Source: Elusimicrobia bacterium RIFOXYA2_FULL_47_53 (GTDB lineage Bacteria > Elusimicrobiota > Endomicrobiia > Endomicrobiales > XYA2-FULL-47-53). Taken from it: DNA of 64,000 nucleotides. The stretch is taken from the NCBI GenBank assembly GCA_001800315.1, contig MGVE01000011.1, forward strand, positions 68,851 to 132,850, given 5' to 3'. Positions within the stretch are counted from its first letter, which is position 1, and the number at the start of each line of letters is the position of its first letter. Positions 1 through 64,000 of the stretch are shown in pieces. A program made the translations under genes and the position numbers. Below the pieces are notes generated by a model. That model had not been told where the DNA came from and searched no databases. It saw only the letters and a list, made by a program, of their open reading frames with translations.

Positions 1-1643
1 CGGATTTTAAATACAATGTCTACGGCAAGGAATACACGCCCCAGCAGCTTTCGGCTTTCATTCTTCAGAAAGTCAAAAGAGACGCGGAGGCTTTTCTCGG
101 CGAGCCGGTGACAAAAGCTGTCATCACCGTGCCGGCGTATTTTAACGACAACCAGCGCCAGGCCACAAAAGACGCGGGCTCCATTGCGGGCCTTGAAGTA
201 GTAAGGCTCGTCAACGAACCCACGGCGGCCGCGCTTGCCTTTGGTATAGACAAGGCCGGCAAAGAGCAGAAGATCCTTGTGTTTGACCTCGGTGGCGGAA
301 CGCTGGATGTGACTATTATGGAGATGGGAGCGGAAGGAACTTTTGAAGTGCTCTCAACCTCGGGCGATACTCAGCTCGGCGGAACCGATATGGACAACGC
401 CCTGATTGACCATATCGCAGAAATTTTCAGGTCCGAGAGCGGCATTGACCTGAGAAAAGATAAAATGGCGTTTCAGCGCCTTAAGGAAGCGGCCGAGAAA
501 GCGAAGATTGAGCTTTCAAATGTGCTTGAGACCGACCTTAACCTGCCGTTTATTACGGCCGACGCTTCCGGTCCCAAACATTTAACCATGAAGCTTTCCC
601 GCGCGACTCTTGATAATGTCGTCAGGCCTATCGTTGAGCGCTGCAAGGCTTCGGTGGATCAGGCTATGTCGGACGCGAAACTTACGGCGGAAACCATATC
701 AAAGATAATCCTGGTCGGCGGGCCTACGAGAATGCCGATAGTTCAGAAATTCGTGGAAGACCATGTCGGCAAAAAAGTTGAAAGAGGCATAGATCCGATG
801 GAGTGCGTCGCCATAGGCGCCGGTATTCAGGCCGCGGTTCTGACCGGAGAAGTGAAAGACATTCTTCTCTTAGATGTCACCCCGCTTACTCTCGGAGTTG
901 AAACCATGGGCGGAGTGCGCACCGCCATTATTGAAAGAAATACCACGATACCGGTTAAACGCTCGCAGGTGTTTTCAACCGCGGCAGATAACCAGCCGTC
1001 GGTGGAGATTCATGTCCTGCAGGGCGAGCGCCCCATGGCAAAAGACAATGTTTCGCTCGGCAAATTCTTCCTTGACGGCATACCGCCCGCTCCCAGAGGC
1101 GTTCCTCAGGTTGAAGTGACCTACGACATTGACGCCAACGGCATACTTCATGTTACCGCAAAAGACCTGGGCACCGGCAAAGAGCAGTCTATCAGGATAA
1201 CCGCTCCCAATAAACTCAACAAGGAAGATGTTGAAAAATTCGTTAAAGAGGCCGAGAAATTCTCCGAAGACGACAAGAAGCGCAAAGAGGAGATAGAGGC
1301 CAAAAACGAGGCGGATACTCTTGTCTACGCCACCGAGAAGAGCCTTAAGGAACACGGAGACAAAATATCGGCCGACGAAAGGCTTAATGTTGAAAGATGC
1401 CTCAATGAAACCAAGGAAGCGCTTAAGTCCGGCGACATCAATACCATCAAGAAATCCAAAGACGCGCTGACCGAAGCTTCTCATAAGCTTGCCGAAGCCG
1501 TTTACCGGGAAGCCCAGAAAAAGTCATCCGGAGCTCAGCAGGGAGCCGAGCAGGGCGCGCCTGAACAGAACGGACAGCCGCAGTCAGGTCCTCAGGATAA
1601 TGTGGTGGATGCCGAGGTCGTTAAGGACGATAAGAACAAATAA
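1..1643 (+). CDS. dnaK: Molecular chaperone DnaK (Hsp70), 5' end outside window
   Basis: ATP-dependent Hsp70 chaperone that works with DnaJ and GrpE in cytoplasmic protein folding. The reading frame is open from base 3 and begins inside the nucleotide-binding domain, so roughly the first 80-90 residues of a normal DnaK lie to the left of the window. Visible motifs are [17 protein letters not shown], the phosphate loop [18 protein letters not shown], the interdomain linker [11 protein letters not shown] and the substrate-binding domain. The tail is Gln/Gly-rich and ends in [11 protein letters not shown], close to the usual DnaK acidic C-terminus. The stop codon overlaps the dnaJ start by one base (TAATG), so the two genes are translationally coupled. 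Identification is very secure; only the start is missing. Confidence 0.98.
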
Positions 1644-2761
1644 TGAAACGCGATTACTACGAAATACTCGGAATCTCCAAGAACGCTTCCCCGGATGAGG
1701 TGAAAGCCGCCTACAGGCAGCTTGCGCTTAAATACCACCCCGATAAAAATTCGGGCAACAAGGAAGCGGAGGAGAAGTTCAAGGAAATAAACGAAGCTTA
1801 TGAAATGATAGGCGATCCCACAAAGAGGGCGCAGTACGACCGCTTCGGCCACGCCGGAGTCGGCACCGCGCCTCCTCCGAAACCCGGGGAGGGCGGAGGG
1901 CCTGGTTTTGGCGATTTTTCCTCGGCCAACGACATATTCGGTGACTTTTTCAGTGATGTGTTCGGCGCTCAGCGCGGTGGCCGTTCTTCCCGTCAGAAAC
2001 GCGGAGACGACCTGCGCTATGACCTTGAAATAAGCTTTAAAGATGCCCTTACGGGCATTGAGGTCCCTTTAGAGATACCAAAGAAAGATATTTGCACGGC
2101 CTGCGGCGGTACCGGCGCCAGGGCCGGAACGACCCCCAAGACCTGCCCTCAGTGTAAGGGTGTCGGGCAGGTTAGGTATTCCCAGGGTTTCTTCTCTTTC
2201 GGGCAGAAATGCCCGCAATGCAAAGGAGAAGGGCAGATAATTGAAAGCCCGTGCAGAACCTGCAAGGGCACCGGCGCGGTAAAGTCCGACCACAAGATGA
2301 CGGTGAGAATTCCCGCCGGAGTTGACGACGGAACTTCCCTGCGTGTAGCGGGAGCCGGCGATCTCGCCGGCAAGGGCAGCATACCCGGAGACCTTTATGT
2401 AGTCGTCCATATTAAGAATGACGCCCGTTTTGGCAGGCAGGGCGACGATATAGTTACCGATCTAAGAGTCAGTTTTCCAAAAGCCGCGCTTGGCAGCGAA
2501 TACGAAGTCCCCACGATAACCGGTAAAATTAAATTTAAAATTCCGCCGGGAACTCAGCCGAACACTGTCTTCAGGGTTAAGGGAGAAGGTTTTCCTCACT
2601 TGGGCGGCAAAGGCAAAGGGGATCTGCTGGTTAAAGTGGTTGTGTTCGTTCCTCAGAACCTCAATGAGGCGCAAAAGTCGGCGCTTCATCAGTTTCTTCA
2701 GGCCTCCGGAGAGGCCGACAGCGGGGATTCCGGTAATATTTTCAAAAAAGTCTTCAAATAG
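1643..2761 (+). CDS. dnaJ: Co-chaperone DnaJ (Hsp40)
   Basis: Type I Hsp40 that delivers unfolded substrates to DnaK and stimulates its ATPase. At 372 residues it is full length. The J domain is at residues 1-70, with HPD at 32-34. A Gly-rich linker containing the [11 protein letters not shown] stretch follows. The zinc-binding region has four CxxCxGxG repeats ([32 protein letters not shown]), and then come the two beta-rich C-terminal domains. The ATG shares one base with the dnaK stop, the usual dnaK-dnaJ operon layout. No HrcA-type CIRCE site can be judged because the operon start is outside the window. Confidence 0.98.
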
Positions 2762-2773
2762 GCCTCTAATTTT

Positions 2774-3502
2774 ATGCCTCATTTCTTTGTGCCTCCCGAA
2801 AAAATCAATCAGAATAAATTTGTTATTGAAGGTTCGCAGGCTCGCCACCTTGCCATCGTAAGAAGGATAAAAAAGGGAAGCGGCCTGGATATATTTGACG
2901 GTACGGGGAAATCCTTTTCTGCGGTCGTAACCTCCGTGTCAAAAGACCGCGTGGAAGGGGATGTGATTAAACCTCTGCCTGCCGCGGAACCAAAAATTAA
3001 AGTTCACCTGTACTCGGCCGTTCCGAAGGGTGATCGTTTTGACTGGCTTGTGGAAAAGGCTTCCGAGCTCGGCATATCTTCTATTGTTCCGCTGATCTGC
3101 GGGAGAAGCCAGTTGAGGGATTTTTCGGAGGCGAAGGTGGAAAGATGGCGCAGGCTTTCCGCTTCGGCTTCCGAGCAGAGCCGCCGCGGCGACATAATGA
3201 AGATATCAGGTCCCTCGGATTTTGCCGTCGCGTTAAAACAAATTCCGGAGAATTCCGCGAGCATTATCCCATGGGAAGGGGAAGATAAGGGCGCGATTGA
3301 AACTGTATTCAGCAAAATTATCAAATCAGACGAGGTTAATATATTTATCGGCCCCGAGGGCGGCTTTGATCCCGCCGAGATAGAGCTTGCCGTAGAACAC
3401 GGAGTAATTCCCGTGACTCTGGGCGAATCCGTCCTGAGGGTTGAGACCGCGGCAATAGTATCGGCGGTGCTCGTTTTAAATTTTTTCGGCGGTTATAAAT
3501 GA
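2774..3502 (+). CDS. rsmE: 16S rRNA (uracil-1498-N3)-methyltransferase RsmE
   Basis: SPOUT-fold enzyme that methylates U1498 of 16S rRNA with S-adenosylmethionine. The length of 242 residues is normal. The C-terminal half shows the family knot motifs IFIGPEGGF and LGESVLRVETAA. The N-terminal part is the PUA-like RNA-binding domain, with RHLAIVRRIKKG. The gene starts 12 bases after dnaJ and its last codons overlap the mtaB start as ATGA. The dnaJ-rsmE-mtaB order is also seen in Firmicutes heat-shock operons. I see no promoter of its own. Confidence 0.95.
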   Translation: MPHFFVPPEKINQNKFVIEGSQARHLAIVRRIKKGSGLDIFDGTGKSFSAVVTSVSKDRVEGDVIKPLPAAEPKIKVHLYSAVPKGDRFDWLVEKASELGISSIVPLICGRSQLRDFSEAKVERWRRLSASASEQSRRGDIMKISGPSDFAVALKQIPENSASIIPWEGEDKGAIETVFSKIIKSDEVNIFIGPEGGFDPAEIELAVEHGVIPVTLGESVLRVETAAIVSAVLVLNFFGGYK

Positions 3503-4674
3503 AAGCGTATGTTCATACTTTCGGCTGCAAGGTGAATCAGTACGATTCCCAGAAAATAAAAGAAAATCTGATCTCCTCCGGCTACGAACTCTCCGACGAT
3601 ATTTTCTCCGCCGACTTGGTTTTGCTTAATACCTGCACGGTGACCGGCGAAGCCGACCGCCAGGCCAGACAGCTTTTGAGAAAAACCCTGAGCCGCAACC
3701 CAGGCGCCAGGTTGTATGTGGCGGGCTGTTACGCGAAGCGCTCTCTTGAAGAATTGAAAAGCATTTCTCCTAAAATTGAGGTTTATAATTTCCCTGTTGC
3801 CGGAGAAAATAAATCCGCGATAACTGAATTTGAAGGGCGTTCAAGAGCCTTTGTTAAAATCCAGGACGGCTGTGACGCCTTTTGCTCATATTGCATAGTC
3901 CCGTATGTGCGTTCTCAAATGTGGAGCAAGCCGCGCGCGGAGGTCCTTTCGGAAATTAAACAGCTTGTGGATAAAGGCTACCCGGAGGTGGTTCTTTCCG
4001 GTGTCAGACTGGGTAAATACGAAGGCGGCCTTCCCGCCATTATTGAAAGCATTTTAAATATTAGGGGGGATTTCAGGATAAGGCTTTCTTCACTTGAAGC
4101 GCTTGAAATAAGTGATGAACTTTTAAAGCTTATGAAATCCGAGGAAGACAGGATCTGCCGGCACCTGCATATACCTCTGCAGTCCGGGAGCGGCAGAATT
4201 CTTAAGGCTATGAACCGGCCTTACACAAAAGAGCAATTCCTGGGGTTGATTAAGCGCGTGAAAGCCGCTCTTCCCGATTGTTCAATAACTACGGATGTTA
4301 TTGTCGGGTTCCCGGGCGAGACGGAAGCGGATTTCGGCGAGACCTGCGCTTTCGTGCGGGAAGCCGCCTTTTCCCGGCTTCATGTTTTCAGGTATTCTTC
4401 AAGGCCCGGCACAAAATCCGAGCAAATGCCCGGAGTCCTTTCCGGAGATGAACTGCGGAAAAGAGCCGCTGTGCTTTCGGATATTGACGCCGGTTTAAGA
4501 AATGAATTCGCCCTGCGGTTTGATGGCGCTGAAATGTACGCGGTTAAAGACGGAGGGGATTCCTGCCTGACATCCAACTATATCAGGGCGTTTTTGGATA
4601 ACCCTCCGGAAAAGAAACTGTTTAAAGTGGCGCTTTCGGCCGGTGACGGGGTCCCCAGAGCCAGCCTGCTTTAA
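3499..4674 (+). CDS. mtaB: tRNA t6A37 methylthiotransferase MtaB
   Basis: Radical-SAM methylthiotransferase that converts t6A to ms2t6A at position 37 of tRNAs. The N-terminal UPF0004 domain has its three cluster cysteines at about residues 10, 46 and 77. The radical-SAM CxxxCxxC is at 125, 129 and 132 (CDAFCSYC), followed by IVPYVRS. At 391 residues it is shorter than many MtaB proteins, and the C-terminal TRAM region looks reduced. The position after rsmE and the FGCKVNQYDSQ N-terminus favour MtaB over MiaB; RimO is encoded separately at 57.2 kb. The start ATG overlaps the rsmE stop. Confidence 0.92.
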   Translation: MKAYVHTFGCKVNQYDSQKIKENLISSGYELSDDIFSADLVLLNTCTVTGEADRQARQLLRKTLSRNPGARLYVAGCYAKRSLEELKSISPKIEVYNFPVAGENKSAITEFEGRSRAFVKIQDGCDAFCSYCIVPYVRSQMWSKPRAEVLSEIKQLVDKGYPEVVLSGVRLGKYEGGLPAIIESILNIRGDFRIRLSSLEALEISDELLKLMKSEEDRICRHLHIPLQSGSGRILKAMNRPYTKEQFLGLIKRVKAALPDCSITTDVIVGFPGETEADFGETCAFVREAAFSRLHVFRYSSRPGTKSEQMPGVLSGDELRKRAAVLSDIDAGLRNEFALRFDGAEMYAVKDGGDSCLTSNYIRAFLDNPPEKKLFKVALSAGDGVPRASLL

Positions 4675-4690
4675 CCTACCGGGTGTTCCT

Positions 4691-4706
4691 GCGCTAATTT
4701 TAGCGC
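4691..4706 (+). terminator. Short inverted repeat after mtaB
   Basis: A perfect GCGCTA/TAGCGC stem with an ATTT loop lies 16 bases after the mtaB stop and just before the HIT-gene promoter. It has no good T-run after it, so it is at best a weak or factor-assisted terminator. Confidence 0.35.
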
Positions 4707-4710
4707 GCTC

Positions 4711-4739
4711 TTGAAATAAATATTAAATTCTGTTATAAT
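4711..4739 (+). promoter_or_regulatory. Sigma-70 promoter for the HIT gene
   Basis: TTGAAA at 4711-4716 and TATAAT at 4734-4739 are separated by 17 bases, with an extended -10 TG at 4731-4732. The predicted start point falls at or next to the ATG at 4747, so the transcript would be essentially leaderless. Confidence 0.85.
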
Positions 4740-4746
4740 ACGCGAT

Positions 4747-5088
4747 ATGAGTTGCCTGTTTTGCAAGATAATAAACAGGGAAGTTGTTTCTACTATTGTC
4801 TTTGAAAACGACAATATTCTTGCTTTTAGGGATATCGGGCCTCAGGCTCCGGTGCATATACTGATTATTCCCAAGAGGCATATTTCCGGGTTGAACGGTG
4901 TAACGCCTGACGACAATCAACTGCTTGGCGAGATACAAAATGTTGCCAGGGAAATCGCCCGATCCGAAAAAATTGACAAAAGCGGTTACCGTTTGGTGTG
5001 CAACTGCGGGCAGGATGCCGGACAGGCCGTGGAACACATTCATTATCATCTGCTCGGCGGAAGAAAGTTCGGCTGGCCCCCGGGTTAA
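4747..5088 (+). CDS. HIT-family nucleotide hydrolase (HinT-like)
   Basis: A 113-residue histidine-triad protein of the HinT branch, a purine nucleoside phosphoramidate or AMP-lysine hydrolase in the cytoplasm. The N-terminus CLFCKII is typical of bacterial HinT and carries two of the zinc-type cysteines. The catalytic triad HxHxH is at residues 97, 99 and 101 (EHIHYHLLGG). The ATG lies only 7 bases after a near-consensus extended -10 box, leaving no room for a Shine-Dalgarno site on the mRNA. The physiological substrate cannot be told from sequence. Confidence 0.93.
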   Translation: MSCLFCKIINREVVSTIVFENDNILAFRDIGPQAPVHILIIPKRHISGLNGVTPDDNQLLGEIQNVAREIARSEKIDKSGYRLVCNCGQDAGQAVEHIHYHLLGGRKFGWPPG

Positions 5089-5135
5089 ATTTTTAAAAAA
5101 TAAAATCAGAAGTTTGGAAAGGTGGTGCTTAAATA

Positions 5136-5342
5136 ATGGTTAATGTCAGGGTTCGTGAAGGCGAATCCATTGAAGAAGCTATCCGACGCTTCAAAAGAGA
5201 ATGCGAAAGAAACGGGATCATGCAGGAGATAAAAAAGCGTGAATTCTACCGCGCCCCGAGCGTTGTTCGTAAAGAGAAACTCGCCGAGGCAAAGAGAAAG
5301 ATACGCCGCAGAATGGTAAAAGAAAACAGATGGGCCCGGTAA
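5136..5342 (+). CDS. rpsU: 30S ribosomal protein S21
   Basis: Small-subunit ribosomal protein of 68 residues that helps initiation by stabilising contacts near the anti-Shine-Dalgarno region. It shows the family sequence RVREGESIEEAIRRFKREC and a very basic C-terminal tail (KRKIRRRMVKENRWAR-like). An AAGGTGG Shine-Dalgarno site precedes the ATG. It lies 47 bases after the HIT gene and may be read from the same promoter. rpsU upstream of dnaG and rpoD recalls the macromolecular-synthesis operon of other bacteria, here with a NIF3-family gene inserted between rpsU and dnaG. Confidence 0.95.
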   Translation: MVNVRVREGESIEEAIRRFKRECERNGIMQEIKKREFYRAPSVVRKEKLAEAKRKIRRRMVKENRWAR

Positions 5343-5466
5343 TTATCGGCCCTGCGCTTTGTTTAACGCTGTTTTCAGGGCAATGCGCCTGTCAAATCCT
5401 GCCAAATGATAGTCTCACCCTGGCGGGATATTTGTAAGATATAGCTGCTGTTAGGCCAAATACTGA

Positions 5467-6426
5467 ATGAAACTCAGAGAGCTGTACAATTTCTTCATAG
5501 AGTATGGGATCAAAAATGATCCCCGCGGAGAGGCTTTTGTAAAAAACCTGCTTAAAAAAGAGCAGGACGGTTTTCAAAAACTCAGCGCGGTTGAGAAAGA
5601 GGATTATGACAGCGAAAAGCTGTCTAATCCTTATCTTGATTCCAGGATACTCTACGGCACAGGCGATGAAGAAGTCAAGTCAATTATCGCCGGTATTGAT
5701 ATAGAAACCTCCGAGGTTCTTCTTGCCGATACCCTGAAAGCCAAGGGTATAAAGCTTGATCTGATCCTGACCCATCACCCGGAAGGCCACGCTTACGCCA
5801 CATTTTATAAAGTTATGGGAATGCAGGCGGATATTTTTCATCGTCTCGGCGTTCCCATAAATGTCGCCGAAAAGCTCGTGGATAAAAGGGAAAGAGAAGT
5901 CGGCAGAAAGGTAATGCCTCAGAACCATTCGCGTGCGGTTGACGCGGCGAAACTCCTTGGCATTCCTTTTGTTTCAGCTCATACGGTGGCGGACAACCAG
6001 GTCAGCGGTTACCTGCAGAAGCTTTTTGACGAAAAGTCGCCTTCCTCTCTTGCCGATATACTCAGTATATTAAAAGCGATCCCGGAATACGCCGATGCCG
6101 CGAAAAACGGCGCCGGGCCGGTGATATTCAGCGGCTCTAAAGAGTCGCGTCCGGGCAGAATATTCGTGGATATGACCGGCGGCACTGAAGGCCCGAAAGA
6201 GGTGCTAGAAAAACTCGCGGACGCCGGCGTTGGCACCATTGTCGGCATGCACATGAGCGAAGAGCATTTCAAAGCGGCTGAAGCGTGCCATCTGAATGTA
6301 GTTATAGCAGGCCATATTTCATCGGATAACCTGGGCCTGAACCTGCTGCTTGACGGCGTTGAAGGCAGATTCGGCAAGCTTGATGTAATTGACTGTTCCG
6401 GTTTCAGGCGGGTTAAAAGAAGTTAG
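5467..6426 (+). CDS. NIF3-family (DUF34) metal-binding protein
   Basis: A 319-residue member of the NIF3/YbgI family, toroidal proteins with a dinuclear metal site whose cellular role is not settled. Metal-ligand-type motifs are THHPEGH in the first half and AGHISSDN near the end. The N-terminal 65 residues (KLRELYNFFIEYGIKND) form an extension of the kind seen in longer family members. The ATG at 5467 follows 124 bases of non-coding sequence with no clear promoter. It is the only non-housekeeping insertion between rpsU and dnaG. Family assignment is good; function is open. Confidence 0.8.
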   Translation: MKLRELYNFFIEYGIKNDPRGEAFVKNLLKKEQDGFQKLSAVEKEDYDSEKLSNPYLDSRILYGTGDEEVKSIIAGIDIETSEVLLADTLKAKGIKLDLILTHHPEGHAYATFYKVMGMQADIFHRLGVPINVAEKLVDKREREVGRKVMPQNHSRAVDAAKLLGIPFVSAHTVADNQVSGYLQKLFDEKSPSSLADILSILKAIPEYADAAKNGAGPVIFSGSKESRPGRIFVDMTGGTEGPKEVLEKLADAGVGTIVGMHMSEEHFKAAEACHLNVVIAGHISSDNLGLNLLLDGVEGRFGKLDVIDCSGFRRVKRS

Positions 6427-6447
6427 TCGGCTTTAGGACGGCAGTTT

Positions 6448-8196
6448 ATGGCCATTTCACCTGAAACAATTGATCAGATTCGTCTGGCTACGGATATAGC
6501 TGAAGTTGTAAGAGAATATATCCCGACATTGAAAAAGTCCGGCAGGAATTGGAAGTCAGTCTGCCCTTTTCATAGTGAAAAAACGCCTTCTTTCATGGTC
6601 AGCTCCGAAAAGGGTATTTTTCATTGTTTCGGATGCCACGCGGGCGGGGATGTTTTTAAGTTTGTTTCGCTTATTGATAACCTTACCTGGCCGGAAGCCG
6701 TAAACAAACTGGCGGCCAGGGCGGGAATCTCCGTAAAAGAAAATACGGAAGACATATTGAAACGGTCGGATAAACAGAAAATATACGACCTTCTTGAAGA
6801 CGCTGCGGCTTTCTATTCAAGATGCCTTAAAGAAACCAGTGACGGTTCTTTGATAATTAAATATCTCGCGAAACGCGGAGTCAGCGATAAAGCCATAGAG
6901 GATTTCGGGCTTGGATTCGCGCCATACGGCTCGCTGGTGCAGGCGGCTCTTAAAAAGGGATATTCCTACACGCAGTTAACGGACGCGGGCCTTGTGACCA
7001 AGACCGAGAAGGGCACTTATTTTGAGTACATGTCCGGCAGGCTTGTGTTCCCGATTAAGGACGCTCAGGGCAGGGTAGTGGCTTTCGGCGGGCGCGCCAT
7101 GAAAGACGACAATCCCAAATATATAAACTCTCCCGAGTCAAAAGTCTACTCCAAGTCAATGCACCTTTACGGCCTTCAGCAGGCGATACCCGAGCTCAGG
7201 ATATCAAAGCATATCATTGTGCTTGAGGGGTATATGGATGTGGTCTTGACTCACCAGCTCGGCATAACAAATACAGTAGCGACCCTCGGCACAGCCCTGA
7301 CTCCTCAGCACGCGAAGCTGATCGGCCGTTACGCCGACAATGTAACGGTAATATTTGACCCCGACTCGGCCGGTGACCTTGCGACCAGAAGGGCGATAGA
7401 AGTTTTTATTGACACGGATCTTAACACGAAAATTGTTTCCATGCCGGACGGCCTTGATCCGGACGAATACGCTTTGAAAGTTAAAAAAGAAGGTTTTGAC
7501 AAATATCTTCAGTCCAACTCGCGCACGGCGATAGAATTTTTGGTTTACAAAGGCCTTGAGAAGTGGGGCAGGGACAGTACCGAACACAAAATTAAGTTAA
7601 CTCAGGATATAATTCCGTTTATCGCTAAAGTCGGCAACGAGATACTCAGGATGGAGTGGGTTAAGTATTTAGCCCAGGAAACCGGAACCTCGGAAGAGGC
7701 GGTATTAAACGAACTTAAGAAAACTATAAAGGCCGAGCGCTCTCCCAGATTAATGAAAAACAGGGTTCAGCCGCCGGGCGCCTCGCAGCCAAGGATGAAG
7801 TTAAGGGGCGTGGAGGAGGAAATTCTTCAGGTTTTGTTTTCGTCCCCTGAGCTGTGTGCAAAATTGACCGCGGACGATTTTAGCGACGAAAGAAATAAAA
7901 AAGTATTTTCACTGCTCAGCGCGGGAACCGCTCCGTCAGAGATTTCCGCGGGATTTAAAGACGAAGATTCGGAGTGGATAACCGAGCTTGTGCTTGAAGA
8001 AAGAGGGTTTGGTTCCCCGGAGCAGGTTCTGTCCGGCCTTTTAAAGCATAAGAGGCATAAGGATCTGGAAGTTAAAAGGCAGCAGCTTGAATCCGAAGTA
8101 AATCTTATGATAAGCGGGAAAATACCGCTTAACAACGCTAAATTGCAGCTATACAATGAACTTAACAAGCAGCTTAAAGGTTCGGAGAAAATATAG
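6448..8196 (+). CDS. dnaG: DNA primase DnaG
   Basis: Primase that makes RNA primers for replication and binds the replicative helicase through its C-terminal domain. The length of 582 residues is standard. The N-terminal CHC2 zinc finger has C39, H42, C60 and C63 (CPFHSEKTPSF and HCFGCHAGG). The TOPRIM core shows VLEGYMDVV and the acidic FDPDSAGD. The C-terminal 130 residues look like the helicase-binding region. An AGGA sequence precedes the ATG. The stop codon is followed directly by the rpoD ATG with no intervening base, so dnaG and rpoD form one operon. Confidence 0.97.
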   Translation: MAISPETIDQIRLATDIAEVVREYIPTLKKSGRNWKSVCPFHSEKTPSFMVSSEKGIFHCFGCHAGGDVFKFVSLIDNLTWPEAVNKLAARAGISVKENTEDILKRSDKQKIYDLLEDAAAFYSRCLKETSDGSLIIKYLAKRGVSDKAIEDFGLGFAPYGSLVQAALKKGYSYTQLTDAGLVTKTEKGTYFEYMSGRLVFPIKDAQGRVVAFGGRAMKDDNPKYINSPESKVYSKSMHLYGLQQAIPELRISKHIIVLEGYMDVVLTHQLGITNTVATLGTALTPQHAKLIGRYADNVTVIFDPDSAGDLATRRAIEVFIDTDLNTKIVSMPDGLDPDEYALKVKKEGFDKYLQSNSRTAIEFLVYKGLEKWGRDSTEHKIKLTQDIIPFIAKVGNEILRMEWVKYLAQETGTSEEAVLNELKKTIKAERSPRLMKNRVQPPGASQPRMKLRGVEEEILQVLFSSPELCAKLTADDFSDERNKKVFSLLSAGTAPSEISAGFKDEDSEWITELVLEERGFGSPEQVLSGLLKHKRHKDLEVKRQQLESEVNLMISGKIPLNNAKLQLYNELNKQLKGSEKI

Positions 8197-9918
8197 ATGA
8201 ACAAAAAAGACTCAAAATTTAAAAGCCTCATAGACGCCGGCAAAGAGCACGGTTTCTTGACCTATGACGAGATAAATAAGGGCATACCCGTGACCACTAT
8301 ATCCGCCGATGAATTGGATAAATTTTTCGGCACGCTGGATGATATGGGAATAACTGTGGTGGAACAGCAGAAGGATTTCGTTCCCAAGGCCGCGGAAATG
8401 CCGGTTCAGGAAGTTCAGCATCATCAGGAGAGCGAAGAAGAGATAACCAATCCGGTCAGAATGTACTTAAGCGAGATGGCAAAAGTCGCGCTTTTGGACA
8501 GGGGAACGGAGGTAATGCTCGCGAAAAGCATCCGCGAGAACGAGCGCCTGTTAAAGCAACTGGTGCTGGAATCGCCTCTCATTTTAAAGGAGATCCGGAA
8601 CTGGGAAACATTGATCAGCCAGCAGGAAATGACTCCCAAAGAACTGATGCCCAGGGGAAGAAAATCCGTCTCTCAGCTGCGCCGCATGCGCGTGAAAATC
8701 AGAAAAGCCGTAAAGGATATAAGCAAATGCGAGCACAAAATAATCAAGCTGACCGCCAAGCTTAATAAGAAAAATATCACGGACCGCGCTCAGGTTAAAA
8801 TAAACACGCAAATTTCCGCGCAGAACGCCAAGATTATCAGCCTTATAATTGGTTTGAATTTAAATCAGGATAAAATAAAAAGGCTTATAAATAAGATTAA
8901 AACCACGGCCCAGAAAATCAGGGAGCTTGAGGAAGAGATTCAGCGGTATGAGCGCAGGCTTAAGATACCTCACACAAAGTTTTTGAGCCTCTACAGGTCG
9001 GCAAAAGCCAGGCGGTTGTCAGTCAATGATTTTAAGCGCCAGACAGGTTTCAATCTCTCGGCGGTTGAGTCAATGGTTGAGAACCTTACGGGCGTTATGG
9101 AGCGCCAGAAACATATTGACGAAGGGTTGGTGATCCCGCGGGAAAAACTGCTGGATACCGATATACGCATCAGGCAGCTTGAAGAAGTCATTCATGAAGA
9201 CAAAATGAAGCTGATAGAGGCTAACTTCAGGCTGGTTGTTTCCATAGCTAAAAAACATGTCGGCATGAGCAATCTTGAGCTTTCGGACCTCATTCAGGAA
9301 GGCAATCTCGGCCTTTCCAAAGCGGTTGAAAAATTTGAATGGAAGAGGGGCTTTAAGTTTTCCACCTACGCCACCTGGTGGATCAGGCAGTCCATTAACC
9401 GCGCCATCGCCGATCAGGCAAGGACTATAAGAATTCCGGTTCACATGAAGGAGCTTATATCCAAGCTTACGAAAATTAAGAAAAAATATCAGCAGGAAAA
9501 CGGCCGCGAGCCGGATATAGAAGAATACACAAGGCTGCTCAGAATGTCTTCGGACCGGGTCAGAAAAGTCCTGAAAATGATGCAGGAGCCGATCTCTCTG
9601 GCGACCCCGGTGGGAGAGGAAGAAGATTCAAGGCTTGAAGATTTTATTGAGGATCACAGCAATCCCAGCCCCGTTCAGAAGACTCACGAGTACCGGCTTC
9701 AGATTGAAATAGAAAAAGTTCTCTGCACGCTGACGCCCAGAGAGGCCGACATTATCAGGCTGCGCTACGGCATCGGTGTCGGTTACCCCAGGACACTTGA
9801 AGAAGTCGGCAAGATTTTCGGGGTTACCAGAGAGCGCGTCAGGCAGATTGAAGCGAAAGCTATCCGCAAATTAAGGCATCCTTCGCGCAGTAAAATGCTG
9901 CGTGAATATATGGAATAA
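8197..9918 (+). CDS. rpoD: RNA polymerase primary sigma factor RpoD
   Basis: Housekeeping sigma-70 factor of 573 residues. Region 1.1 is at the N-terminus ([19 protein letters not shown]). Region 1.2 is [18 protein letters not shown], followed by a long Lys-rich, helical non-conserved insertion at about residues 140-290. Region 2 contains [19 protein letters not shown] and [20 protein letters not shown]. Region 4.2 is the helix-turn-helix [19 protein letters not shown]. The well-formed TTGACA/TATAAT promoters elsewhere in the window fit this factor. A tRNA gene begins 7 bases after the stop. Confidence 0.98.
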
Positions 9919-9925
9919 GGAAAAC

Positions 9926-9999
9926 GGGCCTGTAGCTCAGTTGGTTAGAGCAATCGACTCATAATCGATTGGTCGTAGGTTCAAGTCCTACCAGGCCCA
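9926..9999 (+). tRNA. tRNA with CAU anticodon, probably tRNA-Ile2 (lysidine type)
   Basis: A full cloverleaf can be drawn by eye. It has a 7-pair acceptor GGGCCTG/CAGGCCC, D stem GCTC/GAGC, anticodon stem ATCGA/TCGAT around loop CTCATAA, T stem GTAGG/CCTAC and discriminator A. CCA is not encoded. The CAU anticodon allows elongator Met, initiator Met or Ile2. The perfect first acceptor pair argues against initiator. C4 and C5 of the acceptor stem and the TGGTC variable loop resemble Ile2, the TilS substrate, more than elongator Met, but this is not certain. Confidence 0.9.
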
Positions 10000-10053
10000 A
10001 TAAGTTTTTAAATTTTATTTTAGCCGTGTTCCTGAGCGATGTGTTGTCCCATA

Positions 10054-10125
10054 GGGTAGTTAGCTCAGCGGAAGAGCACTCGCCTCACACGCGAGTGGCC
10101 GCAGGTTCAAATCCTGCACTACCCA
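10054..10125 (+). tRNA. tRNA-Val (CAC)
   Basis: The cloverleaf has acceptor GGGTAGT/ACTACCC, D stem GCTC/GAGC, anticodon stem CTCGC/GCGAG with loop CTCACAC (anticodon CAC, reading GUG), T stem GCAGG/CCTGC and discriminator A. CCA is not encoded. It lies 54 bases after the CAU tRNA and is probably on the same transcript as rpoD. Confidence 0.93.
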
Positions 10126-10147
10126 TTAAATTTAACCGGAAGGTGAA

Positions 10148-10864
10148 ATGTCAGACAATAAGAATAAGCTTAAAATGCTCGTGGCCCTTCAGGAAAAGGA
10201 TAAAGCTATTGACGCTCTGCGCGCCAGGGCTGACGCGATACCCAGGGCCATTGAAGAGCAGAAGGCTTTACTGCAGCAGGTAAAAGGGGCCTCCGACGAC
10301 GCGAAAAAGTCTCTTACTCACCTTCAGATGCAGAAGAAGGAAAAAGAGATGGACCTTGACGCGAAAGAAAACGAGATACGCAAGCACGGCAATGAATTGA
10401 ATGCCGTTAAAACAAACGATGCCTATAAGGCCCTGTTGACCTCTATTGACGCGGCAAAAAAACAGAAGGCGTCTCTTGAGGACGAAATACTGGTTATAAT
10501 GGAGTCTATTGAAAAAGAAGCAGCCGCCTCAAAAGACAGCGATAAACTGATAAAAACCCGCGAGGCAGAAGTCGCGCAGGTTATCTCAGGCCTTGAAGCA
10601 GACCTCTCAAAGTTAAACGGGGAGATCGCGGCTCTTGAAACCGAAAGAAATGCTTTTGCCTCAACTCTTCCCAAGGATATTTTAAGCAATTACGATTATA
10701 TAAGGTCGGCGCGCGGCGGTGTGGCTGTAGTCCCGATTGACGGTGGCAACTGCGGCGGATGCCATATAGCCTTAAGGCCTGCCACAATAAATGATGTTTC
10801 AAAGTGTCAGGAGATAGTTTCCTGCGACAGCTGTTCAAGAATTCTTTTCAAGCATGAAGATTAA
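10148..10864 (+). CDS. Coiled-coil protein with C-terminal C4 zinc ribbon (COG1579 type)
   Basis: A 238-residue protein. Residues 1-180 are a long alpha-helical coiled coil rich in Lys, Glu and Ala. The C-terminus is a zinc ribbon with CGGCH and CDSC as the two knuckles. This matches the COG1579/CT398 family, thought to bind nucleic acid or link to secretion and transcription factors, with no firm biochemical role. Members are often found beside NIF3-family genes; one lies upstream at 5.5 kb, separated by dnaG and rpoD. An AAGGTGA Shine-Dalgarno site precedes the ATG. The gene overlaps the RNase HI gene by 11 bases. Confidence 0.8.
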   Translation: MSDNKNKLKMLVALQEKDKAIDALRARADAIPRAIEEQKALLQQVKGASDDAKKSLTHLQMQKKEKEMDLDAKENEIRKHGNELNAVKTNDAYKALLTSIDAAKKQKASLEDEILVIMESIEKEAAASKDSDKLIKTREAEVAQVISGLEADLSKLNGEIAALETERNAFASTLPKDILSNYDYIRSARGGVAVVPIDGGNCGGCHIALRPATINDVSKCQEIVSCDSCSRILFKHED

Positions 10865-11258
10865 TCTATATACTGACGGGGCTTCAAGGGGAAATCCGGG
10901 CCATGCGGGAATAGGCGTTGTAGCCCTGGATGAAAGCGGTTCTCAGATTGATTCATATTATGAGTATATCGGGCACGCTACTAACAATGTGGCGGAATAC
11001 AGGGCGCTTATTTCGGGCCTTGTGCTGGCTCAGAAATACCTGCCTTGTTCTTTAAATGTTTTCATGGACTCCGAGCTTCTGGTTAATCAGATGAAGGGGC
11101 TTTATAAAGTTAAATCGGAGCAGCTGGCGGTATTTAATTCCGAGGCCAGGGTGCATACCCTTAAATTTGAAAAAGTCGTTTTTGAGTATATACCGAGAGA
11201 AAAGAATAAAGCCGCCGACAAGCTGGCGAATCTGGCTATAGACAGCAAATCAAAATAA
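10854..11258 (+). CDS. Ribonuclease HI family protein
   Basis: A 134-residue RNase H fold of the short bacterial type related to YpdQ/RnhA. The catalytic acidic residues are in place: D8 in YTDGASRGNPG, E48 in NNVAEYRAL, D72 in VFMDSELLVNQ and D122 in NKAADKLAN. It probably cleaves RNA in RNA-DNA hybrids. It overlaps the zinc-ribbon gene by 11 bases, and the RNase P RNA begins 5 bases after its stop, so an RNase gene and a ribozyme gene are adjacent. Confidence 0.88.
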   Translation: MKINLYTDGASRGNPGHAGIGVVALDESGSQIDSYYEYIGHATNNVAEYRALISGLVLAQKYLPCSLNVFMDSELLVNQMKGLYKVKSEQLAVFNSEARVHTLKFEKVVFEYIPREKNKAADKLANLAIDSKSK

Positions 11259-11263
11259 ATAGT

Positions 11264-11610
11264 ACCGGATGCAACTGTAAGATCGCCCGCGGGTTCCCGC
11301 GGGAGGAAAGTCCGAACTTCATCCCCGCGCTTCGCGGCGGAAACGGTAGTGGGTAATCCCCACCGTTCGTCAAATTAATGGCGAAAGAGGTGCGAACAGC
11401 GACGCTTTTCGCCGAAAGGCGGAAAGGCTCCCCGAGGGGAGTAATTTTCGTACAGCCCGGAAACGGGTAAGCGAAAAGTGAAACGGCCAAATCCTTACTG
11501 GGAAGCAAGGCGATGTCTGCCGCTTGACCTGAAAGAGAAATCTCTCAGGCAGAGAAATGATCTTAGCCGCTAACAGCGGTACAGAATTCGGTGTATAGGT
11601 TGCATCCGGT
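11264..11610 (+). ncRNA. rnpB: RNase P RNA, bacterial type A-like
   Basis: The catalytic RNA of RNase P, which removes tRNA 5' leaders. The ends pair perfectly (ACCGGATGCAAC at 11264-11275 with GTTGCATCCGGT at 11599-11610, helix P1). The universally conserved GAGGAAAGTCCG of helix P4 starts about 40 bases in. The 3' conserved part ACAGAATTCGGTGTATAGG is also present. The length of about 347 bases is usual. It starts 5 bases after the RNase HI stop. Confidence 0.95.
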
Positions 11611-11645
11611 TATACCCAAGCTCCGAATATCGGGGTTTGGGTATA
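11611..11645 (+). terminator. Hairpin terminator of rnpB
   Basis: TATACCCAA at 11611-11619 pairs with TTGGGTATA at 11637-11645, with a further CCGA/TCGG inner stem. It follows directly on the P1 helix of RNase P RNA, and an AT-rich stretch (ATTATTTAA) follows. Confidence 0.7.
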
Positions 11646-11675
11646 ATTATTTAACCCTGCTTTAAGGAGGCACAC

Positions 11676-12035
11676 ATGGAAATATTTCTTTTGGTTCTTC
11701 TGGGTTTCGCGGCCGGTTCGTTAAGCGGTCTGGTGGGCATTGGCGGAGGCGTGGTTATTATACCGGCCCTTGTTTACTTCTTCGGGTTTTCTCAGCTTAA
11801 AGCGCAGGGAACAACGATCGCTCTAATGGTTCCGCCGATAGGAATTCTTGCGGCGCTCGTGTATTATAAAAATGGTTTTGTAGACCTGAAAGTTGCCGCT
11901 CTAATTTGCGCGGGTTTTGTTGTCGGAGGCCTGCTGGGCGCTAATATCGTAACGGGTTTGACAAACGAGCTTGTCAGGAAAATATTCGGAATTTTCCTGC
12001 TTATAATTTCGCTTAAAATGATTTTTGTTAAATAG
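11676..12035 (+). CDS. TauE/SafE-family membrane protein, single-repeat (half) form
   Basis: A 119-residue, very hydrophobic protein with about four membrane segments. The N-terminus GFAAGSLSGLVGIGGGVVIIPAL is the signature loop of the sulfite-exporter TauE/SafE family. Full members are about 250 residues with two such repeats, so this is a one-repeat version that might work as a dimer. A clear AGGAGG Shine-Dalgarno site precedes the ATG and the reading frame is intact, so it is not obviously a fragment. The substrate is unknown. Confidence 0.78.
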   Translation: MEIFLLVLLGFAAGSLSGLVGIGGGVVIIPALVYFFGFSQLKAQGTTIALMVPPIGILAALVYYKNGFVDLKVAALICAGFVVGGLLGANIVTGLTNELVRKIFGIFLLIISLKMIFVK

Positions 12036-12130
12036 GTTATATCGCCGCAACCGCCGCCGCAGTTTACCGTCGTAAAATCCAATAATAACTTTTATATCTT
12101 GAGTTAGTTGGGAATCTTCAAAAATTCCCT

Positions 12131-12216
12131 GTCATTGCGAACCCGGAGGGTGAAGCAATCTCGTCTTTCAGTTGCAAAATACGAGATTGCTTCGTCGCTG
12201 CGCTCCTCGCAAGGAC
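12131..12216 (+). repeat. Palindromic interspersed repeat (REP/MITE-like)
   Basis: The left arm GTCATTGCGAAC...GAAGCAATCTCGT (12131-12164) is mirrored by the right arm ACGAGATTGCTTCG...CTCGCAAGGAC (12181-12216) around a short spacer. Arms of the CATTGCGA/GAAGCAATCTC kind are a widespread bacterial palindromic repeat. Half of the element recurs at 28672-28701. Together with a small GGGAAT/ATTCCC hairpin (12110-12129), it fills the gap between the TauE gene and the mraZ promoter. Confidence 0.8.
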
Positions 12217-12263
12217 GGACCGAAACACTTTTTAAAATGACTCAAAATATATATTTTAAGCTC

Positions 12264-12292
12264 TTGACATATTTTTTCCTTTTAAGTATACT
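12264..12292 (+). promoter_or_regulatory. Sigma-70 promoter of the dcw cluster
   Basis: A perfect TTGACA at 12264-12269 and TATACT at 12287-12292 are separated by 17 bases. The start point is expected near 12299, immediately before the AGTG repeats and 57 bases before the mraZ ATG. Confidence 0.88.
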
Positions 12293-12300
12293 AATACCAG

Positions 12301-12334
12301 AGTGGTGAATAGTGGAGGAAAGTGTATTTAGTGT
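12301..12334 (+). promoter_or_regulatory. Putative MraZ operator (AGTGK repeats)
   Basis: AGTGG at 12301, AGTGG at 12311 and AGTGT at 12321 are spaced exactly 10 bases apart, and a fourth AGTGT starts at 12330. MraZ binds tandem short G-rich direct repeats at one-helical-turn spacing in front of its own operon (TGGGN in E. coli, AAAGTG[T/G] in mycoplasma). The array begins at the predicted transcription start, which fits autorepression. Confidence 0.75.
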
Positions 12335-12355
12335 CACAGAGAGCGCGGCGATAAT

Positions 12356-12796
12356 ATGAAAAATAAACTTTTATATTTAGGCCAATATCTTCACTCGGTT
12401 GACAAGAAAAACCGTTTGTTCCTGCCGTCAAAATTCCGTTCCAAAAAATCCAAATACATCGTTTCAAAAGGCCTTGAGGGCTGCCTGTATCTTTATGACA
12501 GCGAGGGCTGGGATAAGGTAATCCTGAAACTTGAGAATCTTTCACTTCCGGACAAAAAAGAGGAAAGAGCTTTTAAAAGGGCGCTTTTTTCAGGCGCCGG
12601 CGAGGTTGAATGCGATTCCCAGGGAAGGATTCTTCTGCCTCAGGCTCTCGTGTCTTACGCCGCGATAAAGTCTCAGGCCACGATTATTGGCGTCGGTAAC
12701 AGGCTTGAGATATGGGATAGCGCACGCTGGGAAAAATACCAGAAAGAGAATGCCGAGGTTTCTTTAAAAAATATGGCCTCAAAAATGGAAATCTGA
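12356..12796 (+). CDS. mraZ: Transcriptional regulator MraZ
   Basis: A DNA-binding regulator of 146 residues with two SpoVT/AbrB-like halves. The first is YLHSVDKKNRLFLPSKFRS and the second is VECDSQGRILLPQALVSYA. It forms ring-shaped oligomers that bind short direct repeats and control the division and cell-wall operon it heads. Four AGTG repeats lie 22-55 bases upstream. The Shine-Dalgarno site is weak; no other in-frame start is better. Its stop overlaps the rsmH start by one base (TGATG). Confidence 0.95.
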   Translation: MKNKLLYLGQYLHSVDKKNRLFLPSKFRSKKSKYIVSKGLEGCLYLYDSEGWDKVILKLENLSLPDKKEERAFKRALFSGAGEVECDSQGRILLPQALVSYAAIKSQATIIGVGNRLEIWDSARWEKYQKENAEVSLKNMASKMEI

Positions 12797-13686
12797 TGAA
12801 TTCAGCTTTGTATCATGTGCCCGTTATGCCTTCGGAAATTCAACGCTATCTTATAACTGATAAGAGCGGAGTGTATTTTGACTGCACTTTAGGCGGAGGC
12901 GGCCATACAAAAATGCTGCTTGAACAAAATCCCGGGATCAGGATAATAGCTACAGATACCGATGAGGAGTCTTTAAAAGAAGTATCGTCTTTTGCCGGCA
13001 GCAGCGGCGGGAGGCTAAAAATTTACAATGATAACTTCGTGAATATCAGAAAGGTGCTTGAAAAAGAAGGAATCGGTAAAGTAAACGGCGTTTTAGCCGA
13101 TCTTGGCGTCTCTTCAAGACAGTTTGACGACTTGTCCCGAGGTTTCAGTTTTAATTCCGACAATCTGGACATGCGGATGAATAAAGCGCAGGGGCTCACC
13201 GCCGAACAGATAATAAATTCGCTTGATGAAACGGAACTGGCCGATCTTTTCTATAAGTACGGAGACGAAAGGCTTTCCAGAAGGATTAGCAGGGCCATCG
13301 TCAGCTACAGGGGCAGAACCAGGATAAGCTCGGGGAAACTATTGGCGGATATCATACATAGAGCGGTGGGCGGGAGGGGTAAAATACATCCCGCGACAAA
13401 AGCATTTCAGGCGCTCAGAATAGCGGTTAACAGGGAGATGGATTCCCTGGCTGATTTATTAAAGCAACTGCCGGATGTGCTTGAGCTTGGAGCCAGAGCC
13501 TGTGTTATAACATTTCATTCGCTTGAAGACAGAATGGTAAAGAACAATTTCAGGGACCTGGCGGCCTCCGGCGCCTATTTGAACCTGACGAAAAAAGTGC
13601 TGACCCCTTCCGATGAAGAAATATCCTCTAACCCCAGAAGCAGGAGCGCCAAACTAAGGGTGGCGGAGAGGATTTCAAATTGCTGA
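12796..13686 (+). CDS. rsmH: 16S rRNA (cytosine-1402-N4)-methyltransferase RsmH
   Basis: A SAM-dependent methyltransferase (formerly MraW) that modifies C1402 in the 16S decoding centre. The length of 296 residues is normal. Motif I is FDCTLGGGGHT near residue 30; GVLADLGVSSRQFD and VITFHSLEDRMVK are also family hallmarks. It is second in the dcw cluster, coupled to mraZ by a one-base overlap and overlapping the ftsL start by 7 bases. Confidence 0.97.
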   Translation: MNSALYHVPVMPSEIQRYLITDKSGVYFDCTLGGGGHTKMLLEQNPGIRIIATDTDEESLKEVSSFAGSSGGRLKIYNDNFVNIRKVLEKEGIGKVNGVLADLGVSSRQFDDLSRGFSFNSDNLDMRMNKAQGLTAEQIINSLDETELADLFYKYGDERLSRRISRAIVSYRGRTRISSGKLLADIIHRAVGGRGKIHPATKAFQALRIAVNREMDSLADLLKQLPDVLELGARACVITFHSLEDRMVKNNFRDLAASGAYLNLTKKVLTPSDEEISSNPRSRSAKLRVAERISNC

Positions 13687-13931
13687 AATATATATACGGA
13701 CTGATAATTTTGTCGGCCGTAATGTTTTTCTATGTCTGGCAGCAGACTCAGTCCGTTCGGCTCGGCTATACGGTGGACAGCCTTAAAACCGAATGTGAAC
13801 GGCTTGAGCAGGAGAATAAGGACTGGCATCTTAAAATTAACAGGCTGATCTCCATGGAAAAACTTGATAAGGTTGCCGCGGAGAGGCAGTTGTCCGCCCC
13901 GGAAGAGAAGGATATACTGTATTTACGGTAG
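13680..13931 (+). CDS. ftsL: FtsL-like septum protein
   Basis: An 83-residue bitopic membrane protein with one N-terminal membrane helix (YIYGLIILSAVMFFYVW) and a heptad-rich periplasmic coiled coil (TVDSLKTECERLEQENKDW). Size, topology and position between rsmH and ftsI fit FtsL, which forms a coiled coil with FtsB/DivIC and activates the FtsWI septal synthase. FtsL is poorly conserved, so the call rests mainly on context. The start is TTG, inside the 3' end of rsmH; an ATG start would remove most of the membrane helix. Confidence 0.75.
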   Translation: MLKYIYGLIILSAVMFFYVWQQTQSVRLGYTVDSLKTECERLEQENKDWHLKINRLISMEKLDKVAAERQLSAPEEKDILYLR

Positions 13932-13937
13932 TTAAAT

Positions 13938-15650
13938 ATGATAAACAGAAAAAAACTGATGCTTCCCATAGGAATAATGCTGATAGGCGCCTCGGCTCTG
14001 GTCGCGAGGCTGTTTTATGTGCAGGTCTGGTATCACGAGGAAATTTCTAAAAGGGTCAGCAAGCTCATATACAGGGAGAGAAATGAGGCTCCGTGCAGAG
14101 GAACGATTACGGACGCCAACGGAAATGTGCTTGCCATGAGTTCCAGATGCTATAGCGTTTTTGTTGATCCCAATATGGTTGAGGACTCCTCAGCGCTTAA
14201 CGCTGAGCTTAAAAAAGTAAAATTGGCTCTGCCTCAGAATCTGGATTCATATAAAGGCAAAACCTCGTATATGCTTCTGGCCGAGAATCTTGACACGCAG
14301 TCGGCAAGAAAAGTGAAAGCCCTGAATCTGCGCGGCATCGGACTTACACAGGGGTTCGTGAGAAGCTATCCCGAGGGAAGGCTCGCGAGCCATGTTCTTG
14401 GGATCGTGGGCAAAAACACAAAAGGGCTTGAAGGGGTGGAGTACGCTGCCGACGAATATTTGTCCGGCACGGCCATAAGCAGCAAACGATACCGCGACGG
14501 AAGGGGTAAAGAGATATCCGAAAAACTGATTAACCCGGAAAACCTCAGAGGCGGGGATGTAAAACTGACGATTGACAAGAATCTGCAGTTTATCGCGGAA
14601 CAGGAGATTGACAAAGCTTATAAGCAGTCGGGATCCAAAAAGGCAATCATCATAATACAGGACCCTTCAAACGGCGAGATTCTGGCCATGGCCAGCAGGC
14701 CGTCTTTTTCGCCGGATGAGTACGGCGGATATGAAAAGATTAGAAATCCGGCGATAAGCGATATATTTGAACCGGGCTCTACCTTTAAGGCCGTTACTTT
14801 GGCCGCCGCTTTGCAGGAAAATTTAGTTAAGAGAAACGAAATGATATGGTGCGAAAACGGCAAGTACAGCGTCTATGACCATGTAATTAAAGACCATGAA
14901 AAAAGGGGCCTTTTGTCGGTTGACGAAATAATGGAATATTCCTCTAACATCGGAGTGGCTAAGATCGCTCAGCGGATAGGTAAAGAAAGGCTGTATTCGT
15001 ACATTAAACTTTTCGGTTTTAACAGCATAACAGGCATAGACCTGCCAGGCGAAGCAAGAGGGCTTTTGAAGGAGACTTCCAAATGGAGCGGATTATCGCT
15101 TCCGATCATTGCGTTCGGCCAGGAAATCGGAGTAACGCCCCTGCAGATAATTAACGCCTACAGCGCGATATTTAACGGCGGTGAACTTTTGGAGCCGAGG
15201 ATTATAAAGGAAGTTAAAAATCCGGATGGAGAAATAATTTATAAATCGGAGAGAAGGGTCGTCAGAAGAGTTGTTTCCAGGGATGTTGCTGATCAGTTAA
15301 AGGAAATTCTTGTCTCGGTGGTGGAAAAGGGCACCGGGCAGATGGCGCGCGTTGCCAATTACACTTGCGGAGGCAAAACCGGCACGGCTCAGAAAAGGGA
15401 TAAGGCTACCAATAAATATTCCACCTCCGCCTATGTAGCCTCATTCTGCGGAGCTATCCCGGCTAAAGACCCCAAGATGACAATCCTGGTTATATTAGAC
15501 GAACCGCAGGGCGATTATTGGGCTTCTTCAAGAGCGGCGCCGGTATTCTCAAAAGTGGCGTCAAGAGCTCTCGGCTGCCTGCAGGTTTTACCCGATGTCA
15601 AACCGGTATTTTTCGCGGATGCAAGGTATAACAGGCTAAAAGGTGAATAA
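13938..15650 (+). CDS. ftsI: Septal peptidoglycan transpeptidase FtsI (PBP3-type)
   Basis: A class B penicillin-binding protein of 570 residues that cross-links septal peptidoglycan in the periplasm, anchored by one N-terminal membrane helix. The active-site motifs are SxxK (GSTFKAV, about residue 280), SxN (SSNIGVAK, about 335) and KTG (GGKTGTAQK, about 480). The N-terminal pedestal domain is present (EAPCRGTITDANG). There are no C-terminal PASTA domains, unlike Gram-positive PBP2x. It sits 6 bases after ftsL and 2 bases before murE. Confidence 0.95.
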   Translation: MINRKKLMLPIGIMLIGASALVARLFYVQVWYHEEISKRVSKLIYRERNEAPCRGTITDANGNVLAMSSRCYSVFVDPNMVEDSSALNAELKKVKLALPQNLDSYKGKTSYMLLAENLDTQSARKVKALNLRGIGLTQGFVRSYPEGRLASHVLGIVGKNTKGLEGVEYAADEYLSGTAISSKRYRDGRGKEISEKLINPENLRGGDVKLTIDKNLQFIAEQEIDKAYKQSGSKKAIIIIQDPSNGEILAMASRPSFSPDEYGGYEKIRNPAISDIFEPGSTFKAVTLAAALQENLVKRNEMIWCENGKYSVYDHVIKDHEKRGLLSVDEIMEYSSNIGVAKIAQRIGKERLYSYIKLFGFNSITGIDLPGEARGLLKETSKWSGLSLPIIAFGQEIGVTPLQIINAYSAIFNGGELLEPRIIKEVKNPDGEIIYKSERRVVRRVVSRDVADQLKEILVSVVEKGTGQMARVANYTCGGKTGTAQKRDKATNKYSTSAYVASFCGAIPAKDPKMTILVILDEPQGDYWASSRAAPVFSKVASRALGCLQVLPDVKPVFFADARYNRLKGE

Positions 15651-15652
15651 TC

Positions 15653-17140
15653 ATGATTAGACTTTCGGAGTTGCTTCTCGGGCTGGAGTGCAGGGTAATA
15701 GGAGACGACAAAATCAGCGTGGGCGGTATCTCTTATGATTCCAGGAATATAAGGAAAAACGATATATTTTTCGCGGTAAAGGGGCATAATACCGAGGGCG
15801 GATTGTATGTTGAGAGCGCCCTTAAATCCGGCGCCGCGGCTGTAGTCTCTGAAAATGAGATTGATCTCCCGGGAAAAACTCTTATTGTTGTTTCGGACAT
15901 AAAATCCGCTCTCGCCAGAATAAGCGCTAATTTCTACGGGCATCCTGACAAAGAACTGCTGGTAGTGGGAATAACCGGAACCAACGGAAAGACCACAACC
16001 ACATATTTTATTGAGTCAATATTTAATAATATTTTCAGGAAAACCGGTGTTATTGGAACCGTAAACTACAGGTACTCGGGCAAAGTCATGCCTGCCCCGA
16101 ACACAACCCCACAGTCATCGGATGTCTACTCCCTTTTACGGGAAATGGCAGACCATAAAAACGAGGTCGCCGTAATGGAGGTCTCTTCACACGCCCTTGA
16201 TTTAAAACGCGTGGAGGGCGTGGAGTTTGATGTGGCTGTTTATTCCAACCTGACTCAGGACCACCTTGATTTTCACCGGACAATGGAAAACTACTTCAAC
16301 GCGAAAGCGAAACTCTTCACTAATTTAAACCAAAACAATAAAAAAATACCCAAATTTGCTATAATCAACAAGGATGACGAATGGGGCAGAAAACTGATTT
16401 CTTTGACAAATGCCGCCACAGTGCTTACTTACGGGATTCATTCGCCGGCCGATATATACGCCGAAAACATCAGGATCAGCAGTAAAAGCACCGAGTTTAT
16501 TTTACAGACTCCGGTGGGTCATAAAAAAATAAGAATCCCGCACATCGGCGAGCATAATGTGTATAACGCAATGGCTGCCGCCGGAGTGGCTTTAAGCCAG
16601 GGCGTAAGCCTTGAGGCTGTAATAGCCGGGCTTGAGGGCGCCCCGATGGTGCCCGGCAGGCTGGAAAGAGTTGAAGCCGGCCAGCCCTATACGGCGGTTG
16701 TGGATTACGCGCATACCGACGACGCTCTGAAAAATGTGCTTTCATCGCTCAGAAAGCTTAATCCCGCGAGATTGATTACGGTTTTCGGCTGCGGCGGCGA
16801 CCGGGACAGGACAAAGCGCCCCCTGATGGGTGCCGTGGCGACCGAATTAAGCGATTTTGTTTTTGTTACATCGGATAATCCGAGAACCGAGGACCCGCAG
16901 AAGATTGCTCTTGACATAGAAACCGGAATAAGAAAGTTCAACAGGAATAATTATCAGGTTATAATTGACAGGGAAAAAGCGATAGCGGCGGCCATAAACA
17001 TGGCTCAAAAAGGCGATGTAATACTTTTAGCCGGAAAAGGCCATGAGACTTACCAGATAATCGGGAAAGAAAAGATTCATTTTAACGATGCTGAAATAGC
17101 CAATAAATACATTTCGCTTTCCGTTAAAACACACGCTTGA
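15653..17140 (+). CDS. murE: UDP-MurNAc-tripeptide ligase MurE
   Basis: A cytoplasmic ATP-dependent ligase of 495 residues that adds the third amino acid to the peptidoglycan stem. The P-loop is GITGTNGKTTTT near residue 110, and VMEVSSHALDL and VDYAHTDDAL follow. The DNPRTEDP motif near residue 407 is the one that selects meso-diaminopimelate (lysine enzymes differ here), so the wall is predicted to be DAP-type. The stop codon overlaps the -35 box of the next promoter. Confidence 0.95.
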   Translation: MIRLSELLLGLECRVIGDDKISVGGISYDSRNIRKNDIFFAVKGHNTEGGLYVESALKSGAAAVVSENEIDLPGKTLIVVSDIKSALARISANFYGHPDKELLVVGITGTNGKTTTTYFIESIFNNIFRKTGVIGTVNYRYSGKVMPAPNTTPQSSDVYSLLREMADHKNEVAVMEVSSHALDLKRVEGVEFDVAVYSNLTQDHLDFHRTMENYFNAKAKLFTNLNQNNKKIPKFAIINKDDEWGRKLISLTNAATVLTYGIHSPADIYAENIRISSKSTEFILQTPVGHKKIRIPHIGEHNVYNAMAAAGVALSQGVSLEAVIAGLEGAPMVPGRLERVEAGQPYTAVVDYAHTDDALKNVLSSLRKLNPARLITVFGCGGDRDRTKRPLMGAVATELSDFVFVTSDNPRTEDPQKIALDIETGIRKFNRNNYQVIIDREKAIAAAINMAQKGDVILLAGKGHETYQIIGKEKIHFNDAEIANKYISLSVKTHA

Positions 17141-17164
17141 CTCCTCCCGATATCGCAGTATAAT
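17137..17164 (+). promoter_or_regulatory. Internal promoter before murF
   Basis: TTGACT at 17137-17142, overlapping the murE stop codon, and TATAAT at 17159-17164 are 16 bases apart. This would give murF and the downstream wall genes a second transcription start inside the dcw cluster. Confidence 0.7.
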
Positions 17165-17186
17165 TCAAAGCTGACTCAATCCAATT

Positions 17187-18569
17187 ATGGAAAATGTATA
17201 TATTCATGAGCTGGTTAAAGCGGTCCGCGGCGAATTTCTGCTGGGGGATCCGCATAACTCCGTGCGAAACATATCTATTGACACAAGGATCATCAGAAGC
17301 GGGGATTTCTATTTTGCCATCGTGGGGAAAAACTACGATGGCCATGATTTTTTAAAACAGGCAATAGAGAAAAAGGCCGGCGGGCTGATAATTTCAAAGA
17401 ATGACATGAACCTCGGCAATCCCTTCCCGCATTTCCCGGCGATTATTAAAGTCGCCGATACAAGGAAGGCGCTCATTGATCTGGCGCGCTATTACAGGCG
17501 CAGGTGGAATATTCCCATGGTCGCCGTAACGGGTTCAAACGGAAAAACCACTACTAAGGAAATGCTCGCTTCAATAGCCAATACGGCGGCTCCCGTTATA
17601 AAGAATGAAGGTAATTTTAATAACGACATCGGCGTTCCGATGACGCTGTTTAAGATAACTTCCGATCACAGGTTCGGCATTATTGAGCTCGGGACATCGG
17701 GTTTCGGCGAGATAGCGCTGCTTTCCGAAATGGTCGCTCCCAACGGCGCGGTAATAACCAATATAGGCAAGGCTCATCTTGAAACATTTAAAACCCAGCA
17801 GGGGGTCTGCGACGAAAAGAGGACGGTAATCAATTACCTGCCGCAAAACGGCTGGGTATGCCTGAATAACGACGACAAGTACCTTAAGGAACTGCAAAAC
17901 TCGGTTAACAGGGAAATCGTGACATTCGGCATAAACGAACCGTCCGACATTACAGCCTCCAATATTACATCTGACAAAGGCAAGCCTGTTTTTGACCTCA
18001 AGGTTAAAGCAGAGTCCTGTACCGTAAAGCTTCCTGTGTACGGCGCTTTTAATATTTATAACGCCCTGGCAGCCGCAGCGGCTTCCAGCAAGCTTGGTTT
18101 TGATTTGGAATCAATTAGGCGCGGTTTGGAAAATTATGAATCTCCCGGGATGAGAATGCAGCTTCAGGAACTGCCGTCGGGCGCTGTAGTGCTAAACGAC
18201 GCTTACAACGCCAACCCTTCGTCTATAAGAGAATCAATCAGGAGTTTTAACGCCTCTTTTCCCGGCAGAAAACAGATAATTGTGCTGGGGGATATGCTTG
18301 AACTCGGAGAGTCGGCCGAACCTGAACATGCCGCCCTCGGAGATTTTATTTCGGAAATGCAGTTTCATTCGGTGCTGCTTTTCGGGCAGCTTATGGGAAA
18401 GACATTTTTAAATATTAAAAACAAGCAGGCAAAGCATTTTATGGACAAGGAAAACCTTAAGCTTGAACTTAAGAGGCGCATAACGCCTGACTGCGCGGTG
18501 CTCCTTAAGGCTTCAAGAGGGATGCACATGGAAGATATTTTAGACAGGGCTTTTTTTGAAAAGGAATAA
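17187..18569 (+). CDS. murF: UDP-MurNAc-pentapeptide synthetase MurF
   Basis: Adds D-Ala-D-Ala to UDP-MurNAc-tripeptide, the last cytoplasmic step of the stem peptide. It is 460 residues long. The P-loop is AVTGSNGKTTTKEM near residue 115; NFNNDIGVP and VLNDAYNANPSS are typical MurF motifs. It has its own promoter and a leader of roughly 15-20 bases. The mraY start follows two bases after its stop. Confidence 0.96.
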   Translation: MENVYIHELVKAVRGEFLLGDPHNSVRNISIDTRIIRSGDFYFAIVGKNYDGHDFLKQAIEKKAGGLIISKNDMNLGNPFPHFPAIIKVADTRKALIDLARYYRRRWNIPMVAVTGSNGKTTTKEMLASIANTAAPVIKNEGNFNNDIGVPMTLFKITSDHRFGIIELGTSGFGEIALLSEMVAPNGAVITNIGKAHLETFKTQQGVCDEKRTVINYLPQNGWVCLNNDDKYLKELQNSVNREIVTFGINEPSDITASNITSDKGKPVFDLKVKAESCTVKLPVYGAFNIYNALAAAAASSKLGFDLESIRRGLENYESPGMRMQLQELPSGAVVLNDAYNANPSSIRESIRSFNASFPGRKQIIVLGDMLELGESAEPEHAALGDFISEMQFHSVLLFGQLMGKTFLNIKNKQAKHFMDKENLKLELKRRITPDCAVLLKASRGMHMEDILDRAFFEKE

Positions 18570-18571
18570 TA

Positions 18572-19657
18572 ATGTTTTATCATTTTTTGTATCCGCTCAG
18601 CAATTACTTTTCTCCGTTTAACCTTTTTCAATATATTACTTTCCGCGTGGGCGGGGCAATTCTTACCAGCCTGCTGATTTGTTTTATTTTCGGGCCGCCT
18701 CTTTTAAAATTCCTTAAACAGTTTAAGATCAGCCAGACCATACGAACCGACGGCCCTCCGACTCATCTGTCCAAGCACGGCACTCCCACGATGGGCGGCC
18801 TGCTGATCCTTGTGTCAATGGTTATTTCCACGCTTTTGTGGGCGAGGCTGGACAATAGGTTTATCGTAGTTGTGCTTATCAGCACGCTGTGGCTGGGCCT
18901 GTTGGGTTTCTGGGACGATTATCTTAAGCTTATAAAGAAAGACCCCAAGGGCCTTGATTCTCAGGTAAAATTCCTGGGACAGCTTGTCCTGGCGCTTGGT
19001 GTGTCAATTTATATCTGGCTCTATCCGTCAAATCACCAGTATGCCTCGCTTGTCAACATACCCTACCTTAAATTGACTTTTATTGACCTTTACTCCGGCT
19101 ATATATTATTCTCCGCGCTGATAATTGTGGGCAGTTCTAACGGAGTTAATCTTACTGACGGGCTGGACGGGCTGGCTATCGGAAATCTCATTATCGCCGC
19201 CTTTACTCTCGGCGCCCTGGCATATTTCGCCGGCCACATGAAGATCGCTCAGTACCTTAAAATCATCCCTGTCGCCGGAGCCGGTGAACTGACTGTTTTT
19301 CTCGCCTCATTGACCGGTGCGGGGCTCGGTTTCCTGTGGTTTAACTCATTTCCAGCTCAGATGTTTATGGGCGACACCGGAAGCCTTTTTCTCGGCGGGG
19401 TGCTTGGCATGACGGCTATTTTTATAAAGCAGGAGCTTATACTTGTAGTTGTCGGAGGTGTTTTTGTCATGGAAGCGCTTTCGGTAATTTTGCAGGTCTA
19501 TTCTTTCAGGCATAGAAAAAAGCGAATCTTTAAGATGGCTCCTATCCATCATCATTTTGAACTTTCAGGCTGGGCGGAACCTAAAGTTACGGTCAGGTTC
19601 TGGATAATCGGCATCATGCTGGCTTTGCTGGCCCTCTCATCGCTCAAGGTAAGATAG
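18572..19657 (+). CDS. mraY: Phospho-MurNAc-pentapeptide transferase MraY
   Basis: An integral membrane enzyme of 361 residues that moves phospho-MurNAc-pentapeptide to undecaprenyl phosphate, making lipid I. About ten membrane helices can be seen. Conserved motifs are GTPTMGGLL, FWDDYLK with the aspartate pair, the NLTDGLDGLA loop and APIHHHFE near the C-terminus. It lies between murF and murD in the standard dcw order. Confidence 0.97.
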   Translation: MFYHFLYPLSNYFSPFNLFQYITFRVGGAILTSLLICFIFGPPLLKFLKQFKISQTIRTDGPPTHLSKHGTPTMGGLLILVSMVISTLLWARLDNRFIVVVLISTLWLGLLGFWDDYLKLIKKDPKGLDSQVKFLGQLVLALGVSIYIWLYPSNHQYASLVNIPYLKLTFIDLYSGYILFSALIIVGSSNGVNLTDGLDGLAIGNLIIAAFTLGALAYFAGHMKIAQYLKIIPVAGAGELTVFLASLTGAGLGFLWFNSFPAQMFMGDTGSLFLGGVLGMTAIFIKQELILVVVGGVFVMEALSVILQVYSFRHRKKRIFKMAPIHHHFELSGWAEPKVTVRFWIIGIMLALLALSSLKVR

Positions 19658-19663
19658 CCCATA

Positions 19664-21034
19664 ATGAAATCCATGGAATCCCTTAAAAATTTAAAAGTTG
19701 GAGTTATAGGCCTCGCGAAATCCGGTTTAGCCGCGGCAAATTTCGCGCGTTCCTCAGGAGCTTCGGTTTTTGTAACCGAGTCAAAGCAAAGAGCGGAATG
19801 CGCGGTTTTCCTCAAAAGGCTGGCAAAAGGAGTAACCGCCGAGTTCGGCGCTCATTCGGACAGGATACTGGAATCGGATATTATTGTAAGAAGCCCCGGG
19901 GTCCCTAACAATCTGCGGGTTTTGGTTCAGGCTAAACGCTCGGGCATACCTGTTTACAGCGAAATAGAGTTCGCGTCACGATATATTTCGCCTCGTGAAA
20001 TAATCGCTATAACCGGCACAAACGGCAAAACAACCACTACCTCTCTGGTTTCGGATATTTTCAAAACCGCCGGCAGGAAAACCGTCACAGCGGGCAACAT
20101 AGGTTCGCCGCTTGCCGATTGCGTTAAAAAAATTACTCCGCGGACTTCCGTGGTGCTTGAGGTTTCAAGCTATCAGCTTGAGGATGTGGAGCGCTTCAGG
20201 CCGACAATCAGCGCGATTTTAAATATTACTCCCGACCATATAGAACATCACAAGACAATGCGCGGATACATTGACGCCAAGGCCCGCGTATTTGAAAATC
20301 AGAAAAAAACCGACTTCTGCGTTTTAAACTACGACGACAAAAAAGTCAGGGCTTTAAAATCTTTGTGCGGGGCAAAAGTGATATTTTTTTCCGCTCAAAG
20401 ACGCCTCGCTTCGGGCGTGTTTTATTCCAACGGGTCAATAGTTGTTAAACTTCCTTTCGCCGGCTATTCCATAGCCCTTAAATTGAAGATACCCGGAAGG
20501 CACAATATTGAAAACGCTCTGGCGGCGGCGGCCATCGCGGCCGCGGCGGGCATCAAGCGGGGAGCTATTGAAAAGGCCATAAACGGTTTTAGAGGCGTTG
20601 AGCACAGGATAGAATTTACCGCCGCGATAAACGGCGTGGAATACATAAACGATTCAAAGGCCACCAATGTTGACTCAACGCTGGTGGCGCTTAAAGCTTT
20701 TGAAAAACCTGTCTGGCTTATTCTGGGCGGGAGAGATAAGGGGGCTCCTTACAGGCCGCTTGGTTCACAGATAAAGAAAAAGGTTAAAGCTATACTGCTC
20801 ATAGGCGAAGCCGCCGCTAAAATACGCAAAGAGTTTTCCGGAACCGCAGAGCTGCTGGACGCCGGGGATATTGACGGAGCTCTGTCTTTAGCGTCGCGCC
20901 GCGCGGTAAAGGGAGATATTGTGCTTCTTTCACCGGCCTGCGCCTCGTTTGACCAGTTTGACAATTATGAGCATAGAGGCCGTTACTTTAAAAACGCCGT
21001 TTTGAAAATGAAAAAACGCTTTGAGAAAAAGTAA
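19664..21034 (+). CDS. murD: UDP-MurNAc-L-alanine:D-glutamate ligase MurD
   Basis: A 456-residue cytoplasmic Mur ligase that adds D-glutamate to UDP-MurNAc-L-Ala. The Rossmann-like N-terminal domain has GLAKSGLAAANFA, the P-loop is AITGTNGKTTTTSL, and the C-terminal domain has NDSKATNVDST and LLSPACASFDQF, both MurD hallmarks. It starts 6 bases after mraY. Confidence 0.96.
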   Translation: MKSMESLKNLKVGVIGLAKSGLAAANFARSSGASVFVTESKQRAECAVFLKRLAKGVTAEFGAHSDRILESDIIVRSPGVPNNLRVLVQAKRSGIPVYSEIEFASRYISPREIIAITGTNGKTTTTSLVSDIFKTAGRKTVTAGNIGSPLADCVKKITPRTSVVLEVSSYQLEDVERFRPTISAILNITPDHIEHHKTMRGYIDAKARVFENQKKTDFCVLNYDDKKVRALKSLCGAKVIFFSAQRRLASGVFYSNGSIVVKLPFAGYSIALKLKIPGRHNIENALAAAAIAAAAGIKRGAIEKAINGFRGVEHRIEFTAAINGVEYINDSKATNVDSTLVALKAFEKPVWLILGGRDKGAPYRPLGSQIKKKVKAILLIGEAAAKIRKEFSGTAELLDAGDIDGALSLASRRAVKGDIVLLSPACASFDQFDNYEHRGRYFKNAVLKMKKRFEKK

Positions 21035-21084
21035 TTCCGTTTTCTTAACAATCATTCTCGGCCAGTCGGCTCCCCGGAAAACAT

Positions 21085-22206
21085 ATGGCTAAATTCTCAC
21101 CAAAGCTGCAGATAGAAGACAGTCATGATAAAACCCTTTTTATCGTAACCCTTTTGCTGGTAATTTTCGGCACGCTGATGGTTTTTTCATCCAGCGTCAT
21201 AATGGCCGATATCCGCTTTCAGTCGCCGTATATGTTTGTGTCAAAGCATCTGATTTGGGTGGTTATAGGAACCTTTGCCCTTATATTTTTTTCAAAGTTT
21301 AATTACCGCTCGCTTCAGACTATGTCCAAGCCTCTCTATATCGCGGTAGTCGTATTGCTTCTGCTTGTGTTGTTTATCGGGACTTCAAAAGGAGGGGCGA
21401 AACGCTGGCTCCGCTGGGGCCCCATAAGCGTTCAGCCCTCCGAGATAGCCAAGCTGGTCACGGTAATAGTGCTGGCCGATTATCTTGACAGAAAGAAAAG
21501 CAAACTTAAAAAAATCAAGGGAATAATACCGCCTCTGCTGATCGCCGGCTTTCTCTGCGCGCTGGTGGCAGTGGAACCGGATTTAGGCACTCCAATAATT
21601 ATCATGGCCACTACTCTCGCTCTGCTTTATGTCGCGGGCGCGAAATTTAAATATATTTTGTCGGTACTGCTGTTGGCCGTGCCGGTTGTAATTGCGGAAA
21701 TTCTGAGAAAGCCCTACCGCCTGGCGCGAGTCAAGGCCTATCTCGCGTCCTGGTGGGATATAAGCTCCACCTCATACCAGCTGGACCAGTCCATTCTGGC
21801 GCTGGGCTCCGGAGGGTTTATAGGCAAGGGGCTGGCGCAAAGCCAGATGAAAATGCTCTACCTGCCCGAGCCGCATACTGATTTTATATTCCCGATTGTA
21901 GGCGAGGAACTGGGTTTTATAGGCGCGGCCGTGCTTATTGTTCTGTTCGGCATATTTACCTGGAGGGGGATTACAATATCCAGGCACTCAACCGAATTTT
22001 TTGGAGCCATCCTCGCTTTGGGAATTACATTTTTAATAGCATTGCAGGCATTTTTGAATATGGGCGTAGCTTCAGGTCTGCTTCCGACCAAGGGCCTGCC
22101 GCTCCCTTTTGTTTCATTCGGAGGAACGGCGCTTCTTATTAATATGGCTGAGGTAGGAATTCTTTTGAGTATTTCAAAAAATATGGCGGGCAGAGAGAAA
22201 AAATGA
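21085..22206 (+). CDS. ftsW: Septal peptidoglycan glycosyltransferase FtsW
   Basis: A SEDS-family membrane protein of 373 residues with about ten helices. It polymerises lipid II at the septum together with FtsI. Motifs include FSSSVIMAD in the first helix-loop region, RWLRWGPISVQPSEIAKL and the C-terminal GLPLPFVSFGGTALL. The position between murD and murG and the FtsI partner upstream favour FtsW over RodA. It overlaps murG by 4 bases. Confidence 0.95.
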   Translation: MAKFSPKLQIEDSHDKTLFIVTLLLVIFGTLMVFSSSVIMADIRFQSPYMFVSKHLIWVVIGTFALIFFSKFNYRSLQTMSKPLYIAVVVLLLLVLFIGTSKGGAKRWLRWGPISVQPSEIAKLVTVIVLADYLDRKKSKLKKIKGIIPPLLIAGFLCALVAVEPDLGTPIIIMATTLALLYVAGAKFKYILSVLLLAVPVVIAEILRKPYRLARVKAYLASWWDISSTSYQLDQSILALGSGGFIGKGLAQSQMKMLYLPEPHTDFIFPIVGEELGFIGAAVLIVLFGIFTWRGITISRHSTEFFGAILALGITFLIALQAFLNMGVASGLLPTKGLPLPFVSFGGTALLINMAEVGILLSISKNMAGREKK

Positions 22207-23303
22207 TAAGCTCGGAAAACAATATTGTCTTAATAGCCGCGGGCGGGACAGGAGGGCATCTTTATCCTGGAATAGCGCTGGCCGATGAACTTATCAGACA
22301 CGGGCTGACACCTGTTTTTCTCACAAAATTTAACGATAACGCCAAACCGATTTTTGAAAAAGAGTTTCTCAGATATTACGAAGTCCCTGTTAGAGGCATG
22401 CCGAGAAAACTTTCTTTCGGGCTGGTGTTGTTTTTTATTGACCTTGTAAGGTCCTGTTTTTATACGGCAAATATTATCCGGTCGCTTAAGCCGGCTGTGG
22501 TTGTCGGTATGGGGGGGTTTATATCTTTTCCCGCCATATTCACGGCGCGCCTTTTTTCCATACCCAGGGTAATTCACGAGCAGAATTCTCTGCCGGGCCT
22601 GGCGAACCGCGTGCTGGCGTTAATCTCCGGCAGGGTCGCTGTCAGCTTTGCCTCTTCGGCCAGGTTTTTTCCAAAATCAAGAACAATACTCACGGGTAAC
22701 CCCGTAAGAAAATCCATATTTTCAGTTGAGCCAGCGAAGGTTTTTGCTGAACTCAAGCTTGACTCATCCAGGTTTACGGTTCTTGTTTTCGGCGGCTCGT
22801 TGGGAGCTTCCGGAATAAACAGGGTTGTTTCCGAGTCGCTTTCGGACCTCGCTGAACTAAAAGACAAGATACAGTTTTTGCATATAACAGGAAAGAATGA
22901 CGCCGGCAGGGCCCGTGAGAGCTATCAAAAGGCCGGATTTAAGGCCCTGGTGCTGGAATATTTGCACGAAATTGGCAAGGCCTATGCGGCGGCTGATTAT
23001 ATTATTTGCAGGGCCGGCGCCACTACAGTCGCGGAACTGCTTTATGCCGAGAAAAAGTCGCTGTTGGTGCCCTATCCTAAGGCGACAGGCAATCATCAGG
23101 AATACAACGCCTCTATACTCGTGGAGACCGGACTGGCATCCATGATAAGAGAGAAAGATCTAAATGGGAAGTTAGTGGCAAGATACATAAAGGACGCCCT
23201 GCGGGAGTTTGACGGCAAAAGAGAGGCCTGCGCGCTTCCGGATTTTCTGCCTCAGCAAAAGCTTGCCGCTGAAATAATTAAAATTGCCGAGAGCGCGGGT
23301 TGA
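22203..23303 (+). CDS. murG: Lipid II synthase MurG
   Basis: A GT28-family glycosyltransferase of 366 residues on the inner face of the membrane. It adds GlcNAc to lipid I. The N-terminal AAGGTGGHLYPGIALA loop and the C-terminal CRAGATTVAELL and NHQEYNA nucleotide-sugar motifs are clear. It is the last wall gene of this cluster; murC, murB, ddl, ftsQ, ftsA and ftsZ do not follow and are not elsewhere in the window. Confidence 0.96.
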   Translation: MISSENNIVLIAAGGTGGHLYPGIALADELIRHGLTPVFLTKFNDNAKPIFEKEFLRYYEVPVRGMPRKLSFGLVLFFIDLVRSCFYTANIIRSLKPAVVVGMGGFISFPAIFTARLFSIPRVIHEQNSLPGLANRVLALISGRVAVSFASSARFFPKSRTILTGNPVRKSIFSVEPAKVFAELKLDSSRFTVLVFGGSLGASGINRVVSESLSDLAELKDKIQFLHITGKNDAGRARESYQKAGFKALVLEYLHEIGKAYAAADYIICRAGATTVAELLYAEKKSLLVPYPKATGNHQEYNASILVETGLASMIREKDLNGKLVARYIKDALREFDGKREACALPDFLPQQKLAAEIIKIAESAG

Positions 23304-23304
23304 T

Positions 23305-24048
23305 ATGAAAAAAACAGTCCTTATCACCAATGATGACGGAATTTACGGGCCGGGATTAAGGCCGCTGATCCGCGAGATTAAAAGGGTTGCCAAAGTGGTA
23401 GTGGTGGTTCCCGACCAGGAGCGGTCAGGAACAAGCCACTCAATAACTCTCCATAAGCCGCTCAGGGTTCAAAAAGTCGGCAGGGATATTTTTATGGCTA
23501 ACGGCACTCCCGCCGACTGTGTCAGGTTCGGAGCCCGTTCGCTTTTTAAAGGCAGGATAGACGCTGTTGTTTCCGGTATCAACTCTGGGCCAAATCTTGG
23601 GCAGGATGTGGTCTATTCGGGAACCGTGGCGGGAGCCCGCGAGGGAACTCTGCTGAATATCCCGTCGGTCGCGGTTTCAGTCGCCGAAACGGGCAGGGGA
23701 AATTTCAGCCTGTCCGCTAAATTCGCCGCAAAATTAGCCGGGATGATACTCTCCGAAGGGATCCCTGCCGGCCTGTATCTTAATGTAAATGTGCCATATA
23801 AAATTAAAGGCGTAAAAATAACCGACCTCTGCAAACGGATTTATGACGAAAAGATTGAATGCAGGACCGATCCCCGCGGCCTTAAATATTACTGGCTTGC
23901 CGGCAAGACGGTTTCAGGCCTTTCTCAGCCCGGGACGGATCTTTATGCCGTTGAAAAACACTTTGTCTCTATCACTCCGCTCAACATTAACCCGACTGCC
24001 TCGGAGAGTTTCAACCTATTTAAACGGTGGATAAAAGATTTAAGCTGA
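23305..24048 (+). CDS. surE: 5'/3'-nucleotidase SurE
   Basis: A metal-dependent phosphatase that hydrolyses nucleoside monophosphates and is linked to stress survival. The N-terminus VLITNDDGIYGPG carries the metal-binding DD pair; SGTSHSITL and VSGINSGPNLGQDVVYSGTV are also family motifs. I take the ATG at 23305, one base after the murG stop, because it gives the usual short MKK-VLITNDDG start; an in-frame TTG upstream would lie inside murG. It overlaps uvrB by 22 bases. It is about 247 residues long. Confidence 0.93.
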   Translation: MKKTVLITNDDGIYGPGLRPLIREIKRVAKVVVVVPDQERSGTSHSITLHKPLRVQKVGRDIFMANGTPADCVRFGARSLFKGRIDAVVSGINSGPNLGQDVVYSGTVAGAREGTLLNIPSVAVSVAETGRGNFSLSAKFAAKLAGMILSEGIPAGLYLNVNVPYKIKGVKITDLCKRIYDEKIECRTDPRGLKYYWLAGKTVSGLSQPGTDLYAVEKHFVSITPLNINPTASESFNLFKRWIKDLS

Positions 24049-26075
24049 CATCAGGTTTCAAGCCATCCGGCGACCAGCCAGGGGCCATTGAGGAGCTTTC
24101 CGACAATATAAAGAAAGGCTCGCGCTCACAGGTTTTGCTTGGCGTAACCGGCTCCGGTAAAACCTACACGATAGCCAATGTAATTGAAAAGCTTCAGAGG
24201 CCCGCCCTTGTAATCGCCCCAAATAAAATACTGGCCGCTCAGCTGTACGCCGAGTTTAAAGCTTTCTTTCCTGAGAATGCCGTTGAGTACTTCATTTCCT
24301 ATTACGATTACTACCAGCCCGAAGCCTATATCCCTCAAACCGATACATTTATAGAAAAGGACTCGGCCATCAATGACCACATTGACCGCCTGCGCCTTAA
24401 AGCCACATCCTCGCTTCTTGAACGAAGGGATGTGATTATAGTCGCCTCGGTTTCGTGCATTTACAACCTCGGCTCACCGCAGGAATACAGGGATATGTGT
24501 GTTTTTGTTGAGAAAGGCGCCAAAAAATCAAGAGACGAGATAATCGCTGAACTGATAGCCATAAATTACGAGAGAAACGAAGTGGAGTTTTCAAGGGGTA
24601 AAGTCAGGGTAAGGGGCGATACCATAGAGGTGTTTATGGCCTACCTTGAGACCGCCCTGAGAATAGAGCTTTTCGGCAATGAGATAGAAAAGATATCTGA
24701 AATAAATCCTGTTACCGGCGAGGTAATTGCGGTCAAAGACAGCTGTTTGATTTATCCGGCGCGCCACTATGTAATGCCCAAAGAGGAAATGGAAAAAGCG
24801 GTTGAAAGAATTGAAGCGGAGCTCGCCGAGCGTCTTGCAGCCTTAAAAAACCAGAACAAGCTTCTGGAATACCAGCGTCTTGACCAGAGGACGCGCTACG
24901 ATATTGAGATGATGAAAGAAACAGGTTTCTGCAGGGGGATAGAAAATTATTCACGCGTAATTGAAGGGCGCCCCGCGGGCTCCAGGCCCTCCTGTCTGCT
25001 GGACTATTTTATCGCTTCCACCAAAGGAACATCCGACGATTTCATCACTATTATTGACGAATCTCATGTGACCGTGCCACAGATAAGAGGCATGTACGAA
25101 GGCGACAAGAGCCGTAAGGAAACCCTCGTCAATTACGGTTTCAGGCTTCCTTCGGCGCTTGACAACAGGCCGCTGAAGTTCAACGAGTTTGAATCCCTCG
25201 TAAAGGACATTATTTTTGTATCGGCCACGCCCGGGCCCTATGAACTCGCAAAGACAAAAGGCGCAATAACCGAACTTATCATCAGGCCAACGGGACTCAT
25301 TGACCCTGAGGTAATCATCAGGCCGATCGGCAGCCAGGTGCAGGACCTTATTACCGAGATCAGAGCCTGCGTTGAGAAAAAACAAAGGGTGCTCGTAACA
25401 ACGCTGACTAAAAAGATGGCGGAGGATCTCGCCGACTATCTCTCGGAAAAAGAAATTAAGGTTTCGTATCTTCATTCGGATATTGACGCTCTTGAAAGGA
25501 TAGATATACTTAAAAACCTGAGGCTCGGTAAATTTGATGTTCTGGTGGGTATCAACCTGCTTCGCGAGGGGCTGGATCTGCCTGAGGTCGCCCTTGTGGC
25601 CGTCCTGGATGCCGACAAAGAAGGTTTCCTTCGCTCCGAGACCACGCTCATTCAGGTTTGCGGAAGGGCGGCGAGGAACCTTAACGGCAAAGTCATTCTT
25701 TACGCCGACAAAATGACCGGCTCCATGCAGCGGGCTATTGACGAAATGTCCAGAAGAAGGCGCAAGCAGGAAGAATACAATGTTAAAAACAAAATTACTC
25801 CCCGCTCAATTGTTAAGGCCGTGCATGACCTTGAGGAGTTCCAATACCATGCCAAGGAAGAGGGGCTTAAGAATATAGTCAGCGAGGTTTCAGCGGAATA
25901 TATAACTCCCGGCAATATTAATAGAGTTACCGCTGAACTGGAGAAACAGATGAGAGAAGCGGCCGACAATCTGGATTTTGAGCTGGCCGCGGCTTTAAGG
26001 GATAAGATTATAGCCATCAGTGAAATGGCGGCTTCTTCCGGTAAACGGCGCACTGTTGCGCGGCGAAAAAAGTAG
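24027..26075 (+). CDS. uvrB: UvrABC excinuclease subunit B
   Basis: The damage-verifying helicase-like subunit of nucleotide excision repair, 682 residues. The P-loop is GVTGSGKTYT near residue 40; the beta-hairpin region YYDYYQPEAYIP, the DEAD-like DESHVT, motif VI CGRAARN and the C-terminal UVR domain (MREAADNLDFELAAALRD) are all present. The start is GTG inside the end of surE, giving MDKRFKLTSGFKPSGDQP, the normal UvrB beginning. It is the last gene before the accessory island. uvrA and uvrC are not in the window. Confidence 0.97.
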   Translation: MDKRFKLTSGFKPSGDQPGAIEELSDNIKKGSRSQVLLGVTGSGKTYTIANVIEKLQRPALVIAPNKILAAQLYAEFKAFFPENAVEYFISYYDYYQPEAYIPQTDTFIEKDSAINDHIDRLRLKATSSLLERRDVIIVASVSCIYNLGSPQEYRDMCVFVEKGAKKSRDEIIAELIAINYERNEVEFSRGKVRVRGDTIEVFMAYLETALRIELFGNEIEKISEINPVTGEVIAVKDSCLIYPARHYVMPKEEMEKAVERIEAELAERLAALKNQNKLLEYQRLDQRTRYDIEMMKETGFCRGIENYSRVIEGRPAGSRPSCLLDYFIASTKGTSDDFITIIDESHVTVPQIRGMYEGDKSRKETLVNYGFRLPSALDNRPLKFNEFESLVKDIIFVSATPGPYELAKTKGAITELIIRPTGLIDPEVIIRPIGSQVQDLITEIRACVEKKQRVLVTTLTKKMAEDLADYLSEKEIKVSYLHSDIDALERIDILKNLRLGKFDVLVGINLLREGLDLPEVALVAVLDADKEGFLRSETTLIQVCGRAARNLNGKVILYADKMTGSMQRAIDEMSRRRRKQEEYNVKNKITPRSIVKAVHDLEEFQYHAKEEGLKNIVSEVSAEYITPGNINRVTAELEKQMREAADNLDFELAAALRDKIIAISEMAASSGKRRTVARRKK

Positions 26076-26088
26076 GCAGGGACAATAG

Positions 26089-26193
26089 TTTAAACTGATT
26101 ACTGACTCCGAGATTGCAAGGTATTTCGGGATATCAAGGCCATCAGTTTCAAGCGCAATAAAGAGAGTGGGAAAAAATTGCTACAGAAAATAA
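26089..26193 (+). pseudogene. C-terminal remnant of a second RAYT-type transposase
   Basis: In the frame from 26089 to the TAA at 26191 the bases read about 34 codons, including ITDSEIARYFGISRPSVSSA and KRVGKNC. This is a helix-turn-helix much like the C-terminal end of the intact transposase downstream (GISGKEIAKYLSITAVAVSK). A TAG stop precedes it, so it has no start and only the tail of the gene survives. It marks an older insertion at the same place. Confidence 0.65.
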
Positions 26194-26202
26194 CCTTATC
26201 GA

Positions 26203-26227
26203 GACTTTGGGGACAGACTTTGGGGAC
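26203..26227 (+). repeat. Tandem 12-base repeat at the left end of the element
   Basis: GACTTTGGGGAC occurs at 26203-26214 and again at 26216-26227 with one base between them. The second copy runs into the left inverted repeat of the transposable element. It could be part of the end recognised by the transposase. Confidence 0.7.
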
Positions 26228-26245
26228 GCTCTTAACTAATTAACT
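26222..26245 (+). repeat. Left inverted repeat of the element
   Basis: 24 bases starting GGGGACGCTCTTAAC, perfectly complementary to 27276-27299. The inner part, TTAACTAATTAA, is itself nearly palindromic and could fold as a small hairpin in single-stranded DNA. Confidence 0.85.
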
Positions 26246-26281
26246 ACTGACAAATAAAGAGACAATTGATAAAAGGGATGT

Positions 26282-27289
26282 ATGCCGAGACAAGGAAGAA
26301 TAAACATAGAAGGTGGGATATATCATGTGATGCAGCGTGGCATTGAGCGTCGCGAGCTGTTTAAGAGTGACGCTGATTGCCAGGAGTTTGTCCGCAGGTT
26401 TTCGGAAGGATTAAAGGATACTGGGCACAAATGTTACGGTTGGGCGCTTATGCCCAACCATTTTCATTTATTGATACGAGCTGGGGAGAAACCGTTAAGC
26501 GATCTAATGAGGAAGCTACTAACCGGGTATGCGGTATATTTCAACAGGAAGTACAAGAGGAGCGGGTATTTATACCAGAACCGATATAAATCTATATTGT
26601 GCCAGGAAGATAGTTATTTAGTGGAGCTGGTGCGCTACATACATTTAAACCCGTTGAGGGCAAAGATAGTGAAGGATATGGGCGAATTAAACAAATATAA
26701 ATGGAGCGGCCATTCGGTAATAGTTGGTGTGAATAAGGCGCCATGGCAGACTATCGGCGAAATACTTAAGTATTTTAGCAGTAATAGAACTGAGGCAATC
26801 AGGAAATACATTAATTTTGTGGAAGAAGGTGTGAATAAAGGAAAAAGGGAAGAATTGACGGGTGGCGGGTTAAGGCGGAGTGCGGGTGGAAAATGGAGCG
26901 GGGTGCTTGCGCTAAAAAAAGCGAAAGAATACCGGCAGGCAGACGAGCGCGTGTTGGGCGATTCCGGGTTTGTAGAAGAAGTGTTGAAAAGCGCACGGGA
27001 AAAGGTACAGAGAAAAGAGATGCTTATAAAAGATGGTTGGGATTTGCGGAAAGTTGATGAGAAAGTATGCGAAAAGTATAATTTTAAGAAGGGCGGTTTG
27101 AGTAATAGGAGCAGGTTAAATGCAGTATCAGAGGCAAGGAAAGTATTTATGTATTTGGCGAATAAAGTATTAGGTATAAGCGGCAAGGAGATAGCAAAAT
27201 ACTTAAGTATAACAGCGGTAGCGGTTTCCAAGGGCATAAGGCAAGGTGAAATAATATGTGGCGGGGAAAGCCATAAGTTAATTAGTTAA
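26282..27289 (+). CDS. REP-associated tyrosine transposase (Y1/HUH, RAYT type)
   Basis: A 335-residue single-strand DNA transposase of the Y1 (IS200-like) superfamily. The N-terminal catalytic domain has the beginning MPRQGRINIEGGIYHVMQRG, the HUH motif in MPNHFHLL and the tyrosine in YLVELVRYIHLNPLRAKIV. The C-terminal third is Lys/Arg-rich and ends with a helix-turn-helix (GISGKEIAKYLSITAVAVSK) typical of the longer RAYT members. The reading frame is intact. The last codons and stop lie within the right inverted repeat. Such proteins cut and move REP-like palindromes; the palindromic repeats at 12.1 and 28.7 kb are possible substrates, but nothing here proves it. Confidence 0.9.
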   Translation: MPRQGRINIEGGIYHVMQRGIERRELFKSDADCQEFVRRFSEGLKDTGHKCYGWALMPNHFHLLIRAGEKPLSDLMRKLLTGYAVYFNRKYKRSGYLYQNRYKSILCQEDSYLVELVRYIHLNPLRAKIVKDMGELNKYKWSGHSVIVGVNKAPWQTIGEILKYFSSNRTEAIRKYINFVEEGVNKGKREELTGGGLRRSAGGKWSGVLALKKAKEYRQADERVLGDSGFVEEVLKSAREKVQRKEMLIKDGWDLRKVDEKVCEKYNFKKGGLSNRSRLNAVSEARKVFMYLANKVLGISGKEIAKYLSITAVAVSKGIRQGEIICGGESHKLIS

Positions 27290-27299
27290 GAGCGTCCCC
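27276..27299 (-). repeat. Right inverted repeat of the element
   Basis: The exact reverse complement of 26222-26245. It overlaps the 3' end of the transposase gene, supplying its last codons and the TAA stop. Confidence 0.85.
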
Positions 27300-27305
27300 T
27301 ACTAA

Positions 27306-27491
27306 CGTATATATATACATTACAACAGAGAAGGATTCCTACCGAAACAACCCGCAGGTTATTATAGAGAATATGTTCATCCAACACCCGGCGTAAATCA
27401 TGCCGGTTTACAGAGAGTAATAACTGGACAAAATGGCGAAATGTGGTATTCGCCCAACCACTATAGAACAGAACCAGTTAGAATTAAATAG
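27306..27491 (+). pseudogene. Barnase-like ribonuclease toxin domain, 5'-truncated
   Basis: The frame is open from the TAA at 27303 to the TAG at 27489 and encodes about 61 residues with no proper start. It reads NREGFLPKQPAGYYREYV, then LQRVITGQNGEMWYSPNHYR and ends PVRIK. This matches the C-terminal half of the barnase/N1 microbial RNase fold. The Glu of REY, the Arg of LQRV and the His of NHYR are at the places of barnase E73, R87 and H102. The N-terminal helices, and any carrier protein, are missing. The frame is lost 6-25 bases after the right inverted repeat of the transposon. The barstar-like gene begins 14 bases after its stop. Confidence 0.75.
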
Positions 27492-27505
27492 GGGAGGAAT
27501 TGACG

Positions 27506-27943
27506 ATGAAGATTATTGATACTTTTGTATTTTCTGATGACCACAAATCTAATGAAGGAGATTTAATTATTAAGATTCCTTGCAACATTAAAACTGAGAA
27601 TGCACTATTTGATGTGTTATTAAAAGGTTTGAGTTTTCCATATTTTGGCTGGAATTGGAATGCACTTGATGATTGTCTGCATGATTTTGAATGGTTACGT
27701 GCAAAGAAAATAATTATTCAACATGATGATTTACCGCAAATGCCGGTTAATGAACTGAAAATATATTTAGAAGTGTTATCAAGTGCAGTTTATGATTGGA
27801 TGAATGATTCCGCACATGATTTTGTGGTTGTATTTCCTGTCCAAGAAAAGGCACAAATTGTCAGTATTGTTGGAGAGGAAACTGTTATGTCAAAATTTAC
27901 GGATAAACCCATTGGTGAGGAGTTAAGAAACCCAAACAAATGA
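27506..27943 (+). CDS. Barstar-family RNase inhibitor (immunity protein)
   Basis: A 145-residue protein with the barstar core: LFDVLLKGLSFPYFGWNWNA and LDDCLHDFEWL. Barstar uses the helix around this site to plug the active site of barnase-type RNases. A GGGGAGGA Shine-Dalgarno site lies 7 bases before the ATG at 27506; an upstream in-frame TTG at 27500 is less likely. The base composition is clearly more AT-rich than the housekeeping genes. The cut-down RNase domain directly upstream shows that this was a toxin-immunity pair. The C-terminus (about residues 115-145) extends beyond the usual 90-residue barstar. Confidence 0.82.
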   Translation: MKIIDTFVFSDDHKSNEGDLIIKIPCNIKTENALFDVLLKGLSFPYFGWNWNALDDCLHDFEWLRAKKIIIQHDDLPQMPVNELKIYLEVLSSAVYDWMNDSAHDFVVVFPVQEKAQIVSIVGEETVMSKFTDKPIGEELRNPNK

Positions 27944-28542
27944 AATATACAGCCAAGAGTAATAAGTATATCATGGAAAGAACTCTGTCCTATCCTTAAA
28001 AATGACCCCTCAAAACGCGTTAATCGGCACTTGTTGGTGCAGGGATAGATGAATATATTTCTGTTAGCAGGCAAGAGTAACAAGTCATTCGGATATGGTT
28101 ATTCCTTCCGGTATATATCAAAATACAGACATGTGTTAATGGGGTCTTTACATTTAGCGAATAAGTCAGCCTGACAGCTTTTCGCCTTGCCGCTGGTGAT
28201 GCAATGGCCGGTATGATTTTCGGCGGTTGCGAACTCAACCCCGCGCCTAGATTCAACATCATATCGGAGCAGGGTTTCAGACATGCGCAACCGAAGTAAC
28301 GAAAATCAATCGGCAATTAGGCGCATCAAAGCGGCAATTGCGAAAACTATCAAACTATATAACAACACAGAAGCAAGGCAAAAACATTGGTTCACGCAGA
28401 ATTTTACGGGTAAGGAGAGAAAGATAAGAAGGAGAACCTGCGAAATCCCGCCAAGGCGGGATTATTTGCGTTCAGAGAAACGCAAAGGGAAACGCAAATT
28501 TCTTGTTATCACTTCGCCTTCGCAGGATTTGGTTTATTGTAG
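27944..28542 (+). other. Degenerate stretch with gene debris
   Basis: About 600 bases hold no gene I can support on either strand. All frames are broken by stops. At 28034-28078 one frame reads GAGIDEYISVSRQE, which resembles the GPGIDEP segment of RHS/YD-repeat proteins, so part of this may be RHS debris. The open frames at 28283-28552 (+) and 28020-28316 (-) have no recognisable protein features and run through hairpins. Confidence 0.5.
28437..28526 (+). repeat. Nested inverted repeats (three stems)
   Basis: The outer arms CCTGCGAA (28437-28444) and TTCGCAGG (28519-28526) enclose a perfect AATCCCGCC/GGCGGGATT hairpin (28444-28452 with 28455-28463). They also enclose an ATTTGCGTT/AACGCAAAT pair (28464-28472 with 28491-28499). 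It may be a folded MITE-like element or the terminator of a lost gene. I do not recognise it. Confidence 0.55.
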
Positions 28543-28752
28543 AACCATGTAATAAGCAATAACCGGTGGATAAAGTACGACTGCGAGAACCGGCCGATAA
28601 AGGTAGTAAATGCCGATGGGGCAAGCGAGGAATACACATATGACTACAGCGGCCAGCGTGTAAAGAAGCGCGTCATTGCGAACGGGAGTGAAGCAATCTC
28701 GGTTTACATAGGAACGGTATATAAAAAGACAGCCCGGGATTTAAATAATTAA
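28543..28752 (+). pseudogene. RHS/YD-repeat protein remnant
   Basis: An open frame between a TAG at 28540 and a TAA at 28750. It has no start and reads WIKYDCENRPIKVVNADGAS, then EEYTYDYSGQRVKKRV, ANGSEAISVYIG and ends TARDLNN. YDxxGxRVKK followed by a YIG segment is the classic YD-repeat unit of RHS polymorphic toxins and wall-associated proteins. Only about 70 residues remain from proteins that usually exceed 1000. With the barnase-barstar pair 1 kb upstream, it points to a decayed RHS toxin locus. Bases 28672-28701, read in frame, are half of the palindromic repeat found at 12.1 kb. Confidence 0.75.
28672..28701 (+). repeat. Half copy of the palindromic repeat
   Basis: GTCATTGCGAAC followed by GAGTGAAGCAATCTCG matches the left arm at 12131-12163 apart from a small indel region. 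The right arm is absent. It lies inside the reading frame of the RHS remnant. Confidence 0.75.
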
Positions 28753-28759
28753 GTTTGAG

Positions 28760-28788
28760 TTGAGCAAAAAGCATTAATATGGTAAAAT
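28760..28788 (+). promoter_or_regulatory. Promoter of nadC
   Basis: TTGAGC at 28760-28765 and TAAAAT at 28783-28788 are 17 bases apart, with an extended -10 TG at 28780-28781. The predicted start coincides with the nadC ATG at 28795, so the message would be leaderless. Confidence 0.65.
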
Positions 28789-28794
28789 TCAGCC

Positions 28795-29640
28795 ATGAAT
28801 AAATATTCCAGGATAATTTTAGACGCTCTGAAGGAAGACGCTGCCCGTAACGACATAACTACAATAGCGGCCATACCTTCCTCCGCCACCGTTACAGCCG
28901 AGCTTGTAGCTAAGGAAAACGGAATTCTCTGCGGAATGGATGTTTTAAAGGCCGTGTTTTGCGAGATAGACAGGCGGTGCGCCGTAAAAACTTTTGTAAA
29001 GGACGGCGGCAGTCTGCGCGCGGGGCAGATAATCGCGAAAATAAGCGGTTCGGCCAGGGCAATACTCTCCGCGGAACGCACAGCCCTTAATTTTATTCAG
29101 CATCTTTCCGGCATTTCCACTCTTACCGGTATTTTTGTAGAAAGGGTTAAAGGAACCAAAGCCAGGATCCTTGATACGCGCAAAACCACCCCGGGCTTAA
29201 GGGAACTTGAGAAATACGCCGTTAAATGCGGCGGTGGATATAATCACAGGCACAATCTCGCCCAGATGGCGATGATAAAAGACAACCATCTCAGAATTAT
29301 AAAAGACCTGTCAAAAGTTGTAGCAAGTATCCGCAAAAAAAATAAAAAAATAGCCATTGAGGTTGAATGTCAGAGCCTTTCGGATGTCCCGAAAGCCCTT
29401 GATGCCGGCGCGGACATTATTATGTTTGACAACATGTCGCGAAAGATGATAAGCAAGGCTATCGGCATTATCAATAAACGCGGGGGGCGCAAGCCTCTGA
29501 CGGAGATTTCAGGCGGCGTCAATCTTTCAAATGTAAAAGATTACGCCACGCTGGGTGTGGATAGAATATCCGTGGGAGCGCTTACCCATTCGGCGCCTTC
29601 TCTTGATATAAGCCTTGAGATCGTATCAATGGAAGGTTGA
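28795..29640 (+). CDS. nadC: Nicotinate-nucleotide pyrophosphorylase NadC
   Basis: Quinolinate phosphoribosyltransferase, the last de novo step to nicotinate mononucleotide for NAD. It is 281 residues long. The motifs RILDTRKTTPGLRELEKYAV, CGGGYNHRHNL and IKDNHL are diagnostic. It is the first gene after the accessory island, with its own promoter and almost no leader. The birA gene starts at the base after its stop. nadA and nadB are not in the window. Confidence 0.96.
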   Translation: MNKYSRIILDALKEDAARNDITTIAAIPSSATVTAELVAKENGILCGMDVLKAVFCEIDRRCAVKTFVKDGGSLRAGQIIAKISGSARAILSAERTALNFIQHLSGISTLTGIFVERVKGTKARILDTRKTTPGLRELEKYAVKCGGGYNHRHNLAQMAMIKDNHLRIIKDLSKVVASIRKKNKKIAIEVECQSLSDVPKALDAGADIIMFDNMSRKMISKAIGIINKRGGRKPLTEISGGVNLSNVKDYATLGVDRISVGALTHSAPSLDISLEIVSMEG

Positions 29641-30597
29641 ATGGCCGGGCTCCTTGAGTTGCTGTCAAATAACAAATTTGTATCGGGGCAGGAGATCGCC
29701 TCGGAGCTAAAAATATCCCGCGCCGCGGTGCATAAACAGATTGAACTTCTGCGAAAAAAAGGCTACGAAATTCAGGGGAGGCGGAAACAGGGTTATTCTC
29801 TTGTGCTGAGGCCGGACCTTATAGCGCCCGCGGAAGTGTCGCGCCGCTTAGATAAAAAAAACCTTTTGGGAAGGGAAATAAAGTATTTCTCGGAACTTGG
29901 CTCAACTCAGTCAAGGGCAAAAGAAGAAGCCGAAAACGGAACTCCCGAAGGTTTGCTCATTATCGCTGAATCGCAGAGCTCGGGTTACGGCAGGCTCTCA
30001 AGGAAATGGGCATCGCCTCCGCTGGGCTTGTGGTTTTCCCTTGTTTTAAGACCAAAGCTGATACCTTCCAATGTTCCGCAGCTCACGCTGGTCTTTTCAC
30101 TGGCAATATGCAGGGCGCTTAAGCGCTTTCGCAGAATAAACCCTGAGATTAAGTGGCCCAACGATATTTTTCTCGGTAATAAAAAACTTGGCGGAGTGAT
30201 AACGGAGATGTCGGCCGAGTCTGACGGAGTCAGGTGGCTGGTCCTGGGCGCGGGAATAAATGTAAATAATGAAATTCCGCGAAGCCTGCTGGATACGGCG
30301 GTATCAATTTTAGCGGCGACTGGCGGCGCGGTGGACAGGGCCGCATTGCTTGCCGGGATAATAAACGATTTTGACGCGATGTACAGAACATATACCGTTT
30401 CCGGTTTCGGCGGTTTTGCCGCTGAGTATAATGAAAATTCTCTGCTGAAAGGAAAACGAGTAACGGTTGATATGCTCGGGGAAGTAATCTCCGGGACAGT
30501 TCTTGGAATAGATGACAGCGGTTTTCTGCTGGTAAAGCGGGATAACGGCGAAACGCGCAAGATTATCGCCGGAGATGTCACTCTGAAAGGCTGGTAA
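29641..30597 (+). CDS. birA: Biotin-protein ligase BirA with N-terminal HTH
   Basis: A bifunctional 318-residue protein. A winged helix-turn-helix at residues 1-60 (SGQEIASELKISRAAVHKQI) would allow biotin-dependent repression. The central ligase domain has SSGYGRLSRKWASPPLGLW and IKWPNDIFLGNKKLGG, and an SH3-like C-terminal domain follows. It makes biotinyl-AMP and attaches biotin to carrier proteins. The likely substrate is the biotin carrier protein encoded at 52.8 kb. The start directly follows the nadC stop. Confidence 0.95.
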   Translation: MAGLLELLSNNKFVSGQEIASELKISRAAVHKQIELLRKKGYEIQGRRKQGYSLVLRPDLIAPAEVSRRLDKKNLLGREIKYFSELGSTQSRAKEEAENGTPEGLLIIAESQSSGYGRLSRKWASPPLGLWFSLVLRPKLIPSNVPQLTLVFSLAICRALKRFRRINPEIKWPNDIFLGNKKLGGVITEMSAESDGVRWLVLGAGINVNNEIPRSLLDTAVSILAATGGAVDRAALLAGIINDFDAMYRTYTVSGFGGFAAEYNENSLLKGKRVTVDMLGEVISGTVLGIDDSGFLLVKRDNGETRKIIAGDVTLKGW

Positions 30598-30602
30598 TTA
30601 GA

Positions 30603-31226
30603 ATGAACGATCAGGAACTCTTAAAAGTATTAAAGACCCGCAGGAGCGTAAGGCGCTTCCTTCCCGGCTCTATACCGGAAAGCGATATCAATAAAATCAT
30701 CCTGGCGGCTTCATGGGCCCCTTCGGGAACAAATCACCAGAACTGGCACTTTATCGTGATTAATTCAAAAGCTATAATTGAAGCTCTTTCCGACACCGTC
30801 AAGAAAACGGTCAGCGATTACGCCGCTGAAATAAAACTTGATTCGGCTCGTCACGGTTTTCTTAATTATACGGGTTATTTTACATTTTTCAGACAGGCCC
30901 CTCATGTAATCGCCGTGGTAAAAAAACCTTACGATTCAATTACCCAGAAACTCATGCGCAGGTACGACCTGCCGGATAATTTCCTGACCAGCACCGATGT
31001 GCAGGGTCCGGCCGCGGCCATACAGAACCTTATGCTTATGGCTCATGCCATGGGCTACGGAACCTGCTGGATGACTGGCCCTCTGATAGCAAGGGAAAAA
31101 ATGGAGTCAATTCTGGAAATCAAGAGCCCCGACCAGCTTATGGCGCTTATTCCGCTGGGAAAACCAGAGTTTCTGCCGCCTGCTCCGAGAAGAAAAGATG
31201 TTGAGGGAATAGTGGAGTACCGCTGA
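30603..31226 (+). CDS. Nitroreductase-family flavoprotein
   Basis: A 207-residue FMN-dependent oxidoreductase fold. The N-terminus LLKVLKTRRSVRRFLPG is the FMN-phosphate-binding signature, followed by AASWAPSGTNHQNWHF, and LMLMAHAMGYGTCWMTGPL is the second family motif. It could reduce nitro compounds or quinones with NAD(P)H; the substrate cannot be read from the sequence. It overlaps the LUD-domain gene by one base. Its position upstream of rex hints at a role in redox balance, which is an inference. Confidence 0.88.
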   Translation: MNDQELLKVLKTRRSVRRFLPGSIPESDINKIILAASWAPSGTNHQNWHFIVINSKAIIEALSDTVKKTVSDYAAEIKLDSARHGFLNYTGYFTFFRQAPHVIAVVKKPYDSITQKLMRRYDLPDNFLTSTDVQGPAAAIQNLMLMAHAMGYGTCWMTGPLIAREKMESILEIKSPDQLMALIPLGKPEFLPPAPRRKDVEGIVEYR

Positions 31227-31876
31227 TGAATCCGAATTCTGACGAGAATTTAAACTGGCACGGCGAAAAAATGATTGAGGCGGCCGCAGAGGCTCTCAAA
31301 AAGAATAATTTTACCGTTCATCTCGCGGCCGGTTCCGCTGAGGCCGTTGAAAAACTGCTTTCATTGATTGAGATAAAAGACAGAGTGGCCTGCGGCGGTT
31401 CGCGCACAATCAAACAGATAGGGATACTGGAAGCGCTTGAAAAAAGAGGCCAGATAACCGCCGGTTCCCGGCCTTTTAAGACTCCCGCCGAATCTTTGGA
31501 GTCAAGGAGAAACTCTCTGCTCGCTGATGTTTTCATGGCAAGCCCTAACGCAGTCACTCTTGACGGCAAGCTGATGTTTCTGGAGTCCATAGGAAACAGA
31601 ACCGGAGGCATGGCTTTCGGCCCCGGCAGAGTTATAGCGGTGTTGGGGTTTAATAAGATAGTCAGTTCCGTTGAGAGCGGATGGGAGAGGATTCGCTTTC
31701 ATTCGGCCCCTGTAAACGCTAAAAGGCTCAATCTGTCTACTCCCTGCGCTAAAACCGGCATCTGCGCCGACTGCTCCAGCGAACAGAGGATATGCAATAT
31801 TGAGATGGTTCTAAGAAAAAAGCCCAAACATACCAAATACGATATAATTCTTATCAACGAGGATCTCGGCTACTAA
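31226..31876 (+). CDS. LUD-domain protein (LutC/YkgG-like)
   Basis: A 216-residue protein of the LUD (DUF162) family, the same fold as LutC of lactate oxidation. Conserved elements are RVACGGSRTIKQIGILEAL and SPNAVTLDGKLMFLESIGNR. The C-terminus has CAKTGICADCSS and a further RIC, a cysteine group that could hold a metal or cluster. No lutA or lutB lies nearby, so a lactate role is not supported. The rex ATG follows its stop directly. Confidence 0.85.
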   Translation: MNPNSDENLNWHGEKMIEAAAEALKKNNFTVHLAAGSAEAVEKLLSLIEIKDRVACGGSRTIKQIGILEALEKRGQITAGSRPFKTPAESLESRRNSLLADVFMASPNAVTLDGKLMFLESIGNRTGGMAFGPGRVIAVLGFNKIVSSVESGWERIRFHSAPVNAKRLNLSTPCAKTGICADCSSEQRICNIEMVLRKKPKHTKYDIILINEDLGY

Positions 31877-32506
31877 ATGAACATCAAAAAAGCAGATAAA
31901 ATACCATCTATAGTCGTTCCGAGGCTCTCCAGGTATTACAGGATACTCTTTGAGCTTGACTCCAGCCCGCTTATTTCCTCAAAGGTATTATCCGAGCACA
32001 CCGGTTTTACCGCCGCCCAGATAAGACGCGACCTTGCTTATTTCGGGCAGTTCGGTTCTCCCGGCAGAGGCTATAATGTGGAGGAGCTTAAAAAAACCAT
32101 TAAAAATATTCTGGGCCTTGACAGAGCCTGGAATGTCTGCGTCATCGGCACCGGAAACCTCGGTATGGCGTTGCTCGGGTATAACGGTTTCAAGGATCAG
32201 GGGTTTGAAGTCGTGGCGGCCTTTGATTCCGATCCTGAGAAAATCGGGAAGACCGTAAACGGCATTAAGATTTTGTCAATCAGCGAGATGGCCAAAGTCG
32301 TGCGCGAAAAAAACATTCAGATAGGGCTTTTAACCGTGCCCGGCAGGGTCGCCCAGCAGGCCGCCGAGAATGCCGTAAACTCCGGTATAAAGTCCATTAT
32401 GAACTTCGCACCGGTTCACCTTAAACTTCCGGAAAATGTCAAGGTGCGTCATATTGACATGACGGTGGAGATAGAAAGGCTTTCGTTTATGATTTCAAGA
32501 GAGTAA
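31877..32506 (+). CDS. rex: Redox-sensing repressor Rex
   Basis: A repressor that releases DNA when NADH binds, so it reads the NADH/NAD ratio. It is 209 residues long. The N-terminal winged helix is VVPRLSRYYRILFEL with TAAQIRRDLAYFGQFG and RGYNVEEL. The Rossmann domain has CVIGTGNLGMALLGY and VAAFDSDPEKIG. It is last in an apparent nadC-birA-nitroreductase-LUD-rex operon, joining NAD synthesis and NAD(H) sensing. I found no convincing Rex operator in the window. Confidence 0.96.
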   Translation: MNIKKADKIPSIVVPRLSRYYRILFELDSSPLISSKVLSEHTGFTAAQIRRDLAYFGQFGSPGRGYNVEELKKTIKNILGLDRAWNVCVIGTGNLGMALLGYNGFKDQGFEVVAAFDSDPEKIGKTVNGIKILSISEMAKVVREKNIQIGLLTVPGRVAQQAAENAVNSGIKSIMNFAPVHLKLPENVKVRHIDMTVEIERLSFMISRE

Positions 32507-32543
32507 TTCAGGGAATTAATAAAAAGAGGAGGTGAATTACGCA

Positions 32544-32723
32544 ATGGCAGAGATTCTTGTGGTTGTAAGCAAAGTAAAGAAAATGGTGAAAGAGGCAGGA
32601 TTCCGCACCGGCGCCGACTATATAGCTTCCCTTTCCGGTAAAATTGAGGAAACGGTTAAGGCTTCCATAGAAAAGGCTAAGCTTGCCGGAGACAAAAAAA
32701 CATTGGGTTCAGAAGACATTTAA
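32544..32723 (+). CDS. Small bacterial histone-fold protein
   Basis: A 59-residue protein starting at the ATG at 32544, preceded by a strong GAGGAGGTGA Shine-Dalgarno site. It reads MAEILVVVSKVKKMVKEAGF, then TGADYIASLSGKIEETVKAS and ends KKTLGSEDI. The helix, loop and long central helix fit one histone fold. R21 sits in loop 1, and K52-T53 with D58 are in loop 2 and the last helix, like the RKTVxPxD ending of archaeal and bacterial histones. Small histones of this type are known from Bdellovibrio. It may compact DNA as a dimer. It lies alone between rex and the rpsB promoter. Confidence 0.72.
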   Translation: MAEILVVVSKVKKMVKEAGFRTGADYIASLSGKIEETVKASIEKAKLAGDKKTLGSEDI

Positions 32724-32739
32724 TGAATTCCGCGCGGCT

Positions 32740-32767
32740 CCGGGCAAAGGCTTTGGCCTTTGCCCGG
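32740..32767 (+). terminator. Perfect 12-pair hairpin after the histone gene
   Basis: CCGGGCAAAGGC (32740-32751) and GCCTTTGCCCGG (32756-32767) pair fully around a TTTG loop, 17 bases after the stop. A G-run follows instead of a T-run, so it is a very stable 3' end structure but not a standard intrinsic terminator. Confidence 0.6.
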
Positions 32768-32806
32768 GGGGCAGCGGTCACCTTCCGGTAACTTTCCGAT
32801 ACACCC

Positions 32807-32835
32807 TTGAAACAAAAAATATTTTTTGGTATAAT
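32807..32835 (+). promoter_or_regulatory. Promoter of the rpsB operon
   Basis: TTGAAA at 32807-32812 and TATAAT at 32830-32835 are 17 bases apart, with an extended -10 TG at 32827-32828. The leader to the rpsB ATG is about 135 bases, long enough for feedback control by S2. Confidence 0.88.
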
Positions 32836-32974
32836 CTGGGTTCGTAAAAAATACGCACACCCCGGGATTTCTTTCAGGGTCCCTGTCCGCTGGCGCGGAT
32901 TGGGCTGAATGAGAGCTGAACGAGGTGGAGGGCCGTCTCTTCGGAGCGGCAAAAAAACTTACAGGAGGCAGTAC

Positions 32975-33769
32975 ATGTCAAACATTTCAATGAAGGCTCT
33001 GCTTGAAGCAGGGGTGCATTTCGGCCATCAGACCAGACGGTGGAATCCGAAAATGGCGAAGTATATTTTCGGGAACAGAAACAAGATTCACATAGTAGAC
33101 CTGCAGAAAACCGTTAAAGAGCTTAAAAAAGCCTACAAGTTCGTCAGGGACTCCGTAGCCGAAAACAAAAGTATTCTTTTTGTCGGAACCAAAAAACAAG
33201 CCCAGACACCCGTCAAGGAAGAATCCATACGGGCAGGGGCTTTTTTTATAAGCCAGAGATGGCTTGGCGGAACACTTACCAACTTTGAAACCATAAAGAG
33301 ATCCATAGCCAGGCTCAAAGAGCTTGATAAAATGAAATCTGACGGAGTTATGGGAATATTGTCAAAAAAAGAAGCCTCAAGGCTTGAAAAAGAAAGAATC
33401 AAAATGGATAAATCCCTTGAAGGCATTAAAGATATGAAGAAGCTTCCGGACCTCATGTTTGTCGTTGATCCCACAGAGGAAGCGACCGCGGTTGCCGAGG
33501 CCAGAAAACTTCACATCCCGGTTGTGGCTATCTGCGACACTAACTGCGATCCCGATTCCGTTGACTATCCGATCCCGGGCAACGACGACGCCATAAGAGC
33601 GGTAAAACTTTTCTGTTCAATCATGGCCGACGCCGTGCTTGAGGGAAAAGGGCTTCTCGCCAAGCAGGACGAAAAGACGGAAACAGAATCAAAAGAAATC
33701 CCCGGCGCGACCGTGGGCGATAGAATAAATGAAGCAGTCGTAATTTCAGAACAAAGCGAGGTTAAATAA
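32975..33769 (+). CDS. rpsB: 30S ribosomal protein S2
   Basis: Small-subunit protein of about 264 residues. The start is set by AGGAGG at 32963-32968, 6 bases before the ATG at 32975, and gives [21 protein letters not shown] longer open frame to 32909 would add 22 residues that no S2 has. [23 protein letters not shown] and [13 protein letters not shown] are family motifs. It is first in the rpsB-tsf-pyrH-frr operon. Confidence 0.97.
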
Positions 33770-33770
33770 A

Positions 33771-34370
33771 ATGCCTTCAACAGAACTTATACAGAAACTG
33801 CGCTCAATGACAGGCGCGGGAATGATGGACTGCAGGAACGCCCTGAATGAATCCAAGGACGACCTTGAAAATGCCGTTAAATGGCTCAGAGAGAAAGGTA
33901 TCGCCTCTGCCGTGAAAAAGGCCGAAAGAAAGGCGAACCAGGGGCTGGTTTCCTCTTATATACACGCCGGCGGAAAGCTCGGCGTTCTCGTGGAATTAAA
34001 CTGCGAGACTGACTTTGTTGCCAGGACCGATGATTTTCAGAACCTTGTAAAGGAAATAGCCATGCAGATCGCGGCGGCCAATCCTTCCTATGTCAAACGC
34101 GAGGATGTGCCTGAGGCGGTTATTGAAAAAGAGAAGGAAATTTACAAAGCCCAGCTCGCGCAGGAGGGGAAACCCGCCAATGTGGTTGATAAAATAGTTA
34201 TCGGCAAGCTTGAAAAATTCTTTTCCCAGGTATGCCTTATGGAACAGCCGTATATAAGGGACACATCGGGCAAAGAAAAGGTCAAGGATGTTCTTAACGC
34301 GGCCATAGGCAAAATCGGCGAAAATATGGTTATTCGCAGGTTCGCGAGATTCGGCGTAGGCGAAGAATAA
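33771..34370 (+). CDS. tsf: Elongation factor Ts
   Basis: The nucleotide-exchange factor for EF-Tu. It is 199 residues long, the short form lacking the second core repeat and coiled-coil of the E. coli protein, as in many deep lineages. The N-terminal UBA-like RSMTGAGMMDCRNALNE, the NCETDFVART motif that contacts EF-Tu and VCLMEQPYIRD are all present. It starts two bases after the rpsB stop. Confidence 0.97.
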   Translation: MPSTELIQKLRSMTGAGMMDCRNALNESKDDLENAVKWLREKGIASAVKKAERKANQGLVSSYIHAGGKLGVLVELNCETDFVARTDDFQNLVKEIAMQIAAANPSYVKREDVPEAVIEKEKEIYKAQLAQEGKPANVVDKIVIGKLEKFFSQVCLMEQPYIRDTSGKEKVKDVLNAAIGKIGENMVIRRFARFGVGEE

Positions 34371-34375
34371 AAATA

Positions 34376-35071
34376 ATGGCAAAAAAAAGAGTTCTGCTTA
34401 AACTTTCGGGTGAGGCGCTGGGCGGCCAGGGCGGTTTTGGCATCAATCTGCCCTCAATTCAGAAGGTTGTCGCGGAAATAAAAAAAGCGCTTAAGAAAAA
34501 CATAGAGCTTGCCATCGTGGTGGGCGGCGGAAATATCTGGAGAGGCGCCGGCAAAGGCATTGAAAGAGTGACCGCCGACTATATGGGTATGCTCGCGACA
34601 ACCATCAACGCTCTGGCTCTCAAAGACGCTTTTGAGCGCAACGGAATCAAGGCCAGGGTCCAGTCGGCAATTCCCGTATCAAAAATAGCGGAGGCCTACA
34701 CCAGGGACGCTACCCTTTCGTCGCTTAAAAAGGGAACTGTTGTCGTTTTCGCGGGAGGAACCGGCAACCCGTATTTTACAACCGATACCACCTCAGCTCT
34801 GAGAGCCGCCGAGATAAACGCCGACCTGCTCCTTAAAGCCACGCAGGTGGACGGCGTCTATTCCGAGGACCCGAAGCTTAACCCGAAAGCAACGAAGTAC
34901 GACAGAATCTCCTATGAGGAAGCTATACAGAAAAAACTGAAGATTATGGACACTTCCGCTTTCGCGCTCTGCAAAGATAATAACATCCCAATCGTTGTTT
35001 TTGATTTTCATAAGCCCGGAAACCTCGCTAAGGCTCTTTCGGGCGGCAATATAGGAACAATTGTCGGTTAA
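34376..35071 (+). CDS. pyrH: UMP kinase PyrH
   Basis: An amino-acid-kinase-fold enzyme of 231 residues that converts UMP to UDP. The N-terminal LLKLSGEALGGQ, VVGGGNIWRG and GTGNPYFTTDTTSALRAAEI motifs are typical of bacterial UMP kinases. It is third in the rpsB operon, 5 bases after tsf. Confidence 0.97.
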   Translation: MAKKRVLLKLSGEALGGQGGFGINLPSIQKVVAEIKKALKKNIELAIVVGGGNIWRGAGKGIERVTADYMGMLATTINALALKDAFERNGIKARVQSAIPVSKIAEAYTRDATLSSLKKGTVVVFAGGTGNPYFTTDTTSALRAAEINADLLLKATQVDGVYSEDPKLNPKATKYDRISYEEAIQKKLKIMDTSAFALCKDNNIPIVVFDFHKPGNLAKALSGGNIGTIVG

Positions 35072-35085
35072 TACCGGAGGTTAAA

Positions 35086-35646
35086 ATGGTTTTGAGCCAG
35101 ATTATCGCTAACGGCGAAGAGCCGATGAAAAAAACGCTGGAGAAAATGAAAAACGATTTGTCGGCTATAAGGACCGGCCGAGCCAGTGTCGCTCTTATTG
35201 ACGGATTAAGGGTTGACAGCTATGGTTCGCTTCTGCCGATAAAACAGCTGGCTAATCTTTCGGTTTCCGACGCGCGCACGATAGAGGTAAGGCCCTGGGA
35301 CATATCTCAGCTGCAAAGCATTGAAAAAGCCATTCAGAAATCCGACCTCGGGCTGACTCCCGTAAACGACGGAAAGATTATAAGGCTCTCGGTTCCTCAG
35401 CTTAATGAGGAAAGGCGCAAAGAACTTATTAAGGTAGTCAACAAAATGACCGAGGATTTCCGTGTTTCCATACGAAACGAGCGCAGGGTAATGGTGGAAG
35501 CGCTGAAAAAAGCCGAGAAAGACAAAAAGATAACCGAAGACGACAGAAAAAAAGGCGAAGGCGAGCTTCAGAAAATCACCGATATATATGTTAAAAAGAT
35601 TGACGAGATGCTTAAGGCGAAAGAAAAAGATATAATGGAAGTGTAG
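35086..35646 (+). CDS. frr: Ribosome recycling factor
   Basis: Splits post-termination ribosomes together with EF-G. It is 186 residues long. The three-helix bundle with SAIRTGRASVALIDGLRVD, RPWDISQLQSIEKAI and VSIRNERRVMVEALKKAEK is plain. A CCGGAGG Shine-Dalgarno site precedes the ATG. A ferredoxin gene follows after 58 bases. Confidence 0.97.
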   Translation: MVLSQIIANGEEPMKKTLEKMKNDLSAIRTGRASVALIDGLRVDSYGSLLPIKQLANLSVSDARTIEVRPWDISQLQSIEKAIQKSDLGLTPVNDGKIIRLSVPQLNEERRKELIKVVNKMTEDFRVSIRNERRVMVEALKKAEKDKKITEDDRKKGEGELQKITDIYVKKIDEMLKAKEKDIMEV

Positions 35647-35704
35647 TCAAACGCCAATATTTTAAAATACAGCCGTCAGACGCGGCAAAGAAAAGGAGAA
35701 CAAA

Positions 35705-35884
35705 ATGGCTTTTAAAATTGATCAGGAACAGTGTATCGGATGCGGAGTATGCGAGGGAACATGCAAACAGACTGCCATAGTGGCGGATAACGATAAATTC
35801 AAGATAATAGCCGAGAAGTGCACGGATTGCGGCGATTGCGCCGATGTCTGCCCGGTCAGCTGCATCAGCGGCACAAAAAAATAA
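35705..35884 (+). CDS. Small 2[4Fe-4S] ferredoxin
   Basis: A 59-residue protein with two cluster motifs. The first is CIGCGVCEGTC (C10, C13, C16, C20) and the second is CTDCGDCADVCP (C39, C42, C45, C49), plus C53. It is the standard clostridial-type electron carrier, although the first motif lacks the usual Pro after its fourth Cys. An AAGGAGAAC Shine-Dalgarno site precedes the ATG. The uppS start follows its stop directly. It lies in the operon that also encodes IspG, an iron-sulfur enzyme that needs such a donor. Confidence 0.9.
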   Translation: MAFKIDQEQCIGCGVCEGTCKQTAIVADNDKFKIIAEKCTDCGDCADVCPVSCISGTKK

Positions 35885-36595
35885 GTGCCTAATTCCGTCT
35901 TGCCGGACCAAAAGAACCTTCCCAGGCATATCGCCGTCATAATGGATGGAAACGGCAGGTGGGCCAAGAAAAGAGGCCTGCCCAGGATTTTCGGGCACAA
36001 AGCCGGACTGGGAACCGTAAGGAAAATTGTTGAGGCCTGCGTAAAACTGAAAATTGAACACCTCACTCTTTACGCGTTTTCAACGGAAAACTGGATAAGG
36101 CCCCATTCGGAAGTAAACGGCCTTATGAACCTGTTAAAGATTTATGTCAGGAAGGAATTGAAAGATCTTCAGAAAAACAATGTCCGGCTCTCGGCGATAG
36201 GAGATATTTCAAAGCTTCCCTCCGGCGCCAGGGCTGAACTGCAGAAAGGCATTAACGAGACTTCCGGAAACACAGGGCTTGGGCTGAATCTCGCTCTTAA
36301 TTACGGTTCACGGCAGGAAATTGTCCGGGCGTTTAATCTGATGGCTGAGCGCGGGATGCGAAAAATTGAAGAGAGCGATATAAGCGATTTTCTTTATACC
36401 GCGGGCATGCCTGACCCCGACCTTTTAATACGGACCTCGGGAGAGCTGCGCATATCAAACTTTCTGCTGTGGCAGATAGCGTACTCGGAACTCTACATTA
36501 CTCCGGTCTTGTGGCCGGATTTTTCTGAAAAACATCTGATAGAAGCGATCGCGGAATACCAGAGAAGAGATCGTCGTTTCGGCGGGGCTAAATAA
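35885..36595 (+). CDS. uppS: Undecaprenyl diphosphate synthase UppS
   Basis: A cis-prenyltransferase of 236 residues that makes the C55 lipid carrier of wall synthesis. The motifs HIAVIMDGNGRWAKKRG, LTLYAFSTENW and the C-terminal DLLIRTSGELRISNFLLWQ are conserved. The start is GTG, immediately after the ferredoxin stop. The TAATG junction overlaps cdsA by one base. Confidence 0.96.
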   Translation: MPNSVLPDQKNLPRHIAVIMDGNGRWAKKRGLPRIFGHKAGLGTVRKIVEACVKLKIEHLTLYAFSTENWIRPHSEVNGLMNLLKIYVRKELKDLQKNNVRLSAIGDISKLPSGARAELQKGINETSGNTGLGLNLALNYGSRQEIVRAFNLMAERGMRKIEESDISDFLYTAGMPDPDLLIRTSGELRISNFLLWQIAYSELYITPVLWPDFSEKHLIEAIAEYQRRDRRFGGAK

Positions 36596-37422
36596 TGCTG
36601 CTTCCCAGACTAATTACGGCCGTTGTGGGCATACCTCTCATGCTGTTGAGTATTTATTGGGGGGGATTGCCGTTTTTAATAGTAATGATGGGCGTTGTTT
36701 TCCTCGCTCTTCAGGAGTTTTTTTACATCGCCGAAAAGGGCAACTACAGCGTAAGGCCCGTGACCGGAATAGTAACCGGGATGCTCATTTTTATCTCGGT
36801 ATATTTAAACGCCACGAAAATAGGGCCTTTGAGCGACAACCAGGGCACGGCCGCGCTTATAACTCTTCTGATTATCCCGCTTTTCGCCATGGAAATAATT
36901 AAGAAACAACCGCAGAAAGCCATTGAAAGAATGGGACTGACATTTTTCGGGGCTTTTTTTATTTCCTGGACCCTCGGACACCTGGTTCTTATCAGAAATT
37001 TAAGGCCGGACGGCCTGCTGTTTTCTTTGTTTCTTGTCCTTCTTATCTGGACTTTGGACACGGGGGCTTATTTTGTCGGCAGGAAATTCGGGCGAAACAG
37101 GCTTTCTGAATCCATAAGCCCAAAAAAGACGGTAGAAGGCGCCATAGGGGGAGTGATAACCGCCGTTGTTGTCGGGCTTATATGCAGGCTGATATTCTTA
37201 AAGCACATATTTTCCATTCCGGAGACCATAATAATATCTGTCGCGATTTCAATTGTGTCTCAATTTTCCGACCTTGCGGAATCTCTTATAAAAAGGGATG
37301 CCGGCTTGAAAGACTCGTCAGACCTCCTGCCGGGGCATGGCGGCATGCTTGACCGCTTTGATTCTTTCCTTTTCACGGCTCCGCTTTTCTATTATTATCT
37401 GGTTGTATTTAAAAACATTTAA
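36595..37422 (+). CDS. cdsA: Phosphatidate cytidylyltransferase CdsA
   Basis: An integral membrane enzyme of 275 residues that forms CDP-diacylglycerol. Seven or eight membrane helices are seen. The family signature at the C-terminus, SLIKRDAGLKDSSDLLPGHG followed by GMLDRFDS, is complete. Its product feeds PgsA, encoded at 58.5 kb. The uppS-cdsA-dxr-rseP order is common in bacteria. Confidence 0.96.
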   Translation: MLLPRLITAVVGIPLMLLSIYWGGLPFLIVMMGVVFLALQEFFYIAEKGNYSVRPVTGIVTGMLIFISVYLNATKIGPLSDNQGTAALITLLIIPLFAMEIIKKQPQKAIERMGLTFFGAFFISWTLGHLVLIRNLRPDGLLFSLFLVLLIWTLDTGAYFVGRKFGRNRLSESISPKKTVEGAIGGVITAVVVGLICRLIFLKHIFSIPETIIISVAISIVSQFSDLAESLIKRDAGLKDSSDLLPGHGGMLDRFDSFLFTAPLFYYYLVVFKNI

Positions 37423-37490
37423 ATTTGCCTCCGTTACGGGAACCCGCCCCGCGACGGACAAAGCGACTCTAATTGCCCGACGGGTTTTCT

Positions 37491-38660
37491 ATGAAAAAAA
37501 TATCTATACTTGGTTCTACCGGTTCAATAGGTTTGCAGGCCGCCGCTGTGGTAAGAAAATACAGGAATGATTTTTCCGTTCGCGCGCTCGCCAGCAGCTC
37601 AAATATTGAAGAGTTGAAAAAACAGATCCTTGAGTTCCGGCCTGAGGTTGTTTCCATACAGAGCGAAACGCTCTCTGCCGAACTTAAAGGCTGGTGCCGG
37701 TCAAAAGGGGTCAAAACCAGGGTTGTCTCCGGCGACGATGGGCTTGTTGAGGCCGCCGAAGTTAACTGCGATATTGTCCTGTCCGCGGTCGTGGGATTCG
37801 CCGGTTTAAAGCCTCTGCTGGCGGCAATTAACAAGGGAAGGACTATCGCCCTTGCCAATAAGGAAGCTCTTGTTGTGGCGGGCGATATAATAATAAAGAA
37901 GGCGAAGTCCCGTAAAAGCGAAATAATTCCGGTTGACAGCGAGCACTCGGCTATTTTTCAGTGCCTTAAGAATGAAAACGGGGGAAATATAAGAAGGATT
38001 CTGCTCACGGCTTCCGGCGGCCCGTTTTACAGAAGCAAAAAACCGCTCTCGGAAATTACGGCTAAACACGCGCTTGAGCATCCCACCTGGAAGATGGGCA
38101 GAAAAATCACTATTGATTCCGCCACGCTTATGAATAAGGGCCTTGAGGCCATAGAAGCGCATCACCTTTTCGGTACCCCCATTGAAAAGATACAGATAGT
38201 TATCCACCCGCAGTCTATCATTCACTCTATGGTTGAATTTGCCGACAGTTCCGTAATAGCGCAGATGTCCTATCCCGACATGAAACTGCCCATACAATAC
38301 GCTTTGACTTATCCTGAAAGAAGGCCCTCCGATGTCAGGCCTCTGGACCTGTTCAGCGTGGCGAAGCTGGAATTCGGCAAACCAGATTTCAGGAAATTCA
38401 GGTGCCTTGAGCTTGCGCTCGCGGCATCTTCAATCGGCGGCACCATGCCTGCCGTTATGAACGCCGCCAACGAGGAGTCAGTGCGCCTTTTTCTTGACGG
38501 CGCCGTCTCATTTACCGATATACCAAAACTTATTGAGCGGGCCATGAAGGCGCACAAGCCCTTAAGGAATCCCGCGCTGGACGATATATTTGAAAGTGAC
38601 AGGGCCGCGAGGGCCTCGGTTGTTGAAGGATTAAGAGGGTTAAAGAGGTTAAAATGCTGA
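37491..38660 (+). CDS. dxr: DXP reductoisomerase Dxr
   Basis: Converts 1-deoxyxylulose 5-phosphate to MEP, the committed step of the MEP isoprenoid pathway. It is 389 residues from the ATG at 37491, giving MKKISILGSTGSIGLQA; an upstream in-frame TTG is less likely. ANKEALVVAG, VDSEHSAIFQCL and NKGLEAIEAHHLF are family motifs. It overlaps rseP by 7 bases. The pathway end product goes to UppS in the same operon. Confidence 0.96.
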   Translation: MKKISILGSTGSIGLQAAAVVRKYRNDFSVRALASSSNIEELKKQILEFRPEVVSIQSETLSAELKGWCRSKGVKTRVVSGDDGLVEAAEVNCDIVLSAVVGFAGLKPLLAAINKGRTIALANKEALVVAGDIIIKKAKSRKSEIIPVDSEHSAIFQCLKNENGGNIRRILLTASGGPFYRSKKPLSEITAKHALEHPTWKMGRKITIDSATLMNKGLEAIEAHHLFGTPIEKIQIVIHPQSIIHSMVEFADSSVIAQMSYPDMKLPIQYALTYPERRPSDVRPLDLFSVAKLEFGKPDFRKFRCLELALAASSIGGTMPAVMNAANEESVRLFLDGAVSFTDIPKLIERAMKAHKPLRNPALDDIFESDRAARASVVEGLRGLKRLKC

Positions 38661-39733
38661 ATATTTTCGGTTTTAATATTACTTATTTTCAGATAGCGGC
38701 CACCGTGCTTGGCATCGGGCTCCTGGTGTTCATTCACGAGCTGGGCCATTTTATTATGGCTAAACTATACGGCATACGAGTAGAAAAATTTGCTTTCGGC
38801 TTCGGCCCGGAGCTAATTGGTTTTACCTACGGCGAAACCCGGTATTCCATCTGTGCCATACCTCTCGGAGGCATGGTCAAGATGCCCGGCGAGGACGCCG
38901 ATTCTGCTTCCGGCTCGCCGGACGAGTTTCTCTCGCAGGCCTGGCACAGGCGCCTGTTTCTCGCGCTCATGGGCCCGGTAATGAACTACCTGCTGGCTGT
39001 CGTGCTGTTTGCCTCCGTGATCTACTTCTGGGGTTTTTCAAAACCGTCCGATACTCCGGAGATTGGAGCTGTAGTTGAGGGCTATCCGGCGCAGAAAGCA
39101 GGAGTGCTTAAGGGCGATATTATTGTTTCTATTAACGGCGCCGGTGTCAGTTCCTGGCTGCAGATGTCCGAAATAGTGCACAGTAATCCCGGCAAACCGG
39201 CCGTCTTTGAAGTTTTGAGGGGAAGCTCTAAAATCATATTGAAGATTTCGCCTCTAAAAGATCCTGTCTCTGGAAAGGGGCTTATCGGGATATCTCCAAA
39301 ACTTACGGTGCAGAAAGCCGGCATGGCCGATTCTCTTATTTACGGGGCGAAGATAACAGTCTATCAGTCAGTGTTTACCTTAAAATACCTTGGTGAGAAG
39401 CTTATAAAATGGGAAAAACCCGAGATAGCCGGGCCAGTTGGCGTTATCCAGATCCTCGCGACAGCCGCTAAAACCGGGTGGGACAACCTTTTGTACATAC
39501 TCGGGGTCATTTCCACGGCGCTGGGACTGTTTAATCTTCTGCCTATTCCATTGTTAGACGGCGGGCATATTTTTATGGCGCTCATTCAGGCGGTCACGCG
39601 CAGACCTCTGAATAAAAAAATGATAATAGCCGCGAATTATGCCGGCCTTGCGGTAATATTGGCGATATTTCTTTTTGCCACCTACAGCGACATAGTTAGG
39701 GTCGCTTTTAGTTTCGCGGCGAAGGCGCAATAA
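38654..39733 (+). CDS. rseP: Site-2 intramembrane protease RseP
   Basis: A zinc metalloprotease in the inner membrane, 359 residues. HELGH at residues 28-32 lies in the first membrane segment, one PDZ domain lies in the middle ([20 protein letters not shown]), and the second metal-ligand motif is [12 protein letters not shown] near the C-terminus. It cleaves anti-sigma factors or leftover signal peptides; no sigma-E-type partner is in the window. Confidence 0.95.
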
Positions 39734-39735
39734 AA

Positions 39736-40818
39736 ATGTTCACAAGAACGGAGACAAGAAAAATCAGGGTCGGCAAAGTCGCGGTAGGCGGCGGAGCTCC
39801 TGTCACTATTCAGTCAATGACAAACACAAAGACTGAGGATGTTTCCGCCACGGTAGACCAGATTAAACGCCTTGAAGACGCCGGTTGCGAGATTGTCCGC
39901 GTGGCCGTCCCCGATATGAAAGCCGCGCTTAAGCTTGGCGCGATAAAGAAAAGGATTTCCATTCCCTTAGTGGCGGATATTCATTTTGATTACAGACTTG
40001 CTGTTGAAGCCGCGAGCCAGGGCGTTGATAAATTAAGGTTGAATCCCGGCAATATTGGCAGCCGCGAAAATGTTGAAAAAGTAGTCAGCGCGGCAAAAAA
40101 GGCGTGCGTGCCCATAAGGATCGGCGTAAACGCAGGCTCCCTTAAGGCCGTTCATGGAAAGTCCGGGCCTTTGGCTCGGGCAAAAAGCCTGGTGGATTCC
40201 GCGCTTGAACATGTCAAAATCCTGGAGTCTTTTGATTTTAAGGATATAGCCGTCTCGCTGAAGGCCTCCGATATCGCCACAACAGTTGAAGCTTACAGGC
40301 TGATGGCGCAAAAAAGAAACTACCCTCTGCACCTGGGCATTACGGAGGCTGGAACGCTTTTCAGGGGAACGGTAAAGTCATCGGCCGGCCTTGGCATTAT
40401 CCTTTATATGGGCCTGGGAGACACGATAAGGGTTTCTCTGACAGCCGACCCTGTTGAGGAAATAAAGGTGGCCAGGCAGATTCTGCAGTCGCTCGCGCTT
40501 CGTGCCTCCGGTGTTGAGCTTGTTTCCTGCCCGACCTGTTCGCGCTGCGAGGTGGATCTTATCAAAATAACCGGCGAGCTGGAGGATAAAATTTCCTCTT
40601 TGCGCCCGGGTAAAAAAGGGAAAGATATCAAAGTGGCGGTTATGGGCTGTGTTGTAAACGGCCCCGGCGAGGCAAGAGAGGCCGACATAGGCATAGCCGG
40701 AGGGAAAAACACTGGCCTTCTTTTTGAGAACGGAAAACCCGTCTCAAAAGTTGCGCCCGATAGATGGGTAAAAACCTTAATGGGCAGAATAAACCGTAAA
40801 ATTAAATCCAATAAATAA
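39736..40818 (+). CDS. ispG: HMBPP synthase IspG (GcpE)
   Basis: A [4Fe-4S] enzyme that reduces MEcPP to HMBPP, the sixth MEP-pathway step. It is 360 residues long. [14 protein letters not shown], the cluster motif [11 protein letters not shown] and [10 protein letters not shown] are the hallmarks. It needs low-potential electrons from ferredoxin or flavodoxin, and a ferredoxin gene is in the same gene run at 35.7 kb. It lies 2 bases after rseP. Confidence 0.96.
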
Positions 40819-40840
40819 CCAAAGAACCGGAGGCGGCAGT

Positions 40841-41305
40841 ATGAGCAGCATATATTTAACTAAAGACGGCAGAAATAAGATGATAGACGAGCTTGAAAGG
40901 CTTAAAAACAGGAAGCCTCTCATTCAGGAAGAGATAGCCCGGGCCCGCGAGCACGGGGATCTGAGGGAGAACGCGGAGTACCATGCCGCGAAAGAAACCC
41001 TGACCAATCTGCAGCAGCGCATTGCCGAACTGGAAACAAAGCTTTCAAGAGTGAAGATTATTGAAGACCAGAACATGGAAAAGGGTACCATTTACATCGG
41101 CGTAACCGTAAAGATGAAAGACGAGGACGGCGACGAGTATAATTACACTATAGTGGATGTGGAAGAGGCTAATTTGGCGGAAAATAAAATTTCCGTGCAG
41201 TCTCCCATGTCGCAGGGTCTGCTCGGGCACAAAGAAGGCGAACAGGTGACCGTTTCCCTGCCCGCGGGCGACATGAAGTTTAAAATTCTTAAAATCTCCA
41301 GATAG
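40841..41305 (+). CDS. greA: Transcript cleavage factor GreA
   Basis: Rescues backtracked RNA polymerase by stimulating transcript cleavage. The length of 154 residues is normal. The N-terminal coiled coil carries AREHGDLRENAEYHAAKE with the acidic tip residues, and the C-terminal FKBP-like domain has SPMSQGLLGHKEGE. A CCGGAGG Shine-Dalgarno site precedes the ATG. It lies 22 bases after ispG. Confidence 0.97.
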   Translation: MSSIYLTKDGRNKMIDELERLKNRKPLIQEEIARAREHGDLRENAEYHAAKETLTNLQQRIAELETKLSRVKIIEDQNMEKGTIYIGVTVKMKDEDGDEYNYTIVDVEEANLAENKISVQSPMSQGLLGHKEGEQVTVSLPAGDMKFKILKISR

Positions 41306-41314
41306 AGAGGCGCT

Positions 41315-43030
41315 ATGTACTTTACAAAATTCTTTATTCCAACGCTCAGAGAGGCACCGTCGGACGCTGATATTGTTTCGGCAAAACTAATGCTGCGCGC
41401 CGGCATGATACGAAAACTTGCCTCGGGTTTGTACGAATGGCTTCCCCTGGGCTTAAGAGTGCTTCGTAATGTGGAAAATATCATAAGAACCGAAATGAAC
41501 AGGATAGACGGCCAGGAGGTCTGGCTTCCCATAATGCAGCCTAAAGAGCTTTGGGAGGAAACCGGCAGATGGGTGGTTTACGGAAAAGAGCTGTTCCGAA
41601 TTAAAGACAGGAAAGAGTCTGATTTCTGCCTCGGCCCGACCGCCGAGGAAGTTATCACCGACATCGTCCGCCGCGAGGTGCGTTCTTACAGGCAGCTTCC
41701 GGTTATGCTCTATCAGTTCGGAGTAAAATTCAGAGACGAAATAAGGCCCAGGTTCGGCATAATGCGCGCGAGGGAATTTCTGATGAAGGACGCTTATTCC
41801 TTTCACGCTGACGAGCAGGACGCGGGGAATTATTATCAAAAGGCGTTTGAGGCTTACAAAAATATATGCGGCAACTGCGGCTTAAATTTCAGGCCCGTGG
41901 AAGCGACCACCGGAAATATCGGCGGATCCTTTTCGCATGAGTTTATGGTTTTGGCCGATACCGGCGAAGAAGAAATAGTCTGGTGCGGCTGCGGTTACGG
42001 CTCAAATATTGAAAAAGCCGAATGCCCGCGCGCCGACACCGAGAGAAACGGTGAGGAGCTTGCCGTCAGCGAAGTCCATACGCCCGGGCTTAAAAGTGTT
42101 GACGAGGTAAGCGCTTTTCTGAAAGAAAAATCCGACAAATTCATTAAAACCCTGGTCTATATGGCCGATGGCGCTCCGTTGGTTGCGCTGGTGCGCGGCG
42201 ATTACGAGATAAACGAAGCCAAGCTGCAGCAGGCGCTTGGCGCGCAGACGGTTTTTCTTGCCGACGCGCAGACCGTAAAAGATATTACCGGCGCTGATAC
42301 CGGTTTCGCGGGGCCCCTCGGCTTAAAGAAGGAGATCAGGATTATAGCTGATTTTTCCGTGGAGTGTATAATAAACGCCGTCACCGGCGCCAATAAAAAT
42401 GATTACCACCTTGTCAATGTGAACATTGAAAGGGATTTTAAGCCCTCGCTGGTCGCCGACATCAGAAAAGTTACTGTTAACGACCTCTGCCCCCGCTGCG
42501 GCGGAAAGCTGGAGTTCTGCAGGGGAATTGAAATAGGCCATACATTTAAGCTGGGCTTAAAATATTCAAAAGCCATGAAGGCGCAGTATTTAGACGCCCA
42601 GGGAAAAGAAAACCTCATGGTGATGGGCTGTTACGGCATAGGAGTTTCAAGAATCGTGGCCGCGGCCATAGAGCAGTCTCACGACGAAAATGGCATTATC
42701 TGGCCCGTTCAGATCGCGCCTTTCAAGGTGTATATCGTAGCCGTTAACTGGGACGACGAGAATATCAGAAAGACCGCGGTTGACATTCACGATAAGCTTA
42801 CGGCGCTTGGAATTGAAACTCTGCTTGATGACAGGCCGGAGCGCGCCGGCATAAAGTTCAAAGACGCGGATTTAACCGGCATACCCGTCAGAATTACTAT
42901 CGGTGACCGCAACCTAAAAGACGGCAAGGTGGAGTTTAAGCTCAGGAAGGATAAAAATACCGAGGCCTCGCTGGTTCCGTTTGATAAAATCATTAATGAA
43001 GTTCAAAGCGTTTTAGCGAATTCCAGATAA
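41315..43030 (+). CDS. proS: Prolyl-tRNA synthetase, bacterial type
   Basis: A class II synthetase of 571 residues. Motif 2 includes KFRDEIRPRFGIMRAREFLMKD; the inserted editing domain between motifs 2 and 3 is present (about residues 240-380), so it is the bacterial-type enzyme able to clear Ala-tRNA(Pro). Motif 3 is GCYGIGVSRIVAAAIEQ. It is the last gene before the rimP-nusA promoter. Confidence 0.97.
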   Translation: MYFTKFFIPTLREAPSDADIVSAKLMLRAGMIRKLASGLYEWLPLGLRVLRNVENIIRTEMNRIDGQEVWLPIMQPKELWEETGRWVVYGKELFRIKDRKESDFCLGPTAEEVITDIVRREVRSYRQLPVMLYQFGVKFRDEIRPRFGIMRAREFLMKDAYSFHADEQDAGNYYQKAFEAYKNICGNCGLNFRPVEATTGNIGGSFSHEFMVLADTGEEEIVWCGCGYGSNIEKAECPRADTERNGEELAVSEVHTPGLKSVDEVSAFLKEKSDKFIKTLVYMADGAPLVALVRGDYEINEAKLQQALGAQTVFLADAQTVKDITGADTGFAGPLGLKKEIRIIADFSVECIINAVTGANKNDYHLVNVNIERDFKPSLVADIRKVTVNDLCPRCGGKLEFCRGIEIGHTFKLGLKYSKAMKAQYLDAQGKENLMVMGCYGIGVSRIVAAAIEQSHDENGIIWPVQIAPFKVYIVAVNWDDENIRKTAVDIHDKLTALGIETLLDDRPERAGIKFKDADLTGIPVRITIGDRNLKDGKVEFKLRKDKNTEASLVPFDKIINEVQSVLANSR

Positions 43031-43061
43031 GGCGAGACAGATAATGAGAAGCCGCAATAAC

Positions 43062-43090
43062 TTGCCAATAAATATTTAATATGTTATAAT
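43062..43090 (+). promoter_or_regulatory. Promoter of the rimP-nusA-infB operon
   Basis: TTGCCA at 43062-43067 and TATAAT at 43085-43090 are 17 bases apart, with an extended -10 TG at 43082-43083. Transcription should begin near 43097, right at the foot of a terminator-like hairpin. Confidence 0.85.
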
Positions 43091-43098
43091 TCAACAGC

Positions 43099-43128
43099 AA
43101 AAGTGGCCATGAGCCACTTTTTGTTTTT
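43099..43128 (+). terminator. Leader terminator/attenuator before rimP-nusA
   Basis: AAAAGTGGC (43099-43107) pairs perfectly with GCCACTTTT (43113-43121) around the loop CATGA, followed by TGTTTTT. This is an intrinsic-terminator shape placed between the promoter and the first gene. NusA, encoded in the operon, enhances such terminators, so it may act as a feedback attenuator. It might also serve as a 5' stabilising hairpin. Confidence 0.7.
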
Positions 43129-43138
43129 AGGGATGACT

Positions 43139-43597
43139 ATGAGCATAATCAAGCAAATTGAAGAACTGATTAATCCGACGCTGGAGTCTTCGCAGCTGGA
43201 GCTGGTGGACTTAAGCTACACTAAAGAATCCGGAAAAATGGTTTTACGCCTGTTTCTTGACAAAGAGGGCGGGATAAAACTCTCGGACTGCGAAGAAATG
43301 AGCTCTAAACTCGGCGATATCCTTGACAACTGCGGATTTCTGCCGCAGGATTATGTCCTTGAGGTCTCTTCTCCCGGTATAGACAGGGTAATAAAGAAAG
43401 AAAAAGATTTCGTTAGGTTTAACGGCAGAAAGGTTAAAATAAACACTTTCGCGCCCGTCAGCGGACAGAGGAATTTTATAGGAAAACTTGTTTCCTATGG
43501 AAGCAATAAGGTTGTAATAGAAGACGCCGCAAAAAATATTATTGAGATTGAACTCTCAAATATTTCCAGAGCCAGGCTTGAGCCTGAACTTGGATAA
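43139..43597 (+). CDS. rimP: Ribosome maturation factor RimP
   Basis: A 30S assembly factor of about 152 residues. The start at 43139 (MSIIKQIEELINP) is chosen because AGGG lies 6 bases upstream and because the longer frame from 43103 would begin inside the leader hairpin. LELVDLSYTKESGKMVLRLF, LDNCGFLPQDYVLEVSSPGI and DRVIKKEKDF match the family. It is first in the classic rimP-nusA-infB order. Confidence 0.93.
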   Translation: MSIIKQIEELINPTLESSQLELVDLSYTKESGKMVLRLFLDKEGGIKLSDCEEMSSKLGDILDNCGFLPQDYVLEVSSPGIDRVIKKEKDFVRFNGRKVKINTFAPVSGQRNFIGKLVSYGSNKVVIEDAAKNIIEIELSNISRARLEPELG

Positions 43598-43628
43598 AAT
43601 AAATAACCATAACCTAATTGGAGGATAG

Positions 43629-44933
43629 ATGTCAGAGAAAAGCGAATTATTATCGGCACTGGAACAGATTGAGAAGGACAAAGGAATAAAAAAAGAAGAA
43701 ATCCTCGCAGTCATAGAGAACGCGCTTGTTTCAGCGTATAAGAAACATGTCGGCAAGAATGTGAATGTTGAAGCGACGGTTGATCCCAATACGGGGGAAA
43801 TGGCGGCGCGGGTCGTTAAAAAAGTCGTCGCGGATGTTAAGAACTCAAATGTTGAGATAAGCCTTCACGACGCCAAGGCGATTTCCGCCGAAGCTAAAAT
43901 TGACGAAGACATCAGGCTGCCGCTTGATACTCAGGACTTCTCAAGAATAGCGGCGCAGACTGCTAAACAGGTTATTGTGCAGAAAATCAGGGAGTCCGAG
44001 AGGGAAACTCTGCTTGAAGAATATAAAGCCAAGATAGGCCAGATGGTGAGCGGCGTAGTATGGCGTTTCGCAAACCGCAATTTGATAGTTGATCTCGGAA
44101 AAACCGAAGCCATTCTTCCGGTTTCCGAGCAGGTTTCAAGAGAAAGATTTAACTTAGGACAGCATGTCAGAGCCGTGATAATCAAAGCTGAAAAAAGCGC
44201 CCGCGGCCCTTCAATAGTTCTTTCCAGAAGCCATTCGGACCTTGTGCGCAGGCTTTTTGAGGTTGAGGTTCCCGAGATTTATGAAAAGATTGTTGAGATA
44301 GTCAATGTGGTGCGCGAGCCGGGCATGCGTTCAAAGGTGGCCGTGATTTCGCGCAACCCGAAAGTTGACCCGGTAGGCGCCTGCGTCGGAGTTAAGGGAG
44401 CCAGAGTAAGGCCGATAATTGAAGAGCTTCACGGGGAAAGAATTGACCTTATTCCTTACACCAATGATACCGAGAAATATATCGCTTCGGCTCTTTCGCC
44501 GGCCAAGGTGCTCAGGGTAACCGTGGTTGACGAACCGGGCAAGCGCGTAGAAGTGCTTGTCGCCGACGACATGCTGTCGCTGGCGATCGGCAAAAACGGG
44601 CACAATGTCAGGCTCGCGGCAAAACTCTCCGGCTGGCATATTGATATAAAATCCGAAGGCCAGAAAAAACAGGAGACTCAGGAAAAAACTGCCGCTTCCA
44701 CCGAGAACCTTACAAAACTTGAAGGTATAGGCGCCAAGACCGCCGAGGTCTTAACCAAAGCCGGATTCACCCAGATTGACAGGCTGGCGGAAAGCCAGGT
44801 TGACGATCTTACCACTCTGCAGGGCATCGGCCCTAAAACGGCTGAAAAGATAATTGAAGCCGCGAAAAAAATGATTAAAAAACAGGCGAAGAAAGAAAAA
44901 GCCGAAAAAGAAGAAGAGAACGATAAGGAATAA
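43629..44933 (+). CDS. nusA: Transcription termination/antitermination protein NusA
   Basis: An RNA polymerase-binding factor of 434 residues. The N-terminal polymerase-binding domain, an S1 domain (MVSGVVWRFANRNLIVDLGK) and two KH domains (VDPVGACVGVKGARVR and SLAIGKNGHNVRLAAKL) come in order. A C-terminal helix-hairpin-helix pair follows (LEGIGAKTAEVL and LQGIGPKTAEKI), ending in a charged Lys/Glu tail. An intrinsic-terminator-like hairpin in its operon leader suggests feedback. Confidence 0.97.
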   Translation: MSEKSELLSALEQIEKDKGIKKEEILAVIENALVSAYKKHVGKNVNVEATVDPNTGEMAARVVKKVVADVKNSNVEISLHDAKAISAEAKIDEDIRLPLDTQDFSRIAAQTAKQVIVQKIRESERETLLEEYKAKIGQMVSGVVWRFANRNLIVDLGKTEAILPVSEQVSRERFNLGQHVRAVIIKAEKSARGPSIVLSRSHSDLVRRLFEVEVPEIYEKIVEIVNVVREPGMRSKVAVISRNPKVDPVGACVGVKGARVRPIIEELHGERIDLIPYTNDTEKYIASALSPAKVLRVTVVDEPGKRVEVLVADDMLSLAIGKNGHNVRLAAKLSGWHIDIKSEGQKKQETQEKTAASTENLTKLEGIGAKTAEVLTKAGFTQIDRLAESQVDDLTTLQGIGPKTAEKIIEAAKKMIKKQAKKEKAEKEEENDKE

Positions 44934-44935
44934 CT

Positions 44936-47215
44936 ATGCCAACAAAAGCCAAAACCGCTGGTGATGAAACTATGCCGAAAGACAAACCGGCTAAAAAGAA
45001 GGCCGCCGATTCTTCGGCTGCCCCCGCAAAAAAAACCGCTAAGGCTAAAACCGTTAAAACCGCGGCTGAAAAAAAACCGAAGGCAAAGGCGGCTAAAAAG
45101 GAAAAAGCTCCTGAAACCGCCGCGTCCGCCGAAGAAACAAAAGCCGCTGAACCCAGAAAAACAAAAACCCCAAAAAAAACTACGGCTAAAGCCAAAAAAG
45201 CAGAGGTTGTTGAGACGGAAAAAACAGCCCCGGCCGCTGACGCAGTCAGGCCGCATCCGGTTAAACCGGCTGTCACGCACGAACCTAAGGCCCCTAAAGA
45301 AATAAAACCCGCTCCTGAACATAAAATCAAGCATGAAATAAGCAAGCCGGAAGTAAAAGCCGCGCCTGCTCCTGTCGTATTGCCAAAAGAAACTCCGAAG
45401 CAGGCACCAGCCGTTTCTCAGCCTGCCGCTCCTCCCGCCCCGGCGGCTCCGCCCCCTGCCCCGGTAGTCGCGTTTAAAGGCGAAATTACCGTAAATGAAA
45501 CATCAACGGTGAGAGACCTCGCCGATAAAATGAATCTTAAGCCCGGCGACATTCTTAAAAAACTGCTCGGAATGGGAAGCCTCGCGACTATCAATCAGAG
45601 GCTGGATCTGGATACCGCGACAATACTCGCCCACGAGTTCGGCTACAATATCAAGCATGTGCCTCTTTACGCTGAAGTAGAGCTTGAGGAGGAAAAGGAA
45701 GACCCGGCGAAACTGGTTCAGCGGCCTCCGGTCGTTACGATAATGGGGCATGTGGACCACGGCAAGACATCGCTGCTGGACGCTATCAGAAAAAGCAAAG
45801 TTGCCGAGGGAGAAGCCGGCGGTATTACCCAGCATATAGGCGCTTATAAAGTAAAAACGCCAAAAGGCGACATCGCTTTTCTGGACACTCCGGGCCATGA
45901 GGCTTTTACCGCAATGCGTTCAAGAGGAGCCAAGGCCACGGATATAGTTGTGCTTGTGGTTTCCGCGACTGACGGCATAATGCCTCAGACGGTTGAGGCT
46001 ATTGACCACGCGAGAGCCGCCTCCGTGCCTATAATAGTGGCGATTAACAAAATTGACCTGCCTACCGCCAATCCGGCTCAGGTCAAGCAGGAACTTTCAA
46101 AATATAATCTCGTATCGGAAGACTGGGGAGGAGACACGATAACCGTTGAAGTCTCCGCTAAAAGAAACCAGAATATTGACCAGCTGCTTGAGATGATACT
46201 TCTTAAGGCCGAAATGATGGAGCTTAAAGCCAATCCGCATAAGCTTGCCCGCGGAGTGGTAATTGAAGGCAAGCTTGACACAAAAAGAGGCCCCGTCGGC
46301 ACTGTCCTTGTGCAGTCCGGGACCCTTAAGATCGGCGATAACTTTATTGTCGGCAGGACTTCCGGCAAGGTAAGGGCAATGATAGACGAACACGGACAGA
46401 GGCATATTGAGGCGCCTCCCAGCACGCCCGTTGAAATACTCGGCGCGACCGAGACTCCTCAGGCAGGAGATCAGTTCGTGGTTGTAGCCGATGAAAGACA
46501 GGCAAGAGAGATTTCCCTTGCGAGGCAGCAGCGCCTGAGAGAGGATTCTCTGCGCCCGAGGCATCACCTTTCTCTTGAAGATATCAGCACCGGCATGGTT
46601 AAAGAGCTTCGGCTTATCTTAAAGGCTGATGTGCAGGGCTCCTACGGCGCCTTGAAAGATTCTCTTGAAAGGCTTTCAACCACCGAGATAAACTTAAGGA
46701 CTATTCACGGAGGAGTCGGCGCGATTACCGAATCCGATGTAATGCTTGCCGCGGCTTCCGACGCGCTCATTATAGGCTTTAATATGCGCCCGGACCCGAT
46801 TGTCGCCAGGCTCGCCGAGAAAGAAGGCGTCAGTATCAGGGTTTACAGGATAATCTATGAAGTTATAGCCGATGTGCGGGCCGCCATGGAAGGCCTGCTG
46901 GAGCCTGAAGTAAAGGAAACTCCGCTCGGCAAAGCTTCCGTGAGGCAGGTGTTTAAAATCACCAAGGCCGGAATCATAGCGGGCTGTTCCGTAACAGAAG
47001 GCAAAATTCAGCGCGGGGCTAAAGTCCGGCTTGTCCGCGACAACGCCATAGTTTACGAAGGCACGGTCTCAACCCTCAAAAGGTTCAAAGACGATGTCAA
47101 GGAAGTTGATAAAGGTTTTGAGTGCGGAATAGGGCTTGACAATTTCTCGGATATAAAAAGCGGCGATATCATGGAAGTTTTCAGCCAGGAAAAAATCGCG
47201 AGGAAACTCGCTTAA
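44936..47215 (+). CDS. infB: Translation initiation factor IF-2
   Basis: A GTPase of 759 residues that places initiator tRNA on the 30S subunit. Residues 1-180 are a low-complexity Lys/Ala/Pro-rich extension, poorly conserved in the family. An N2-type domain follows ([19 protein letters not shown]). The G domain has [14 protein letters not shown] near residue 270, DTPGHEAF and NKIDLP, and then come domains II-IV. A second possible ATG is at 44972; the first is used because it lies two bases after the nusA stop. Confidence 0.96.
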
Positions 47216-47241
47216 CGACGCCTTTCGGCACAGGTGATAAT

Positions 47242-47667
47242 ATGTTAGCTTATAAACGCTCGGTCAGGGTCGGAGAACTTATACAGCATAATATTTCAAA
47301 GATACTGCAGGATATCGCCGGGCCGGACATGGGGCTTATCACTATAACCGGCATAAAACTGACCGACGACTTGCTTGAAGCGAGGGTCTTTTACTCCGTG
47401 CTTGGCTCCGAAGAGAATGTTAAAAACGCCAGAGAAAAAATAACGGAGTTAATCCCCGAGATCAGGCACAGGCTGGCAATGGAAGTCAATTTAAGAAGAA
47501 CTCCCTCTTTGCGCTTTGATTACGACGATACGGCGGAGAAAGCCACAAAGATATTTGAGCTTTTAGAACACATCAAGGAACAGGACGCGGAACCCGAAAC
47601 TCCGGCCCCTGCCCCCAAAAAAACCCGCCGCAAAGCCGTAAAACCTAAAAAACGCAAGTCAAAATAA
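47242..47667 (+). CDS. rbfA: Ribosome-binding factor A
   Basis: A 30S maturation factor with a single KH-like domain, here 141 residues. RVGELIQHNISKILQDIAG, LLEARVFYSVLG and LRRTPSLRFDYDDTAEKA are typical. The last 25 residues form a Pro/Lys/Arg-rich basic tail (KKTRRKAVKPKKRKSK). It follows infB by 26 bases, as in many genomes. Confidence 0.93.
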   Translation: MLAYKRSVRVGELIQHNISKILQDIAGPDMGLITITGIKLTDDLLEARVFYSVLGSEENVKNAREKITELIPEIRHRLAMEVNLRRTPSLRFDYDDTAEKATKIFELLEHIKEQDAEPETPAPAPKKTRRKAVKPKKRKSK

Positions 47668-47681
47668 ACCGCGGGAAGAAC

Positions 47682-48662
47682 ATGAATAAGCACAAAAAGT
47701 CCCTCCAGGAAATCGCCGGAATAATTAAATCCAGCCAAAAATTCTTTATAGCCGGGCACCTTAAACCAGACGGCGATACTATCGGCACCGCGCTTGCTCT
47801 GAAATCCCTGCTTGCCAGGATGGGAAAAGAGCCTCATGTTTTTTCAAAAGAGCCGGTTCCTTCCAATATGCTTTTTCTGCCAGGCGCCCGCGATATAAAA
47901 ATTCGCGATAAAGTAACAGGCGTTTTTGACTGCGCGATTATACTTGAGAGCGTCAGTCTTGAAAGAATGGGGAGCCTTATTGAGCTTTCTCAGGCCGATA
48001 AAGTAATTAATATTGACCATCACGCCACTTTCACAAACTTCGGCCATGTCAATTACATTGATTCAACGGCTTCATCAAGCGCCGAACAGCTCTATATAAT
48101 TTTTAAGCAGCTTAATAAGAAACCCACCGCCGCCGAAGCCGAATGCCTCTACGCCGGGCTGGTTACCGATACTGGCAAGTTTCAGCACTCAAACGCTTCT
48201 CCCAGCGCGCTGGCAATGGCCTCCGAGCTTATAAAGGCCGGTGTTAAACCCTTCAGGCTCTATGACAGGATCTACGCCAACAAGACGCCCTGCTCGCTGC
48301 GCCTGCTCGGCCTGGCTCTGAACTCGCTTAAAATTTCCAAAGGCGGGCAAATAGCCTGCATGAGAATTACCAGGCAGATGTTTAAAAACGCCGGCGCGAG
48401 CGTAAACGATACCGAAGAAATAATCAATTACTGCATGATGATGCCGGAAATTAAAATAGGCGTCCTTTCCAGGGAAAACCCGGGCGGCGCGAGGAATGAT
48501 ATTAAAATCAGCCTTCGTTCGCGCGGCTTTGATGTCAGCGAGTTCGCCAGGCATTACGGCGGAGGCGGCCACAGAAACGCCTCGGGGTTCAGCCTCAAAG
48601 GCAATATAGCTTCAGTTGAAGAAAAAATAATCGCCAAACTTTCAAAAGCCGTGGAAAAATGA
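47682..48662 (+). CDS. nrnA: DHH/DHHA1 phosphoesterase, NrnA-like
   Basis: A 326-residue nanoRNase/pAp-phosphatase-type enzyme. The N-terminal domain has HLKPDGDTIGTALAL and the DHH motif near residue 110 (NIDHHATF); the C-terminal DHHA1 domain has GGGGHRNASGF. Such proteins degrade 2-5 base RNAs and pAp. The position between rbfA and truB is common for this family. It overlaps truB as ATGA. Confidence 0.9.
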   Translation: MNKHKKSLQEIAGIIKSSQKFFIAGHLKPDGDTIGTALALKSLLARMGKEPHVFSKEPVPSNMLFLPGARDIKIRDKVTGVFDCAIILESVSLERMGSLIELSQADKVINIDHHATFTNFGHVNYIDSTASSSAEQLYIIFKQLNKKPTAAEAECLYAGLVTDTGKFQHSNASPSALAMASELIKAGVKPFRLYDRIYANKTPCSLRLLGLALNSLKISKGGQIACMRITRQMFKNAGASVNDTEEIINYCMMMPEIKIGVLSRENPGGARNDIKISLRSRGFDVSEFARHYGGGGHRNASGFSLKGNIASVEEKIIAKLSKAVEK

Positions 48663-49387
48663 CCGCGCCAGCTATTCCTCAGATATCCGGGCTTTTAAAC
48701 ATAAATAAACCTTCCGGCGTAAGTTCCTACTGGGTAGTAAACCAGGTTAAGAAAGTCCTGAAAATCAAGAAAGTGGGCCACTGCGGGACTCTGGATCCGA
48801 TGGCGACCGGTGTTTTGCTTGTTTTGTTCGGGAAAGCCACAAAACTGCAGGCCAGATTCATGGCTGCGAAAAAGGTTTACAGAGCCGGCGTGCTTTTCGG
48901 GGTTGCGACCGATTCCGGGGATATTACCGGAAAGATTTTGAGAAAAGAGGAAGCTCTTGATATATCGCCGGATAAAATAAAAGAGGCGGTACTTGCCTTT
49001 GTCGGCGAGATTGAACAGATTCCTCCGATGTTTTCAGCGCTCAAGCATGAGGGCCGAAGGCTCTACGAAATCGCCCGCGAGGGCGGTGAAGTCGCGAGAA
49101 AATCCAGAAAAATCACAATCTACGATATTGATGTGCTTAAGATTGAAATGCCCAGGGTTGAAGTCAGGGTAACTTGTTCCAGTGGCACTTATATAAGGAC
49201 TCTGGCGGAAGATATTGGGGGAAGGCTCGGCACCGTCGCGGCGCTTGACTCTCTTGTCAGAGAAGAGATCGCGCCTTTTAAAATTCAAGATTCGCTTGAG
49301 GGCGCGATGATCGGTAAAATGGACAGAGAAGAACTGCTTAAACATTCCATTGACGCGAACGCTTTCGCGGACGAGGCGCGGGCATGA
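48659..49387 (+). CDS. truB: tRNA pseudouridine-55 synthase TruB
   Basis: Makes pseudouridine 55 in the T loop of tRNAs. It is 242 residues long. The catalytic Asp is in HCGTLDPMATGVLLV; QIPPMFSALKHEGRRLYE and SSGTYIRTLAEDIG are conserved. The C-terminal PUA domain looks short or absent, as in many bacterial enzymes. It overlaps ribF by 4 bases. Confidence 0.95.
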   Translation: MTAPAIPQISGLLNINKPSGVSSYWVVNQVKKVLKIKKVGHCGTLDPMATGVLLVLFGKATKLQARFMAAKKVYRAGVLFGVATDSGDITGKILRKEEALDISPDKIKEAVLAFVGEIEQIPPMFSALKHEGRRLYEIAREGGEVARKSRKITIYDIDVLKIEMPRVEVRVTCSSGTYIRTLAEDIGGRLGTVAALDSLVREEIAPFKIQDSLEGAMIGKMDREELLKHSIDANAFADEARA

Positions 49388-50259
49388 AGCCGTATTCGGC
49401 AGTTGCCGTCGGGACCTTTGACGGCCTTCACAGGGGGCATCAGTACCTTATTAACAGGCTGCTGAAAATCTCGGAGACAAAAAAATTAAAAAGCGTGGTT
49501 GTCGCCCTTTCGGCGCCGGTCCGCCAGGTGCCCGGGGTGCTCAGCACGGTCAGGGAAAAAGAAAAGCTTCTCGCGCAGTTCCCGATTGACGATGTTGTTA
49601 TCCTGCCGAACACTTCCGATATCACCAGCCAGCCGGCCGATCAGTTTCTCAATGAATTTCTTATTGACAGGTTAAAAGCCAGGGAATTCGTTATAGGCCA
49701 GGACTTTGCCTTCGGTAAAGGCAGGAAAGGTGATATAAACTGGCTGAAAGCCCAGTCCGAAAATAATAACATCACCGTGGAAGTGATAAAACCGATATAT
49801 TTTAAAGACGAGGTAATATCCTCCTCGCAGATAAGAAAGCTGGTCCTGGAGGGGGACATCAAGACTGCCAATCAGCTCCTCGGAAGTTTTTACCTTATAA
49901 GCTCAAAACCGGTCAGGGGCCGCGGCCTGGGAACCAGGATAGGTTTTCCAACTATAAACCTCGTCCCTGAAAAGAATAAACTTCTGCCGCAGGGCGTTTT
50001 CTGCGCCTGGTGCAGTTCGCAGAATAAGACTTTTCCGTCCGTGGTCAATATCGGTTCAAGGCCCACTTTTTTTTCCGACGCGGTTGTTACGGTTGAAATA
50101 CACCTGCTCGGTTACAAAGGCGCGTGGAAGTCAAAGGAGACATCAATTTATCTCTGCAACAAGCTGCGGGAAGAGGCGCGGTTTTCAAACAGCAGAGAGC
50201 TGGCCGCCCAAATAGCCGACGATGTGAAAAAAGCCGGGAATTATTTTGCCGTCAAATAA
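49384..50259 (+). CDS. ribF: Bifunctional riboflavin kinase/FAD synthetase RibF
   Basis: A 291-residue enzyme that makes FMN and then FAD. The N-terminal FAD synthetase domain has GTFDGLHRGHQYLI and the ISSSQIRKLV-type motif; the C-terminal riboflavin kinase domain has RGRGLGTRIGFPTINL and VVNIGSRPTF. The truB-ribF-rpsO-pnp order is widespread. It probably supplies FMN for the nitroreductase at 30.6 kb among others. Confidence 0.96.
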   Translation: MKPYSAVAVGTFDGLHRGHQYLINRLLKISETKKLKSVVVALSAPVRQVPGVLSTVREKEKLLAQFPIDDVVILPNTSDITSQPADQFLNEFLIDRLKAREFVIGQDFAFGKGRKGDINWLKAQSENNNITVEVIKPIYFKDEVISSSQIRKLVLEGDIKTANQLLGSFYLISSKPVRGRGLGTRIGFPTINLVPEKNKLLPQGVFCAWCSSQNKTFPSVVNIGSRPTFFSDAVVTVEIHLLGYKGAWKSKETSIYLCNKLREEARFSNSRELAAQIADDVKKAGNYFAVK

Positions 50260-50279
50260 CGGCATTTTGATAAAAGTGT

Positions 50280-50308
50280 TTTACTTTCTGTTATATTTTT
50301 GATATAAT
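50280..50308 (+). promoter_or_regulatory. Promoter of rpsO-pnp
   Basis: TTTACT at 50280-50285 and TATAAT at 50303-50308 are 17 bases apart. It gives an rpsO leader of about 48 bases. Confidence 0.7.
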
Positions 50309-50362
50309 CCCATGATGTAAATATGCTCAGGCAATTCATATATAACCAGGAGGAATCAACAG

Positions 50363-50623
50363 ATGGTGACACAGAAGAAAGAGATTATTGAAAAGTACAA
50401 GACTCATCCTACGGACACCGGTTCACCGGAAGTTCAAGTAGCGCTTTTAACTACAAAGATAAACCATCTTGGCGACCATTTCAAAAAATTTCCCAAGGAT
50501 TTTACCTCAAGGTCCGGCTTTTTGAAAATGATAAGCCAGAGGCGCAGGCTTCTTGATTATTTAAAAAAACACAGCGTGGACGAGTACAAGAAAATCATTG
50601 CAAAATTAGATTTAAGAAAATAA
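50363..50623 (+). CDS. rpsO: 30S ribosomal protein S15
   Basis: A primary 16S rRNA-binding protein of 86 residues. [20 protein letters not shown] and [18 protein letters not shown] are diagnostic. AGGAGG at 50348-50353 lies 9 bases before the ATG. Transcribed with pnp, as in most bacteria; S15 often represses its own message through a leader structure. Confidence 0.98.
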
Positions 50624-50656
50624 AAGCCGTTAAGAGCATATATCGCCCGGTAAAGC

Positions 50657-50709
50657 ATACAAAGGATGCAGAGAGCAGCCCCAAAGGCTGTTTTCTGAAT
50701 CTTTTGTAT
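50657..50709 (+). promoter_or_regulatory. Long leader hairpin between rpsO and pnp
   Basis: Bases 50657-50680 pair with 50686-50709 around the loop CCAAA. There are 24 positions with one mismatch and three G-U pairs. It ends 34 bases before the pnp start. In E. coli a long stem in the same place is cut by RNase III and lets PNPase repress its own synthesis; the same role is inferred here. A T-rich stretch on the 3' arm means it could also terminate some rpsO transcripts. Confidence 0.75.
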
Positions 50710-50743
50710 TTGCTGAGCTTCAGGCGGTACAAAGGAGACAAAA

Positions 50744-52819
50744 TTGGAAAAGCAATCGTTTAAGATTGAAGTTGGCGGAAAGACAATTGAAGTGGACATG
50801 GGCACACTGGCGAAACAGGCCAGCGGAGCCGCGAGAGTAAGAATGGGCGACACGGTGGTATTGGTCAGCACCGTTACGGCCAAAGAGCCTAAAGTCGGCA
50901 TAGATTTTATGCCCCTGACAGTTGATTATAAAGAGAGAACTTACGCCGCAGGGAAGATTCCCGGCGGTTTTTTTAAGAGAGAGGGGCGCCCGCGCGAAAG
51001 AGAAATTCTCGTCAGCCGCCTTATAGACAGGACCATAAGGCCCCTTTTCCCCGAGACCTGGAGAAACGACACTCAGGTGGTTTCTCTTGTCTTGTCTTCC
51101 GACGGAGTTCATGACGCGGATATCATCAGCATTATAGGCGCTTCCTGCGCCCTCTACGCTTCAGAGATACCTTTTACCACTCCGGTCGGTTCGGTCAGAG
51201 TGGGAAGGCTTAACGGAAGCATAATCGTCAACCCTTCGCCGGCCGAGCAGGCGCAGTGCGACCTTGACCTCGTGGTCAGCGGTACCGCCGACGCGATTCT
51301 AATGGTTGAATCCGGTGCAAAAGAACTTTCAGAGTCCGAGATAATTGACGCTTTAAATACCGCGCACGCTGAAATTAAAAAAATATGCCAGGCTCAGAAA
51401 ATTCTGAAGCAGAAAGCAAAACTGCCCGCGCCCGAACCCGAGATATCCGATGAACTCAGGAACGAAGTTACGGCTCTTGTGGATTCAAAAGCATGGGACA
51501 TTGTAAAGATTGCCGACAAGGCTTCCAGGGAATCCGCCTGGTCTTCGCTTAAAAAGGAAACGCAGGCCGCCCTCGCGGAGAAATATCCCGAGAAAACAGG
51601 CGTAATAAACCTGCTTATGGAAGATATATTCTACAAAAAAGCCAGGAAGCTTATCCTTGAAAATAAAGTCCGTTCCGACGGCAGAAAATATGACGAGATA
51701 AGGCATATTGAGTGCCAGACAGGCCTTCTCCCGAGAACTCACGGTTCGGCTCTTTTCACCAGAGGCCAGACACAGGCTCTCGCGACGCTTACTCTTGGAA
51801 GCCCCGACGACATGCAGATCATGGATGAGCTTAACGGAGAATACAAAGAAAGATTCATGCTTCACTACAATTTTCCGGGGTTCGCGACCGGAGAGGCCAA
51901 GCCCGACAGAGGCACAAGCCGCAGAGAAATGGGGCACGGAGCGCTCGCGAAAAGAGCTCTTTATCCCCTGATACCCACAACCGATGAATTTCCTTATACG
52001 CTAAGGCTGGTTTCCGACATACTTGAGTCAAACGGCTCGTCATCCATGGCCTCAGTCTGCGGCGGATCGCTGGCTTTGTTTGACGCCGGCGTTCCCATCA
52101 AGGCAAGCTGCGCGGGAGTAGCCATGGGCCTTGTCATGGAAGGCTCAAACTACGCTATATTAACAGACATAATGGGCATGGAAGACCATCTCGGCGACAT
52201 GGACTTTAAGGTTGCCGGCACAAGAAAAGGAATAACGGCCCTTCAGATGGATATTAAGATTTCCGGCCTTACCACCGAAATAATGGCTAAAGCGCTTGAA
52301 CAGGCGAGAGTCGGAAGACTGAAGATCCTTGATATTATGGAATCGTCCCTTTCCGCTCCCAAGGCTGATCTTTCGGCATTCGCGCCGAGAATGGTTACGC
52401 TTCATATTCCGCCTTCTAAGATCGGCGAACTGATAGGCCCGGGAGGCAAGAATATCCGCAAGATCCAGGAAGAGAGCGGCGCTGAGATAAGCATAGAAGA
52501 CGACGGACGCGTCTTCATTTCCAGCACAAAGAAAGAATCCGTAGACCTCGCCAAACAGATGGTGGAATATATTGCCGCCGATGTTGAAGTGGGAAAAACA
52601 TATACCGGTAAAGTGACCAGGATACTGAACTTCGGCGCTTTTGTTGAGGTTCTGCCAGGCAAAGAGGGCCTTGTCCATATTTCCCAGCTCGCCGAAACCC
52701 ATGTCAAGAAAGTTGAGGATGTGGTAAAAGAAGGCGACGAAATAACCGTAAAAGTGACTGAAATTGACAGCCAGGGAAGAGTTAACCTGAGCCGCAAAGC
52801 AGTCTTAACTCAAAAATAA
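50744..52819 (+). CDS. pnp: Polyribonucleotide nucleotidyltransferase (PNPase)
   Basis: A phosphorolytic 3'-5' exoribonuclease of 691 residues. Two RNase PH domains are joined by a helical linker; the second has RTHGSALFTRGQTQALATLT. A KH domain (LIGPGGKNIRKIQEESGAEI) and an S1 domain (GAFVEVLPGKEGLVHISQLA) follow. The start is TTG at 50744, with AAAGGAG 6 bases upstream, and no nearby ATG gives a better N-terminus. The weak start and the leader hairpin both fit tight control of expression. Confidence 0.97.
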   Translation: MEKQSFKIEVGGKTIEVDMGTLAKQASGAARVRMGDTVVLVSTVTAKEPKVGIDFMPLTVDYKERTYAAGKIPGGFFKREGRPREREILVSRLIDRTIRPLFPETWRNDTQVVSLVLSSDGVHDADIISIIGASCALYASEIPFTTPVGSVRVGRLNGSIIVNPSPAEQAQCDLDLVVSGTADAILMVESGAKELSESEIIDALNTAHAEIKKICQAQKILKQKAKLPAPEPEISDELRNEVTALVDSKAWDIVKIADKASRESAWSSLKKETQAALAEKYPEKTGVINLLMEDIFYKKARKLILENKVRSDGRKYDEIRHIECQTGLLPRTHGSALFTRGQTQALATLTLGSPDDMQIMDELNGEYKERFMLHYNFPGFATGEAKPDRGTSRREMGHGALAKRALYPLIPTTDEFPYTLRLVSDILESNGSSSMASVCGGSLALFDAGVPIKASCAGVAMGLVMEGSNYAILTDIMGMEDHLGDMDFKVAGTRKGITALQMDIKISGLTTEIMAKALEQARVGRLKILDIMESSLSAPKADLSAFAPRMVTLHIPPSKIGELIGPGGKNIRKIQEESGAEISIEDDGRVFISSTKKESVDLAKQMVEYIAADVEVGKTYTGKVTRILNFGAFVEVLPGKEGLVHISQLAETHVKKVEDVVKEGDEITVKVTEIDSQGRVNLSRKAVLTQK

Positions 52820-52839
52820 ACAGAGAGGTCCGCGTTAAA

Positions 52840-53325
52840 ATGAAGGAAACGAACGGCAAGCATTCCGAAGAAGCGTTGAACAAGCAGGTTGGCTCGCTTT
52901 ACGAAATGATGAAATCCGAGAATCTTGACGAATTAGAGATCAAGGAAGAGGATTTCTATCTCTTTATCAGAAGAAAGACCGCCGACGATCACAGGCAGGT
53001 TGTCACTCAGGTTCTGCACGGGCCGGCGCCTGTCGCCAGGGCCGCGGCCGCGCCGGAACCTGTCAAAACCGAACCGGCACCCGCCGGCCTTACCGTTAAA
53101 TCGCCTATCATGGGCGTCTTCTACCAGGCTCCCTCGCCGTCTTCTCCCGTTTTTGTCAAAGAGGGCGACACCGTGAGCGCCGGAAAAACGCTCTGCATTG
53201 TTGAAGCGATGAAGGTTATGAACGAAATAAAAGCCGAGTTCTCATTAAAGGTATTAAAGATACTTGTTGAAAACGGCAAGCCGATTACTTCCGATCAGGA
53301 TCTTTTCCTGATTGAAAAAATATAG
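52840..53325 (+). CDS. accB: Biotin carboxyl carrier protein of acetyl-CoA carboxylase
   Basis: Carries the biotin that shuttles carboxyl groups in fatty-acid synthesis. It is 161 residues long. The N-terminal part is helical, a Pro/Ala-rich linker runs over about residues 65-85, and the C-terminal biotinyl domain has SPIMGVFYQAPSPSSPVFV and the biotin-accepting Lys in EAMKVMNEI. BirA at 29.6 kb is the likely modifying enzyme. accC is not adjacent, which is unusual. Confidence 0.92.
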   Translation: MKETNGKHSEEALNKQVGSLYEMMKSENLDELEIKEEDFYLFIRRKTADDHRQVVTQVLHGPAPVARAAAAPEPVKTEPAPAGLTVKSPIMGVFYQAPSPSSPVFVKEGDTVSAGKTLCIVEAMKVMNEIKAEFSLKVLKILVENGKPITSDQDLFLIEKI

Positions 53326-53335
53326 GGTAGCTTAG

Positions 53336-53539
53336 ATGGAAGAAGATATTGGAAAAACTGCCGGTACGATCTGGAACTACCTTAATCAGAACGGCCCGGT
53401 AAAGACAATTAAGCTTAAATCAGAGCTTGGAATTTCCAATACAGCCATGTTCATGGCGCTCGGCTGGTTGTCAAGAGAAAATAAAATAGTAATAACCGAA
53501 TCCGGCCATTCCTTCAATATATCTCTGAAGAGTGAATAA
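53336..53539 (+). CDS. Small winged-helix protein (DUF2582-like)
   Basis: A 67-residue protein that is almost entirely one winged helix-turn-helix: GTIWNYLNQNGPVKTIKLKS, then LGISNTAMFMALGWLSRENK and a beta wing. It resembles the small winged-HTH family DUF2582. It lacks an effector domain, and its DNA or protein target is unknown. It lies 10 bases after accB and is closed by a hairpin. Confidence 0.75.
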   Translation: MEEDIGKTAGTIWNYLNQNGPVKTIKLKSELGISNTAMFMALGWLSRENKIVITESGHSFNISLKSE

Positions 53540-53540
53540 T

Positions 53541-53569
53541 AAATCCCAAATAAGCATTGTTTGGGATTT
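53541..53569 (+). terminator. Hairpin between the winged-helix gene and ftsK
   Basis: AAATCCCAAA (53541-53550) pairs perfectly with TTTGGGATTT (53560-53569) around a 9-base loop. No T-run follows, but the A-tract/T-tract base of the stem makes a plausible bidirectional terminator. Confidence 0.65.
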
Positions 53570-53587
53570 ATCAGTTATAGGAGCTTT

Positions 53588-55792
53588 ATGTATTTCAGGG
53601 TTAAGGCGAAACAAAAAAAACAGAACCATCATGAGCTCAAGGGCCTGCTGCTTTTGGTGGTTTCTTTTCTTCTCGGATACTGCTTTGTAATTCCCGCCCA
53701 GGCGGGCGCTCTCGGTCAGGCGGTTCATAAGCTGGCATTCCTGTTTTTCGGCAAGGCGTCCTATCTTCTGCCGCTTCTGACACTTTGGTTCGGCATTCTT
53801 CATTTCAAGCATCCCGACGAACCCAGGTGGCGTCTGGAAATTATAGTCTCTATCCTTCTGGTCTGCGTTACCGCGTCTTTCTTTTCTATTTCCGGCTTCC
53901 TGTTTTATAAAATTAATTTTGGCGGCTGGCTCGGATTGAAATTAAACCCATTTTTCAGAAGGTTATTCGGCAGCTACATTTCCTTGGCGCTTCTGACGGG
54001 CCTGTTCGCTTATCTTTCGGCAATACTGTTAAGAGTATCACTGCGCAAAGTTTTGTCCGATGGCTGGGGAAAGCTCGCGGATGATTATTCCCAGTGGCAG
54101 AAGGCGAAAGAAGAGTTACGCAAAAACGCGCCGGTAAAAATTAAAAACGTTCAGCAGAAGCCTCTTAAACAGGAGCAGCCCGCCAAAACTGAACCCAAAA
54201 TTGAGCCTAAAATAGTGACCGCTCCCAAAGTCGCGGCCCCGCCGGCTAGCAAGACTGTAAAACCGCCGCAGCAGCCCGCTCAGAAAAGCCCTGTGCCTGC
54301 CGGCGCTGAGCCCGCCGCAGTAAAATATAATTATAATCTTCCGCCTATTGAACTGCTTGCCGATATAAAAAGCGGGCAGAGGGAACAGTCAAAGGAAGAT
54401 CATCTGGCAAACGCCGAGATGCTGACAAAAACCCTTGCTGATTTTAATATCACTTCAAAGGTAATAGAGATAATACCCGGCCCGGTCGTGACAAGATACG
54501 ACCTGGAGCTGGCTCCCGGCATAAAAGTCCAGGCGGTTTCGGCGCTGGGCGAAAATATTGCCCTTTCAATGAAGGCTCCGTCAGTCAGAGTTGTGCCCAT
54601 ACCTGAGAAATCAGCGGTGGGCGTGGAAGTGCCAAACGCCAAAAGCGAGATGGTAGGCCTTAAAGGCATAGTATCAGTTCCCGATTTTACCGATAACAAA
54701 TCACTGCTGGCCCTGGCTTTGGGAAGAACCACGGACGGACAGGCATATGTCGCCGACCTCATGCCCATGCCCCATCTTCTGATAGCGGGCGCGACCGGTT
54801 CCGGAAAGAGCGTGGGTATTCACAGCGTTATACTGTCTATTCTTTTTAAGGCAAGGCCCGATGAAGTCAAGTTCATGCTTATTGACCCCAAAAGGCTTGA
54901 GATGCCGATTTACAAGGGCCTGCCGCACCTCTACGATCCGAAAGTTCCGCCCGAAAAAGTCAGCGTTATTACCCAGCCCAAGGAAGCCTCCGATTCCCTT
55001 AAGAAACTCGTGAAGGTTATGGAAAGGCGTTACGAGAAATTCGCCCAGGTAGCCGTCAGAAACATTGAGGGCTACAACGAGAAAATGGCCGAAACAGGCG
55101 GACAGAGAGAGTTTTATATTGTTGTAATCATTGACGAATTAGCCGACCTTATGCTTATAGCCACAAAGGATGTGGAAGATTCAATTCAAAGGCTCGCGCA
55201 GATGGCAAGAGCCGTAGGGATTCATCTTATCCTTGCCACTCAGCGCCCCTCGGTGGATGTCATAACCGGTGTAATTAAAGCAAATTTCCCGGCGCGCATA
55301 GCTTTCCAGACCACCTCCAAAGTTGACTCAAGGGTTATTATAGACTCAAACGGCGCCGAAGACCTGCTCGGAAGAGGGGATATGCTTTTTATTCCTCCGG
55401 GCGATTCCCGCCCCACGAGGCTTCAGGGAGCTTTCGTCTCCGTGAAAGAAGCCGAGAAAGTAGTGGATTTTATAAAATCTCAGAACATTCAGCCTGCTTA
55501 TTCTGATTTTCAGGCTCACAGCGTCTCGCCCGAAAAACAGGCCGACAGCGATGAAACAGCCCAGGAACTCGCCGACGCCCTTAAACTTGTGCAGGAAAGG
55601 AAAAGAGTCTCGCAGGATCTTCTTAAAGCGCATTTCGGATCATCTGCAAGGGCAACCAACATATTGAGCCTGCTTGAAACAAAAGGTTTTATCCATAAAC
55701 CCGAGGGAACCAACCGCTGGACTATATATTTTGATAAAATTGAGGAGTATATAGCATCAATACCCCACGGCGGACATCAGGACGGCGTATGA
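53588..55792 (+). CDS. ftsK: DNA translocase FtsK/SpoIIIE
   Basis: A septal DNA pump of 734 residues that clears chromosome ends and activates XerCD at dif. The N-terminus has four or five membrane helices (to about residue 160). A Pro/Lys-rich linker and then the RecA-like motor follow, with GATGSGKSVGIHSV near residue 400 and VVIIDELADLM as Walker B. The C-terminal winged gamma domain has ARATNILSLLETKGFI. I use the ATG at 53588, with AGGAG 4 bases upstream, because the upstream TTG lies inside a hairpin. Confidence 0.95.
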   Translation: MYFRVKAKQKKQNHHELKGLLLLVVSFLLGYCFVIPAQAGALGQAVHKLAFLFFGKASYLLPLLTLWFGILHFKHPDEPRWRLEIIVSILLVCVTASFFSISGFLFYKINFGGWLGLKLNPFFRRLFGSYISLALLTGLFAYLSAILLRVSLRKVLSDGWGKLADDYSQWQKAKEELRKNAPVKIKNVQQKPLKQEQPAKTEPKIEPKIVTAPKVAAPPASKTVKPPQQPAQKSPVPAGAEPAAVKYNYNLPPIELLADIKSGQREQSKEDHLANAEMLTKTLADFNITSKVIEIIPGPVVTRYDLELAPGIKVQAVSALGENIALSMKAPSVRVVPIPEKSAVGVEVPNAKSEMVGLKGIVSVPDFTDNKSLLALALGRTTDGQAYVADLMPMPHLLIAGATGSGKSVGIHSVILSILFKARPDEVKFMLIDPKRLEMPIYKGLPHLYDPKVPPEKVSVITQPKEASDSLKKLVKVMERRYEKFAQVAVRNIEGYNEKMAETGGQREFYIVVIIDELADLMLIATKDVEDSIQRLAQMARAVGIHLILATQRPSVDVITGVIKANFPARIAFQTTSKVDSRVIIDSNGAEDLLGRGDMLFIPPGDSRPTRLQGAFVSVKEAEKVVDFIKSQNIQPAYSDFQAHSVSPEKQADSDETAQELADALKLVQERKRVSQDLLKAHFGSSARATNILSLLETKGFIHKPEGTNRWTIYFDKIEEYIASIPHGGHQDGV

Positions 55793-56433
55793 AAAAAATT
55801 CCGGCTATAGTTTTTTTGACGGTGTGTTTTTCGGCTAATCTCTTCGCGGCCGGGTTTTCTCTGGAAGATTTTCTTGAACGGATGAATGACAACGAAAAGA
55901 AAATAACGGCGCTTGAGTTTGAATTCAAGCAGGATATTGTTTTTACCCTGACCAGGGAAAAACAGACGGTCTCGGGTAAAATACTGTTTAAAAAACCTTC
56001 TTCCATGAAATTCAGCCAGGTTCTTCCGGATGAACAGTATATAATCTCTAACGGTAAAAAGGTCTGGATCTATAACCCGGCCTACAGGCAGGTTATAGTT
56101 GATTCCTGGGCCAAATGGACAAAGAACAGCATGGTCCCGGCCTCGCTTATGAATTTTGGCAACAGCGTGGACGACCTTAAAAAGAATTACGAGATAAGCT
56201 ACCTGGAGCAAGACGGGGAAGACACGGTTCTGCTCTTAAGCCCTCTTAAAGACAACGCCTGGAAGCTGAAACTCTGGATATCCAGGGATTTTAATATCAG
56301 CAAAACCGTCCTTACCGGTGAAAATATTACCGTTAACACAACGGCCTCTAACTATAAAATCAATCCCGCGGCCGATGACTCAATATTTAATTTCAAGCCG
56401 CCCCAGGGCGTGCAGTCCCTTGAAATGCCATAA
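55789..56433 (+). CDS. lolA: Outer-membrane lipoprotein carrier LolA
   Basis: A periplasmic chaperone that takes lipoproteins from LolCDE to the outer membrane. It is 214 residues with a signal peptide (MKKIPAIVFLTVCFSANLFA). The half-barrel motifs FEFKQDIVFTLTREKQTVSG and KILFKKPSSMKFSQ with a later GKKVWIYNP are family-like. Its presence is good evidence that the cell has an outer membrane. It overlaps ftsK by 4 bases. Confidence 0.9.
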   Translation: MKKIPAIVFLTVCFSANLFAAGFSLEDFLERMNDNEKKITALEFEFKQDIVFTLTREKQTVSGKILFKKPSSMKFSQVLPDEQYIISNGKKVWIYNPAYRQVIVDSWAKWTKNSMVPASLMNFGNSVDDLKKNYEISYLEQDGEDTVLLLSPLKDNAWKLKLWISRDFNISKTVLTGENITVNTTASNYKINPAADDSIFNFKPPQGVQSLEMP

Positions 56434-56453
56434 AGGAGAGTTAATAAAGCCCC

Positions 56454-57200
56454 ATGAAGACAAAAACTTACAGCGGAATTAATTTGGACGCCAAGGTAAA
56501 TATCCAGTCTGCCGAAGCCAAAGAGATCGGCAGGATATTTAAGGAAAAAAGGGAAGAAATGAACTATTCGGTGGAACGAGTTCATCTTGACACTCATATT
56601 TCCGCGCGGTTCATTCATTCCATTGAGAACGGAGATTTTACTCATCTGCCCGCCGAGGTTTATCTTCTGGGAACATTGAGAAGGTACGCCGGCTATCTTG
56701 AACTGGATGCCGACAAAATTTTAGGGCAGTATTACTCCAAAACCAAGGAAACCAAGCCAAAAGAAGAGCCGAAACCGCAAAAAGAGCGCGAGCAGGACAT
56801 GTCTAAAATGTTCGCTTTCCTGGCTGTCTCGCTTTTCGTGGCCGCGATAGTGATATCCATTTACAAAATTTCCAACAGGACCGAAACTAAGGTTGCCGAG
56901 GCCCCGGTGCCCGTCCAGGCCGTCACCGTGGTTGAAACGCCGGCGCAGAACCTTCTGAAATTATATGTTAAAAGCAAGCAGTCTTCCTGGGTTAAGGTTT
57001 ACGCGGAAGACAAAATAGTGTTTGAGGGGATCATGTCTCCCGGCATTGAAAAAGAATGGGAGACGGCAAAAGAGTTCCAGCTTAAAGTCGGCTATGTGCC
57101 GGCTCTTGAAGTAAAACTAAACGGCAAAACCGTTGACATAACCAAGGGCGCTCAGCAGGATGTCAACTCGCTGGTCCTTAACTGGGACTCGCTAAAATGA
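56454..57200 (+). CDS. rodZ: RodZ-like cytoskeletal HTH membrane protein
   Basis: A 248-residue bitopic protein. Residues 20-95 form a Cro-type helix-turn-helix (IFKEKREEMNYSVERVHLDT, then YLLGTLRRYAGYLELD). A charged linker, one membrane helix (FAFLAVSLFVAAIVISIY) and a periplasmic DUF4115 domain (SWVKVYAEDKIVFEGIM) follow. This is the RodZ architecture, which links MreB to the wall-synthesis machinery. mreB is not in the window. Confidence 0.88.
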   Translation: MKTKTYSGINLDAKVNIQSAEAKEIGRIFKEKREEMNYSVERVHLDTHISARFIHSIENGDFTHLPAEVYLLGTLRRYAGYLELDADKILGQYYSKTKETKPKEEPKPQKEREQDMSKMFAFLAVSLFVAAIVISIYKISNRTETKVAEAPVPVQAVTVVETPAQNLLKLYVKSKQSSWVKVYAEDKIVFEGIMSPGIEKEWETAKEFQLKVGYVPALEVKLNGKTVDITKGAQQDVNSLVLNWDSLK

Positions 57201-57225
57201 AGCTCCTTGGGGATAACATTATTTT

Positions 57226-58530
57226 ATGCCTGATAAAGTATGCCTGATAACTCTCGGTTGCCCCAAAAACATTGTTGAGGGCGAGACTATGGCAGGCCTG
57301 CTTGTAAAAAAGGGCCATCAGCTCACCACAGACTTATCCAAAGCCGGCTCGGTAATTATTCATACCTGCTCTTTTATAAAAGACGCCCGCGATGAATCAG
57401 CCGAAACCATCAAAAAAATATCCGAATTAAAACAACGCGGCGTAATAAACAATATTATCGTCACGGGCTGCATGGTACAGCAGGAAAAAGAAGCTATGTT
57501 TGCCATGTTTCCCGAGGCCGATTCTTTCATCGGAACCGGCGAGCTGGACAAAATAAGCTCGGCTGTCGCGCGCCCGCGAGGGCTTCTGGCTGACCGGCCG
57601 GCCGGCGGGCTTATTAAACCTGAGCGCCAGAGGCTGTTGTCTTCATCTCTGCCGAGCGCCTATATCCGGGTTTCGGAGGGCTGCAACCACAGGTGCAGTT
57701 TCTGCATAATACCGAAGCTTCGCGGCAGGCACACTTCGCGGCCGCTTCCTGAACTGCTTCGCGAGGCGAAAGAGCTTGTTTTAAAAGGCATAAAGGAAAT
57801 ATCGCTCATAGGCCAGGATACAAGCGTTTACGGTTCTGACCTGTACGGCAAACCCGCATTGTCCTCGCTTATAGCCGGGCTGGACAGTATTCACGCCCTT
57901 AAGTGGCTTAGAATTCTTTACGCATATCCTTCCTCTGTCACGAAGGATTTGATAGAATCATACCGCGGCTATGAAAAGCTCTGCCGCTATATTGATATTC
58001 CGCTTCAGCATGTAAATAAGTCGGTTCTCGCTGCCATGAGAAGAAGCGGAGATACAAGGAAAACCGTGGAAAGGTTAATCAACGGAGTTCCCGGTATAGC
58101 TGTCAGGACGACTTTTATAGTTGGATTCCCCGGGGAAACCGAAGCTCAGTTCATGGAGCTATATAATTTCGCGGCTCACGGATATTTTGATCATATGGGA
58201 GTATTTGAGTACTCGGGGCAAGAGGGGCTGGCATCAGAGTCCCTGGGGCCAAAAGTTCCCGAGAACATCAAGGCCGAAAGAAGAAAAGCCCTGATGCTTC
58301 TTCAGCAGGATATAGTAAAAAAGAAAAACAAAGCGCGAAAGGGCGCGGTCCTTGAAGTACTGGTTGAGAGAATGATCTCAAAGGACACATATTTCGGCAG
58401 GGCCGCGCACCAGGCGCCGGAGATTGATTCGGGCGTATTAATTGCAGGCAGGCCGAAAATCGGAAGCTTCGTTAAAGTTAAAATTGACGGTGACAAAGGC
58501 TACGACCTGACGGGAAAACTAATTAAATGA
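57226..58530 (+). CDS. rimO: Ribosomal protein S12 methylthiotransferase RimO
   Basis: A radical-SAM enzyme of 434 residues that adds a methylthio group to an Asp of ribosomal protein S12. The N-terminus CLITLGCPKNIVEGE carries the first cluster Cys. The radical-SAM motif is SEGCNHRCSFCIIPKLRGRH (CxxxCxxC), and a C-terminal TRAM domain is present. CPKN at the N-terminus separates RimO from MtaB (KVNQ), the relative encoded at 3.5 kb. It overlaps pgsA by 4 bases. Confidence 0.96.
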   Translation: MPDKVCLITLGCPKNIVEGETMAGLLVKKGHQLTTDLSKAGSVIIHTCSFIKDARDESAETIKKISELKQRGVINNIIVTGCMVQQEKEAMFAMFPEADSFIGTGELDKISSAVARPRGLLADRPAGGLIKPERQRLLSSSLPSAYIRVSEGCNHRCSFCIIPKLRGRHTSRPLPELLREAKELVLKGIKEISLIGQDTSVYGSDLYGKPALSSLIAGLDSIHALKWLRILYAYPSSVTKDLIESYRGYEKLCRYIDIPLQHVNKSVLAAMRRSGDTRKTVERLINGVPGIAVRTTFIVGFPGETEAQFMELYNFAAHGYFDHMGVFEYSGQEGLASESLGPKVPENIKAERRKALMLLQQDIVKKKNKARKGAVLEVLVERMISKDTYFGRAAHQAPEIDSGVLIAGRPKIGSFVKVKIDGDKGYDLTGKLIK

Positions 58531-59138
58531 ATTTTGCCAATAAACTTACCCTCGCGAGAATAGGCCTGCTTCCTTTTCTGATACTGTTTATGTATCTGGA
58601 CAATTTTTACACAAGAATATTCGCGCTCATTATTTTTATAGCCGCGGCGATAACCGACATCTATGACGGGATGATAGCCAGAAAATACAACACTATAACG
58701 ACTCTCGGCATATTTTTAGACCCGCTCGCCGATAAGCTCATAATTTCCGCGGCTTTGATATCTTTTGTGGGTTTAAAAGAGCTTTCCATACCCGCTTGGA
58801 TGGTAATTCTTATTACTTCCAGGGAATTTATCATCACCGGCCTGCGCTCGCTGGCGGCTTCAAAAAATGTGATTATACCCGCCGACAAATCCGGAAAACT
58901 AAAAACCACATCCCAGATAGTTTCAATTATTATCCTTATGCTGATACTTATAGTTGATTCCGCTCTCTGGCGCTACTACGGCTTTCAAGCTCCTGCGCTC
59001 TATCTTAGAGACGGTATGGCTCATTATGCCGGATGGGTATTAATTAAACTTCCTTTCTGGCTGATGCTTTTTACGACGGCGCTTACTCTCTATTCCGGCC
59101 TCTCTTACCTGTATAAACACAGGGAAATCCTAAAATAA
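58527..59138 (+). CDS. pgsA: CDP-diacylglycerol-glycerol-3-phosphate transferase PgsA
   Basis: A membrane enzyme of 203 residues that makes phosphatidylglycerol phosphate. The CDP-alcohol transferase signature lies in DIYDGMIARKYNTITTLGIF with LDPLADKL after it, the full D-x2-DG-x2-AR-x8-G-x3-D-x3-D pattern. Its CDP-diacylglycerol comes from CdsA. The next gene, pgpA, starts at the following base and performs the next step. Confidence 0.95.
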   Translation: MNFANKLTLARIGLLPFLILFMYLDNFYTRIFALIIFIAAAITDIYDGMIARKYNTITTLGIFLDPLADKLIISAALISFVGLKELSIPAWMVILITSREFIITGLRSLAASKNVIIPADKSGKLKTTSQIVSIIILMLILIVDSALWRYYGFQAPALYLRDGMAHYAGWVLIKLPFWLMLFTTALTLYSGLSYLYKHREILK

Positions 59139-59597
59139 ATGAAAAATCTGTTTGTCAGGATAATATCCAGCGGTTTCGGCGCGGGGCTTTCGCCCAGGGC
59201 TCCGGGCACCGCGGGTTCCCTCGTCGGCGCTGTTCTTTGCTGGTTTCTTTTCAGCGAGAACATATATGTAAATATCGCTATAACAGTTTTTTTAACCGCG
59301 CTCTCAATTTACACAGGCGGCGCTGCGGAGAAATTATATGACAGCCACGACGACCAGCGCATAGTCATTGATGAGATTGCGGGATTGGCCGCGGCGCTGA
59401 TATTTACTCCTCATACCATTTTGGCCTACGCGGCCGCGCTGGCGATATTCAGGTTTTTTGATGTGGTTAAACCGCTGTATATAAGAGATATTCAGGAGCT
59501 GCCCGGAGGGCTCGGCGTCACGGCGGACGATCTGCTTGCCGGAATATACACCGCGGGCGTAATGGCGGTAAGTTTCGGGGTGATAGCGTGGCTGTGA
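59139..59597 (+). CDS. pgpA: Phosphatidylglycerophosphatase A
   Basis: A membrane phosphatase of 152 residues that converts PGP to phosphatidylglycerol. GAGLSPRAPGTAGSLVGAVL, DDQRIVIDEIAGL and FRFFDVVKP are the family motifs. Placed directly after pgsA, so both last steps of PG synthesis are in one operon. It overlaps the next gene by 10 bases. Confidence 0.94.
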   Translation: MKNLFVRIISSGFGAGLSPRAPGTAGSLVGAVLCWFLFSENIYVNIAITVFLTALSIYTGGAAEKLYDSHDDQRIVIDEIAGLAAALIFTPHTILAYAAALAIFRFFDVVKPLYIRDIQELPGGLGVTADDLLAGIYTAGVMAVSFGVIAWL

Positions 59598-60226
59598 ACT
59601 ATAAAACCCTGATTGTGGGCCCTATTGCGACCAACTGCTATATAGTCTATGACAATTCCCGTGATTCAGCCGTTGTAATAGACCCGGGAGCCGAAGCCGA
59701 AAGAATTATAGCCGCTCTTGAGGAGAACAAGCTTAAGTTAAAGGCGATAATCAATACCCACGGGCACGGCGACCATATCAAGGAAAATAAAACCCTGAAG
59801 CAAAAATACAACTGCCCCATTTATATTCATAAAGATGACAGCGATTTCTTGGACAACCCGGATCTGAACGGCTCAATACTAATAGGCAATCCGTTCACTT
59901 CGCCTAAAGCGGACCATTTTCTAAAAGACGGCGAGGTGCTGGATATAGACGGTATGAGGTTTTCGGTGTTTCATACCCCGGGCCATACGCCGGGCGGAGT
60001 CTGCCTTAAAATTGACGGCCTGCTTTTCACGGGAGACACTCTTTTTTGCGGAACCGTAGGCAGATGCGACCTGCCCGGTGGCGACGGGGAAAAGCTTAAG
60101 AAAAGCCTGAAAATATTTGACTCATTCCCGGGCGAGACAATAATTCTGCCGGGGCATGAAAATAAATGCGTTCTCTCCATAGACAGAAACCATAACCCTT
60201 TCCTGAAAGCGGATTTTAACCAATGA
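59588..60226 (+). CDS. MBL-fold metallohydrolase (glyoxalase II-like)
   Basis: A 212-residue metallo-beta-lactamase-fold hydrolase. The metal-binding motif is NTHGHGDHIKENK, with the later ligands in FHTPGHTPGGVCL, LFTGDTLFCGTVGRCDLPGG and LPGHENKC. It is of the short YcbL/glyoxalase II-like group, possibly acting on thioesters; the substrate is not known. The start is GTG at 59588, or GTG at 59594; both lie inside the end of pgpA. It overlaps xerD by 4 bases. Confidence 0.88.
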   Translation: MAVNYKTLIVGPIATNCYIVYDNSRDSAVVIDPGAEAERIIAALEENKLKLKAIINTHGHGDHIKENKTLKQKYNCPIYIHKDDSDFLDNPDLNGSILIGNPFTSPKADHFLKDGEVLDIDGMRFSVFHTPGHTPGGVCLKIDGLLFTGDTLFCGTVGRCDLPGGDGEKLKKSLKIFDSFPGETIILPGHENKCVLSIDRNHNPFLKADFNQ

Positions 60227-61107
60227 AGACTCATGTTGAGAGTTTTACCAGCTACCTTTCTGCTGAAAAAGGACTTGCCAAAAACACCATTCTTGCCTAT
60301 AGATCCGACCTTAAGATTTATTCCGAATACCTCGCGAAAAACAAACTGGATTTTTCTAAAGCCGCCCATCAGGAATTGACCGAGTTTCTCTGGCAGCAGA
60401 AACAGTCGGGCCATAAGCCCAGAAGCCTTTACAGAATGATAGAAACCTTAAGGCAGTTTTACAGGTTCCTGGTTTCCGAGAATATTGTCTCCAGAGACCC
60501 CGCCGTTAACCTTATTCCGCCCAGGGTTTCAGCTAAACTGCCGAACATGCTTTCAATACGCGAGATAGAGAGCCTGATGGCCGCCGCCGGCGGAAGCAGT
60601 GAAAGAGAAGCGCGCAACAGGGCTATGCTTGAACTGCTGTATTCGTCCGGGCTGCGGGTGTCCGAGCTGGTTGGCATCAAAATTGACAATGTGGATTTAA
60701 ATCTGGGGCTTGTCAGGGTGGTAGGCAAGGGCAACAAGGAAAGGATTGTCCCGATAAATAAGAACTGCAGGCGCTACATACAAAAATATCTGCCGCTGAG
60801 GAATTCAAACAAAAGAGCGCTCCCGGGCGAAAACTCGCTGTTTCTTACCAAACTCGGAAGAAAAATGTCCCGCGTAGAGTTCTGGCGCCAGCTTAAAAAC
60901 TACGCCGTCAAAGCCGGGATAAAAAGAGATATTACTCCCCATGTGCTTAGGCATTCTTTCGCTTCGCACCTGCTTTCCGGCGGGGCAGACCTGCGTTTTG
61001 TTCAGGAGATGCTGGGCCACAGCTCCATATCCACGACCCAGATATACACCCATGTGGATAAAGAGCGCCTCAAAGAGCTGCACAAAAAGTTTCATCCCAG
61101 AGGATAA
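60223..61107 (+). CDS. xerD: Tyrosine recombinase XerC/XerD
   Basis: A site-specific recombinase of 294 residues that resolves chromosome dimers. The N-terminal SAM-like core-binding domain has SYLSAEKGLAKNTILAYRSD. The catalytic residues are in SSGLRVSELVGI (Arg), VVGKGNKERIVPI (Lys), TPHVLRHSFASHLL (His, Arg), LGHSSISTTQIYTHV (His, Tyr). The XerD branch is a little more likely than XerC from general appearance. It is not linked to any mobile element and is the last gene of the operon that begins at ftsK, its activator. Confidence 0.92.
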   Translation: MKTHVESFTSYLSAEKGLAKNTILAYRSDLKIYSEYLAKNKLDFSKAAHQELTEFLWQQKQSGHKPRSLYRMIETLRQFYRFLVSENIVSRDPAVNLIPPRVSAKLPNMLSIREIESLMAAAGGSSEREARNRAMLELLYSSGLRVSELVGIKIDNVDLNLGLVRVVGKGNKERIVPINKNCRRYIQKYLPLRNSNKRALPGENSLFLTKLGRKMSRVEFWRQLKNYAVKAGIKRDITPHVLRHSFASHLLSGGADLRFVQEMLGHSSISTTQIYTHVDKERLKELHKKFHPRG

Positions 61108-61145
61108 AACTCGCTGCGGCAAATCGGATATTGATACTTCTTTAT

Positions 61146-61173
61146 TTGACATTGGGGTGTAATTTGTTATATA
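61146..61173 (+). promoter_or_regulatory. Promoter before the right-hand accessory patch
   Basis: A perfect TTGACA at 61146-61151 and TATATA at 61168-61173 are 16 bases apart, with an extended -10 TG at 61165-61166. The ATG at 61189 is about 9 bases after the expected start. It would drive what is now a frameshifted gene. Confidence 0.7.
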
Positions 61174-61188
61174 AAGAGGGCACAGCAA

Positions 61189-61654
61189 ATGGGGGATAAA
61201 AGCGTGGGGTGCAAGGCGTTGGCAAGTTCCCTTAAGAAACTCAAAGCAATGATTTATCCTGTAAAGCGCGCGAAAAAGCTTTACGGGTTTTTTTTATTTT
61301 TCACGGTTATATTCTTTCAGGTGGTTTTCCCGCAAAGCGGCTTCTCTGTAATTACTGATACCACAAACTATCTTATCATACCTGTCGGCGAAACCTATAC
61401 ATCCAGCTGCCAGAACCTATGGCGACGGTTCGTATGCCGGCGCGAGCTATCCTGTGATAGCGTGGGGCCAGCAGGCGAGCGGCGGCGGGCTTAATTCGGG
61501 AACATGTGATATGCCTATGTCGGTTAATTCCGGTATTTCACTTACAGTCAGCTGTATAGGCGGATATACCGGTTCGGTTTCAGCGTCATTTGGCAACGGG
61601 AAGGGAAAATGGATGGGCAAGGATATGCCTGTTGATTTAGTTTTGAATATTTAG
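61189..61654 (+). pseudogene. Frameshifted remnant of a secreted repeat-body protein
   Basis: The first frame starts at 61189 with a basic stretch and a hydrophobic export-type segment (KKLYGFFLFFTVIFFQVVFP). It then reads ITDTTNYLIIPVGETYTSSC. Near 61414 the homologous frame shifts and continues RTYGDGSYAGASYPVIAWGQ, then SGISLTVSCIGGYTGS, and ends at a TAG at 61652 with VDLVLNI. The second part is about 96 percent identical in DNA to the last 150 bases of the window, where it lies in the open frame of a large gene. I read it as a broken, chimeric relative of that gene and not as two small genes. Confidence 0.65.
61415..61564 (+). repeat. 150-base direct repeat, copy A
   Basis: Matches 63851-64000 base for base without gaps; I count 6 differences in 150. 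The match begins at ACCTAYGGCGAC. Copy B reaches the window edge, so the repeat may be longer. Confidence 0.92.
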
Positions 61655-61848
61655 TATTTTACACATAAGGAAATATTACTTGCCTGGGGGCAGAGAATAA
61701 TCTAAAAAGGAAAGAATCACGGCTTTGATAGATTGTCGTTTCGGTTTAAACTGAAACTGTGTTTTTTCGTGTTTAAATCGGGGAATCAATAAACCAGATT
61801 CTGTTAGACGCAATTGAGTAACATTTTCATTACGAGCGAGGGATAAAC

Positions 61849-62688
61849 ATGAAAGGGAAAACATTGATTACGGCCTTAATTATGACTTTGATGTTCGGCG
61901 GCATAGCGGGCGGCGAAAACACAAATCAGGGTCAACAAAACAAGGAATGGATCTTAGGAATAAAAAAAAGACTTAAAAGCAGCAATGCGGAACAAAGGAA
62001 ATTTCTGATAAAAGAACTGGGCAAAAATACCGAACCTGAAGCGATAAGCACATTGTCAGAAATTATTGTGGATGATGCTGAAGATATCCCAACAAGGCGG
62101 ATTGCTATAGAATCACTTTCAAGAACAGGAGATCCTAAGAAGGTAGTCCCTGTGTTATTGAAGGCATATCAGAATGAAAATTTAAAAGTTGTTTCTGCGT
62201 ATAACTTGAGTAGAATTGGGCAAAGGGGAGCGAGTTTTCAATTCTTAATTCAATATGCTGAAAATGGGCATCCAGAGGTGCTGTTCTATAATGATAAATC
62301 TCAAAAACGCATTTATTTCGATCGCGAAACAGGGAGAAAAATTCTATTAAAACTCATTGATGGAGACAATGACTATATTCGTGCGAAGGCTGCATTGTTT
62401 TTGTCAGAAGATTTTAATGAGGTGAATAAATCTATAAAGACAGCGTTGGATATTGGTAATAACACAAAACTTGAGGGTAATGAAAGAATTTATGCGTTAA
62501 GTTATGTTATTCCTGTACTGGAAAAGGATGCGAGTCAAGATTCAATAGACACTCTAATTATAATTATGAGCAGAGAAAATTCAGAATTACTTACGGGTAG
62601 CGCAGAAAAATCATTAGAAAAACTGAATCAAAATCATCTAATTGGTAAAGATAAGGCTAATAAAATGCAAAAAAAATACCTCAAGTGA
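61849..62688 (+). CDS. Exported HEAT-like repeat protein, function unknown
   Basis: A 279-residue protein with a signal peptide (MKGKTLITALIMTLMFGGIA, cleavage near GGE). Helical repeats of the PBS-lyase HEAT type follow, for example EAISTLSEIIVDDAEDIPTR with RRIAIESLSRTGDP and KVVPVLLKAYQNENLKVVSA. Such repeats bind other proteins. The gene is clearly more AT-rich than the housekeeping genes, as is the first part of the next gene, 7 bases downstream, so the two probably arrived together and are co-transcribed. It could be a partner or immunity protein of that product; nothing in it proves either. Confidence 0.7.
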   Translation: MKGKTLITALIMTLMFGGIAGGENTNQGQQNKEWILGIKKRLKSSNAEQRKFLIKELGKNTEPEAISTLSEIIVDDAEDIPTRRIAIESLSRTGDPKKVVPVLLKAYQNENLKVVSAYNLSRIGQRGASFQFLIQYAENGHPEVLFYNDKSQKRIYFDRETGRKILLKLIDGDNDYIRAKAALFLSEDFNEVNKSIKTALDIGNNTKLEGNERIYALSYVIPVLEKDASQDSIDTLIIIMSRENSELLTGSAEKSLEKLNQNHLIGKDKANKMQKKYLK

Positions 62689-62695
62689 TATGGTA

Positions 62696-64000
62696 ATGAA
62701 AAAATTAAGTATAGCACTATTTGCATTATTTATAAGCTTTCAAGTTAATGCCTTTGATAGGGTAAAAGCAGTTCAATATATCGATCTATGGTGGAACTCT
62801 GACCTTGATAATGATGGTATTCACGAGAATATAAATTACCCGTACGGTCAATACTATGATTCTGGTGGTGATTGTGCTAATTTTGGATCTCAGGTACTAA
62901 TTGCTGGCGGATTGAAATTTGGAACTGAAGGCAGTGGGGCAGGGGGGACAATTACTTTAGCAGAAAATCTAAGAAATTATTTGAAAAGTAAATACCAAAG
63001 CATTGAATCGCCAAATATTTTTTCTGAAATATCCGAGAGCGATATCATTTTTTGGACGAATCATGATTCTTTGCCTGACGCTGATCATACAATGGAAGTT
63101 CGTACTCGAGTGGCTGAACAGGTTGCCACCGCTTCGCACGATAATGACAGAAATGGGTTAAACCTTTCTGGGGACAACCCTTACAATTTTCTTCCTGTTG
63201 GAGCTCAGCTGGCTTTTCTCCATATTTATGATTCACCGGTAGTCAAACAAGTACTAATATCTCAAGTAGAACGGATAAAATATCACGGTTACCTAAAGTC
63301 TTCTGACAATACACTTATTACAGAAGTTTGTGAACCGGTTAATGTTGGAGAAATCACAATAATAATAAAATTTGATTGCCAGATGGAAACAAATATTGGC
63401 GAGTCCGATATTTGTTTTAGCATCAATGATTCAGAAATTGTTCATCGATTTTCTGATATAGTGTGGGAAGATGCTTTTACTTTGAGCGCCAAATATGACA
63501 TTCCAAAAAATATGTATTCTGAGTACGATGGTGAAAATGTAATTAAAATTGTTGCTAAAGGGAATGATCATAGTATGACGGATATAGATTGTAACTTGAC
63601 TGAGTACACCCCTGGGCCAAACACAATGCATAAATTTATCATTGCCACCAAAGACACTGATGATGACGGTGATCCCGACTATTCGGACGCAGATGACGAC
63701 AATGACGGCATACCTGATGAGAAAGACCCGTTTGCCTGGAGCGTTAACGACAGCAATAACAACGGCGTTGACGACGCCATTGATGCCGAGATAGAAAGCA
63801 GGAAGCCGATTTATGTCAGGCTGCGCGGCGGCGGTGTATCATCGTCAAGGACCTACGGCGACAGTTCGTATGCCGGCGCGAGCTATCCTGTGACAGCGTG
63901 GGGCCAGCAGGCGAGCGGCGGCGGGCTTAACTCGGGGACATGTGATATGCCTATGTCGGTTAATTCCGGTATTTCACTTACAGCCAGCTGTATAGGCGGA
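62696..64000 (+). CDS. Secreted amidase_6-type protein fused to a conserved body, 3' end outside window
   Basis: The frame is open from the ATG at 62696 to the window edge, 435 codons. Residues 1-19 are a signal peptide (MKKLSIALFALFISFQVNA). Residues 20-180 look like the amidase_6 (putative amidase) domain: FDRVKAVQYIDLWW, the nucleophile-type C60 in SGGDCANFGSQVLIAGG, SDIIFWTNHDSLPDADHTME with H131, and SHDNDRNGLNL. A beta-rich part follows. Residues about 320-365 are Asp-rich Ca-binding repeats (DTDDDGDPDYSDADDDNDG). Then comes the body YVRLRGGGVSSSRTYGDSSY, shared with the remnant at 61.4 kb. The body is GC-rich and the rest AT-rich, so this looks like a chimera. It may cleave peptidoglycan or peptide amides. 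Confidence 0.72.
   Translation, partial: MKKLSIALFALFISFQVNAFDRVKAVQYIDLWWNSDLDNDGIHENINYPYGQYYDSGGDCANFGSQVLIAGGLKFGTEGSGAGGTITLAENLRNYLKSKYQSIESPNIFSEISESDIIFWTNHDSLPDADHTMEVRTRVAEQVATASHDNDRNGLNLSGDNPYNFLPVGAQLAFLHIYDSPVVKQVLISQVERIKYHGYLKSSDNTLITEVCEPVNVGEITIIIKFDCQMETNIGESDICFSINDSEIVHRFSDIVWEDAFTLSAKYDIPKNMYSEYDGENVIKIVAKGNDHSMTDIDCNLTEYTPGPNTMHKFIIATKDTDDDGDPDYSDADDDNDGIPDEKDPFAWSVNDSNNNGVDDAIDAEIESRKPIYVRLRGGGVSSSRTYGDSSYAGASYPVTAWGQQASGGGLNSGTCDMPMSVNSGISLTASCIGG
63851..64000 (+). repeat. 150-base direct repeat, copy B
   Basis: The second copy of the repeat at 61415-61564. It lies in frame in the amidase_6-type gene and is cut by the window edge. Of the 6 differences from copy A, three are silent. 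Confidence 0.92.

Follow-up and report, generated by a model that had tools for sequence, protein, structure and literature searches.

A small histone of Elusimicrobiota related to HBb of Bdellovibrio, and its genomic neighborhood

INTRODUCTION

It was only in 2023 that bacterial histones, chiefly those of Bdellovibrio and Leptospira, gained recognition as true chromatin proteins. The closest described systems to the protein examined here are HBb (Bd0055) of Bdellovibrio bacteriovorus (8fvx, 8cmp, 9ezz, 9f0e) and the face-to-face histones HLp of Leptospira perolatii and HTkC of Thermococcus kodakarensis (9qt0, 9f2c). In the sections of Schwab et al. (2024; PMC11390915) that describe the classes, α3-truncated histones are defined by a layout with a shortened α2 and an α3 of 3–4 residues. 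The "bacterial dimer" class among them, itself defined by sequence clustering, has the common motif RKTxxxxD, keeps the helix-1 lysines, lacks the face-to-face residues R48/N52, and includes Elusimicrobiota among its named phyla. The HBb residues ranked as DNA contacts are N22, R57, S9, T53, T8, S24, K10, K12, K52, and K16, according to PMC11317129, where Elusimicrobiota also appears in a list of relatives whose DNA-binding residues are conserved.

The persistence of histone genes in Elusimicrobia is stated in a passage of a 2023 report (PMC10627809), and the family is therefore already reported from this phylum (2023, 2024). What is added here is a residue signature that runs through the phylum and a tight linkage to the complex I operon in many of its families, with rex as the neighbor in the family of the genome studied. 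Neither is mentioned in the passages of the published accounts that were consulted, and no laboratory study of the Elusimicrobiota branch was found in the literature. The gene lies in a stretch of 64,000 nucleotides from Elusimicrobia bacterium RIFOXYA2_FULL_47_53, hereafter called the window.

RESULTS AND DISCUSSION

A conserved gene with a strong ribosome-binding site

32544..32723, forward strand: histone gene, single-fold (α3-truncated, "bacterial dimer" type), 59 amino acids plus stop, recognized by phmmer, profile, AF2 fold, and orthologues
32527..32536, forward strand: Shine-Dalgarno sequence GAGGAGGTGA, the strongest among 57 window genes

The coding region occupies positions 32544–32720 of the forward strand, beginning with ATG and followed by a TAA stop codon at 32721–32723. 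An alternative GTG start 12 bases upstream would yield 63 amino acids. Because this GTG falls within the Shine-Dalgarno sequence, and because the N-termini of orthologues (M-A/S-E/D) align to the ATG at 32544, the latter is the right start. Orthologues within the same order share 71%–85% protein identity. Comparison with one of them (L004) reveals 7, 5, and 37 differences at codon positions 1, 2, and 3, respectively (dN ∼0.09, dS saturated). Since orthologues differ mostly at third codon positions, the comparison indicates that the gene is real and that purifying selection acts on it.

The source genome carries one copy of such a histone, a single fold without an added domain. A search of this genome with PF00808 found no further histone and missed even the gene at 32544, and PF09123 (DUF1931) gave no match. 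DUF1931 pseudodimers have two folds per chain (PF09123), unlike this protein with its 59 residues and one fold. Its net charge is only ∼+1.5 at pH 7. No Rfam families were found around the gene.

The duplex between GAGGAGGTGA and a generic 16S tail is calculated at −18.2 kcal/mol. The runner-up among the 57 window genes reaches −11.9 kcal/mol, even though each competitor was allowed its best start. An earlier note on this DNA had counted the site among the strongest in the window. Measured against rpsB and tsf, the codon usage of the histone gene does not point to unusual or high expression, and the histone is not separable from ordinary genes in this respect. The ribosome-binding site speaks for an abundant chromatin protein, whereas codon usage does not.

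Sequence and predicted fold group the protein with HBb

When scanned alone, the 59-residue protein has no match in Pfam or NCBIfam. This means little, since the Elusimicrobiota branch lies beyond the range of the curated histone models. Among 84 relatives scanned singly in Pfam, PF00808 (histone-like) is the commonest family, although the matches are weak (11 members, best E 0.004). Direct phmmer searches match four distinct solved chains, all of which are histones: HBb/Bd0055 (8fvx; two constructs) at E 3e-7, HLp at 0.011, and HTkC at 0.13. A profile built from 78 Elusimicrobiota sequences again places HBb first (E 1.2e-12), followed by HLp (8e-9) and HTkC (1e-8), and yields no other match with E < 0.4. 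The earlier note had pointed to small histones in bacteria such as Bdellovibrio and had suggested a profile search, whose best match is indeed HBb and not another small family.

32565..32594, forward strand: predicted helix α1, residues 8–17, with invariant DNA-facing Ser9, Lys10, Lys12, and Lys16 (AF2; the equivalents touch DNA in HBb, PMC11317129)
32604..32612, forward strand: loop 1, Arg21-Thr22-Gly23 (alignment to HBb, conservation)
32613..32687, forward strand: predicted long helix α2, residues 24–48, the putative dimer interface by analogy with HBb (AF2)
32694..32717, forward strand: loop 2 and α3, Lys51-Lys52-Thr53-Leu-Gly-Ser-Glu57-Asp58 (alignment, AF2, conservation)

An AlphaFold (AF2) model based on 84 relatives (pLDDT 87.5, pTM 0.63) has helices at residues 8–17 and 24–48 and one turn at 56–58, which is the arrangement of α3-truncated histones. 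The α3 of archaeal nucleosomal histones spans about ten residues, whereas this chain stops at residue 59 after one turn. In Foldseek searches, HBb, HLp, and HTkC are the top matches with a probability of 1.00. HBb superimposes with a TM score of 0.88–0.90 at 0.9–1.4 Å, and HLp and HTkC share the same fold at 0.81–0.83. With only 59 residues to align, the E-values from Foldseek are, as expected, modest (2e-3). A second structural aligner gives Z-values of 8.4 for HBb, 8.2 for HLp, and 7.5 for HTkC, with the next histones (full α3) at ≤5.8. Taken alone these Z-values are modest for a small helical protein, and they are convincing because the sequence search agrees.

An AlphaFold model from six close orthologues is a two-helix hairpin (pTM 0.40). 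Its alignment is shallow, and it is superseded by the 84-sequence model. This hairpin and the empty Pfam and NCBIfam scans are what one would expect if the protein belonged to another small helical family and resembled histones by chance. We assign that explanation a negligible probability, since it is contradicted by the profile and Foldseek results, as well as by the 84-sequence model, the direct matches to histones of known structure, and the rank of PF00808 as the commonest Pfam match among relatives. The protein is a genuine small bacterial histone, an Elusimicrobiota branch of the Bdellovibrio type. The observation made earlier for 32544–32723, that the 59-residue product fits a single histone fold, is confirmed, and the interpretation drawn from it is supported by sequence, predicted fold, and structural comparison. 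The outcome that the earlier note had named as damaging, a non-histone hairpin, arises only with six sequences.

DNA-facing residues and a phylum signature

The window protein resembles HBb in length, in its α3-truncated single fold, and in the helix-1 lysines, the loop-2 KT, and Asp58, with 46%–48% identity across the structural alignment. Most DNA-facing residues are kept. Six of the ten HBb contacts are identical (S9, T53, K10, K12, K52, and K16), and S9, K10, K12, K16, T53, D58, and Arg21 are invariant in all 78 relatives, so that every one of them has the α1 lysines of the HBb class (K10, K12, K16). K52 is present in 77. The loop-1 Arg and loop-2 Thr of the RT pair, recognized earlier from the sequence, are thus Arg21 and Thr53. 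The Asp that had been described as final is also present and invariant, although Asp58 is the last residue but one.

Other positions have changed. Loop 1 is one residue shorter than in HBb and the α2–loop 2 stretch is one residue longer, and Arg21 stands where HBb has Asn22. The first residue of loop-2 RKTxxxxD, the clamp Arg51 of HBb, is Lys in 74 of the 78 relatives and Arg in the remaining four, which supports the homology of this position. The K, T, and D of the motif are retained, and in most of Elusimicrobiota it reads KKTLGxED. Position 57, a DNA-contacting Arg in HBb, is Glu in 77 of 78. A Lys–Asp salt bridge might replace the Arg–Asp clamp of HBb.

In these alignments, the three differences (loop 1 with Arg21, Lys51, and Glu57) appear as marks of the phylum, where Lys51 and Arg21 were compared outside Elusimicrobiota with HBb, HLp, HTkC, and the doublets L039/L040 only. 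Because Asn22, Arg57, and Arg51 are replaced by Arg21, Glu57, and Lys, the geometry and strength of DNA binding may differ from those of HBb. The substitutions are natural ones at residues thought to set the DNA grip of HBb, and they offer a direct test of how the bending mode depends on them.

The doublets themselves consist of two HBb-like folds in one frame of 133 codons (L039:3791–4189, and the same place in L040). They come from two "Proteobacteria" genomes of a pond metagenome, and are scored weakly as histone by NCBIfam.

A dimeric DNA-bending protein is the probable form

By analogy with HBb, two chains would pair head to tail via their long middle helices to form a handshake dimer. 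This dimer would sit on the DNA backbone at minor grooves by using the helix-1 lysines and the paired loops 1 and 2, and would bend DNA without sequence preference. The histone would then act as a nucleoid protein alongside the two HU homologues of the genome. We consider it likely that this α3-truncated "bacterial dimer" histone is such a dimeric, DNA-bending protein beside HU, with dimer formation, DNA binding, bending, and abundance inferred from HBb.

HLp and HTkC are next best after HBb in both sequence and fold, and a few face-to-face-like histones do occur in the phylum (L106, L107). The protein might accordingly be expected to form a face-to-face tetramer that wraps ∼50–60 bp and does not bend DNA as a dimer. 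The tetramer-forming residues of HLp and HTkC are missing, however. The R48/N52 positions of face-to-face histones, which in HLp are R49 and N53 and are joined by R55, correspond to Ala45, Gly49, and Lys51 here. Among the 78 relatives they are Val/Ala/Ile, mostly Gly, and mostly Lys. A tetramer is therefore very unlikely, and the HBb-like dimer is the form we favor.

Distribution in the phylum and coexistence with HU

Orthologues are present in 81 of 294 Elusimicrobiota genomes and in 54 of 90 genera. Two large families (f6 and f13), which mostly keep HU, lack the histone in every genome sampled. These are the largest small-genome groups, mostly ∼0.4–2.4 Mb, and judging from genome size they may be gut-associated.

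HU/IHF proteins would be expected to do a similar job, nonspecific DNA bending, although their fold is unrelated to that of histones. Genes of the HU family occur in 273 of the same 294 genomes, including two in the source genome. Because HU is nearly universal in these genomes, the histone accompanies HU and does not replace it. This contrasts with Leptospira, which lacks HU according to a passage in PMC12701072. A histone living beside HU provides a test of why bacteria keep both.

Two Elusimicrobiota genomes with a dimer-type histone carry a second, face-to-face-like histone with R at −6 and N at −2 from RKT (L106:995–1174 and L107:1001–1168).

Linkage to rex and complex I genes

31877..32506, forward strand: rex, NADH-sensing redox repressor, ending 37 bases before the histone start (NCBIfam E 1e-76, synteny)
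32740..32767, forward strand: perfect 12-bp inverted repeat CCGGGCAAAGGC-TTTG-GCCTTTGCCCGG, 3′ of the histone stop (z −4.2, without a T run)
32807..32835, forward strand: sigma-70-like promoter TTGAAA-17-TATAAT (consensus match only)

The gene order in the window is nadC, birA, a nitroreductase-like gene, a LUD-domain gene, rex, histone, rpsB, and tsf, where nadC, birA, and the nitroreductase-like gene are presumed identities, named by eye. The family's other genome (L108) has the same order nadC–birA–LUD–rex–histone, which also recurs in part in class members L018, L038, and L065.

The setting is different in many genomes outside this class, where the histone gene directly precedes Methyltransf_28 (PF02636), nuoA, nuoB, nuoC, and nuoD. 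The PF02636 gene lies on the same strand 3′ of the histone in 31 loci (some share a genome). Because the gap between them is often 10–20 bases, the arrangement suggests that the histone and complex I are encoded on a shared transcript in those families. PF02636 is the family of MidA/NDUFAF7, a protein that methylates a complex I subunit. NADH is sensed by Rex and oxidized by complex I, so that one redox couple is involved in both settings, perhaps by chance. For the question of when such histones are produced, the link to the complex I operon offers a starting point. The arrangement histone–Methyltransf_28 (MidA-like)–nuoABCD can be seen at L019:4001–8177 and in some 30 other loci outside the class of the window.

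The position after an NADH sensor in one family, and directly before the methyltransferase and nuoA–nuoD in several others, could also indicate a histone-fold protein that regulates redox or respiratory genes and is not a global chromatin protein. Such a role seems unlikely, given that the neighborhood varies between classes of the phylum and that Rex-operator-like palindromes within the window are no more frequent than chance. Moreover, the DNA-facing residues are those that contact the backbone in HBb, which binds without sequence preference in the account given in PMC11317129. A more tentative proposal, which we regard as possible although doubtful, is that the histones of Elusimicrobiota constitute a separate subtype of bacterial dimer histone. 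Their rebuilt DNA surface (shorter loop 1 with invariant Arg, Lys–Asp where HBb has the Arg–Asp clamp, Glu57 for the DNA-contacting Arg57) would give a different bending geometry, and cotranscription with complex I in many families would tie the supply of chromatin protein to respiration. A nucleoid protein of the HBb kind remains our preferred reading.

The inverted repeat behind the histone gene is a possible transcript-end hairpin. It was not detected by a terminator scan, and no hairpin of this type is seen behind the same-family orthologue. A dispersed repeat is ruled out, since the sequence has a single copy in the genome. The promoter at 32807..32835 probably starts the rpsB–tsf transcript, which would set it apart from the histone gene.

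Two other genes in the window were observed. Positions 26282–27289 encode an IS200-like (Y1) transposase family protein with a C-terminal DnaA-type helix-turn-helix (Pfam Y1_Tnp and Bac_DnaA_C), and positions 27500–27943 hold a Barstar-family (barnase inhibitor) gene.

What the first reader, a model, noticed from the sequence alone, without database searches (positions are those of the whole stretch)
61189..64000. Possible N-terminal cassette exchange in a secreted modular protein
The sequence shows two near-identical 150-base body segments (61415-61564 and 63851-64000). The first is attached to a broken export-signal N-terminus. The second is attached to a different, AT-rich N-terminus carrying a signal peptide, an amidase_6-like domain and Ca-binding repeats. 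Polymorphic toxins are known to swap C-terminal tips; here the variable part would be the N-terminal enzyme domain on a shared body, with the displaced front end left upstream as a pseudogene. This is an inference from layout and composition.
Basis: partly seen in the sequence, partly recalled or inferred. Interest (0 to 1): 0.82.

Follow-up and report, generated by a model that had tools for sequence, protein, structure and literature searches.

The report
Swappable front ends on secreted hydrolases
Next to an intact secreted cell-wall-hydrolase gene lies a short leftover copy of part of that gene, and relatives show the same layout, which suggests that these bacteria swap the enzyme end of a surface protein, together with a partner gene, the way other bacteria swap the tail ends of their toxins.

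Summary
A 153-bp direct repeat (61412-61564 / 63848-64000, 95.4% identical) is the only one of its kind in the window. Copy 1 follows a frame-broken leader. Copy 2 lies in an Amidase_6 gene cut by the contig end.

The leader is the 5' end of a different gene, a glycine-rich secreted protein ('gene 1') that is intact elsewhere in the genome. Relatives carry a cassette: gene 1, a partner, then a wall-peptidase joined to a long body. Partner class follows enzyme class in every classified pair: HEAT with Amidase_6 (12), propeller with M23 (5), NHL propeller with NlpC-like (6). Homologous bodies carry different N-terminal enzymes; a body tree needs 5 enzyme changes where 2 is the minimum. In four other genomes a short stub, 96-99% identical to part of the full gene, lies upstream, next to partners or enzymes only 40-65% identical or to unrelated sequence.

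So N-terminal exchange is well supported for the family. The exchanged unit seems to be partner plus enzyme, a mirror image of CDI/Rhs polymorphic toxins. In the window itself only the scar is visible, and its body is of unidentified type. Toxin/immunity function is inferred, not shown.

The parts
61141..61188 (+). upstream region shared with another gene-1 copy at the right end of contig C16
   Evidence: 155-bp match 61141-61295, 96.8% identical
61189..61411 (+). remnant of gene 1 (glycine-rich secreted protein): signal-peptide leader and first conserved residues; followed by a frame break
   Evidence: 92.2% identical over 218 bp to the intact 1059-aa gene on C9; the first ~107 bp also at the ends of C16 and C17
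61412..61564 (+). body stub: copy 1 of the repeat, out of frame with the leader
   Evidence: 95.4% identical to 63848-64000
61565..61654 (+). continuation of the stub's open frame to its stop; not known whether copy 2 continues the same way
   Evidence: beyond the contig end for copy 2
61849..62688 (+). partner gene: HEAT-repeat protein with signal-peptide-like N-terminus
   Evidence: HEAT_2 6e-13; relatives lie directly before Amidase_6 genes in other genomes
62696..64000 (+). enzyme-plus-body gene (gene 3), cut by the contig end
62756..63169 (+). Amidase_6 domain (papain-like), Cys and His conserved
   Evidence: Pfam PF12671 8.4e-12; alignment
63653..63796 (+). acidic DxDxDG repeats, possibly Ca-binding; similarity to the G339 proteins stops at their start
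   Evidence: sequence; (alignment ends at residue 318)
63848..64000 (+). body: copy 2 of the repeat, residues 385-435 of the enzyme gene

Best explanation
The locus is a scarred example of a three-gene secreted cassette: glycine-rich surface protein (gene 1), partner, then a wall-peptidase domain on a long body. In this family the unit 'partner + N-terminal enzyme' is replaced by homologous recombination in the body-coding DNA. A new unit probably enters by a single crossover, which leaves the old partner and enzyme upstream ending in a short stub of body, and puts the new unit on the full-length body. In the window the displaced unit has since been deleted, fusing the first ~220 bp of gene 1 to the stub out of frame, while HEAT-Amidase_6-body remains intact. 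Shown: the repeat, the identity of the leader, partner/enzyme coupling, enzyme swaps on homologous bodies, and stubs in four other genomes. Inferred: the crossover, the order of events in the window, and that the partner protects the producer (immunity) against a secreted wall hydrolase used on competitors.
For: Leader equals gene 1. The order gene 1 - partner - peptidase recurs in relatives. Amidase_6 has an adjacent HEAT-like gene in 12 of 15 loci, M23 a propeller in 5, NlpC-like an NHL propeller in 6, with no crossing among 23 classified pairs. Body shared with a different enzyme: an Amidase_6 and an M23 protein 39% over 1094 aa after unrelated N-termini; M23 vs NlpC-like 53% over 247 aa. 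Body tree: 5 changes against a minimum of 2. Stubs: G169 355 bp 96.9%, G260 348 bp 97.1%, G339 181 bp 96.1%, G259 156 bp 99.4% plus 860 bp 93%. In G169 the enzyme part is 41% and the partners 50% identical, the stub 99% at protein level. G259 has the same order as the window (gene 1 - stub - partner - enzyme), with the contig ending inside the repeat.
Against: The window's body has no relatives and its gene is incomplete, so no exchange is seen at this locus itself. In G339 the stub lies inside the enzyme's N-terminal part, not the body, and in G260 the displaced enzyme is internally deleted, so boundaries vary. Three of 15 Amidase_6 loci lack a HEAT partner. NlpC-like assignments are weak: sub-cut-off Pfam, or only a Cys motif. 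No toxicity, binding or immunity data; secreted propellers and HEAT proteins could be adaptors or inhibitors of a self-directed enzyme. All loci come from draft genomes.
Confidence: 0.6

Rival explanations
1. Ordinary decay: two neighbouring secreted-protein genes that share a repeated domain lost the stretch between them, leaving a leader-domain pseudogene. No cassette exchange is involved at this locus.
For: The junction is out of frame and gene 1 is destroyed here. Secreted proteins of this genome hold many repeated domains, and several contig ends lie in them.
Against: The same stub-beside-module layout recurs in four other genomes with abrupt identity boundaries. Enzymes change on the body tree.
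Confidence: 0.22
2. The enzyme and partner form a self-directed wall-remodelling or nutrient-acquisition pair (enzyme plus inhibitor or adaptor). Exchange reflects adaptation to substrates, not antagonism.
For: M23, NlpC/P60 and Amidase_6 domains are common in ordinary wall remodelling (general knowledge). The partners are exported HEAT and propeller proteins, and propellers had not been found among immunity proteins in the 2012 survey PMC3482391.
Against: Unit-wise exchange with displaced copies resembles toxin/immunity loci (PMC3150448; PMC3482391).
Confidence: 0.3
3. Simple tandem duplication of the whole enzyme gene followed by deletion.
For: It would also give direct repeats.
Against: In G169 the regions before the stub are 41% identical and the stub 99%; in G259 and the window the sequences before the two copies are unrelated. 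A whole-gene duplication would not give this.
Confidence: 0.07
4. Assembly artefact: the leader or the second repeat copy was misjoined.
For: Contig ends lie in repeats and the window ends inside the repeat.
Against: The copies differ at 7 of 153 sites, no long exact word is shared across the leader-stub junction, and the same layout appears in independent assemblies.
Confidence: 0.05

Closest known systems
CDI (CdiA-CT/CdiI) loci with orphan modules (PMC3150448)
   Same: Variable effector domain on a constant part, adjacent candidate immunity gene, displaced truncated modules that keep a stretch of the constant part, recombination between modules.
   Different: The variable domain is C-terminal and orphans lie downstream in CDI; here it is N-terminal and displaced pieces lie upstream. 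None of the scanned cassette proteins showed a two-partner-secretion domain; the enzymes are wall peptidases.
Polymorphic toxin systems in general (PMC3482391)
   Same: One recombination event could bring in enzyme and partner together; HEAT proteins are a recorded immunity class there.
   Different: That work defines them by C-terminal toxins on a constant 5' body. Here the order is mirrored (partner-enzyme-body) and the partners carry export signals. Beta-propellers had not been found as immunity proteins there.
T6SS amidase effectors with periplasmic immunity (Tae/Tai; from general knowledge, see also PMC9270033)
   Same: Wall-cleaving enzyme paired with a partner expected outside the cytoplasm.
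   Different: Here: signal peptides, very large multidomain proteins with CHU_C/Por-like tails in relatives, no T6SS part seen in the loci read.
Amidase_6 proteins (PF12671)
   Same: The N-terminal domain is a member by score and conserved Cys/His.
   Different: Joined to a long surface-type body and paired with a HEAT gene.

Membership tests
Amidase_6 (PF12671) | score above the curated cut-off | tested here: met
   45.9 bits vs cut-off 23.2
Amidase_6 (PF12671) | conserved Cys and His of the papain-like site | tested here: met
   DCANF and ADH motifs align in all 14 sequences
Polymorphic toxin system | variable domain recombined onto a constant trafficking/body part | tested here: met
   different enzymes on homologous bodies, in relatives
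Polymorphic toxin system | variable toxin at the C-terminus | tested here: not met
   variable enzyme is N-terminal
Polymorphic toxin system | displaced or orphan cassettes beside the full gene | tested here: met
   G169, G339, G260 displaced modules or remnants; G259 and the window stub only
Polymorphic toxin system | adjacent cognate immunity gene | tested here: inconclusive
   strict class coupling of partner and enzyme, but no functional test
Polymorphic toxin system | toxicity neutralised by the partner | not testable with these tools
   needs expression
CDI two-partner secretion | TpsA secretion domain with CdiB partner | tested here: not met
   no such Pfam hit in the cassette proteins scanned
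Rhs | YD/Rhs repeats in the constant part | tested here: not met
   none in the bodies scanned; separate Rhs genes exist in the genome
Type IX-like surface sorting | C-terminal CHU_C/Por_Secre_tail/FlgD_ig-type domain | tested here: inconclusive
   present in several relatives; the window gene is cut before its end

The most novel reading that the evidence does not exclude
A mirror-image polymorphic toxin system: secreted wall hydrolases whose N-terminal enzyme and upstream-encoded exported immunity partner (HEAT, propeller or NHL) are swapped as a unit onto a conserved surface body through short homology stubs, behind a common glycine-rich surface gene.
Probability: 0.45. Interest if true: 0.85.

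Novelty: new variant of a known kind. Interest (0 to 1): 0.7.

Why it matters
Polymorphic toxins are described as varying at their C-terminal tip, with the immunity gene and displaced cassettes downstream. A family that varies at the N-terminus, with partner and displaced modules upstream, would show that the logic of one crossover replacing effector plus immunity works in mirror image. It would name HEAT and propeller proteins as specific partners of three wall-peptidase classes, and give testable enzyme-partner pairs in a poorly studied phylum.

Tried and rejected
Pattern scans for the body or enzyme in genome contigs and viral contigs found no relatives, nor did the cassette body in viral contigs. 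I looked for the continuation of the gene at all contig ends: no end overlaps the window's end; a contig starting with a glycosyltransferase-like ORF and one starting with an Rhs tail were rejected as continuations. I considered that the 107-bp leader repeat is a riboswitch: no Rfam match and its fold is no better than shuffles, though the terminator-like hairpin within it is. I tested whether the window body is the DUF7619 body of relatives: no convincing similarity. AlphaFold2 without an alignment was uninformative for both window proteins (mean pLDDT 30 and 47), so no fold search was run. PDB sequence search found no relative. Literature searches found no description of this layout in the library.

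Full report
Observation. The two segments are real: 146 of 153 bases are identical between 61412-61564 and 63848-64000. It is the only direct repeat of at least 100 bp and 93% identity within 8 kb in the window, and 120 kb of contig-end sequence of the same genome shows none. The genome (2.41 Mb, 20 contigs) holds only these two copies. The window ends exactly at the end of contig C11. Ends of other contigs of this assembly often share exact repeats of 80-100 bp, so the assembly probably stopped in a repeat. Copy 1 differs from the end of copy 2, so a further unassembled copy is possible (inference).

What copy 1 is attached to. The leader at 61190-61407 is 92.2% identical over 218 bp to the start of a 1059-aa glycine-rich secreted protein on contig C9. 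The first ~107 bp also occur at the right ends of C16 and C17, both of which stop at the same poly-T. So the broken front end is the 5' end of another gene, here called gene 1, joined to the body stub in another reading frame.

What copy 2 is attached to. A 279-aa HEAT-repeat protein (61849-62688) lies 7 bp before a gene whose N-terminus is Amidase_6 (8.4e-12), with Cys and His conserved in all 14 homologues aligned. The G339 protein is 43% identical over the first 318 residues, again directly after a HEAT gene that is 38.6% identical to the window's. Similarity stops at the acidic repeats; from there the window has its own body, which has no detectable relative in 340 genomes of the phylum (only chance-level hits).

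The cassette in relatives. Gene 1 (profile A1) occurs in 11 of 328 genomes of the phylum. In relatives it is typically followed by a small exported partner and then a large protein with an N-terminal wall peptidase, DUF7619 and Big_3_5 domains and, in several, a CHU_C/Por/FlgD-type tail. Three enzyme classes were seen: Amidase_6, M23 and NlpC-like. The partner class follows the enzyme class: 12 of 15 Amidase_6 loci have a HEAT-like gene directly upstream (7 clear, 3 by linkage, 2 by weak Pfam scores), all 5 M23 pairs have one propeller family, and all 6 NlpC-like loci have an NHL propeller family. No pair crosses classes. If the 23 pairs were independent, the chance would be about 1.6e-9; they are partly related by descent, so that number overstates the strength of the evidence.

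Exchange of the N-terminus. Bodies are homologous where enzymes are not. An Amidase_6 protein (G172) and an M23 protein (G198) share 39% over 1094 aa after unrelated first 240-270 residues. The M23 protein of the window's own genome (C9) shares 53% over 247 aa with NlpC-like G338, and the G002 Amidase_6 protein shares 61% over its first 95 body residues with G338. A tree of 15 bodies needs 5 enzyme changes where 2 would be the least; a supported clade holds all three classes.

Stubs. In G169 a truncated M23 gene ends in 355 bp that are 96.9% identical to the body of the full M23 gene downstream; at protein level the enzyme parts are 41% identical, the partners 50%, the stub 99%. In G339 a 160-aa enzyme fragment ends in 181 bp at 96.1%. 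In G260 a displaced partner is followed by an internally deleted enzyme start, then a 348-bp body stub at 97.1%, out of frame, much like copy 1. In G259 the order is gene 1 - stub - partner - enzyme, as in the window, with 156 bp at 99.4% and a further 860 bp at 93% on another contig; its contig too ends inside the repeat. In G172 a truncated enzyme shares 173 bp at 89.6% with another contig, and in G068 a 901-bp body copy at 87% lies upstream. Of the five repeats of at least 100 bp and 93% found in 34 cassette loci, four are stub-body pairs.

Mechanism (inference). A single crossover between the body of the resident gene and a short body segment carried by an incoming partner-enzyme unit would leave resident partner-enzyme-stub upstream and put the incoming unit on the full body. 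This predicts what is seen: upstream displaced modules ending in a stub of the constant part. In the window the displaced module is gone and gene 1 is cut to its first ~220 bp, so a later deletion between the gene-1 leader and the stub is the simplest reading.

Function (inference). All parts begin with signal-peptide-like stretches, the enzymes are of wall-cleaving families, and enzyme and partner travel together. By analogy with CDI/Rhs loci (PMC3150448; PMC3482391) the partner may be an immunity protein. This is not shown; an inhibitor or adaptor for a self-directed enzyme is possible.

Limits. The window gene is incomplete. NlpC-like calls are weak; those of G338/G339 rest on a Cys motif. 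In G339 the stub lies before the catalytic Cys, so exchange boundaries differ. All comparisons are among draft genomes.

Noticed in passing
61258-61297: Inside the signal-peptide coding part of the gene-1 leader there is a 10-bp hairpin followed by eight T, like an intrinsic terminator (-14.1 kcal/mol, z -2.55). It is kept in all four own-genome copies. It could be attenuation or a slippery homopolymer.
   Followed up: partly
L068 and L069 (own contigs C7 left end, C10 right end): The genome carries several Rhs/YD-repeat genes in tandem with different C-terminal tips and orphan tip fragments, each near a short secreted gene; contigs break inside the Rhs core.
   Followed up: partly
L127 2120-5038: In G169:C134 a glycine-rich gene-1-like ORF runs in frame into the C-terminus of ribosomal protein S8; assembly chimera or real insertion.
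   Followed up: no
L137 and L142: XerC/D-type recombinase genes lie upstream of HEAT-Amidase_6 pairs in G334:C130 and G246:C166. The XerC/D gene at 60223-61107 in the window is one of three strong PF00589 matches in the genome and may be the housekeeping one.
   Followed up: partly
L125 1196-5149: In G334:C75 a second enzyme type (NCHSYAW motif) with its own small partner lies before the HEAT-Amidase_6 pair and shares a 75%-identical 1.1-kb body stretch with it: a possible fourth enzyme class.
   Followed up: no
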